Shown: one piece after another, positions 1 to 33,234 of the stretch
Layout: each line of letters begins with the position of its first letter
Position numbering within the stretch: the stretch's first letter is position 1
IMG/VR virus record: IMGVR_UViG_3300027985_000249
Location: 1-33,234 of that record
Source of the DNA: a virus
Length of the DNA stretch: 33,234 bases
Strand: one strand, 5' to 3'
Notes under the pieces: generated by a model
What the model was told of the DNA's origin: nothing
Database searches by the model: none
The model's input: only the letters and a program-made list of their open reading frames with translations
Translations under genes and position numbers: made by a program

Positions 1-108
1 TTTGTGATTTGCGTTTAGTAAAAGGTCTAAAAAAACGACTCTATGGTTAATACTTGAGTACCAACCCCAGTTTTGAAAATCTCTATACAACTTAATCCAA
101 CCAGACAT
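1..108 (-). CDS. Replication initiator / replisome organiser, N-terminal fragment (runs off left edge)
   Basis: Only the first 36 codons are present, starting at the ATG at 108 behind an AGGGGTG ribosome binding site; the frame is still open at base 1. The segment SGWIKLYRDFQNWGWYSS followed by FLDLLLNANHK matches the conserved opening of phage replication proteins of the DnaD/replisome-organiser kind (GWIKLHR...W.WY...LLL.ANHK), where it precedes a winged-helix DNA-binding domain. It sits just after a Cys-rich ORF in the leftward unit. Its frame continues exactly into the fragment at 32899-33234 if the two window ends are joined. The family call comes from memory of the motif. Confidence 0.75.
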   Translation of the reverse strand, partial: MSGWIKLYRDFQNWGWYSSINHRVVFLDLLLNANHK

Positions 109-116
109 AAGCACCC

Positions 117-410
117 CTATTTTTGATAAGGTCTGAATTTATATAATGGACATAATTTTGCAGAGCAATTTCTAACTTCCTCCTTGTCAAAGCATGAGCA
201 ATCTAAACACTTCGCTTTTATTGCCTGATTTCTCGTAGTTTTACCAGTGTACGAAAGGTAGAATAGTTTTTGAATGGTAGATGGTAGGGTAATAATTAAA
301 TTGTATTTTTTAGGCTCTACAGACGATAAACTCAATAAATCCAAATTAAACTTATCTTTACCATCTTTTATCATTTTTTGGCGTTCATCTTTGCTGATTT
401 TTGAAAACAT
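117..410 (-). CDS. Cys-rich small phage protein (zinc-binding motif)
   Basis: This is a 97-residue protein. The ATG at 410 is preferred over an upstream TTG because AGGGG lies seven bases before it. The C-terminal third carries KCLDCSCFDKEEVRNCS followed by CPLYKFRP, a cluster of six cysteines in the C-x2-C...C...C pattern common in small phage proteins near replication genes, probably binding zinc. The N-terminal half is charged and has no recognised domain. It ends eight bases before the start of the replication protein, so the two are co-transcribed. The 5' leader is unusually long and structured (411-612). Function is unknown. Confidence 0.8.
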   Translation of the reverse strand: MFSKISKDERQKMIKDGKDKFNLDLLSLSSVEPKKYNLIITLPSTIQKLFYLSYTGKTTRNQAIKAKCLDCSCFDKEEVRNCSAKLCPLYKFRPYQK

Positions 411-430
411 TATCAAACCCCTTTAAAAGA

Positions 431-467
431 AGAGGCCAGCCGACCTAGCATTGAAAAGCCAGCCTCT
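431..467 (-). terminator. Leader hairpin 1 (attenuator or terminator candidate), leftward strand
   Basis: Read leftward, AGAGGCTGGC (467-458) pairs with GCTGGCCTCT (440-431) over 10 bp, with two G-U pairs. It is followed by TCTTTT (430-425). The 17-base loop contains TGCTAGGTC. On the opposite strand the two wobbles become C/A mismatches, so the structure favours leftward RNA. It lies between the VRR-NUC gene and the start at 410, so it could end the nuclease message or attenuate the downstream replication genes. The T tract is short, so strength is uncertain. Confidence 0.5.
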
Positions 468-505
468 CTATTTTTACCCATTTCTGGGAATTGTGAATTT
501 TATGT

Positions 506-526
506 AATTGGTCTGCTAGGCCAATT
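506..526 (-). promoter_or_regulatory. Leader hairpin 2 (9-bp stem, triloop)
   Basis: AATTGGTCT (506-514) and AGGCCAATT (518-526) form a nine-pair inverted repeat around a 3-base loop; one pair is T/G on the plus strand and C/A on the minus strand. In leftward RNA the segment GGCCTAGCA can pair with TGCTAGGTC in the loop of the hairpin at 431-467, giving nine pairs with one wobble. That allows a loop-loop contact or alternative folds. A run of TGTGTGTGTG (527-536) follows on the plus strand. Role unknown; an RNA switch, an origin element or a protein-binding dyad are all possible. Confidence 0.45.
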
Positions 527-565
527 TGTGTGTGTGCATGTAATTTAGCACAAAAAAATAATTTG

Positions 566-594
566 TAAATATACTTTATAAAAAATACAGGCAA
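566..594 (-). promoter_or_regulatory. Candidate sigma-70-type promoter, leftward
   Basis: TTGCCT (594-589) and TATTTA (571-566) are separated by 17 bases, leftward. If used, transcription would begin around 560 and give a leader of about 150 bases containing both hairpins before the gene at 410. The -10 match is modest in an AT-rich stretch, so chance similarity is a real risk. Confidence 0.3.
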
Positions 595-612
595 GCATTT
601 TTCAGATAGTTT

Positions 613-972
613 TTATTTACTATCAAGATAATCACAAATCGCATCAATCGCCTCAGTTGCACCTCTGCATACCATAGCTTTGTATCCGCAACCATTGAGC
701 ATATCTAGCCACATCCTCTGTTCTGGACTCACAACACCACCTTTCTCGCGCTTTAACTCAATATATAGCCCATGAAACTCACCTGCTGGAACTGGTAAAA
801 CAAGATCGGGGACACCCTTTTTAAGCCCACTCTTTTTGGCTTTTACAGCTTGTCCGATTGTCAGCTTCACACCGTTTAGCGTACTATATAATAAAAACAA
901 TTCTGGATATTTTCGCTTGCTTGCCTCAGCGAACTGGAATATTATCACTTGTTCTTCGTATTCTGTTAGCAT
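613..972 (-). CDS. VRR-NUC domain endonuclease
   Basis: This 119-residue protein consists almost only of a VRR-NUC (PD-(D/E)xK-like) fold. Visible motifs are an N-terminal helix beginning EYEEQVIIFQFAE, the catalytic stretch KKGVPDLVLPVP (Asp near residue 57), LYIELKRE (E-x-K near 70), and a C-terminal SPEQRMWLDML helix. Such stand-alone phage nucleases cut branched or flapped DNA and sit among replication and recombination genes, as here. The ATG at 972 is chosen because GGAG lies seven bases upstream; the ATG at 984 has no ribosome binding site. It is the first gene of the leftward unit. Confidence 0.9.
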   Translation of the reverse strand: MLTEYEEQVIIFQFAEASKRKYPELFLLYSTLNGVKLTIGQAVKAKKSGLKKGVPDLVLPVPAGEFHGLYIELKREKGGVVSPEQRMWLDMLNGCGYKAMVCRGATEAIDAICDYLDSK

Positions 973-1041
973 AATTTTCTCCATTTTTTACGTTATTTCA
1001 ATATTTTATATGTTCACTTTTTTATATATTTTTATTCAAAA

Positions 1042-1070
1042 TTGATATATAATATAATTACAGCTATCAT
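1042..1070 (+). promoter_or_regulatory. Promoter for the rightward early unit
   Basis: TTGATA (1042-1047), a 17-base spacer and TATCAT (1065-1070) make a good sigma-70-type promoter, with transcription expected near 1077 and the first start codon at 1103. Overlapping TATAAT hexamers at 1048-1053 and 1053-1058 are alternatives but lack a good -35. The region 973-1102 is the divergent gap between the two units; I could not find an equally good leftward promoter in it. Confidence 0.55.
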
Positions 1071-1102
1071 AAATATTTTACACTTTTAAAGGAGGATTGA
1101 AA

Positions 1103-1387
1103 ATGGACATGACATTATTTTTAAGTACCGAGAAATTTTCTAAACTACCGGAAGTTAAATTATATATTTTGGAAATTGAAGTAAACGGGATGATAAGTGT
1201 TTATAAATCAAAAAGAAAAAATGTTTTAAAAGAGCAAGTTGAACGTGTTTATTGTTATTTTAATAAACCTGATGATTTTGATTTCAAAATAACCGAAATA
1301 AACAATGTAAAGGATACGTTTGTTTATTCTGACGAAAACCAATTAATAGATGGAATTAATAGCTTCAATGGTATTTATATTGAATAA
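1103..1387 (+). CDS. Hypothetical early protein
   Basis: This 94-residue, lysine-rich protein opens the rightward unit. The ATG at 1103 is chosen over an in-frame TTG at 1097 because GGAGG (1091-1095) is seven bases upstream. The sequence reads as a small alpha/beta protein (YILEIEVNGMISVYKSKRKN, then KEQVERVYCYFNKPDDFDF) with no motif I recognise. First position behind the best promoter suggests immediate-early expression, where phages often keep host-takeover proteins. That is inference from position only. Confidence 0.75.
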   Translation: MDMTLFLSTEKFSKLPEVKLYILEIEVNGMISVYKSKRKNVLKEQVERVYCYFNKPDDFDFKITEINNVKDTFVYSDENQLIDGINSFNGIYIE

Positions 1388-1408
1388 CAAACAAACATCG
1401 AGGTGAGC

Positions 1409-1672
1409 ATGAAATCAAGTTACTCTAACACTCAGTTACTTATATCTTCAACTAATGAAATCATTGACGCAACCATTTTGCAATTTTTTATCGCTAAAGG
1501 ATTCAAAAGGGCACTTGAGCAAGACTTAGATGCCATTGCAAAACTAGGAGCCGTGGAGTTGTCTGAGGCTGGAATTGACTATAAGTATGCCGAAAGAAAG
1601 CTCGAATATCTATGGAAAGAACTCCATGTTTACACAGACGATGGATATGCGTCTGATAATATCGAGTTCTAA
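1409..1672 (+). CDS. Hypothetical protein, probably helical
   Basis: An 87-residue acidic protein with no recognised family. The ATG at 1409 lies two bases after GAGGTGA; the GTG at 1403 would sit inside that ribosome binding site and is less likely. The middle section (FIAKGFKRALEQDLDAIAK, then a long helix with YAERKLEYLWKEL) looks helical. It ends one base before the next ATG, so the two genes are translationally linked. Confidence 0.7.
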   Translation: MKSSYSNTQLLISSTNEIIDATILQFFIAKGFKRALEQDLDAIAKLGAVELSEAGIDYKYAERKLEYLWKELHVYTDDGYASDNIEF

Positions 1673-1673
1673 T

Positions 1674-1967
1674 ATGAGCGGCTCACTTGAAGCAATCTCG
1701 GAAGATTGGGACACAATAACCGAGAAAGAACAATCTGAATATATTATTAAAAGTTGCAAATATGAAGGAATAACGCTACTTGATTGGTTTTTGAAGTTAG
1801 ATAAGGAATTTGAAGATAGTTATGCGCTTGATAAGGATCAGTACGATATATTTGGAATTAAAGAATGGAAAAATAGTGAACAGTGTAAAAAATTTATGGA
1901 AGTGAAAGAATATATAAAAAAGAACACAAAAATAGTAAAAAAGAAAACTGATAACCTAGACGAATAA
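1674..1967 (+). CDS. Hypothetical acidic protein with basic tail
   Basis: A 97-residue protein read from the ATG at 1674, directly after the stop at 1670-1672; a longer frame from 1575 would overlap most of the upstream gene and is rejected. The body is acidic (ISEDWDTITEKEQSEYI, then LDWFLKLDKEFEDSYA) and the tail is very lysine-rich (KEYIKKNTKIVKKKTD). I recognise no domain. It precedes the ERF recombinase gene by ten bases. Confidence 0.7.
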   Translation: MSGSLEAISEDWDTITEKEQSEYIIKSCKYEGITLLDWFLKLDKEFEDSYALDKDQYDIFGIKEWKNSEQCKKFMEVKEYIKKNTKIVKKKTDNLDE

Positions 1968-1977
1968 AGGAGAATGA

Positions 1978-2547
1978 ATGAGTGACCTAATTAAAATTCA
2001 ATCAGAAATTGTTGCAAAAAAAGACAAGTTCAACAAATTTGGCAATTACAGCTATAGATCAGCAGAATCGATCATGGAAGCAATTAAACCAGTTTTGTTA
2101 AAACACAAAGCAGAGTTAATATTGAGTGATGAAATTGTTGTGGTGGGAAGTAGAACCTACGTTAAATCAACAGCGACTCTTATTGTTGGCGATAAAACAT
2201 ACTCATCAACTGCATTTGCCAGAGAAGAAGAAAGCAAAAAAGGAATGGACTCAATGCAACTAACAGGTGCAACAGCTAGTTATTCACGCAAATATGCATT
2301 ATCTGCATTATTTCTGATCGACGATGGTCAGGATAGCGATTATCTCAATACTCATGGCAAAGAAGAAAAGACAGAGAAAAAAGCAACGCAAGGTCAAATT
2401 AATGATCTGACTGTATATTTGCTGGCACTTGGAAAGATAAAAGAAGATGAAAAGCACCAAGTATCAAAACTTACATATACACAAGCCGAAGAAAAAATAA
2501 AACAATATAAACCACAATACGAGGAATTATGTACACAAAAGAAATAA
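1978..2547 (+). CDS. erf: ERF-family single-strand annealing recombinase
   Basis: This 189-residue protein matches the ERF superfamily of phage annealing proteins, which anneal complementary single strands during recombination and genome circularisation. Landmarks are an N-terminal block with KDKFNKFGNYSYRSAESIME, the KPVLLKHKAELILSDE segment, a central strand with STATLIVGDKTYSSTAFARE, and the signature TGATASYSRKYALSALFLID followed by DDGQDSDY (residues about 98-125). The Lys/Glu-rich C-terminal part is the usual variable tail. A consensus ribosome binding site (AAAGGAGAATG) precedes the ATG. SSB is encoded in the same unit and is the natural partner. Confidence 0.9.
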   Translation: MSDLIKIQSEIVAKKDKFNKFGNYSYRSAESIMEAIKPVLLKHKAELILSDEIVVVGSRTYVKSTATLIVGDKTYSSTAFAREEESKKGMDSMQLTGATASYSRKYALSALFLIDDGQDSDYLNTHGKEEKTEKKATQGQINDLTVYLLALGKIKEDEKHQVSKLTYTQAEEKIKQYKPQYEELCTQKK

Positions 2548-2711
2548 ATAACATCGTTTCAAAGATGTTAAAGCACGGCAAGAAAGGCGACGGCAAGTTA
2601 ATAATTAACGAAATAAGAAAAATTTTAATAGGTAGTAATATAAGCATGAGAAAAGTTTCCATGTTACTAGGTGAAAGTTACAATACAACTATAGCAAAGG
2701 GTAAAAAATGA
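2529..2711 (+). CDS. Small basic protein, possible helix-turn-helix
   Basis: A 60-residue basic protein starting inside the end of the ERF gene (19-base overlap), with GAGGA five bases before its ATG. It has a helical N-terminal half and a C-terminal stretch (SNISMRKVSMLLGESYNTT) that reads like a helix-turn-helix with a turn at MLLGES. Its stop overlaps the next start as ATGA. A DNA-binding role is plausible but rests only on this resemblance. Confidence 0.65.
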   Translation: MYTKEINNIVSKMLKHGKKGDGKLIINEIRKILIGSNISMRKVSMLLGESYNTTIAKGKK

Positions 2712-3040
2712 TTGATAAAATTGAAATAGGTAAAACGTATGTTATTAATGGTTCTTTTGAGGTACTTGTTCAGTGCATCGGTGAAAGAAAAGTATTTTTT
2801 AAGCACCTAGATACTGGTAATGAAACTGTCATTCACATTGAAAACTTTAAAGATTCAGCAACTATTAAGAAACCAACAAAGCGGTTTTGGTGGAGAGTAG
2901 ATGAAGATGGGATTAGAACTGTGCATCCATATTCTGACGATTGTTACTTGTTGAATGATATTGAAGAGTCTTATGAGTGCGACGATATGTTTTCAAAAAT
3001 GAAGAAAATAGAAACCGCTTATATAGATGCGGAGGTGTAA
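2708..3040 (+). CDS. Hypothetical protein
   Basis: A 110-residue protein coupled by ATGA to the gene upstream. The N-terminal 40 residues (IEIGKTYVINGSFEVLVQC, then KVFFKHLDTGNETVIHIENF) read as a small beta-barrel such as an SH3-like fold; the rest is acidic with FWWRVDEDGIRTVHPYS. I do not recognise the family. Confidence 0.75.
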   Translation: MIDKIEIGKTYVINGSFEVLVQCIGERKVFFKHLDTGNETVIHIENFKDSATIKKPTKRFWWRVDEDGIRTVHPYSDDCYLLNDIEESYECDDMFSKMKKIETAYIDAEV

Positions 3041-3041
3041 C

Positions 3042-3407
3042 ATGAGCGGATACTGTTTAGATTGTGGCAATAACCCATGTATATGTGAAGATATCGAAGA
3101 TAGCAAACTAGCCTATAAACTCATGCAACAATCACGTTTTAAAGAGATTGATATTTACTATGTTGATGAACTTCAAGATCAAATAAAGCGTCTTACCAAT
3201 CAACTAGAAAAAGCTGAGGTAATTTCCAATAAAAAAGATGAAGTGATAAATAAACTAATACAGTTATTATTGCTTACTGATTATTCTGTCAGCAATTTTG
3301 CTATTGGAGATGTGCAATTTATTCAATGGCATAGCTTTACAATGGATTTTCCAGAGTACCTAGAAAGAACACCTAGTGGATTTTTATCTAGTCATGCAAA
3401 TTTTTAA
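3042..3407 (+). CDS. Cys-headed protein A with duplicated C-terminal module
   Basis: A 121-residue protein. The ATG at 3042 follows GGAGGTGTAAC, so an in-frame ATG at 3027 that includes this ribosome binding site is rejected. The N-terminus MSGYCLDCGNNPCICED is a C-x2-C...C-x-C zinc-ribbon-like head. A short coiled-coil linker follows, then 67 residues starting LEKAEVISNKKDEVI that are 84% identical (56 of 67) to the C-terminus of the protein at 3825-4175. The module includes a hydrophobic helix (KLIQLLLLTDYSVSN) and an aromatic stretch (VQFIQWHSFTMDFPEYL). Function unknown. Confidence 0.8.
   Translation: MSGYCLDCGNNPCICEDIEDSKLAYKLMQQSRFKEIDIYYVDELQDQIKRLTNQLEKAEVISNKKDEVINKLIQLLLLTDYSVSNFAIGDVQFIQWHSFTMDFPEYLERTPSGFLSSHANF
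3204..3404 (+). repeat. Intragenomic duplication, copy A
   Basis: This 201-base, 67-codon segment closely matches 3972-4172 with no insertion or deletion. Identity is highest in the first 40 bases and falls later, mostly at third codon positions, indicating a duplication kept under protein-level selection. Confidence 0.9.
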
Positions 3408-3433
3408 CAGGAGAATGAAAAAAGAGGACTAAA

Positions 3434-3823
3434 ATGAAAGAAGAACTAATTAACAAATTCTCAGAGAAGATATTGCAGTATGCAAGTAATATTGAGCAAT
3501 TCACATCTAATGAAGTTCCTAAGTACATCAATGAATTGTTAGAGTATAGGTCTATGGTTCACATAACAGATGCTATTGTCCCAGTATTCTTATTGCTATC
3601 ATGTGCATTAGTGCTAGTAATGATAGTATTTTGGGCAATAAAAAATCGTAAAGAAGATATGGCAGATGACTTAACATCTTTTTTAGAAATAGTGTCAGTA
3701 GGGATAACCCTATTAATAGCCGCTGGGGCACTTGATTCTTTAAAAGACGATTTAATGAAAGTGTACCAGATTAAAAATGCTCCGAGAGTTTACATAATTG
3801 ATTATCTGAAATGGGAGAAATAA
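3434..3823 (+). CDS. Two-helix membrane protein (holin candidate)
   Basis: A 129-residue protein with two hydrophobic segments: about residues 46-72 (ITDAIVPVFLLLSCALVLVM and on to FWAIK) and about 82-102 (SFLEIVSVGITLLIAAGAL). A short KNRKED turn joins them, and soluble helical ends flank both. The end IKNAPRVYIIDYLKWEK resembles small phage membrane proteins of unknown role. It lies between the two Cys-headed paralogues and 1.2 kb before the muramidase, so a lysis (holin) role is possible, but an early membrane function fits its unit equally well. Confidence 0.75.
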   Translation: MKEELINKFSEKILQYASNIEQFTSNEVPKYINELLEYRSMVHITDAIVPVFLLLSCALVLVMIVFWAIKNRKEDMADDLTSFLEIVSVGITLLIAAGALDSLKDDLMKVYQIKNAPRVYIIDYLKWEK

Positions 3824-3824
3824 A

Positions 3825-4175
3825 ATGGATGATAAAAAATGTAAAAATTGTAATAATTCAGATAATAGCGATTCAGACGGTGATAACGTATGGTGTAATC
3901 TATTCGAAAAATATTCAGAACTTCCAATCAATAATTGTTTCCACCATAGTAGAGACTCTTTGCTAACACAGCTAGAAAAAGCTGAGGTAATTTCCAATAA
4001 AAAAGATGAAGTAATAAGCAAGCTAATACAGTTGTTATTACTTACAGACTATTCAGTTAGTAATTATGTCATTGGAGATGTGCAATTTATCCAATGGCAA
4101 AGTTTTCTAATGGATTTTCCAGAATACATAGAGGATACGCCTAGTGAATTTTTATCTAGTCCAAGTGATTTTTAG
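3825..4175 (+). CDS. Cys-headed protein B with duplicated C-terminal module
   Basis: A 116-residue paralogue of the protein at 3042-3407 in its C-terminal 67 residues, but with an unrelated head: KCKNCNNSDNSDSDGDNVWC, then CFHHSRDS, a C-x2-C...C...C-x-H-H arrangement that could bind one zinc. The shared part keeps KKDEVI, KLIQLLLLTDYSVSN, IGDVQFIQW and the FPEY motif. It begins one base after the membrane protein stop. Swapping heads on a constant tail suggests the tail docks to a common partner while the head varies specificity (inference). Confidence 0.8.
   Translation: MDDKKCKNCNNSDNSDSDGDNVWCNLFEKYSELPINNCFHHSRDSLLTQLEKAEVISNKKDEVISKLIQLLLLTDYSVSNYVIGDVQFIQWQSFLMDFPEYIEDTPSEFLSSPSDF
3972..4172 (+). 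repeat. Intragenomic duplication, copy B
   Basis: Partner of 3204-3404: same length, same reading frame, 56 of 67 residues identical. The boundary is sharp: upstream of the CTAGAAAAAGC start the two genes share no obvious similarity. Confidence 0.9.
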
Positions 4176-4187
4176 AGGAGAAATAAA

Positions 4188-4580
4188 ATGAAAGAGCGCA
4201 TGACTATTGAAGAACTTGAACAATTACTAAAAGAAAATCCTGATGGGGTTGAGATGATTTGTGACGATGGGTGGGCATTTGGTGCGTACAGTAATATAGT
4301 AGCAATGTTCTTGTGTAATAACAATATGGGTATTAAAGATCTAAAAAGAAATGCAGATATCCTTAACATTTCAGCTCTATGTCACTATCCATCACAAAAG
4401 AAGAAAGATGAGATTGTTGAGCTGAAACGAGGGAGCGACGGATTCTATAGGACACTAGATGGTATAGGAATATTAAAGTCTAATTGCATGATTGAGTTTG
4501 TCGGATCATCAGGTGTTCCATTTCATCCAAATGAACCAATAGTTAAATTTAACTTAACTACAAAAAAGTGGGTACTGTAA
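4188..4580 (+). CDS. Hypothetical protein
   Basis: A 130-residue protein with a GAGGAG ribosome binding site. The N-terminus (TIEELEQLLKENPDGVEM, then GWAFGAY) resembles the short helix plus strand found in many small phage proteins, and residues 40-60 carry a hydrophobic stretch with two cysteines. No recognised domain. It is the last gene before a 58-base gap that holds the ribosome-site hairpin of the next gene. Confidence 0.75.
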   Translation: MKERMTIEELEQLLKENPDGVEMICDDGWAFGAYSNIVAMFLCNNNMGIKDLKRNADILNISALCHYPSQKKKDEIVELKRGSDGFYRTLDGIGILKSNCMIEFVGSSGVPFHPNEPIVKFNLTTKKWVL

Positions 4581-4612
4581 GTAAAAGTTAGGGAATTATT
4601 ATCCTGTTTGTT

Positions 4613-4638
4613 GTAGTATCTTCCAAAAGAGGTACTAC
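4613..4638 (+). promoter_or_regulatory. Hairpin covering the ribosome binding site of the next gene
   Basis: GTAGTATCTT (4613-4622) pairs with GAGGTACTAC (4629-4638) over 10 bp with two G-U pairs and a 6-base CCAAAA loop. The 3' arm contains most of the AAGAGG ribosome binding site, and the stem ends exactly at the ATG at 4639. Such a fold should hold translation low unless it is opened, for example by a bound protein or a translating ribosome. The geometry is seen directly; the regulation is inferred. Confidence 0.55.
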
Positions 4639-4854
4639 ATGAACAGAATATGTAAACGATGCAAGCGTGAAATAACGCCAGAACTAGCAATCTTTTCTTC
4701 GTCATGCGTTGGCAATATTAGACCTATATGCATAGACTGTGAACCACTCCAGAAAGAAGAACACAGTAAATCCAGAGTAAAAAAAGAACGGTATATTTCT
4801 GAGGACGATTATAAATTTTCCGACTGGCTCGGGTCAGCATCAATCTATTATTGA
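4639..4854 (+). CDS. Small zinc-ribbon protein
   Basis: A 71-residue protein. Cysteines at RICKRCKREITPELAI, then SSCVG and RPICIDCEP, form C-x2-C ... C-x2-C with an extra cysteine, a typical short zinc ribbon. The rest is a charged tail. Its ribosome binding site lies in the hairpin at 4613-4638. No partner or function is evident. Confidence 0.75.
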   Translation: MNRICKRCKREITPELAIFSSSCVGNIRPICIDCEPLQKEEHSKSRVKKERYISEDDYKFSDWLGSASIYY

Positions 4855-4861
4855 GGTTTAT

Positions 4862-5014
4862 ATGAAAAAAGAAAGTGCGCTTATCTTGCTAAACACTAGA
4901 CGTGAAGAGCTTTTAATGCTACTTGACACAACATTACCAAAGTATCATTTTATTCTAAAACTAAACCTAGAGGCAACTGACAAGATGATTATGTATATCA
5001 AGAGGTGGAAATGA
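4862..5014 (+). CDS. Small hypothetical protein (50 aa)
   Basis: A 50-residue ORF fills the gap between the zinc-ribbon protein and the muramidase. It starts at the ATG at 4862 behind TGAGGTTT, and its TGA overlaps the muramidase ATG as ATGA, which argues for real, coupled translation. The sequence (ALILLNTRREELLMLLD, then KMIMYIKRWK) looks helical and amphipathic with a basic end. It could be a small regulatory or lysis-related peptide; nothing identifies it. Confidence 0.6.
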   Translation: MKKESALILLNTRREELLMLLDTTLPKYHFILKLNLEATDKMIMYIKRWK

Positions 5015-5682
5015 AAGCATTTTTTGTTAAACTATGGCGAAAAATAACTGGTAAAAAAGAGCAAGTTGTTCATGAAGTAAAACCAGTAGAACCAACACAA
5101 GAACGTGATAACTCAATGTTCGCTGATATTTCACACTATGAGATATGTGACTATTCCAAATACCCACATGATCTGATTATATTCAAGGCAACAGAGGGAA
5201 CTAGTATAATTGATAGTACGTTATACGATAACATGGAAAAATCAAAGCATCTAAAGACTGGTGTTTATCACTTTTATAGATGCAATAGAAGCCCATTTCA
5301 GCAAGCAGAGCATTTTATTGGTGCGGTCGGTACTCAATACATGAAAGATATGTATATTGACCCGATAGTGGACTTTGAGATGGCAAACGGTCAAGATGAA
5401 ACAGACCTTAAAAGAAACTTGCAAAATCTTAAATCATTCGCTGTTGAGATATATAAACATACTGGTAGAAAGTGTGTAATTTATACATCAGATTATTTGA
5501 TGAAATATTTAGCATTTGACAAAACTTTTCTTGATCTATTTAATGAGCCTTGGATTGCCAGATATGGGAAAGAGCCAGTTAATATTGCTCCGTGGAGCAA
5601 ATACTGGGCTTGGCAATTTAGTGAAGATCATAATGTTGTTGGCATAGGAAACTGCGATGCCAATTATTTTTATAAGGAGTAA
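5011..5682 (+). CDS. GH25 muramidase (endolysin)
   Basis: A 223-residue glycoside hydrolase family 25 lysozyme that cleaves the N-acetylmuramic acid linkage of peptidoglycan. The catalytic domain fills residues about 37-223: FADISHYE (first Asp), IIFKATEGTS, TGVYHFYR, the paired acids in PIVDFEMANG, CVIYTSDYL, PWIARYG and the closing YWAWQFSEDHNVVGIG...DANYF. The N-terminal 36 residues are basic and have no clear signal peptide, so export probably needs a holin or a signal-anchor-like effect. The ATG at 5011 is chosen over a GTG at 5005 because AGAGG precedes it and it overlaps the upstream stop. Placement next to ssb in the early unit is unusual for a lysis gene. Confidence 0.9.
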   Translation: MKAFFVKLWRKITGKKEQVVHEVKPVEPTQERDNSMFADISHYEICDYSKYPHDLIIFKATEGTSIIDSTLYDNMEKSKHLKTGVYHFYRCNRSPFQQAEHFIGAVGTQYMKDMYIDPIVDFEMANGQDETDLKRNLQNLKSFAVEIYKHTGRKCVIYTSDYLMKYLAFDKTFLDLFNEPWIARYGKEPVNIAPWSKYWAWQFSEDHNVVGIGNCDANYFYKE

Positions 5683-5685
5683 TAT

Positions 5686-6075
5686 ATGGTAAACAAAGCG
5701 ATTATTTTAGGTAGATTAGCAAGAGACGTAAAAGTCACTTATTCCAATGGCGGTAATGCTATTGGCAATTTTAGCGTGGCAACATCTGAAAAGTGGACTG
5801 ATAAAAGCGGTGTCAAGCAAGAAAAGACAGAGTTTCATAATGTAGTAGTATTTGGAAAACTTGCAGAGCTATGCGGTAATTATTTGGCGAAAGGTAGACA
5901 AGTGTATATCGAGGGCAAACTGGCAACTGATAAATACAATAAAGATGGTGTTGACCATTATTCTACTAAGATTGTTGCAAGTACTGTTCAATTTATTGGT
6001 TCGCCTAGTGGAGACAGCAAACAAGCTAATGAACAACCAGAACAAGATTTTACTACTGACGACTTACCATTCTAG
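5686..6075 (+). CDS. ssb: Single-stranded DNA-binding protein
   Basis: A 129-residue SSB with one OB fold: the N-terminal VNKAIILGRLARDVKVTYS, then IGNFSVATSEKW, the EFHNVVVFGKLAELCGNYL block and GRQVYIEGKLATDKY. A short linker rich in Gln and Glu ends in the acidic tip DDLPF, which in bacterial SSBs docks partner proteins. It protects single strands at phage forks and cooperates with the ERF annealing protein in the same unit. AAGGAG precedes the ATG. It is the last gene before the convergent junction. Confidence 0.95.
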   Translation: MVNKAIILGRLARDVKVTYSNGGNAIGNFSVATSEKWTDKSGVKQEKTEFHNVVVFGKLAELCGNYLAKGRQVYIEGKLATDKYNKDGVDHYSTKIVASTVQFIGSPSGDSKQANEQPEQDFTTDDLPF

Positions 6076-6084
6076 TTTTACATA

Positions 6085-6112
6085 GTGCTGGTTAAGAGTA
6101 CTTGACTGGCAC
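6085..6112 (+). terminator. 12-bp hairpin after ssb (rightward unit terminator candidate)
   Basis: GTGCTGGTTAAG (6085-6096) pairs with CTTGACTGGCAC (6101-6112) over 12 bp with three G-U pairs and an AGTA tetraloop, ten bases after the ssb stop. In leftward RNA the three wobbles become C/A mismatches, so the fold is built for the rightward transcript. No T tract follows, so it is either a factor-dependent terminator, an RNA-end protector or a collision barrier. It overlaps the last codons of the leftward gene at 6092-6253. Confidence 0.55.
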
Positions 6113-6253
6113 TAACTTCAAATCTCCAAACTCTGATCTGATTATTACTAGCGTTCCATTCTTTACAAGCTCAAATATTTCTTTCCTTCGATCTTTGAAA
6201 CCGTTTACCGTAGTTATTACTACCTCTTGACTATTATTGGTTATTTCTGCCAT
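6092..6253 (-). CDS. Small protein (53 aa), weakly Phd/YefM-like
   Basis: A 53-residue ORF fills the gap between ssb and the metallophosphoesterase, starting at the ATG at 6253, two bases after the upstream stop. The pattern F..RRKEIFELVKNGTLVIIR, then GDLKLVPV resembles the N-terminal fold of Phd/YefM antitoxin-type repressors (helix, GxxviI strand, G...LVPv strand). There is no partner toxin beside it and the usual N-terminal strand is atypical, so the resemblance may be fold-level only. It is the last gene of the leftward unit. Confidence 0.6.
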   Translation of the reverse strand: MAEITNNSQEVVITTVNGFKDRRKEIFELVKNGTLVIIRSEFGDLKLVPVKYS

Positions 6254-6255
6254 GC

Positions 6256-7005
6256 TTAATCCTGTGTAAATGTTTTACCGTCTATGGTTAAAGTGTTATC
6301 TCTTATTACGGAAATTTCAACATTAAAATCCTTTCCATTAATTACAGTGATCATTCCGCAGCTTAACTGCCATGAGTCGTGCCCTTTGGCATATTCAAAT
6401 ACTTTCTTAGTTCTATCTCCAAGCCAACCCATCATGTACGCAGAGTAAATTGACCCATTTGCGCCAGTCCTATGAGCTACCTGCGCACGATGCGAGCAAC
6501 CGTAAATGAAACTAGCGTCTAACTTTCTCTCTAATGAAGTCATAGCGTGATTTTTACCATAAGATGGTGGAGAATGAACAGCGTATAAATTGCAATTTTC
6601 TACTTGGTAAACATCTTGATAATCGTGCCATTCAATATCCAAATCTTCTAAGTTAAAATACTTCTTAGGTGTAATCATATTATGAAATGGCTTCGCATTT
6701 GCCAGTATATAGCGTTCTATTCTGTTGCTATGATTGCCTTCAAGATAAACTATGTGTTGACGTTTGAACCTGTTTCTAAGCGAAATTAACCACTCTTTTA
6801 CATAGTCCATTTCATCTTGCAGAGACTCAATCACATCTGGATTTTTAGCTCCATGCATGGACACGTTATAAGCGTCTAGCAAATCTCCTAGTATTATTAT
6901 CCTATCAACATCTATTGACTCAAATGCTTGTAGGCATAACTCGACGGCATTTTTATCTTCATACGGACAATGTATGTCGCTTATTACACCAGTTTTTGTT
7001 ATCAT
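6256..7005 (-). CDS. Calcineurin-like metallophosphoesterase
   Basis: A 249-residue protein with the ordered metal-binding motifs of the superfamily: DIH (Asp10, His12), GDLLD (residues 40-44), GNHSNR (90-95), VHSPPSYGKNH (His near 144) and a GCSHRAQ element in place of the usual G-H-x-H (near 169). It probably hydrolyses a phosphoester with two metal ions; the substrate cannot be read from sequence. Phage versions are linked to DNA or RNA end processing. Its ATG overlaps the upstream lipoprotein stop (ATGA). Confidence 0.88.
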   Translation of the reverse strand: MITKTGVISDIHCPYEDKNAVELCLQAFESIDVDRIIILGDLLDAYNVSMHGAKNPDVIESLQDEMDYVKEWLISLRNRFKRQHIVYLEGNHSNRIERYILANAKPFHNMITPKKYFNLEDLDIEWHDYQDVYQVENCNLYAVHSPPSYGKNHAMTSLERKLDASFIYGCSHRAQVAHRTGANGSIYSAYMMGWLGDRTKKVFEYAKGHDSWQLSCGMITVINGKDFNVEISVIRDNTLTIDGKTFTQD

Positions 7006-7286
7006 TTTTTCTTCATGTGATTGGCCCAGCGGATAACGTCACCAATCCAGTTTCTGAAAATAACGTATTGATCTGGTCTAAATCCTATCATCTTTTCACA
7101 GTAATATAGGTCATGAATTACAGCATCGGAAGTGTTTCCAGTATGGTCAGCAGTGGCCTCGTATTGTGTACATATACAAGCGTTATTATCTATATTAATT
7201 ACACATCGCTCAACGTGTAGTGATGGCATTGCACAGCTAGTCAAGATTATTAACAGCAGTAACCACATCGTTAATCGTTGAAGCAT
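7002..7286 (-). CDS. Small Cys-rich lipoprotein (outer-spanin candidate)
   Basis: Read from the ATG at 7286 the protein has 94 residues. It starts MLQRLTMW, then a hydrophobic LLLLIILTSC lipobox (Cys18) that should be lipidated, and a mature part with further cysteines (RCVINIDNNACICTQY, YYCEKMIGF). A TTG at 7328 would add 14 residues but spoil the signal peptide. The start lies inside the 3' end of the upstream gene, as in Rz1-type outer spanins, but the upstream protein lacks an obvious inner-spanin anchor. A lysis role is therefore possible, not shown. Confidence 0.7.
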   Translation of the reverse strand: MLQRLTMWLLLLIILTSCAMPSLHVERCVINIDNNACICTQYEATADHTGNTSDAVIHDLYYCEKMIGFRPDQYVIFRNWIGDVIRWANHMKKK

Positions 7287-7440
7287 TTTGAAGATCGCTA
7301 ACTTGTTTTTTAATCCTTGCATACTCAACCTTGCTTACAAAATAATCATTTACTATTTCAAGAGCAGGAACTATAAAAGAGTCGAATACTTTGTTAAATA
7401 GAAATAAAGCCAGCCGATACTTCCATGTACCGACTGACAA
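7237..7440 (-). CDS. Small hypothetical protein with unresolved start
   Basis: The frame from a TTG at 7440 gives 67 residues (GTWKYRLALFLFNKVFDSF, then a helical KVEYARIKKQVSDLQNAS). The TTG has no ribosome binding site, and the frame stays open upstream to 7509, reading IVEAIRKKAIGLLLSRFALS, which looks like real protein. No ATG, GTG or TTG exists in that extension, only ATA, ATT and ATC codons. The true start may be a rare codon, or the N-terminus may be broken. It sits between two membrane-linked genes, so a lysis-cluster role is plausible. Confidence 0.6.
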   Translation of the reverse strand: MSVGTWKYRLALFLFNKVFDSFIVPALEIVNDYFVSKVEYARIKKQVSDLQNASTINDVVTAVNNLD

Positions 7441-7502
7441 GGCAAATCTGGAAAGGAGTAAACCGATTGCCTTTTTTCTAATAGCTTCGACGATAAGAGA
7501 GT

Positions 7503-7667
7503 CTATTGCTTATCTTCTTCTTTGATGCCAAAAACAAATTTAATAATGCTAATCGCTAAATCGATAGTTGAGTTTGCCTTGATTGCTTTTGTGTTGGCCA
7601 ATAAATACTCAACAATAAAAACTAGTAAAAATGCATACGGTTGATATTCAGTTACAAATTTATCCAT
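7503..7667 (-). CDS. Small membrane protein (54 aa), holin candidate
   Basis: A 54-residue ORF with a strong AGGAGGGG ribosome binding site. Residues 10-24 (PYAFLLVFIVEYLLA) form one hydrophobic helix and residues 35-48 (TIDLAISIIKFVFG) a shorter second one, with a KAIKANS turn and a charged C-terminal tail (KEEDKQ). This small hairpin topology and its position after the tail genes fit a holin-like or lysis-accessory protein; sequence alone does not prove it. Confidence 0.7.
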   Translation of the reverse strand: MDKFVTEYQPYAFLLVFIVEYLLANTKAIKANSTIDLAISIIKFVFGIKEEDKQ

Positions 7668-7676
7668 AATCCCCTC

Positions 7677-8240
7677 CTATAGAGATTTTACTATCATTAG
7701 TTTTGGTTCATAAGCCAGATATCCAGCGTATGAGTTTGTGCTTGCACTTATTGATATTGTAATTGTCTCACCTGCTAAAACACTAACTGGCGACGTTATG
7801 CCTGTTGATGGTGTAACGCCATAGTTGCCATATATAGAAACCTTTTTATTTTCAAAAAATAGATAAATAGACCCATCGGTAAATGTCTTTGAGCTTGAAA
7901 AACTACATACTGTTGATGAGTTATGTGTTACTGTTACAGTGTAAGTAGTAGTGAGAGTAGCCCCACCTGCAGTAAACGAATCCCTAGAATAAAGGCTAAA
8001 GTCTAAACCGACAATATTCATATCGTAAGGTGCTATGAAATTACATGACAAACTGGAGGGGCTAGAAGTTCCTAGTCCAGTTGATACTATGTTTATATAA
8101 TTAACCGGTATTGAACTCCAAGCATCTAAGACATAGTTTATCCCTGCGCCAATTTTAGTTAACAAATCTTCACTTAACGGACTATTATGGTCACACGCTT
8201 CAACCTGTATCTTGTTACTACTTCCAACTATATCAGTCAT
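7677..8240 (-). CDS. Tail-associated beta-rich protein
   Basis: A 187-residue Ser/Thr-rich protein after the tail tip gene, with AAGAGG before the ATG. It reads as a beta-sandwich (TTTYTVTVTHNSSTVCSF, SIYLFFENKKVSIYG, ISISASTNSYAGYL) without cysteine motifs or enzymatic signatures. The position suggests a tail fibre tip or receptor-contact protein. Last structural gene before the lysis-type cluster. Confidence 0.7.
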   Translation of the reverse strand: MTDIVGSSNKIQVEACDHNSPLSEDLLTKIGAGINYVLDAWSSIPVNYINIVSTGLGTSSPSSLSCNFIAPYDMNIVGLDFSLYSRDSFTAGGATLTTTYTVTVTHNSSTVCSFSSSKTFTDGSIYLFFENKKVSIYGNYGVTPSTGITSPVSVLAGETITISISASTNSYAGYLAYEPKLMIVKSL

Positions 8241-8282
8241 AAAACCTCTTTTTTATATTGTAAGTTCTAAATAATCATCATG

Positions 8283-10649
8283 TCAAATCAGGATGTATGC
8301 ATCACCACTATCTGCAAATGACACCGCCTCAATGTAGTCCTGTGGCTGTGGTATAAAACCTAAATCATCACAATACACCCATTGACCGTCTATTCCTGTT
8401 ACATTAACAATCTGGCTTTCTCTTGTGAAGTCTGCACTTCTTATAATTAATTTACTACCAACGCTTATTTTACCAAGGTCATAACCCCACACTATGAAAT
8501 TAGTAGTACTAGTTGCAGAGAATACTCGCAAGCTGTACGAAATGTTACCATGCATTAGTTTCTGCTTATTTGATTGATTGTCATATTGCGGTAGTTCTAT
8601 TACATACCCAACACTAGGAGTTGTTCCAATATCTGAAATAAATACAATCCCAGCGTATTTGTCTACACCAGTGATAGTCGCAGTATATGAAACAGTGAAG
8701 TTTTCATCTCTTACTATAATTGGCTCGCCTATATAATTAGTCCACTTTGACGCATCTTTTAGTCCAGTAGCTCTATTTGTTACTACCAGTACAGACGATG
8801 TTGACCCACTTGCTACTATAGATGATGGGGAAACTGTCGCATATCTACCATCAATTTTAAAAGCTGTGTCAGTCAATGATAGAGTGGTAACACCTGACTT
8901 TATATCTTTTTTGATGTTTGTTATTTCCATGATTCTGTTGAAAGTATCACGTCTGTTAGTTTTTGAGTCAAACACGTTTAGCTTTCTACCGTCAAAGATA
9001 ACAGTATCACCAGCCTCTAGGAAGAAACCTGTCTTGTAATTAACATTTACGTCAATATACTCAGCACCGTATCTATAGCGATCTAACAAGCGTCTTGATG
9101 ATGAAACAATGAAATTATCTGTATCAACATTATCAAGCATCCCGTTGCTTTCTACGACTAATGGCAATACACCTACATCGTATCTATTAAACGAGTCAGC
9201 AGATATGGTTTGATTAATAGCAAGGAACTTTTCGTCAATCACACTGTACCCATATCTATAAATCGTATTATTATAGAACTTCTCTTTTATTGATCTTTTT
9301 ACGACTATATCAAATGGATTAAGAATATTGCTTTCATCAATAATAACAGCCCCACCACTGGCCAACGGAGGCGAAGTATAGCCAGCAGAGGACTGACCTT
9401 TTCGAGGCAATGGATATGCCCCTATCGGTTTGTATAACTCTTTATTTATAAACTCATCAGCCTTGATTGACTCTACTAACATAAAGCTCATATCTGGAGC
9501 ATTTAGTAAGTAGTCGTCATATATTTTCTCATGCTGTTCAACGTCAACCTCTTTCATTGCCATCGAACAACCAAATGGATAAACGTCATATTTTGACTTG
9601 AAAGAGATAGTTCCTTGCGCCGTCTCTTCTGTTATATTTGCATCAATAAGCACATACGACATATTATTATCCAACTGTCCATAGTCGACTATCGTTGATT
9701 CAATGTCATTTGAGATAGATCCTTCTATTTTAACTTTGTCACCAATAACAAAGCCTATGTGATTTTTAATGTCGTACACATTCACAATAATTGCGTTAGG
9801 TTCTGATATATTCTCATAGCTACCAAATCCAACGATATTAGTCTCGTTAGTGTATCCATTTGCACTTGATAACATCACTTTTAAAGCTATATCAATCGGG
9901 TTTCCGTATATATTATAAATACTAGACACATCAGCATTAGCATTATGAGCGATAGCAGTTGTTCCAAGTTGTCCACGTGTAACAAGTATCTGTGTATCAG
10001 TGAATGAAGACACTAGCATTATCTCATCATCGACTCTTATGTATGTATTCATTGAGTCAGTGGCTTGAATGAGTGATGTTGTATCAATCACATTGACTGT
10101 TGTTTGAGAGTCTGTCATTGACGCAGTTAAATTATCTTTGTATTCAACTAATAACTCTTGAGACTTTAAATGCTCTGGGTTGTCTATACGTAGTTTAATG
10201 TTTGTAGCACCGTACTCTATTGAGTTAATTGAACCAGAGAATATGCGCATTGAATCTTTAGGATGCTCTAAATCTTTAAAGCTCAAGTAAACATCAGCCT
10301 TTTTACTAAATACATCGTTCTGGCCAAGTAATTCACTAACTGTGTTATTTAAATCAACTATATTGCAAGTGATACTCTGAATTGATGTGCTTGCATCTAT
10401 TGTGTTTATTTGCTGTGTAATTGATGTACTTGTCCCATCTAGCGAAATTAGTGGAAGTATCGACTCATCAAGTGTTGGCTTTCCGTAGTATATTTCACCT
10501 GAATAAGTATAGCCGTCACCATATCTTGCCAGACGCTTTGAGTCTACGAGTGAGTACTTAGTTGATAATCCTTCAATCTCAATAATTATCTGAGGTGTTT
10601 TAAGCTCGTTCTCGTTGTATTCTTGAATAGATGAACTAGCTTCGAGCAT
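8283..10649 (-). CDS. Tail tip / baseplate hub protein
   Basis: This 788-residue protein follows the tail genes. Its N-terminus (ELKTPQIIIEIEGLSTKYS, then YTYSGEIYYGKPTLD) and a segment near 215-240 (VDDEIMLVSSF...ITRGQLGT-like VTRGQLGTTAIAHNANADV, then GNPIDIALKVML) resemble tail-tip proteins of other siphophages in which a hub is decorated by small beta domains. The C-terminal third is beta-rich. It probably closes the tail tube and anchors fibres. No lysozyme or peptidase motif was seen. AAGAGG lies before the ATG. Confidence 0.75.
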   Translation of the reverse strand: MLEASSSIQEYNENELKTPQIIIEIEGLSTKYSLVDSKRLARYGDGYTYSGEIYYGKPTLDESILPLISLDGTSTSITQQINTIDASTSIQSITCNIVDLNNTVSELLGQNDVFSKKADVYLSFKDLEHPKDSMRIFSGSINSIEYGATNIKLRIDNPEHLKSQELLVEYKDNLTASMTDSQTTVNVIDTTSLIQATDSMNTYIRVDDEIMLVSSFTDTQILVTRGQLGTTAIAHNANADVSSIYNIYGNPIDIALKVMLSSANGYTNETNIVGFGSYENISEPNAIIVNVYDIKNHIGFVIGDKVKIEGSISNDIESTIVDYGQLDNNMSYVLIDANITEETAQGTISFKSKYDVYPFGCSMAMKEVDVEQHEKIYDDYLLNAPDMSFMLVESIKADEFINKELYKPIGAYPLPRKGQSSAGYTSPPLASGGAVIIDESNILNPFDIVVKRSIKEKFYNNTIYRYGYSVIDEKFLAINQTISADSFNRYDVGVLPLVVESNGMLDNVDTDNFIVSSSRRLLDRYRYGAEYIDVNVNYKTGFFLEAGDTVIFDGRKLNVFDSKTNRRDTFNRIMEITNIKKDIKSGVTTLSLTDTAFKIDGRYATVSPSSIVASGSTSSVLVVTNRATGLKDASKWTNYIGEPIIVRDENFTVSYTATITGVDKYAGIVFISDIGTTPSVGYVIELPQYDNQSNKQKLMHGNISYSLRVFSATSTTNFIVWGYDLGKISVGSKLIIRSADFTRESQIVNVTGIDGQWVYCDDLGFIPQPQDYIEAVSFADSGDAYILI

Positions 10650-10650
10650 A

Positions 10651-11439
10651 TTAACCTCTTAACACAGCGATAATTGCTTGTCTGTTTTCTTCTGCATATA
10701 CAGTACCAGTCAAGTCAAGTGACTCGATAACTGCGATAGCTTTATCTGGTCTTTTGTTTTGCATGGCTATAAGCGCAGGAGCGAACATTGTTTCTAGTAC
10801 ATCAATATCAGCACTAGTCATAGTGCCAGATGATAACATTTGCACGTTTGTTGATATGATAGCTTTCATTGCGTTGTTGCATCTATCAACTATTGATTGA
10901 GCGTATCTATCAAGCTGATCTTTTTTATCTTGCTCAATTCTATTTAGTTTGTTTTCACTAGCTACAGACTCAATCATTTGCAAGAATGTTTCTGCCTCAG
11001 TTTTATCCATTGATGGTATTTGCTGGTATTTAAAATGTGGTATTGACTTAATTTTTAAGTTCTGGCTGGTAATAACATAAGCTAAGTCAGTTATATCTAT
11101 TGCATTTAATCGCTCTTTAATATCTAATAATCTAGCTTGTTCAACCAAAAACTCATCTTCTTTTCTTAGCGAATCTTCAAGAAGTAAAATTTCATAAGTT
11201 GTGTATTGCTCGAAGTCTGTTATAGTTTTTACAGCTAATACAGGAGTAAAATCACTATATAAAGCTATGGCATTATCTCTACTCAGTGTAAGCTCAGCTT
11301 TATATAACAACAGCTCAGAGTCTAACATCTCTTGAGTTATATCTTCTTGCAAAAGATCAGGATTTGCAGTTTGTAGTCTGATAACAAGTATGTCGTTACA
11401 TTGTTCTACTGTTAATTCATTTATTTGTTCATAGTTCAT
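10651..11439 (-). CDS. Tail-region protein, helical, unknown function
   Basis: A 262-residue acidic protein starting with MNYEQINELTVEQCNDILVI and made mostly of predicted helices, with a central charged coiled-coil-like stretch (SENKLNRIEQDKKDQLDRYA). It lies between the large fibre-like protein and the tail tip and ends one base before the next start. Its composition differs from the Thr/Ser-rich neighbours, which fits an assembly chaperone or a connector rather than a fibre shaft. No family recognised. Confidence 0.7.
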   Translation of the reverse strand: MNYEQINELTVEQCNDILVIRLQTANPDLLQEDITQEMLDSELLLYKAELTLSRDNAIALYSDFTPVLAVKTITDFEQYTTYEILLLEDSLRKEDEFLVEQARLLDIKERLNAIDITDLAYVITSQNLKIKSIPHFKYQQIPSMDKTEAETFLQMIESVASENKLNRIEQDKKDQLDRYAQSIVDRCNNAMKAIISTNVQMLSSGTMTSADIDVLETMFAPALIAMQNKRPDKAIAVIESLDLTGTVYAEENRQAIIAVLRG

Positions 11440-11448
11440 TTACTACCT

Positions 11449-14163
11449 CTATGGCTTAATGTATTTTATAGTTAATGATGACCCAGCATAAACCACCCTT
11501 CCAGAAGCAACAATAGAAACAACTCCTGTTGATTCATTGTAAAGAGCATACGATCTATCTGTTGATGAAATCATATATGGAGAGAATGAGCTTATTAGAT
11601 ATTCCGTAGTATTTAGCTTATTTGAATTTATAGGAATAAGAGATGTATCAATAGTTCCTATTGTTGTAATTGTAGAAATATTACTGGTAATCTCATAACT
11701 TCTAGCATATACAGGCTTACCGTTCCAAGTCTCAAGAGGTAACAGATACTCTGTACCACCTGTTATGTGAGCATTAGGAGCTACCTCACCTACATAGGTA
11801 TTAGGGTTTTTACGGTCGCCAAGTACTCTTGTTGCATACATTGTAAAGGCAACATCAATACCATTATTTGTAGTACCATTGTCTGTTAGTCTTATATTAC
11901 AACTTGTTGTTGTAACTGAATTAACAGAAAAATCAACATAATATACCTCAGAACTTCCAGTTATAATTGGAGGCAAAGAAAAATATCCACTTTTAAAAGT
12001 TACTGTATAATCACCAACTGCATTTCTTACTACGTTATCTATAAAATCATGTGAATAACTATATGCATACGGAGAAGTACCAGCTAATATTCTGGCAGAT
12101 AGGTTATTATCGTCCCCACCTACAGGAATTTGAATAGTTGTAGCAACTGACTTCTCTGTTGATGGTGGTAGGTATTCAACAGTGATTCTAAATCCATCAT
12201 CACCGTAGTCACCATTATTATAAATTTCCGCTGTTGCACCACTTCCAATAGCTCTACCTTGAAATTGTAAAGTTATATCTGAGGTTGATGTAACATTAAA
12301 TTCACCAATTATAACAGGTGCAGCATCACTCGCTGGATAAACAACAGTTGCCCCCCATGAGTTTGTACCATCATAGAACCTGAAAGCCACATTACTCGTA
12401 GCTCTGTATATCATACCACCAAAAGCCTTTACTATGTATCTACCAGTTTTAACATTAGAAATTATTATCGTTGGTATGTCTCCATTTGGTACGGTAATGT
12501 CACCTGTTACAACTGGCACTGGAGCATCAGTATCAGCAGGAAATGTAGTCCATGATGTACTGTTTGTTTGCCATATATGATTAACTGTTGGAGCCCAAAA
12601 TACATCACCAACATGGTGAGCTTGCATCCTCTCGTCACTGTGGAGAATATTAGGAGCTGTGGCTGTCTCAACTACATTTAGGTAGTGAAGAGACACACTA
12701 TTAGCAAGTGTATTCGAGTTAACGGCTCTTATTGATATTTTAGTACCAACTAAAAACTCCCCTTTCTTGCTTGTATATTTTCCAAGGTGTGTAGTTTCAC
12801 CAGCTACATATTCTCCGATTCTTTTATATAATGAAAATCCGCTACCTGTATCAATATAAATCATTAAATAGTTTGCGTTTGTAGCTGTCCAGTTTGTTGA
12901 ACATGAAACATTGACTATAGAATCAGAATATTGCACAGTATAATAATTATTATCGCCACTAGAAGTCCAACCATTACCAGTCCCAGAAAATTGGATATCT
13001 TCTGTGCCACCAGTAATTGCTCTACCATCATTACCCTCAAGCATGATACTATTAGTAACAACACTCTCACCACTTCCAAAGGCATTGTCATGTAACTCAA
13101 CATCGTCAAATATTAACTCTGCTCCAATGTTTTCAACCATTGTGTGGAAGCCTACTTTAACACTTGTACATCCTGATGGAATATTAAACAGTATTCTAGC
13201 ACCTGTTTTAGCTTCAATGTGTACACGTCTAATCTCTTTGCTATTTGTGTTATCGTATATGATAATATCTATATCGCCAGCATTACCGCTGTATGTATAT
13301 ACAAACTGATATACGTTTGTAATTTTGTTAATAGCTCTTGGGGGTATTGCCACTGCTTCACTAGCTATCCAATCATTAATAGAGCCAGCTTGCTGTGTGT
13401 ACTTATACGATTTAACCCCATGCAAAGGTGCTACTGTTTCATATCCTAAAATGCCAGCAAAGGTTCCACCGTTTAGATATGTTGCATCATTACCAACTGT
13501 TGCGCTTGCTACTCCTGTTCCATCTTCACCATTCCAAGACTTCCAGACAGAGGAATCTCCTACAGGTTTGGCTATGTATTCAATTGCGTTCTCAACAGCA
13601 TTTACTGCTAATAATTTTCCAGATTGTCCAGTCTTTGTTGATGGTGTATCTGTTAATTCATCAAATGTAGTAACACCACCGCCTCCACCGATTCCCCATG
13701 TAACCCCACCAGAACCATCTGCCTTAATAACATAGTCAGTTGCGACTCCTGTTGATTTTAGATTTGCACCCTCTATTTTAGGAGTGTTAATACCATCGTG
13801 GTTATGTGTTATCATTGTGCTCGCAACAGATGAAACCCTAGAGTTTACTTCATCTACTACACTCTGGCCATCACTTGATAATAACCCAGAAGATGTGTTG
13901 TCATAGTTAATAGCTGACATCTCATGGGCATTAACAGTGCTTGTCACGTGCCCATATAGTGCATTATCAACGATGTCGATATTATCTTGAAGTGCAATAT
14001 CCTCAGCTTTCATATCATTTATTGTTTGTTGCAGATCAGTAACACTAGCACTATCAGCATTTAATAAGTCAATTTTACCAGTTGTGTCAGTATCGCTATT
14101 TCTTCCAAGTAGTCCAGTGTTGTCTGTTTCTGCACTAACTGGCTGGCCGTTGTAAATTGCCAT
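11449..14163 (-). CDS. Large tail fibre / tail appendage protein
   Basis: A 904-residue protein, the largest in the window. An N-terminal helical segment (VTDLQQTINDMKAEDIALQD) is followed by a fibre-like core with GIGGGGGVTTFDELTDTPST near residue 158 and a Gly/Thr/Ser-rich body of repeated beta modules. The pattern FDELTDTPS...GKLLAVN is typical of phage tail fibres. Residues about 220-355 (ISRRVH-like contacts around an IPSGCTSVKVGFHTMVEN strand) read like a carbohydrate-binding beta sandwich. GGAGGC precedes the ATG. Likely role: host recognition. Confidence 0.78.
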   Translation of the reverse strand: MAIYNGQPVSAETDNTGLLGRNSDTDTTGKIDLLNADSASVTDLQQTINDMKAEDIALQDNIDIVDNALYGHVTSTVNAHEMSAINYDNTSSGLLSSDGQSVVDEVNSRVSSVASTMITHNHDGINTPKIEGANLKSTGVATDYVIKADGSGGVTWGIGGGGGVTTFDELTDTPSTKTGQSGKLLAVNAVENAIEYIAKPVGDSSVWKSWNGEDGTGVASATVGNDATYLNGGTFAGILGYETVAPLHGVKSYKYTQQAGSINDWIASEAVAIPPRAINKITNVYQFVYTYSGNAGDIDIIIYDNTNSKEIRRVHIEAKTGARILFNIPSGCTSVKVGFHTMVENIGAELIFDDVELHDNAFGSGESVVTNSIMLEGNDGRAITGGTEDIQFSGTGNGWTSSGDNNYYTVQYSDSIVNVSCSTNWTATNANYLMIYIDTGSGFSLYKRIGEYVAGETTHLGKYTSKKGEFLVGTKISIRAVNSNTLANSVSLHYLNVVETATAPNILHSDERMQAHHVGDVFWAPTVNHIWQTNSTSWTTFPADTDAPVPVVTGDITVPNGDIPTIIISNVKTGRYIVKAFGGMIYRATSNVAFRFYDGTNSWGATVVYPASDAAPVIIGEFNVTSTSDITLQFQGRAIGSGATAEIYNNGDYGDDGFRITVEYLPPSTEKSVATTIQIPVGGDDNNLSARILAGTSPYAYSYSHDFIDNVVRNAVGDYTVTFKSGYFSLPPIITGSSEVYYVDFSVNSVTTTSCNIRLTDNGTTNNGIDVAFTMYATRVLGDRKNPNTYVGEVAPNAHITGGTEYLLPLETWNGKPVYARSYEITSNISTITTIGTIDTSLIPINSNKLNTTEYLISSFSPYMISSTDRSYALYNESTGVVSIVASGRVVYAGSSLTIKYIKP

Positions 14164-14916
14164 CTATGCCTCCAAAAACTTTAATAATCCAGTTTCGTAA
14201 ACGTCTCTAAAGTTGCTATCTTCTGTTAATTTGAACCCCATACCATCAGAGTTATATTGTGTAGTATGTAGTCTTAGTGTATGAAATGTATTTCTATCTA
14301 GCAAGTCAGGGATAAACTCAATCTTTCCTTTGCTAGAACAATATGTCAAAAAATTGACAGCATCAACAACCCCATTCTGATTATTAATTATAGGAGAGTC
14401 GCCAACTTCTAAATCAGTTATTAACTTGATATTGCACTCCATGTATCTATCAGTTCCGTAGGATATTACTTCCATAGTGCCATTTGCACTACGATTAATA
14501 ACTTTATTTCTGTACTCAATATTGCTTTCTAGGTCAGAGTAATCTTGTAGCATGTATTGTGGGAAATATTCACTACCTGCTAATGAGTCGCTTTCATGTG
14601 ATGTGCTGTAATCTGTATCAACAGCAAATCCCATCATAGGATGAGCATCTATTGCACTACCAATATGAGTTGGTAGCACTTTAAATTGAGATAATGCCGA
14701 TATAAGTAGTTTTCTATCTCTTTGAGCTGTCACTGTGTATATTTGACCACCATAGCTGTTTAATGCGTCCTGTACAGCTTGAGCGTACTCTGTGTACGAG
14801 TATTGACCAACTCTAATAATGCAGTTTATATCTGTTCCAGTTTCGTCAATTACGAATGTATTATTGTCCATGGTAACTGAGAAACCATATATGAATGAAG
14901 ACATTGTTTTTATCAT
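14164..14916 (-). CDS. Distal tail (Dit-like) protein
   Basis: A 250-residue protein directly after the tape measure gene, overlapping it by ATGA. Position between tape measure and tail-tip genes is where siphophages keep the distal tail protein that forms the hub at the tail end. The sequence is beta-rich (FIYGFSVTMDNNTFVIDETG, GQIYTVTAQRDRKLLISA, EFIPDLLDRNTFHTLRLH). No diagnostic motif was recognised, so the role rests mostly on gene order. Confidence 0.65.
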   Translation of the reverse strand: MIKTMSSFIYGFSVTMDNNTFVIDETGTDINCIIRVGQYSYTEYAQAVQDALNSYGGQIYTVTAQRDRKLLISALSQFKVLPTHIGSAIDAHPMMGFAVDTDYSTSHESDSLAGSEYFPQYMLQDYSDLESNIEYRNKVINRSANGTMEVISYGTDRYMECNIKLITDLEVGDSPIINNQNGVVDAVNFLTYCSSKGKIEFIPDLLDRNTFHTLRLHTTQYNSDGMGFKLTEDSNFRDVYETGLLKFLEA

Positions 14917-16802
14917 GCGAACGCTCGTTGGTTAATTTTAACATTTGAGCCACTAATAGCTTTGTTTATTGCATCTACTAGGTAAGAACCTGCCTCCTCT
15001 GAGTCGATGTAGTTACCTTGTATATTTACGTTTAATGTAGGTTGTTTTTCTATATTGGCAAGCTCTGTTGGTGTAGTATATGCTTCAGGTGAGTATGTGT
15101 TAGTTTGTGCACTTTGAGCAGTTCCACCACCTCCACCGCCTAATGCACTCATTGCACCACCAAATACAGATAATGCTGCACCTGCACCAATTAATGCACT
15201 ACCTACTGACTGCATACCAGGAACCCATAAATAACCTGCACCAGTTAACATAAAACTAGCACCCTGTTGAATTGCCATTTGACCTATTGCTGCAATGAAA
15301 GCCTTACCAAATGACTCCAGTAGGTTTTCACCAGTTACAAGAGCTTTACCCATGGCAGAGAATCCACCAGCAACTCCTACAGCTAATGACTTGTATGATT
15401 CAGCTCCTAGTTTACTAAAAGCTGAACTCATCCCATCAACTGCAATCTTTGTTGCCTCTGCTGCTCTTTGTGTCGAGTCTGTTATTGATGAAAGTTTAGA
15501 TGTTATATCGGAAGATACAGAAGAAAATCCAGCACCAAACGATGATAATGCGATATTCAGATAATCGAACGACTGAGTAGTTGTAACGATCATCTCAGTG
15601 CTTTTATTCTTAACGCTATCTATTGCACCGGTTATTCCGTCAGATGCGCCAACTATCGTGCTAATAAATTTGTCGATACTAGCTAGACTTTTTTGCAAGT
15701 TAGCATCTGCCTCTAGTCTAGTCTGCTCATTGCTATCTCTTAGTATATTTAGCCTATCTTCAAGTTTTTTCTTTAATGAATTTTCTGTTCCAGGTTTTTC
15801 AACAGCATTTCTTAGTTGTTCGTCCAGTGTTTTTTCTGCATTATTATCAGCTAGTTTATTTCTGAAATCATCAATAGCGTATGATGCAGTTTTGAAGAAT
15901 TTAATTAACTCTGCGCCAGCAATGACCGTATTCTTAAACGTAGTTACAAGCAGAACAAACCCATCTGACACAAGAGACATTATAAGCTCTTTATTATCTT
16001 TTACATATTTACCTAGCTCTATTAATGCTCTATTCAACCCATTTAATCCAGCTATTACTTTGTCGCTTTTAGTAATAGAGAATCCCATCTCTTCCTGTAG
16101 ATCTCCAAATGAGTTAGATATGCTTTTTATCACTCCGCTAAATGTTTGAGCGTTGCGTTGTGCCGCACCACCAAATTTTCTTTCTATGGCATCAAGTGCG
16201 TTATTGAATGTTTCAGTATTATCACTAGCTTTTTTAATAGCCAAACCATATCTACTAAAAGAACCGACTTCACCTGTAGCAGCTTTCCCTACTAATACAG
16301 CAGAGCTCGCCAAGTCTACACCTAGTGCAGATGACATATCAATAGCGGCCCTTGTTGCTCTTTCTAAGCCTTTCTCTGTTAGGCCACCTAGCGACTGAAT
16401 AACCGCAGCATTTTCCAGGATTACCTCGTCTCCTACTGCTGTTATTACTTGCATTTTTGAAGCGAAATCCTGGAAAGCATTACTTGCTTGCTCTGAAAAC
16501 TTACCAGATGATATCAGTGATGTATTTAATCTCTTGACTGCATCTTCTTGTTTGTTTGCAGCATCAACTAATTTACCAACAGCAAACGCAGTACCTATTG
16601 CTGCGCCAACGCTTATAAGAGCACTCTTTATGCTGAAGATTGATTTTGTAAATGATGATAATGCTCCACCGAATCCGCTACTAAAATTACTACCAGACTT
16701 TTCACCTGATTTTTTAAATAAATCTTCCGCTGTTTTAAGAGCTGGCTTTACAGTTGTAGTGTTTAGATCAAGGTCTAGTGTGACTTTATTATCATCAGCC
16801 AT
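14913..16802 (-). CDS. Tail tape measure protein
   Basis: A 629-residue protein. The N-terminal half carries the repeated Ala/Gly-rich helices of tape measures (IKSALISVGAAIGTAFAVG, ITAVGDEVILENAAVIQSLG, VDLASSAVLVGKAATGEVG). A helical middle contains a charged EKTLDEQLRNAVEK stretch, and the C-terminal region has long hydrophobic runs (FIAAIGQMAIQQGASFMLTG, IGAGAALSVFGGAMSALGGG) that may insert into host membrane during DNA entry. At about 0.15 nm per residue it implies a tail near 95 nm. It follows the frameshifted chaperone pair, the standard order. Confidence 0.92.
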   Translation of the reverse strand: MADDNKVTLDLDLNTTTVKPALKTAEDLFKKSGEKSGSNFSSGFGGALSSFTKSIFSIKSALISVGAAIGTAFAVGKLVDAANKQEDAVKRLNTSLISSGKFSEQASNAFQDFASKMQVITAVGDEVILENAAVIQSLGGLTEKGLERATRAAIDMSSALGVDLASSAVLVGKAATGEVGSFSRYGLAIKKASDNTETFNNALDAIERKFGGAAQRNAQTFSGVIKSISNSFGDLQEEMGFSITKSDKVIAGLNGLNRALIELGKYVKDNKELIMSLVSDGFVLLVTTFKNTVIAGAELIKFFKTASYAIDDFRNKLADNNAEKTLDEQLRNAVEKPGTENSLKKKLEDRLNILRDSNEQTRLEADANLQKSLASIDKFISTIVGASDGITGAIDSVKNKSTEMIVTTTQSFDYLNIALSSFGAGFSSVSSDITSKLSSITDSTQRAAEATKIAVDGMSSAFSKLGAESYKSLAVGVAGGFSAMGKALVTGENLLESFGKAFIAAIGQMAIQQGASFMLTGAGYLWVPGMQSVGSALIGAGAALSVFGGAMSALGGGGGGTAQSAQTNTYSPEAYTTPTELANIEKQPTLNVNIQGNYIDSEEAGSYLVDAINKAISGSNVKINQRAFA

Positions 16803-16803
16803 A

Positions 16804-17085
16804 TTACTTTCCTAGCATTTTAAATAGTTCATCTGTTGTCATTATCTTTTTCTCTTTGAACTTGTTAACAGACTTTTCATATTTTGCCACTGTTTTTGAT
16901 CGTGAGTTATCTTTCATGTCAGAGATCATACTGGCTTCAAATTTCATTAACTGCTCTTGTGCCATTATCACCTCCATGCTCTCCGTTAGTATCTTATACT
17001 CTTCCATTGTTAGATTGTTTACTTCATTCCATGATAGGCCGTAAAATCTAACTATACTTGCCAATGTTAAATCGGCAGTATTTAC
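16804..17085 (-). CDS. Tail assembly chaperone, GT extension (made by -1 frameshift)
   Basis: This frame has no good start of its own: the first usable codon is a TTG at 17064 without a ribosome binding site. It is open from the slippery site at 17085-17091 and reads VNTADLTLASIVRFYGLSWN and on, 93 residues after the shift. Fused to the 79-residue upstream protein it gives a 172-residue product, equivalent to lambda gpGT, in which the T part binds the tape measure and the tail tube protein. The acidic/helical middle (EEYKILTESMEVIMAQEQLM) fits that family. Confidence 0.82.
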   Translation of the reverse strand, partial: VNTADLTLASIVRFYGLSWNEVNNLTMEEYKILTESMEVIMAQEQLMKFEASMISDMKDNSRSKTVAKYEKSVNKFKEKKIMTTDELFKMLGK

Positions 17086-17091
17086 TTTTTT
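17055..17091 (-). promoter_or_regulatory. Programmed -1 ribosomal frameshift site
   Basis: The leftward strand reads GAA AAA AAG TAA, so A AAA AAG (17091-17085) is a perfect X XXY YYZ heptamer ending at the zero-frame stop. Four bases on, TACTGCC (17080-17074) pairs with GGCAAGTA (17062-17055), a 7-bp stem with one bulged A and an 11-base loop, the classical stimulator. A -1 slip avoids the stop and enters the downstream chaperone frame. Confidence 0.88.
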
Positions 17092-17321
17092 TCAACACCT
17101 GTAAGCGTGTTAATTAAAATATTAAGTTGCTCAGGCTCTAGCTTTTCAGCAGCAGATTTTGAGAATCCTAAACCATCAAGAAATAAAAGCATATCGTCTA
17201 TACTTAAATCTCCTTTTACCGTTTTTTGAAAATCTCTAAATTGACCAACTGTTGGGAAACTCACCTTGTGAATATCACCGTTAACTTTAACCTCTAAAAC
17301 TCTGCTATTAAATTCCAACAT
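17082..17321 (-). CDS. Tail assembly chaperone, G protein
   Basis: A 79-residue protein between tail tube and tape measure, with GGAGG before its ATG. It opens with the strand-rich MLEFNSRVLEVKVNGDIHKV, followed by helices (TVGQFRDFQKTVKG, DDMLLFLDGLGFSKSAAEKL), the pattern of siphophage tail assembly chaperones. The last codons form the slippery heptamer, so a minority of ribosomes extend it into the frame at 16804-17085. It should coat the tape measure before the tube polymerises. Confidence 0.85.
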   Translation of the reverse strand: MLEFNSRVLEVKVNGDIHKVSFPTVGQFRDFQKTVKGDLSIDDMLLFLDGLGFSKSAAEKLEPEQLNILINTLTGVEKK

Positions 17322-17352
17322 TATGCCTCCAAATGCTGATATGTAATTTATA

Positions 17353-17372
17353 AGGGAGCTTTTACACTCCCT
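17353..17372 (-). terminator. Hairpin after the tail tube gene (attenuator candidate)
   Basis: Leftward, AGGGAG (17372-17367) and CTCCCT (17358-17353) form a 6-bp stem with an 8-base loop, eight bases after the tail tube stop, followed by TATAAATT. A leaky terminator here would raise tail tube mRNA over the low-copy chaperones and tape measure, as in other siphophages. The T tract is weak. Confidence 0.45.
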
Positions 17373-17379
17373 GTTTTAA

Positions 17380-18276
17380 CTATCTTAAATCTTTCTTCCA
17401 GTCACCCATGATAGATGCAAGGTTAACTTCGCTTGACTTAGTGCTGTCAATTAACGCTTTAAAGTCGATGTTAACAACTTGCTCATCAGTTCCAGAGTAT
17501 GTGATTGAACTAGGTACTGGTACAGTTTTCCAGATAACAAAGTCACCGCTTCTATCAGTGTCTGGCAATCTAACTGGATGACCAATTAGCTTTCCAGCGA
17601 ATCCAAATGCCGATTGATATAGCTTAGATGTACCAAATCCAACAATATCATCAGACCCAACAGTCTTATATGAACCATAACCTTCACCAATAATTGACTT
17701 AATTCTCTCTGGTGTTGTTTCCATAATATCAGCACTAACACTAACACTTACACCTGTTGCAAATGTATCAAGTGGAGTCTCACCAGTCTGGTTGCTTAAA
17801 ATATCTTTCATTGTAACTTCTGTAGTAAATTCAATGCCCGATTTTGTTCTACCTAATGAACCACCAAAACCAGTCTTACTTTGAGCAACTGTAAATCCAG
17901 ATGTTCCAGCAGCAACACTTTCAAGTACTGCACCAATATCAAAGCACTCAACTTCAAATGATAATCCATCAGTTGATTCATATACAAGAAACTCACCGCT
18001 TAATTCGATAGTTGTTTTACAAGCAGTAATAACGTCTGCAATAGTGTGACCTGTAGCAATAGCCACTTCTATTTCTGTGTATCCAGCAGGCGCAGGGTCA
18101 ACAGAACCAGCGTCTAAATTAAACCATACATAAAACTTATCGTTTGGTGTTGATAGTGTGAAATACTCACCGCCAGCAAGTCCAGCAACTGGCGTTACAC
18201 ATGATTTTCCCTCACCGCCAAAGTACAGATTTACTGCCTCTAGCTTAAAATTGTTTGTTGTAGTAGTACAAGCCAT
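17380..18276 (-). CDS. Major tail tube protein
   Basis: A 298-residue protein just before the chaperone pair, with a strong AGGAGAATAAA ribosome binding site. It has a beta-rich body (VNLYFGGEGKSCVTPVAG, FYVWFNLDAGSVDPAPAGY), a central segment of tube-protein style (RTKSGIEFTTEVTMKDILSN, then VSVSVSADIMETTPERIKSI) and a C-terminal region (VPVPSSITYSGTDEQVVNID). Size, order and single-copy structural composition fit the tail tube subunit that polymerises around the tape measure. The insert near residues 50-100 may be a surface domain. Confidence 0.82.
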   Translation of the reverse strand: MACTTTTNNFKLEAVNLYFGGEGKSCVTPVAGLAGGEYFTLSTPNDKFYVWFNLDAGSVDPAPAGYTEIEVAIATGHTIADVITACKTTIELSGEFLVYESTDGLSFEVECFDIGAVLESVAAGTSGFTVAQSKTGFGGSLGRTKSGIEFTTEVTMKDILSNQTGETPLDTFATGVSVSVSADIMETTPERIKSIIGEGYGSYKTVGSDDIVGFGTSKLYQSAFGFAGKLIGHPVRLPDTDRSGDFVIWKTVPVPSSITYSGTDEQVVNIDFKALIDSTKSSEVNLASIMGDWKKDLR

Positions 18277-18288
18277 TTTATTCTCCTG

Positions 18289-18726
18289 TTAACAGATTGA
18301 TTGAAATACGCTTAGCTGCAGCGTAAGCGTTACTAATATTACTTTATTATTGTCATCTAGGCTCTCGCCCGATTGAGATACGAACGTACATGATTGTAGA
18401 TCATTTTGATCTGTTCCACTAAAGCCTGCTATACTGGTAATGCTACACAGCTTTGTTCTTACTTCGTTTACTGCGTCCATGGCATAATCAAACTTCATTA
18501 CACCTTTTTTAAACTGCTTAAAATAGAATATTACCGTTGCATTGATATAGTCTTTTTGAACACCGGTATAAGTGTCACCAGCATCGACAGAGTATGATAT
18601 GAAATAACTCTTATCAGCTAACGACTCAGCGGTATCAACACTGAAAGCAGAGTCTATTCTTTTATAAGTGCTATCAACACTCGCTATATTGCTTTCAATG
18701 TATTTTCGTACTTTGCTAAATATCAT
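18289..18726 (-). CDS. Tail terminator / tail completion protein
   Basis: A 145-residue protein directly before the tail tube gene, the usual slot for the tail terminator that caps the tube and joins it to the head. The pattern (SKVRKYIESNIASVDSTYKR, YINATVIFYFKQFKKG, VILVTLTLQLSVFQS) of a first helix and then alternating strands matches the fold of such proteins. Its ATG overlaps the upstream stop. Assigned from order and fold impression, not from a motif. Confidence 0.65.
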   Translation of the reverse strand: MIFSKVRKYIESNIASVDSTYKRIDSAFSVDTAESLADKSYFISYSVDAGDTYTGVQKDYINATVIFYFKQFKKGVMKFDYAMDAVNEVRTKLCSITSIAGFSGTDQNDLQSCTFVSQSGESLDDNNKVILVTLTLQLSVFQSIC

Positions 18727-19400
18727 CGTCTATATATTTCACCTGAGAATGTATCTATTTCTTCAGTAGTTTCGCTATCTGGTTTTAGTCTAAAGAATGA
18801 TCTATTCCTAGCTTCACTCTCTAGCTTTTTATATTCAGCAGATTTAGAGCTATAAAAGTCGCCTGACTGCTGTGATAATGAACCATATATCATGGAAAGA
18901 ACCATGTAAGTCGACCAACGATTAAAGTCATTTAGATCTGACACATCAGTCACAGAGTATCTGCTTCCATCTTCTTTGTATATTCTATTTGAGTCAAGAG
19001 TATCTAGTATGGTGTTTCTAGCTGTTCTATGCTTGTCTAGATAAGTATTTCTACCGTCACGAACATATTTCATTATGTCATCTTCAAGATTAACTAAGTC
19101 ACTATCGCTTGAAAAGTGAATATCGACCGACTCATCTACTACAACAATATTAAAGAATCTTGTATCTTGCGAACCTGCTGTAGTTACCTCAACCTCTATT
19201 TGGTTGTCACCAAACGTACTAAATGACCAATCCAGTATTCCATCATCTGTTACGTCATAGTAAGATGCGGAAGTCTCTGGCTTGATACGAATAAGAGTGA
19301 TGTCACCCTCGTCTTTTGTGACGTATGATACCGATGCATCAAGTCTAGTCTTGTCGCCTACTCTAACCAATGCCTCTTTATCAAGCTCACAAAAAATCAT
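18723..19400 (-). CDS. Head-tail connector protein (gp6-like, tentative)
   Basis: A 225-residue protein. The N-terminal half is beta-rich (RVGDKTRLDASVSYVTKDEG). The C-terminal half is helical (DLVNLEDDIMKYVRDGRNTY, DFNRWSTYMVLSMIYGSLSQ, YSSKSAEYKKLESEARNRSF) and resembles adaptor proteins that bind the portal ring. It is the first gene after the membrane-peptide and papain-like pair. Function inferred from position. Confidence 0.6.
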   Translation of the reverse strand: MIFCELDKEALVRVGDKTRLDASVSYVTKDEGDITLIRIKPETSASYYDVTDDGILDWSFSTFGDNQIEVEVTTAGSQDTRFFNIVVVDESVDIHFSSDSDLVNLEDDIMKYVRDGRNTYLDKHRTARNTILDTLDSNRIYKEDGSRYSVTDVSDLNDFNRWSTYMVLSMIYGSLSQQSGDFYSSKSAEYKKLESEARNRSFFRLKPDSETTEEIDTFSGEIYRR

Positions 19401-19435
19401 TCTTTCGCCCTTTGTTATTACAATTAATTATCATT

Positions 19436-19888
19436 TTACATTTTATATTTGTCAATAATTTGACTGGTGTAGTTAAGGTCACGAATATCTAAGTTATCAT
19501 CTTCAAATGTCGTAAATCTTCTTAACATCCTAAGAACTAACTCATTGCATACTATGCCTTTCCCTAGCGACTTTGATCTAATTAGTATTCCTATCAGTTG
19601 TAAGAATCCGTAAGACTCGCCTAATAACTGCTCATACCACTGACAAAAATCATCGTATGAAAAGGCGATATCAACTGTATATGTGTCAATTATCTTATAA
19701 TGCTCTAGGTAATAGTGGACGTGCCTAGTTGCCACATTCTTACTTGTAGCATCTAATACTAGAAATTCTCCAGTATGTGACTGAAAACCTATTGCGTAGT
19801 GGCTGTAATTAGTTCTTTGAAATAGCTTTATAATTGAACCTACGATAGTCCAGTGTTTGTTATCGCACTTAAATATTTGCACTTTCAT
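19436..19888 (-). CDS. Papain-like (NlpC/P60 or YiiX-type) hydrolase
   Basis: A 150-residue protein with a circularly permuted papain-fold layout: a His in TNYSHYAIGFQSHTGE (near residue 30), the strand LVLDATSKNVATRHVHYY, and the candidate nucleophile in GIVCNELVLRML (Cys near 114). This order, histidine before cysteine, is that of the YiiX/LRAT-like branch, which cleaves amide or ester bonds in cell wall or lipid substrates. It overlaps the membrane peptide upstream by ATGA. Located among connector genes, it could assist DNA entry or lysis (inference). Catalytic residues need confirmation. Confidence 0.72.
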   Translation of the reverse strand: MKVQIFKCDNKHWTIVGSIIKLFQRTNYSHYAIGFQSHTGEFLVLDATSKNVATRHVHYYLEHYKIIDTYTVDIAFSYDDFCQWYEQLLGESYGFLQLIGILIRSKSLGKGIVCNELVLRMLRRFTTFEDDNLDIRDLNYTSQIIDKYKM

Positions 19889-20073
19889 CTAATCTTCTCT
19901 CTTATAAAGCGAACATCGTCTTTTATTTCATCAAGTGTCTTGACGATATATCCAACACTTGTTTTGTTCTCGATTATTCCGCTTGCATTTGCCACTATTT
20001 GAAGCCCTGCCCATGATATATATGCAATTACTAGCGTTATAAATATGGTGTTAATTAGTGTTTCTTTACTCAT
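19885..20073 (-). CDS. Single-helix membrane peptide
   Basis: A 62-residue protein with one membrane segment (residues 6-30, LINTIFITLVIAYISWAGLQ and on) and a charged C-terminal helix (VKTLDEIKDDVRFIREKIR) that probably faces the cytoplasm or forms a coiled coil. It is coupled at both ends (TAATG upstream, ATGA into the papain-like gene). A holin-like or membrane-anchor role for the hydrolase is possible. No match to a named family. Confidence 0.7.
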   Translation of the reverse strand: MSKETLINTIFITLVIAYISWAGLQIVANASGIIENKTSVGYIVKTLDEIKDDVRFIREKIR

Positions 20074-20603
20074 TATAAGCTCGCCAAAAATGTTAATAAT
20101 TCAGTTTTAAGCCAATCTATATCTTCTTGCCATACGTATTGAGGAATATTGGGTTCTTTCGCTTGCCATGTTACACCGTTTACAGTCTCCTCTTGAAAAC
20201 CGAAAAGGTAGCCTGCTAGTGTATCAAGTGAACCCTCTAGCATACAAATAAATATGTGTGTGTCGTGGATTTGTTCTAGGATTAAAGCAAGTTCTTGTCT
20301 TGCCATTAGTCCTTGTCTCTTTCTGTTTATGTTTCTAATCTCGAACTCATTAACCTTGTCTCTGCCCCATTTCTTGCATTTGTCCATTAGCTCTTCATCC
20401 ATTAGAACTTGAGCATAGTTATCAAATAGTGCTAGGTAAGTTTTTAATTCAGTTGCTTGAGATGCAGTTGGTTCAGTTTCAAAGCGCATTTCAACGGTAT
20501 TTCCGTTGATTACGGTGTACGATTTAATCTTATATGGAGCATCTTTAATATATAGAGTGAAAGCATTATCATTAATTGTGAATGGGTATATTTGTACTAA
20601 CAT
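20073..20603 (-). CDS. Head-tail region protein, unknown
   Basis: A 176-residue protein starting at the ATG at 20603, where it overlaps the upstream stop as TAATG. GGAGAG lies seven bases before it, so a longer frame from 20618 is less likely. It has a short beta-rich N-terminus (YPFTINDNAFTLYIKDAPYK) and a helical remainder (ELKTYLALFDNYAQVLMDEE, LILEQIHDTHIFICMLEGSL). Unlike the fibre-like cassette beside it, it is not Gly/Ser-rich. Function unknown. Confidence 0.7.
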   Translation of the reverse strand: MLVQIYPFTINDNAFTLYIKDAPYKIKSYTVINGNTVEMRFETEPTASQATELKTYLALFDNYAQVLMDEELMDKCKKWGRDKVNEFEIRNINRKRQGLMARQELALILEQIHDTHIFICMLEGSLDTLAGYLFGFQEETVNGVTWQAKEPNIPQYVWQEDIDWLKTELLTFLASL

Positions 20604-21118
20604 TATTGTACTCTCCATTTCTCAACTGAACCATAGTATAATCTAGCAGTGTACCCAGCTGTCTCTGGCCCAGCCCATATCTCTACATCTAAAAAACCAC
20701 CAGCATGATCATAGTAGAAGAAAGCAGAATTCCAGTTTCTAACATCTGTACCTGAATCGTGCGTTTCTTCAGATAACTCACCTATAGTTACACCATTTAT
20801 AATGAGCCTTGCTATGAAATTGACGTTTGTACTACTCATATTCCAAGATAGTGTTACACCGATTCGATACTTACCAGCAGGACAACTTGTAGAATCCATA
20901 TCTACATACATATACAGCGGATCGTTGTCATTGTGTGTGACGTATGTTTGATTAGTCTCAATATCAAAACATGAGCCGAAGATCTGTGTCCCGTACTCTC
21001 TTTCTATACCGTCGTCTAGCATATAATATGGAATGTCATTTCTGAAATATCTTATTACTTGACCAGTTGCCGGAGCACTTGGTGCAGTAGTTAATTGGTT
21101 ACTTGTGATTGTACTCAT
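20603..21118 (-). CDS. Structural protein, beta-sandwich (fibre tip candidate)
   Basis: A 171-residue protein rich in Thr, Asn and aromatic residues. A 40-residue N-terminal linker leads into a jelly-roll-like run (KYRIGVTLSWNMSSTNVNFI, ARLIINGVTIGELSEE, GFLDVEIWAGPETAGYTARL). It is the last member of the cassette between capsid and connector genes and could be the distal, carbohydrate-binding part of a head fibre. Coupled by ATGA to the gene upstream. Confidence 0.65.
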   Translation of the reverse strand: MSTITSNQLTTAPSAPATGQVIRYFRNDIPYYMLDDGIEREYGTQIFGSCFDIETNQTYVTHNDNDPLYMYVDMDSTSCPAGKYRIGVTLSWNMSSTNVNFIARLIINGVTIGELSEETHDSGTDVRNWNSAFFYYDHAGGFLDVEIWAGPETAGYTARLYYGSVEKWRVQ

Positions 21119-21405
21119 ATTAAAACCATCCCACCGTTAAGCGTTATTTTATATCCATTTGTAAATAGATTGTGACAAACAACATAGCTACCATCAGGAA
21201 CAACTAAATCAGCATACATCGTTCCCATGATGTCGCCTTTTATTCCACCTTGTTTTGCCTCTATGATTGCATTTTTTACATCTGTAGAAACAAATCCAGT
21301 ATTACTAAATGGAATCTTTGACGCATCAACTGTTGACTCATCTATATCATCGCCTGTTAGCGAATCATCTAGTATTTCATTTGTTGTAAGTTGTGTTCTC
21401 GCCAT
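21115..21405 (-). CDS. Short fibre-like protein
   Basis: A 96-residue protein opening with MARTQLTTNEILDDSLTGDD and carrying TVDASKIPFSNTGFVSTDVK, then NAIIEAKQGG, a module common at the N-termini of phage tail and head fibres. The end (YKITLNGGMVLI) resembles only the start of the C-terminal module found in its two upstream neighbours, as if truncated. TAGGATAAA precedes the ATG. Confidence 0.7.
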   Translation of the reverse strand: MARTQLTTNEILDDSLTGDDIDESTVDASKIPFSNTGFVSTDVKNAIIEAKQGGIKGDIMGTMYADLVVPDGSYVVCHNLFTNGYKITLNGGMVLI

Positions 21406-21444
21406 TTTATCCTATAAGAGCACCGCCTCCTGTGCTCCGTTTAA

Positions 21445-22215
21445 TTAGTACCAGTATTCTACAGTTACTTGGTCATTTGTATGTAAATCGTATTCAAAAG
21501 TTATCACAGGCCCTGCGATTGTGTAGTCATTTCCAGAACCTTTTAACATTCTCAAACCATTCAAGTAAACAGCTTCACGTCCACTGATAGGAGTGTGAGC
21601 AAGTGAACCAACAACTGGAGAGTTGTTTGTTACTGCATAGCTTGCTAGTGGTGAGAAAGTGTAATTAACTGCTTCAAGATTTTGTACTCTTTGATCTAGC
21701 ACATAACCTTGATTTGCTGATAATGGAGCATCTGTGACACCAGTAGAAGTTAGGTTATCTACTACATCGCCAGTTCTTAGAATATCGCTTGACTCAGTGT
21801 TGTCGATTTTATCAACGTCTGCACCAGTGATAGTTGTACCTGCTGGAACGTCTTTATTAACAACAAGTAAATCTCCCGCTGTCCATTCAATTCCTAGGAA
21901 TGTACCACTTGCACTGATGTAGTATGTATCACCAACATAGTTGTCAATCGCATCTAAATCAGGGTTCGGGATACTTGCATCAAGTGACCCTTTGTAACGC
22001 ATAGGTGAACCAATCATAGCAGCAAGAGCGTCTAATTGACCTTTGTTAACTGCGTCTGTTGTGTTTACACCAGCTTTTAAGCCTGTAATAGTTGCATCTT
22101 CTGCACCGTTACTAATGTTCCAATCTGTACCACCTAAAAAGTTTTGGACAAGATCTTCTCTAAGAATCGTAAGGTTCTTAATTTGTTCTCCACCTCTAAT
22201 CTCTGTTTTTGCCAT
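21445..22215 (-). CDS. Fibre-like structural protein
   Basis: A 256-residue protein. The N-terminal GLKAGVNTTDAVNKGQLDAL and PMRYKGSLDASIPNPDLDAI, and the body with GDTYYISASGTFLGIEWTAG, are modules often seen in phage fibre proteins. The C-terminus EAVYLNGLRMLKGSGNDYTI, then AGPVITFEYDLHTNDQVTVE, forms a small beta module that recurs in the protein at 22225-22479. Encoded between capsid and connector genes, it may be a head fibre rather than a tail fibre. AGGAG precedes the ATG. Confidence 0.72.
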   Translation of the reverse strand: MAKTEIRGGEQIKNLTILREDLVQNFLGGTDWNISNGAEDATITGLKAGVNTTDAVNKGQLDALAAMIGSPMRYKGSLDASIPNPDLDAIDNYVGDTYYISASGTFLGIEWTAGDLLVVNKDVPAGTTITGADVDKIDNTESSDILRTGDVVDNLTSTGVTDAPLSANQGYVLDQRVQNLEAVNYTFSPLASYAVTNNSPVVGSLAHTPISGREAVYLNGLRMLKGSGNDYTIAGPVITFEYDLHTNDQVTVEYWY

Positions 22216-22224
22216 GTTTTTCTC

Positions 22225-22479
22225 CTATGAAAAGCTGTATTTTACTGTGACATGACCACTATTGGTCAGCACACCTGAGTTGAAAGTTATTATGTTGCCA
22301 GTTAAAACATAATCGAAATTCGCCCCATTAGTCATAAATACACCATTCAAAAATACAAACTGTGAATTGTTTACTGGCTCTTTCACTAGTTCGATAATAT
22401 CGTCAACGATGCTTGCAACATCGAAAGTCTCTTCATTCCACTTTGGAGGTGGTGATGGTATAGCCCCAATCGTTGCCAT
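22225..22479 (-). CDS. Small structural protein with fibre-tip module
   Basis: An 84-residue protein: a Pro-rich start (GAIPSPPPKWNEETFDV), a short helix, then VFLNGVFMTNGANFDYVLTG followed by NIITFNSGVLTNSGHVTVKY. This second half aligns with the end of the protein at 21445-22215 (V-[FY]-L-N-G ... DY ... G ... ITF ... VTV-[EK]-Y). It overlaps the upstream stop as TAATG. Confidence 0.7.
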   Translation of the reverse strand: MATIGAIPSPPPKWNEETFDVASIVDDIIELVKEPVNNSQFVFLNGVFMTNGANFDYVLTGNIITFNSGVLTNSGHVTVKYSFS

Positions 22480-22898
22480 TAGGAAAGCTCCTCAACCACA
22501 ACCTTTGCCGCACCTGATTTTGAACGGCCGTATATAATAATAGTATCCTTAATGTCGTAATATCTTTCAAACCCTGATTTGATTTCAATCCCAACATAAC
22601 CAGATACGTTTATATCGTAGTTTATTTTTATATCTACATCAGATAAGTTCTGTATGCTCATTGCATTTCTATCGCTAAGAGGTATCGCTGGCAAAGCAGT
22701 CCATGTTGAATCGCCTAGTGTTACCTCTGTTATTTTCCCACCGTTCCGTAATCCACTAGGAGTTAAGTCAGCTTGAATTGACCCTAGTATCTTTGAGACA
22801 GTATTAACAGCAACGTCACCGTTCTCATCTTGTGTAAACTTGCGCAGCTCTCTATCAGCTACACTTTGTTTATTATGGTAAGTCTTATCTTCACTCAT
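22479..22898 (-). CDS. Virion structural protein (capsid-associated candidate)
   Basis: A 139-residue protein with a hydrophilic N-terminus and a beta-rich core (STWTALPAIPLSDRNAMSIQ, then NLSDVDIKINYD, and GYVGIEIKSGFERYYDIKDT), a pattern I associate with small phage head-side structural proteins. GAGGTGG precedes the ATG, which overlaps the upstream gene by eight bases. Possible head decoration protein; not proven by motif. Confidence 0.68.
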   Translation of the reverse strand: MSEDKTYHNKQSVADRELRKFTQDENGDVAVNTVSKILGSIQADLTPSGLRNGGKITEVTLGDSTWTALPAIPLSDRNAMSIQNLSDVDIKINYDINVSGYVGIEIKSGFERYYDIKDTIIIYGRSKSGAAKVVVEELS

Positions 22899-23106
22899 TG
22901 CTTACCACCTCTTTGATTATATCTTCACTCATTGGCACATAGTACCAACAAATAAATCTATTCTCACCTTTGCTATTTTTATAAATACCGAAATCAAAAA
23001 AAGTAGCCTGAGCTCCTAGCTTATTGTTCACTTGTAACATAAGACGCTGTAGCCCACGAGGACTACTAGCGTCAAGATAAGTAGGTATCAGACTACTGTT
23101 AGACAT
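22891..23106 (-). CDS. Small capsid-region protein
   Basis: A 71-residue protein coupled by TAATG to the major capsid gene. It begins with a Ser/Asn-rich stretch (LIPTYLDASSPRGLQRLMLQ), followed by a beta-rich half (FDFGIYKNSKGENRFICWYY). No family recognised. The tight coupling to the capsid gene suggests a head-related role. Confidence 0.68.
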   Translation of the reverse strand: MSNSSLIPTYLDASSPRGLQRLMLQVNNKLGAQATFFDFGIYKNSKGENRFICWYYVPMSEDIIKEVVSNE

Positions 23107-23948
23107 TAGTCAATAAGTTTCGCAATAAGTGGAGACTTACCAGACGCAGCACTTCCCTCACCCAATTGTAGACCACCAACACCGTAAAGTTGATCTACTA
23201 CTGCTTTACGTCCCTCTGAACCATAAGCAACTTCAACTTGCTCTGCATATTTTGGTAGCATTTGGAAAGCAATCCCTAGACCACCTTTCTCAGCCATAAA
23301 TGCTTGGCCGGCTGGCACAGCCTGTGACAAAATAACTGGAATACCATACACAGCCCCTATTGTGCCTGTAATAATTGGAGCTACACCACCACGATAGTCA
23401 TAACGTGAGAACTCTGGAAGTTTCAACATTGCTTTTTCTTGATCTGCTGCGATTACAAGAGCAACTTTTGACATATCTGCAAAGTTAGAGAATAAGAACT
23501 CTCTCATGTTTAAGATATTATCAGTTGAAATATCTGCAACTGCACTTTCAGAGTGACCAGCAAATGAACCAAGAGCTGTAATGATTGAAGCGTTTACGTC
23601 ACGTGCATGAGCTGTAGCTGCACGAGCTGCTGCCATCATTTGGTAATCAATAGATGATTGTAGTGCGTCTGCTGCATCATATCCCCAAAGTACGATTTTG
23701 TTTTTGTTGATAGCGATTGAGTCAACACTGTCAACAAGTGCTCCGTTCTCAGTTGAAGCTGTACCGAAAGTACGATCTTGAACTGTGAAGCTTGTCATCT
23801 TTGGAATAGATAGTACGTTAACACCTTTAACGGCAAGCATTGAAAAGTCAGTTACTAAACCAATCAATGATGCATTTTCTTTTAATTCTTTTTGAACGAT
23901 TGAACCAAAAACTTCTGCTTTTGTGTTCGCTAAATTTTGAGCTGCCAT
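23106..23948 (-). CDS. Major capsid protein
   Basis: A 280-residue protein, directly after the scaffold gene and behind an AGGAG ribosome binding site. The course of the sequence, an N-terminal helical arm, then SIPKMTSFTVQDRTFGTAST (E-loop-like), the DAADALQSSIDYQMMAAARA helix, VALVIAADQEKAMLKLPEFS, and GTIGAVYGIPVILSQAVPAG (P-domain-like), fits the HK97-type coat protein fold. Length is on the short side for the fold. Codon use looks slightly more GC-rich than its neighbours, as expected for the most highly expressed gene. Confidence 0.88.
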   Translation of the reverse strand: MAAQNLANTKAEVFGSIVQKELKENASLIGLVTDFSMLAVKGVNVLSIPKMTSFTVQDRTFGTASTENGALVDSVDSIAINKNKIVLWGYDAADALQSSIDYQMMAAARAATAHARDVNASIITALGSFAGHSESAVADISTDNILNMREFLFSNFADMSKVALVIAADQEKAMLKLPEFSRYDYRGGVAPIITGTIGAVYGIPVILSQAVPAGQAFMAEKGGLGIAFQMLPKYAEQVEVAYGSEGRKAVVDQLYGVGGLQLGEGSAASGKSPLIAKLID

Positions 23949-23957
23949 TTAATTCTC

Positions 23958-24533
23958 CTAAAAAGTTGTTCTCGCATAAGCGATTAATTCGTCTTTTGTC
24001 ATTTCATCTAGGGACTTACTGCCAACCTTAGGCTGTCCCATTACATTGTGAACTTGCACATCAGCCTTTTTAAATAGACCGATATCTGCGTGTTCTGTTT
24101 TTGCCTTATCAATTAACGAAGTTAAGTCTTGCTCTGCAATGCGATAACTGTCATCAACTTCAAGGTTTTTAAGGTCATTAGAATCTAGCAGTCTAAATAG
24201 TTTCTCAGGATTGACACAACCCTCAGAACTAGCCTTACTAGTCACCTGACTCTTGATAGCGTTAAAAACAGTCTGCTTTTTTAGATTGTTAAGATCGGAT
24301 GAAGTTTGTTCAAACTTAGCTTTCCAATCATTAGCTCTCTTTTCAGCGTCTTGTTCTTTGTCAAGTCTCTCAGCCTCTAATTGCTCTAGTCGTGCCTGCA
24401 TCTCATTGTACTTTGATTGCATAGCTTTCTTCTCTCCTAGAACCTTACGATACGAGTCGTAAGAAACTTGATTGCTGTTTGCTGAAATGTCCTCTGGATT
24501 TTCAGTGTTCACCACTGGTGATGTTTGTTCCAT
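23958..24533 (-). CDS. Capsid scaffolding protein
   Basis: A 191-residue protein before the capsid gene. The ATG at 24533, six bases after GGAGGA, is chosen over a TTG at 24548. It has an acidic N-terminus and a long coiled coil at about 30-90 (LGEKKAMQSKYNEMQARLEQ, LEAERLDKEQDAEKRANDWK), then a helical C-terminal part ending in LDEMTKDELIAYARTTF, which probably binds the capsid subunit. Such proteins are removed or cleaved after head assembly; no protease gene was recognised nearby. Confidence 0.82.
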   Translation of the reverse strand: MEQTSPVVNTENPEDISANSNQVSYDSYRKVLGEKKAMQSKYNEMQARLEQLEAERLDKEQDAEKRANDWKAKFEQTSSDLNNLKKQTVFNAIKSQVTSKASSEGCVNPEKLFRLLDSNDLKNLEVDDSYRIAEQDLTSLIDKAKTEHADIGLFKKADVQVHNVMGQPKVGSKSLDEMTKDELIAYARTTF

Positions 24534-24567
24534 TAAATTATCCTCCAATATTTTTAATTATGCAAGC

Positions 24568-25092
24568 CTACGACTTGCGTCTCATTTCTCGCTTTAATAT
24601 CATGATAGCTTTATTAGTTATTCTTTTATTATGTTTCATTATTCCATACTTACTGTTAATTGATTTTAATCCAGTGTATATAGTGCTAAGGCTTTCACCT
24701 TTGCTTATAACTTTCCCTTTTAACCCTATCACTCGTCTATGATTACCAGTTATGTACATGGTGAATCTTAGTTTTCTCATCGACTTCCAAGCAGACGAAT
24801 CAGAGCTAACCTTTATACCATCAAGAAGATCGCCCATAAATGTCATTCTTGACTGATTTGATGTTGTATAGTTTTGTCCTTTGCCGTTTTTAGATGCCAG
24901 CTTATTTCTATACACTCTCCATTTCTCTGTAATGTTTGGCAGTTTCTCACCGTCAATATCTTTGCCTTTTCTGGCAGATGATACCACTCTATCTAGCCAC
25001 ATTTTTTTTACTTGCTTCTCAACAGTCTTGATGTTTACATTGTCAATCTTCTTATCAACAAGTTTCTGTATATTTGGGACTTTTACTTTCAT
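24568..25092 (-). CDS. gpG-like morphogenesis protein, second copy (tentative)
   Basis: A 174-residue, strongly basic protein overlapping the gene upstream by ATGA. It shares the layout of the neighbour at 25089-25682: a helical, basic N-terminus, then a central MTFMGDLLDGIKVSSDSSAW that matches the MTLTGDMLDSL box of that protein, and a C-terminal helix. It lacks the clear PKRTFLGL end. It may be a diverged paralogue or a separate minor head protein with nucleic-acid contacts. Confidence 0.65.
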   Translation of the reverse strand: MKVKVPNIQKLVDKKIDNVNIKTVEKQVKKMWLDRVVSSARKGKDIDGEKLPNITEKWRVYRNKLASKNGKGQNYTTSNQSRMTFMGDLLDGIKVSSDSSAWKSMRKLRFTMYITGNHRRVIGLKGKVISKGESLSTIYTGLKSINSKYGIMKHNKRITNKAIMILKREMRRKS

Positions 25093-25682
25093 ACCTGATA
25101 GTCCATGTCGAAATATTGTGCAAAAATCTCGTTTATATCTATGCCTTGAGAAACTGCCATATTTTCTATAGTGCTAAGTCCAAGCTCGTTTATTTTATTT
25201 GTTTGATTATATTTAACTCTTTCTTTGTACTTATCTTTTAACTCACTAACTTCTTTCGCTTGCAGTCCAAGAAATGTTCTCTTAGGCACAGTGTCACCAG
25301 TATTGTGATTGTATGCTTTCTTGTTCTCAGTATCGTCTTCCCAGCCTATAACAGCGTTATTTCCGCTTATAGATATAATATCCAACGAGTCTAGCATATC
25401 TCCTGTTAGAGTCATGTTTACATTGTTCTTGCTCTTACCATGTGCCTTAAAATCATTACTGTTTGCATACGAGTCAGAGTAAGGTGACTTAAACTTAGAA
25501 CCACTCAAAGAACGATTATTTTTAGTTCTCTCGATAATCATATCTATAGCATCTTGAAGAAATGCCTCTTTAGTCGCACCATCTAGCCTTACCCCATCGC
25601 CAAATATATCAGCGAAATTAATTTTGAGCTTGGCCGTTTGTGATCTGTAAGTTCCCTCTATTTTCGTCAACCATTCCCTCAC
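25089..25682 (-). CDS. Phage virion morphogenesis protein (Mu gpG-like)
   Basis: A 197-residue protein after the portal. Motifs: IIERTKNNRSLSGSKFKSPYS, then the box MTLTGDMLDSLDIISISG, NAVIGWEDDTENKKAYNHNTGD and PKRTFLGL, the order seen in gpG-type head-completion proteins. The start is uncertain. GTG at 25682 lies inside the portal gene, giving a 65-base overlap, and lacks a clear ribosome binding site; a TTG at 25670 follows GAGGG and is an alternative. Conserved sequence begins only around residue 20. Confidence 0.8.
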   Translation of the reverse strand: MREWLTKIEGTYRSQTAKLKINFADIFGDGVRLDGATKEAFLQDAIDMIIERTKNNRSLSGSKFKSPYSDSYANSNDFKAHGKSKNNVNMTLTGDMLDSLDIISISGNNAVIGWEDDTENKKAYNHNTGDTVPKRTFLGLQAKEVSELKDKYKERVKYNQTNKINELGLSTIENMAVSQGIDINEIFAQYFDMDYQV

Positions 25683-27090
25683 TGTCTATTTCTTCAATTA
25701 GCGAAACAGCTTCGTTATAACCGATGCCTCTAATCTCTTCGATCGCCTCTGCTCTTGTCATCAAACCTAGATCAAGTTTCTTTTCAATATTAGCGAGTAC
25801 CTCAGTATCAGTGATAGAGCTTGATGGCTGTGCAAATGAAACACTAACTGTGCTTTGTTCTGGTAATACACCAATGTTGTACCAATCGCTTAGGATATCA
25901 GCACGTCTGGATAAGTTTAACCATGCTTTAATTACCTCAAATATATCTATTTCAGCACGTTTAAACATTGCCATCGTGTCACGACTTGCCTCGAAATCTT
26001 TAATCATAGAAAGCAATCTTTCAACGCCACTTGAAAAGTTATTAACTTCACCTTTGCCAGTAACAGACTTCGGATCAACACCTTGGCTAGATAAGAACAT
26101 TGACAACAAACTCTCAACATAAGACTGCGCACCAGCAAGATCACTATTTGGTGAAACAAAGCCAAATTCAACACCTGTTCCAGTAATAGCATCAGACTCT
26201 AATCTTAATATCTTTGTAGGCCCTACAGTAAGTGACTTTGGTAATATCTCTTTAGGCCCTTTTAAAAATGCCTGTGCAAATCCCTGTAGGTTTACTATTT
26301 GACCAAGTGATGACAATGCACCATTGAACTCAACGCAAAAATCTGATACCTCGTTCTTTTCATCTACCCAGTAAGTGAAATCTTTATCAGATGAAATCTC
26401 AACGATTGGAACAATAGGAGCAATCGGGTTATCCACTGACTCGCTAGTGATCTCACCCTTTCCATTCATAGTGAAATGATAACTAGGAGACCAAACGATA
26501 TATGTCTCACGAGTAGCTTTCTCATCATCTCTGTCAGCTATCTTTTCATTAACATTGTTAGTCACTCTAGTAATGTCATAGCTAGAGATAATATATATCT
26601 CGCCAAGCTCTGGGTCAGTTAATGATGGTATAACATTTAGTTGGTGAGCTTTAAGCACCTTTAATGACAGCTCTCCATTTTGTGGAGTGATATAACAATG
26701 CACTTGACGCTGTAGCTCAAAATATCTGTTAAGTGAGATCATCTTGGTATTAAACTGGATACCGTCGTAAATCTCTTCAAGCCCTACCTGCTGAGTGTCA
26801 GTCATTCCCTCAAATGTTCTCTCCGGCTCATCTCTATATAGCGTGGCTCTGCTATTTACTACCTTTTTGCACAGGTTGATACTAGAAACAACTGGCATCT
26901 CTTTAGTGCTATTCTCGCCAAATCTGCTTACTAGATGCTCCCTAACGTGTTCGTATATCCTGCCGTTATAAACATCACAAGAACGAACAGATGCGTCCAT
27001 TCTGTCGGTGTTCTCTGTGCCTTTGATCTCTGAGATGATATGCTTACGAAAAGCCAAATTTTGTAATTCTTGCTCTATTGTACTGACCAT
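25618..27090 (-). CDS. Portal protein (SPP1 gp6-like)
   Basis: A 490-residue portal protein: the dodecamer at one capsid vertex through which DNA is pumped. The N-terminal half carries the family stretch INLCKKVVNSRATLYRDEPE and the LKVLKAHQLNVIPSLTDPEL segment; the middle has FCVEFNGALSSLGQIVNLQG and the C-terminal half SGVERLLSMIKDFEASRDTM and LTRAEAIEEIRGI-like helices (MTRAEAIEEIRGIGYNEAVS). The length matches the SPP1 type. GTGAGG lies five bases before the ATG. It follows terminase and precedes the morphogenesis genes, as expected. Confidence 0.9.
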   Translation of the reverse strand: MVSTIEQELQNLAFRKHIISEIKGTENTDRMDASVRSCDVYNGRIYEHVREHLVSRFGENSTKEMPVVSSINLCKKVVNSRATLYRDEPERTFEGMTDTQQVGLEEIYDGIQFNTKMISLNRYFELQRQVHCYITPQNGELSLKVLKAHQLNVIPSLTDPELGEIYIISSYDITRVTNNVNEKIADRDDEKATRETYIVWSPSYHFTMNGKGEITSESVDNPIAPIVPIVEISSDKDFTYWVDEKNEVSDFCVEFNGALSSLGQIVNLQGFAQAFLKGPKEILPKSLTVGPTKILRLESDAITGTGVEFGFVSPNSDLAGAQSYVESLLSMFLSSQGVDPKSVTGKGEVNNFSSGVERLLSMIKDFEASRDTMAMFKRAEIDIFEVIKAWLNLSRRADILSDWYNIGVLPEQSTVSVSFAQPSSSITDTEVLANIEKKLDLGLMTRAEAIEEIRGIGYNEAVSLIEEIDSEGMVDENRGNLQITNGQAQN

Positions 27091-27148
27091 TTAAACCTCA
27101 CTTGATAATATTTTTATCTATTATTTTGTGAGTGTCAAACTTTTGACG

Positions 27149-28396
27149 TTATCTTGGAATTTCAGAAAATGATAGTTTAACTATTCCTATCGGGTCAATC
27201 TTCCAAAATCCATAAGTAGCTGCGTCTGAAATGTGCCCTAACATTTTGTCCTGTCCATCAAATATCTTATCATTTTTCCACACTACTTTTGACAGATCGT
27301 TTATTAGCTTTTTGCATCTTGGGTCTATAACAATCCTGTCATCAGATAGTAATCTGTTGGCATTGTTCGTCCTGTCCCTAACAAATGGGTTCATTGTTGG
27401 TACTATCTCAAATCCTTTTTGCTTCATGATCTCATGGTCTGATATCCCAGACGTTTTTCTATTCCTACCAGTTGAGTCAGTTATGCATTTAGCACCAGAA
27501 TAACCTCTCCTAGTTAATTCATCAGCCATTTTATATGTGTCACTGTTCTCTAAGAATATCTCATCAAATATGTAGAATGTATTGTTTATATACTGCATAA
27601 CAACAGCAGTCATCGGGTTCACGTTCCAATCTTGGCACACAAATATGGTTCCATGCTGTTTATTAACGCTCTTAACGTGCCGATTGTAGTCAAACGCATA
27701 ATAAACACTGCCCTCATTATCCTGAGAGAACTCGCCAAGTAAAAACCTAGTACGTTCTCTTTCTGGCATCTTTTCAAGAATTGATATATATTCAGGGTCA
27801 ATGTTATCTAAGTTATCTATTGGGTTTATTCTTAAGTGCGCATACTCATCTTTATTTTCTAGCATTTCATTATCAACAGGATTTAGCTGTTTTATAAATA
27901 AGTAATATGACCAGTGGCTTTGGCTTGGTGGATTGAAGTCGAACCACACTCTTTTCTTTAATCCGTTTTTTTCTGCCAATCTTGATATTACCGTCTGAAT
28001 TGGTGAATAGTCTAATTCAGATGCCTCATTGAAATAAATAGTTGAGAATTGCAACCCAAGTATTCTATCCGCACGGTTCTTGTCTAAACCAAATAACCAT
28101 ATCTCAGAACCATTTGGGAATTTGCACATTAGATCAGTCTTGTTCCATTCCACCTTTAAATCAGGGAAGCACACAGATAGAACCTTTGGCATAGTATCCA
28201 TGAATATTGATCTTTTAATAGAGTTGAATGTTGACCTGACTATTGCGTGCCTAGATGTCTCTTTGCAAGCTCTTATTATCAAGCCATAGACTAGAATAAA
28301 AGTTTTTCCAGACCTTGAACCTCCGAAAAGAGCAACGTATTTCTTTTCGTTCATTAGAGAGATTGCCTCTTTTTGTTTCTCTGTTTTATCTATCAT
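27149..28396 (-). CDS. terL: Terminase large subunit
   Basis: A 415-residue packaging motor. The ATPase half has Walker A FGGSRSGKT (residues 24-32) and a Walker-B-like TIYFNEASELDY, with Asn in the place of the usual first Asp. The nuclease half has VCQDWNVNPMTAVVMQ, CITDSTGRNRKTSGISD and the final acidic cluster in LGHISDAATYGFWK. The ATG at 28396 is preferred because AGGAG precedes it; an ATG at 28417 would add seven residues and overlap the homing endonuclease by 32 bases. Either way the start lies inside the HNH gene, unusual and possibly a consequence of its insertion. Confidence 0.92.
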   Translation of the reverse strand: MIDKTEKQKEAISLMNEKKYVALFGGSRSGKTFILVYGLIIRACKETSRHAIVRSTFNSIKRSIFMDTMPKVLSVCFPDLKVEWNKTDLMCKFPNGSEIWLFGLDKNRADRILGLQFSTIYFNEASELDYSPIQTVISRLAEKNGLKKRVWFDFNPPSQSHWSYYLFIKQLNPVDNEMLENKDEYAHLRINPIDNLDNIDPEYISILEKMPERERTRFLLGEFSQDNEGSVYYAFDYNRHVKSVNKQHGTIFVCQDWNVNPMTAVVMQYINNTFYIFDEIFLENSDTYKMADELTRRGYSGAKCITDSTGRNRKTSGISDHEIMKQKGFEIVPTMNPFVRDRTNNANRLLSDDRIVIDPRCKKLINDLSKVVWKNDKIFDGQDKMLGHISDAATYGFWKIDPIGIVKLSFSEIPR

Positions 28397-29135
28397 AGTC
28401 TCCTGCGTATTCACCATTCCAAACTTTCAATATCGTAGTTGACCCGACTCCAAAAGCTTTGGCAACCCATGATGACGGAAAAGGCTTTCTTGTTCTACTA
28501 AACCTGCTGTTGTAATCACCCAATTCATTAATCATTTTAATTTGTGAATTAGTTAAATGACATCTGTAATTATTACGTTCGTTTTTTATTTCAAGATGTT
28601 TCCAATTTAGACCTTGAGTTATTTTATATAGTGCGTATTTTGGTATTGAAAGTTTTTCAGATATCCACTTCGGTCTTTTACCATTTTCAAGGTATTGTTT
28701 TATTAGTAATGATTGCTCGTTTGTTATTTTTGAGTTTCCAACATCTTCACCAATTAATCCAGAACCTCTATGCCTGTCTCTAGTATATGAGTGTTTTACG
28801 TTTTCACCATTTGTAACCCACTCAAGGTTTGACACTAAGTTATTAGTCCTATTGAAATCTTTATGATTTATATATGGCTTATTGTGTGGATTATAAATAA
28901 ATGCTTCACCAACAATTCCATGAACATATTTGCAAGTGCTAACTCCATTCTTATTTAGAGATACCATGGCATACCCAGTATTTTTTGCAGATTGTAACAC
29001 CATGGTCTTTCCGTAGAATCTTCTTGGGACACCCAAAGAATTTACCACAACACGATCTATGCTTTTAACCCTTCCAAGATTGCTAACTTTGTATAATCCC
29101 TCGTATCCAACTACATCTTTCCATATTTCTTCCAT
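28386..29135 (-). CDS. NUMOD4-HNH homing endonuclease
   Basis: A 249-residue free-standing homing endonuclease. Residues 1-30 are a NUMOD4 module (EIWKDVVGYEGLYKVSNLGR). The HNH core follows with PYINHKDFNRTNN and SNLEWVTNGENVKHSY. Two helix-turn-helix-like segments close the protein (KITNEQSLLIKQYLENG, then WVAKAFGVGSTTILKVWNGE). It should cut an unoccupied phage allele, most likely within terL, and spread by repair. It separates the terminase subunits, overlaps the terL start, and has its own GGAGG and a candidate promoter (29154-29181). Confidence 0.92.
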   Translation of the reverse strand: MEEIWKDVVGYEGLYKVSNLGRVKSIDRVVVNSLGVPRRFYGKTMVLQSAKNTGYAMVSLNKNGVSTCKYVHGIVGEAFIYNPHNKPYINHKDFNRTNNLVSNLEWVTNGENVKHSYTRDRHRGSGLIGEDVGNSKITNEQSLLIKQYLENGKRPKWISEKLSIPKYALYKITQGLNWKHLEIKNERNNYRCHLTNSQIKMINELGDYNSRFSRTRKPFPSSWVAKAFGVGSTTILKVWNGEYAGDYDR

Positions 29136-29153
29136 GTTACCTCCGATAAAAGC

Positions 29154-29181
29154 AACATATCAAAATGCAGGAATATTTCAA
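29154..29181 (-). promoter_or_regulatory. Candidate promoter of the homing endonuclease
   Basis: Leftward TTGAAA (29181-29176), a 16-base spacer and TATGTT (29159-29154) with a TG two bases upstream (extended -10). It lies 19 bases before the HNH start, in the 59-base gap. A private promoter is common for mobile endonucleases. The match is modest. Confidence 0.35.
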
Positions 29182-29194
29182 TATCAAGTGTAAT

Positions 29195-29473
29195 TTATTC
29201 ATTTATCTTCACATTAACTATAGCTCTAGCGTAGTTCTCAAGCGCAGTAACTACAGCTTCCTCGTGGCTATGCTCTATCATCGAACTAATACCTGAGTAA
29301 AATAACATGGCATGAAATAACTCGTGCAATATAACTTTCTTCGCTTGTCTTGGCTTTAAGTCTTTACTTATTAAAATAGTATCTCTATCACAAACGAACT
29401 CACCTAGCTGTAAGTCATCTTTGAACTTGACTTTGCGTATTGTTATTACTTTGCCAAATAATTCAGCATACAC
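29195..29473 (-). CDS. Zinc metallopeptidase-like protein (HExxH)
   Basis: A 92-residue protein with VILHELFHAMLFYSG (HExxH) and a C-terminal glutamate-containing helix (EEAVVTALENYARAIV) that could supply the third ligand, as in ImmA/IrrE or SprT-type minimal metallopeptidases. Before it lies a strand-rich segment (TIRKVKFKDDLQLGEFVCDR). The start is a GTG at 29473, supported by GAGGTGA at proper distance. It may cleave a repressor or process a virion protein; the target is unknown. It overlaps a membrane peptide upstream. Confidence 0.75.
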   Translation of the reverse strand: MYAELFGKVITIRKVKFKDDLQLGEFVCDRDTILISKDLKPRQAKKVILHELFHAMLFYSGISSMIEHSHEEAVVTALENYARAIVNVKINE

Positions 29474-29549
29474 AAATCACCTCAATCATTATCGATATAA
29501 TAAAAGCCAGCATCATGCAGATGACTATCTCTAGAACTTTTGTAATCAT
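29463..29549 (-). CDS. 28-residue membrane peptide
   Basis: A tiny ORF beginning in the TerS stop (ATGA) and ending inside the metallopeptidase-like start. After MITKVLE it is one hydrophobic helix (IVICMMLAFIISIMIEVICV). Coupled at both ends, it looks like a genuine gene. Function unknown. Confidence 0.5.
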   Translation of the reverse strand: MITKVLEIVICMMLAFIISIMIEVICVC

Positions 29550-29917
29550 AGCTTAGCATCGTCACTGTCTATGTTTATTTGTATGTTTGTATTAGTGTTT
29601 TCAACTTCTTTTTTCTCAGCATAGTCATCTCTAAACTGAGTTCTTAGAATAAATTGCATTGCAGACTCGCTTTTATTCTTTGAACCAGACTTGCCAAGTG
29701 CTTTGTCCATGAAGTGATTTTCCCAGAAATTCTGACGTAACTGCATGGATTCTTGTGCGGTGTCAAAAAATTGACGGTTTTCTTCCATCCAATTGTACAT
29801 AGTTTGACGAGATATTCCAGCCTCAGCACAAAATGCCGCCCATGACTTCCCCTCTTTGGATAGCTTTAATAGCAGATCATAATACTCTTCTTTAAACGCA
29901 GTTGGTCTACCAGCCAT
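29546..29917 (-). CDS. terS: Terminase small subunit
   Basis: A 123-residue protein. The N-terminal helix-turn-helix (AFKEEYYDLLLKLSKEGKSW, then CAEAGISRQTMYNWMEEN) is the DNA-recognition domain that finds the packaging site. A helical oligomerisation segment follows (FWENHFMDKALGKSGSKNKS), then an FRDDYAEKKEVEN end, typical of TerS proteins of this type. It is separated from TerL by a peptide gene, a metallopeptidase-like gene and the homing endonuclease. AGGAAT precedes the ATG. Confidence 0.85.
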   Translation of the reverse strand: MAGRPTAFKEEYYDLLLKLSKEGKSWAAFCAEAGISRQTMYNWMEENRQFFDTAQESMQLRQNFWENHFMDKALGKSGSKNKSESAMQFILRTQFRDDYAEKKEVENTNTNIQINIDSDDAKL

Positions 29918-29919
29918 AT

Positions 29920-30093
29920 TTATTCCTTTATGAAAACTATCTTGTAATCGTTGTTTCCTGCCATGTACCTAGCAAGTAAATCCTGCACTAACCAACTAGC
30001 ATCAAATCCTACATCGATCGTGATTCTGCTGCCAGAATCGACTAGCGTTTGTATCTTATACACTTGGCAATCAACCGCTTTTACCTCACTCAT
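29920..30093 (-). CDS. Small hypothetical protein (57 aa)
   Basis: A 57-residue ORF exactly filling the space before TerS. It starts inside the end of the peptide gene upstream (ATGAGTGA overlap) and stops two bases before the TerS ATG. The sequence (CQVYKIQTLVDSGSRITIDV, then WLVQDLLARYMAGNNDYKIV) reads as two strands, a helix and a strand, a compact alpha/beta fold. I do not recognise it. Confidence 0.65.
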   Translation of the reverse strand: MSEVKAVDCQVYKIQTLVDSGSRITIDVGFDASWLVQDLLARYMAGNNDYKIVFIKE

Positions 30094-30160
30094 AAATAAA
30101 AGCCACCCATGCTAGATAAATTAACCAAATCATAGCGAACCAGAAAAATGCATTACTCAT
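30086..30160 (-). CDS. 24-residue membrane peptide
   Basis: A tiny ORF with GAGG six bases before the ATG at 30160, overlapping the HNH stop by eight bases and the next start by eight bases. Almost its whole length is a single hydrophobic helix rich in Trp and Phe (FFWFAMIWLIYLAWVAFIY). Coupled translation supports it as real. It might be a small membrane toxin-like or lysis-modulating peptide; no direct evidence. Confidence 0.5.
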   Translation of the reverse strand: MSNAFFWFAMIWLIYLAWVAFIYE

Positions 30161-30452
30161 CGTCAACCTCAAGTAAATTATAATTAACCCATTTATTTGT
30201 ATATTCGTCTAGCTCCCATCCTTTGGTAATAAGCTCACTCTCCACTTGTGGGAACTTGTCAGTAAATCGTCTTAACCCCATCGCATGGGCTTGATGATGA
30301 TGCAGCCTACAGATGGACAGTAAGTTATCGTCAAGATCATGTCCACCACTACCAACTGACTTGATGTGATGAGGCTCTGCTTGCGTGTTGCATATTATGC
30401 ATTTTTTTGAATGGTATGATTGTAATAATGCCTTATTGATAATTCGTGCCAC
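30153..30452 (-). CDS. HNH family nuclease-like protein (DUF968/NinX-like)
   Basis: A 99-residue protein with a zinc-bound HNH core: CIICNTQAEPHHIKSVGSGG (C-x2-C and paired histidines), then NLLSICRLHHHQAHAMG. The C-terminal tail is a short helix plus WELDEYTNKWVNY. This size and the HHI...GGHD...NLLSICRLHH pattern are typical of small phage HNH proteins near recombination or packaging genes; many support packaging or recombination. The GTG start at 30452 has GAGG eight bases upstream. Confidence 0.85.
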   Translation of the reverse strand: MARIINKALLQSYHSKKCIICNTQAEPHHIKSVGSGGHDLDDNLLSICRLHHHQAHAMGLRRFTDKFPQVESELITKGWELDEYTNKWVNYNLLEVDDE

Positions 30453-30476
30453 AGGCTAACCTCACTGAGATAACCT

Positions 30477-30506
30477 ATTGTGACACGAAATTTTTTGTTA
30501 TGTCAA
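30477..30506 (-). promoter_or_regulatory. Candidate promoter before the HNH gene
   Basis: Leftward TTGACA (30506-30501), a perfect -35, is followed after 18 bases by CACAAT (30482-30477). It lies 24 bases before the GTG of the HNH gene, in the 55-base gap after the SPFH gene, and could start the packaging and head genes. The -10 is weak. Confidence 0.4.
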
Positions 30507-30507
30507 A

Positions 30508-31278
30508 TTAGTTGCCAAGATTTAACAAATTCATATTTTTATCTCCAAGCATGTAAACTGGAAGTACACCATCCCATTTTTCAATTGCATCAAGCAAAAT
30601 TATATCTTTATTTTTTGCGAGTGCCATCGCTTTCACCTGTATTGATTTAGCCTCGGCTTCAGCTTGCAATACTATCTGTTCTGCTTGTTCTTTAATTTGT
30701 ACCGTTCTATTCTGCTCTTCAATCGCCTTTTCTTTTGCTACAATTTTATTCTTTACTGCCGTTTCAAAATCATCATCGTAGTCAAAATTTGTAACTTCGA
30801 AAGATACGCAATTAATACCAGTTCCACTTAACTTATCGTCAATTATTTTTTTTATCTCTCTATTCGCCTCACCCCTAACTTGAACCAAATCAGTTGCTTT
30901 ATACTTTCCAAGAACGTCTTTAATGCTTGCCGTTACTCTTTGCGGTAAAATTACCTCTATAAAATTACTCCCTTGATTAATATACAATTCTGCTATTTTG
31001 TCAGATTCCGGTCTATAATTTACCTTGTATGCAACATCAATAATTTGATTATCTGATGAATATGCAGATAACTTATCCTCTTTTGTTTGCTCTTTGATGT
31101 TAATTTCTTTCATAGATGTCATAACTGGAGCAAAAAAATGTAAGCCAGATTTATACTCATCAAGCTCAACTTTCCCCATAGTACTCTTCACTCCCACGTT
31201 ACCATCAGAAATAACTTTGAAACCACATGATTGTAATAATACAGCCATTGAACAAATACTTAGTAACCTTAAAAACAT
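30508..31278 (-). CDS. SPFH/prohibitin-family lipoprotein
   Basis: A 256-residue membrane-linked protein. Signal peptide MFLRLLSICSMAVLLQSCG has a lipobox cysteine at residue 18. The SPFH body follows: a strand block with SDGNVGVKSTMGKVELDEYK, SGLHFFAPVMTSMKEINIKE, DVAYKVNYRPESDKIAEL, then a long coiled coil (KEKAIEEQNRTVQIKEQAEQ, then AEAEAKSIQVKAMALAKNKD). Prohibitin-like proteins build ring scaffolds on membranes; a lipid-anchored version would sit outside the inner membrane. Phages do carry such genes, with unknown purpose. AGGAG lies before the ATG. Confidence 0.85.
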   Translation of the reverse strand: MFLRLLSICSMAVLLQSCGFKVISDGNVGVKSTMGKVELDEYKSGLHFFAPVMTSMKEINIKEQTKEDKLSAYSSDNQIIDVAYKVNYRPESDKIAELYINQGSNFIEVILPQRVTASIKDVLGKYKATDLVQVRGEANREIKKIIDDKLSGTGINCVSFEVTNFDYDDDFETAVKNKIVAKEKAIEEQNRTVQIKEQAEQIVLQAEAEAKSIQVKAMALAKNKDIILLDAIEKWDGVLPVYMLGDKNMNLLNLGN

Positions 31279-31293
31279 ATATTCTCCTTTGTT

Positions 31294-31311
31294 ACTGCCA
31301 CTATTGGCAAT
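31294..31311 (-). promoter_or_regulatory. Small hairpin before the SPFH gene
   Basis: Leftward ATTGCCA (31311-31305) pairs with TGGCAGT (31300-31294) over 7 bp with one wobble and an ATAG loop. It lies between the preceding stop and the AGGAG of the SPFH gene. It could be a processing or stability element; no T tract follows. Confidence 0.35.
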
Positions 31312-31312
31312 G

Positions 31313-31714
31313 TTATGCTCTCCAACTTGCTACTAATGACTTTAATGAATCATCGCTTTTAACACCATTTAAATAGTTAAGTATATCTAACTCAAGACTT
31401 TTCCACTCAAGCACACTCTTGCTGCTCTTTGCTCTACAAGTTTTAATAACTCTGGCCAGTAGCATTTTATGCTGATCTCCACATGAAATAAACTTATCTA
31501 CAGTTTCTAGCATATATTTTGCATTTCCAGTCAGATTATTTTGTCTATTTGCAAAATTTGGCTTACCATGATTTTTTATTGCACTATCTATTTTACTTAT
31601 AGAACCTAGCACCTGTAGGCATTTCTTACAAGTCACTTCACTGTCATTTTCTGTGCTTATTCTTCCATAAGGGGAGTGTTGATAGCATTTAGTTTTTGTA
31701 CTGTGTATTTTCAT
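31313..31714 (-). CDS. Zinc-motif hypothetical protein
   Basis: A 133-residue protein with a GGAGGTAAAAA ribosome binding site. An N-terminal C-x2-H...C-x2-C zinc motif (KCYQHSPYGRIS, then EVTCKKCLQVLG) is followed by a helical C-terminal part (KYMLETVDKFISCGDQHKML, then SLELDILNYLNG). Similar small proteins with this head appear in phage replication regions. Function unknown. A long, structured 5' gap (31715-31877) separates it from the gene upstream. Confidence 0.75.
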   Translation of the reverse strand: MKIHSTKTKCYQHSPYGRISTENDSEVTCKKCLQVLGSISKIDSAIKNHGKPNFANRQNNLTGNAKYMLETVDKFISCGDQHKMLLARVIKTCRAKSSKSVLEWKSLELDILNYLNGVKSDDSLKSLVASWRA

Positions 31715-31877
31715 TTTTTACCTCCAAATTTTCTTATGTAAGTTTTTACTGCTTTTCTTACATATAATATTATTGTGCATTGCGTCTGTATATCCTAGTC
31801 TACGCTCCTGTTAAAACACGTCACTAGAACGTCAGAAACAGGCTAAATTTCAATCCTGTGTATAAAATAATACATAT
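31715..31877 (-). promoter_or_regulatory. 163-base noncoding region with several inverted repeats
   Basis: No ORF. Nearest to the downstream gene, TATGTAAG (31735-31742) and CTTACATA (31757-31764) form a perfect 8-bp inverted repeat with a 14-base loop. Further upstream AACAGG (31837-31842) can pair with CCTGTT (31807-31812), while its ACAGG part can instead pair with CCTGT (31855-31859): mutually exclusive hairpins. ACGTCA occurs twice within 31818-31834, five bases apart. A weak leftward promoter (TATACA, 17 bases, TATTAT) lies at about 31765-31800. This may be an attenuator-plus-promoter unit. Confidence 0.4.
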
Positions 31878-32087
31878 CTATGCTCTATTCATTAATCGCT
31901 TAAAATCGCCAAAATCACTAACACCATCAAAAATTGCAAGTTTTACAAAATTACCTGATGATACTAATTCATCTCTCAACCGCAAATCCCTACACTCCCA
32001 ACACTCGTATTCTGAAACTTGTTCTAGCCCATTTATCTTCATGGCATTACTTTCACGATCTCTAACTTCTTCGCACCAGCATTTCAC
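31878..32087 (-). CDS. Small Cys-rich protein
   Basis: A 69-residue protein whose GTG start at 32087 overlaps the ATPase stop as GTGA. MKCWCEEVRDRES followed by YECWECRDLRLRDELV gives C-x-C and C-x2-C pairs, likely one zinc site. The rest is a short helical tail. Coupled translation with the replication ATPase suggests an accessory replication role (inference). Confidence 0.65.
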   Translation of the reverse strand: MKCWCEEVRDRESNAMKINGLEQVSEYECWECRDLRLRDELVSSGNFVKLAIFDGVSDFGDFKRLMNRA

Positions 32088-32902
32088 AATCTATCCCTGT
32101 CTTTAAAAATTCTCTTAAAATCTGAGAATGTTAATATATTGTCCCCGACAAATATTCTATATTTTGGCTCGTAAGTTAGCTTGTACAGCCTTGATGGTAT
32201 CTCTTGACCTCTGTGCTTTGTTATTCTAAGTGTGTTCACTCTTCTGTCACTCAAATGAAAACCTTGCAAAATATAGCAAAACTCGACTAGCTTAGTATAT
32301 ATCTTTGCTCCCTCCATGTGTTCCATTTCGATGATTCCATCATAATTTTCTGTTATCGTTCCCTTTGTGTGAGCCACTAAAAGAATTGGTATGCCCTTTC
32401 TGTTTGCCAATCTGTTAAGCTCATAACCAAATTTTACTTGTGTTTTATAATCTGATCCGTTGTAGGCTTGCGATGTAGTTATGTTATCTACAACTAGAAA
32501 ATTCAAACCTAGATCGTCAATAAAGCTCTCCATCTTGCTTAGTATTTCACTAGTTCCTCTGAATACTCCGTAGTCTTTTTCTGAGAATAGATTAATTCTG
32601 TCAAATCCCTTGTTCCCTTGAAACCATGTTAGTTCAGTCTTATAAGCGTCTTTCGTCTCTTCTGATAACCATACCCCCATTTTAACGTTCTGATTATATC
32701 CAACGAAGTCAATAGCTATTGTTCGTATTGCAGTGGACTTTCCACCATGAGCAGTTGATATTAACAAGTGCAAGTTTTTATCTCTCCATCCGTTATGGCC
32801 GTTTAAAAAAGCTAGACCAGACTGGTACTTCATGTGATTAGCAATCTCTTGCATCGCTTGCTTTTCCTCTTTGCACATCTCTGCACTTTCGTAGTCACTC
32901 AT
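32084..32902 (-). CDS. RecA/DnaB-like replicative ATPase (helicase-type)
   Basis: A 272-residue protein with Walker A STAHGGKST (residues 49-57; the first position is Ser rather than Gly or Ala), Walker B NFLVVDN (near 134-140), a sensor-like segment PILLVAHTKGTI (near 172) and a C-terminal RITKHRGQEIPSRLYKLTYE followed by RIFVG, the layout of DnaB-type and related RecA-fold motors. No N-terminal DnaB domain is present, so it is a minimal core or a loader-dependent form. It overlaps the replication protein upstream by ATGA, consistent with a coupled initiator and helicase pair. Confidence 0.82.
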   Translation of the reverse strand: MSDYESAEMCKEEKQAMQEIANHMKYQSGLAFLNGHNGWRDKNLHLLISTAHGGKSTAIRTIAIDFVGYNQNVKMGVWLSEETKDAYKTELTWFQGNKGFDRINLFSEKDYGVFRGTSEILSKMESFIDDLGLNFLVVDNITTSQAYNGSDYKTQVKFGYELNRLANRKGIPILLVAHTKGTITENYDGIIEMEHMEGAKIYTKLVEFCYILQGFHLSDRRVNTLRITKHRGQEIPSRLYKLTYEPKYRIFVGDNILTFSDFKRIFKDRDRL

Positions 32903-33234
32903 TGGATAATTCCTAATAGACCTAACCCATCTGGCTTAGTATCGTTCAACATGATGTCTAGTGTTTCTCTGTTTATTTCTAGTTTATCAATTCCATCTCG
33001 TCTCATGAAGTTTTTTGTTGCTGATATGTAATTATTATATTTTCTACCGGAAGATTCGCAATAATCACCTACTGACTCAATGTATTTTTCTACTGTACTT
33101 CTTCCGTACTCGGATATTAATTTTTCTAGGCTCTTTAATTCGATCTTTTTTAATATCCAATTTGCTGAGTAATCACTTCCAAAATAGTCTGTTGAATATG
33201 TGAACTTTGAATTTTTATTATTGCTATCATGCGA
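32899..33234 (-). CDS. Replication protein, C-terminal fragment (enters from right edge)
   Basis: The frame is open from the right edge and ends in TGA overlapping the ATPase ATG, giving 111 residues. The segment ISEYGRSTVEKYIESVGDYC, then SSGRKYNNYISATKNFMRRD, is the C-terminal pattern of phage replisome organisers (yG...V..Yi...DyC...GkkYkny...I.nf.RRD). Same strand and same frame as the N-terminal fragment at 1-108 if the ends are joined, probably with a missing middle, because a direct join leaves no room for the usual winged helix. Confidence 0.72.
   Translation of the reverse strand, partial: SHDSNNKNSKFTYSTDYFGSDYSANWILKKIELKSLEKLISEYGRSTVEKYIESVGDYCESSGRKYNNYISATKNFMRRDGIDKLEINRETLDIMLNDTKPDGLGLLGIIQ

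Follow-up and report, generated by a model that had tools for sequence, protein, structure and literature searches.

The window analyzed here is the 33,234-base virus record IMGVR_UViG_3300027985_000249, which belongs to an unclassified phage. Leftward (minus strand) from position 984, a gene for a VRR-NUC nuclease of 123 amino acids (613-984; Pfam PF08774, E = 8e-13; phrog_824, E = 7e-39) is followed by a gap, by the gene for a small Cys-rich protein of 97 amino acids (117-410, ATG at 410) and, a few bases on, by the start of a gene for a DnaD-like helicase loader (1-108; phrog_2514, E = 1.9e-7 for residues 1-36), of which the N terminus is present before the contig end truncates it. The preliminary description had placed a gap with two hairpins ahead of Cys-rich and replication genes, and this arrangement holds. 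The Cys-rich protein that precedes the loader carries the motif CxxC-x10-C-x4-CPLY, here in the form CLDC-x10-C-x4-CPLY (117-410, minus strand), and has a weak relative with a similar motif in the 595-kb uncultured phage LR756511 (54.5% identity over 33 amino acids, E = 4e-4). Also encoded leftward are the terminase small and large subunits (29917-29546 and 28417-27149), the major head protein (23948-23106) and a helicase-like protein (32902-32084). The rightward genes, among them those for Erf, a GH25 endolysin and SSB, begin near 1100. The phage that encodes this endolysin also encodes an SPFH/HflC-like protein with a lipoprotein-type signal (30508-31278, minus strand; phrog_200).

At the other end of the contig, the open reading frame 33234-32905 has a weak sole library match and is directly followed by the helicase gene; judged by its family, it looks like the final part of a related replication protein. 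Both contig ends (1-108 and 32905-33234, minus strand) look like parts of one DnaD-like loader gene, which suggests that the genome is circular and was cut inside this gene, perhaps with a short stretch missing; the join is one that we infer. If the contig ends meet, the operon would run from the Cys-rich gene through the loader to the helicase. Since the Cys-rich gene is so closely trailed by the loader start, the gap is likely to be a leader of replication genes, and 411-535 is best explained as the 5' leader of the phage's replication operon, or as an intercistronic leader within it.

At 542-569 (minus strand), the sequence TTTACA-16-TAAATT, whose second hexamer is preceded by TG, agrees with the consensus at 9 of 12 positions and may be a leftward promoter. 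It lies just upstream of the smaller hairpin (hairpin B) and would put the 5' end near 535. We treat it as a candidate only, because promoter-like matches are common in 1-1200 (11 sites versus 5.2 expected by chance); the promoter scan returned no rightward promoter-like site within the gap. The candidate -10 hexamer is overlapped by an inverted repeat, TGTGC-N10-GCACA (533-552), which is unique in the window and may be an operator.

The larger hairpin, hairpin A, combines a 12-bp stem with a 15-nt loop on the minus strand. About 6 nt separate it from the Cys-rich gene's ribosome-binding site, which follows downstream (AAAGGGG, 418-424, minus strand, as read from the sequence). Previously assigned to 431-467, hairpin A is present there, but its true span is 468-430, with 12 pairs of which four are G-U, two of these internal. 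As had been proposed, it folds better in leftward RNA (-18.1 kcal/mol, versus -10.4 kcal/mol rightward, a difference of 7.7), because the two internal G-U pairs turn into A-C mismatches on the plus strand. Of 300 dinucleotide-shuffled versions of the region, only one held a 44-nt hairpin as good as A, and A is one of the window's strongest hairpins. Another long hairpin (-21 kcal/mol) is found where an HNH endonuclease gene begins (30425-30492, minus strand). According to the pair probabilities, the sequence CCUCUU (430-435, minus strand) forms either the 3' arm of A or a cover of the ribosome-binding site, and the two pairings are exclusive.

Hairpin A might act in transcription attenuation, as an intrinsic terminator before the replication genes with the B sequence as antiterminator. 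Its GC-rich stem is followed by UUCUUUU, the sole terminator-like matches of the first 1200 bases fall here, and the exclusive pairings come in the right order. However, the tail after the full stem consists of four U only, and by the d'Aubenton-Carafa formula A scores -18, under the usual cut-off of zero for intrinsic terminators, compared with +9.6 for the hairpin at 7438-7409. The reading of hairpin A as a strong intrinsic terminator has little support, and on this comparison of scores we rate attenuation, an earlier suggestion, as quite unlikely. Of the strong hairpins that were scored, the one at 7409-7438 (minus strand), with 12 pairs and then a U-run, makes the best terminator candidate. 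Terminator and antiterminator folds are reportedly at work in the repC attenuator of plasmid pT181. The phage leader resembles it in having exclusive folds before a replication gene, but differs in that its terminator is weak and no countertranscript was found.

Hairpin B lies at 506-526 (minus strand), where it had been described; hairpin folding and shuffle comparison give it 6 pairs leftward and a 9-nt loop, CCUAGCAGA. On its own it has the lower energy in rightward RNA (-8.5, versus -4.5 leftward), a point absent from the preliminary description. The nine-base pairing previously noticed between the hairpins is also found (GGCCTAGCA at 522-514 and TGCTAGGTC at 450-442). It had been described as a contact between the loop of one hairpin and the stem of the other, whereas its core, CCTAGCA/TGCTAGG, sits in both loops and runs from loop to loop: CCUAGCA in loop B (514-520, minus strand) and UGCUAGG in loop A (444-450, minus strand) can form 7 Watson-Crick pairs, with a duplex energy of -9.7 kcal/mol. 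Hairpin pairs with loops sharing at least 7 Watson-Crick bases turned up in only 1 of 2000 shuffled versions of the region, a rarity that is somewhat flattering since the loop-match criterion was set after the finding was seen. Among 1320 stretches of the phage, such a pair occurs at one place, the A/B site itself, and nowhere else.

The rarity of these seven pairs, their uniqueness in the phage and their duplex energy speak for a kissing-loop complex, in which A and B would fold together and form, through their loops, a compact structure beside the ribosome-binding site that keeps the site open or binds a protein or an antisense RNA, in a manner somewhat like the repZ pseudoknot of IncI plasmids. 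By its pairing, the 7-base kiss is compatible with both hairpins at once, so that it need not be a switch, and it would favour the open state of the ribosome-binding site. Yet the same stretch is equally able to form an exclusive 11-pair helix, the value of -9.7 kcal/mol is a plain duplex energy, and an antisense promoter is not established. We regard a kissing complex as unlikely.

Two further pairs can lengthen the nine-base match to 11 (524-514 with 450-440), and this longer helix is part of a shut state in which CCUCUU (435-430) pairs with AAGGGG of the ribosome-binding site. For 535-395, nested folding, which cannot score the 7-base kiss, gives nearly equal energies for A plus B (-31.3) and for the shut state (-32.0). 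In computed growing transcripts, A plus B is favoured while the 3' end lies at 430-418, and the shut state takes over from 410 on. Computed ensembles spanning three 3' ends and four 5' ends differ with B: in RNAs without it (starting at 505 or later), the probability is 0.85-0.99 for hairpin A and 0.00-0.15 for a covered site, versus 0.08-0.60 and 0.39-0.92, varying with the chosen ends, in RNAs that contain it.

With the upstream 65 bases shuffled, 18 of 1000 sequences covered the site to the same or a greater degree. In a within-genome control, 3 of 43 other gene starts close about as much or more upon addition of their 65 upstream bases, and gene start 7005 is one other of 44 tested that shows a comparable helix exchange. 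Because of these shuffles and the similar closing at other gene starts, the switch is only suggestive, roughly at the 2-5% level, with controls that are only moderate. The fold of the full 202 nt is moderately unusual leftward (z = -2.1) and ordinary rightward (z = 0.0), and the 125-nt leader alone reaches a modest z of -1.6. Two exclusive folds, one of them covering the ribosome-binding site of the operon's first gene, are thus found in silico only. The preliminary reading is partly supported: its exclusive folds apply to the 11-pair helix but not necessarily to the kiss.

The best reading, plausible but unproven and put forward tentatively, is that of a bistable leader limiting translation of the replication operon. 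During transcription, hairpin B and then hairpin A would fold, leaving the ribosome-binding site free of A. Once the site is transcribed, the B sequence would pair with A at its loop and top, releasing CCUCUU to pair with AAGGGG and so reducing translation. Nascent RNA would then be translated and mature RNA shut; alternatively, a factor binding loop A or loop B may set the balance. The sequence elements are seen directly and the exclusive pairings come from computation; the effect on translation, its timing and any such ligand are, like the promoter, steps that we infer.

The bistable leader is supported by the return of A and the freeing of the site upon removal of B in the ensembles, by the order of events in growing transcripts, by the small share of random upstream sequences that cover the site equally and by the gene order, which puts 411-535 ahead of the DnaD-like loader. 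Speaking against it are the closeness of the two state energies, the preference of the kiss for the open state, the three other gene starts that lose similar or more openness, the helix exchange at 7005, the occurrence of the structure in no relative and the modest z-score of the whole leader. Should it work, RNA folding upstream of the helicase-loader operon would be one determinant of entry into replication of the phage DNA. At present the leader is a candidate that is well defined and testable, not an established element.

Our searches for relatives covered RNA families, phage records, viral contigs and genome contigs. None of the 4227 families of Rfam 15 matched the window at the gathering score, with chance-level matches only at E values up to 10, and none of 50,697 phages showed DNA similarity; no leader-bearing relative was found in the phage records, viral contigs or genome contigs searched, from which records very close to the window may be missing. 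Relatives of the VRR-NUC gene (18 loci, up to 58% identity) lack the gap, the Cys-rich gene and the hairpins downstream, and the 80 Erf loci have neither leader nor Cys-rich gene. Searches with the Cys-rich protein, the terminase and the helicase in viral contigs, and with the Cys-rich protein and the helicase in genome contigs, returned no relatives. Pattern searches with the arms of stem A gave 20 matches, in contigs mostly of higher G+C and otherwise unlike the leader, and the loop pair was matched 4 times, each time without hairpin A; all of these were discarded.

The lack of relatives, the other strong hairpins of the phage, the modest z-score and the similar fold changes at other gene starts would also fit an ordinary intergenic hairpin, serving as a processing signal or weak terminator, with a chance complementarity to a small nearby hairpin and no regulation. 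We find this somewhat doubtful, given that shuffles seldom reproduce the strength of A (1 in 300) or the loop match (1 in 2000). The gap also adjoins replication genes, its nine-base stretches are inverted repeats and 553-612 is rich in A+T, which could indicate an origin or a protein-binding site at the DNA level. However, the gap holds no iterons: three two-copy families of direct repeats over 380-1110 include none with two copies inside it, and no DnaA-box-like site occurs in 411-612 with one mismatch allowed. The origin element considered earlier therefore has little support, and we judge a DNA-level site of either kind highly improbable.

A bistable leader would parallel plasmid copy control. 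In the IncI/IncB plasmids, the repZ (repA) leader has a pseudoknot and an antisense Inc RNA. The reference list of PMC10724649 includes Asano and Mizobuchi 1998 for this leader and Novick 1989 for attenuators such as that of pT181 repC. The phage leader shares with it two hairpins, the 5' one of which pairs through its loop with a structure beside the ribosome-binding site of the replication gene, a feature seen here as 7-base complementarity only. The repZ system differs in its known leader peptide and antisense RNA, and the first gene of the phage operon encodes the Cys-rich protein, ahead of the helicase loader. The broader proposal is that translation of the replication operon in a tailed DNA phage is governed by a leader, kissing-loop or bistable, whose family is absent from Rfam and which is comparable to plasmid copy-control leaders; it strikes us as improbable. 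The leader of the maturation gene of phage MS2 is kinetically timed, open while nascent and shut at equilibrium by long-distance pairing. MS2 is an RNA phage and its leader has another fold, and the timing in the phage leader is computed only; the two are alike in being open when nascent and shut at equilibrium, with long-distance pairing that affects the ribosome-binding site.
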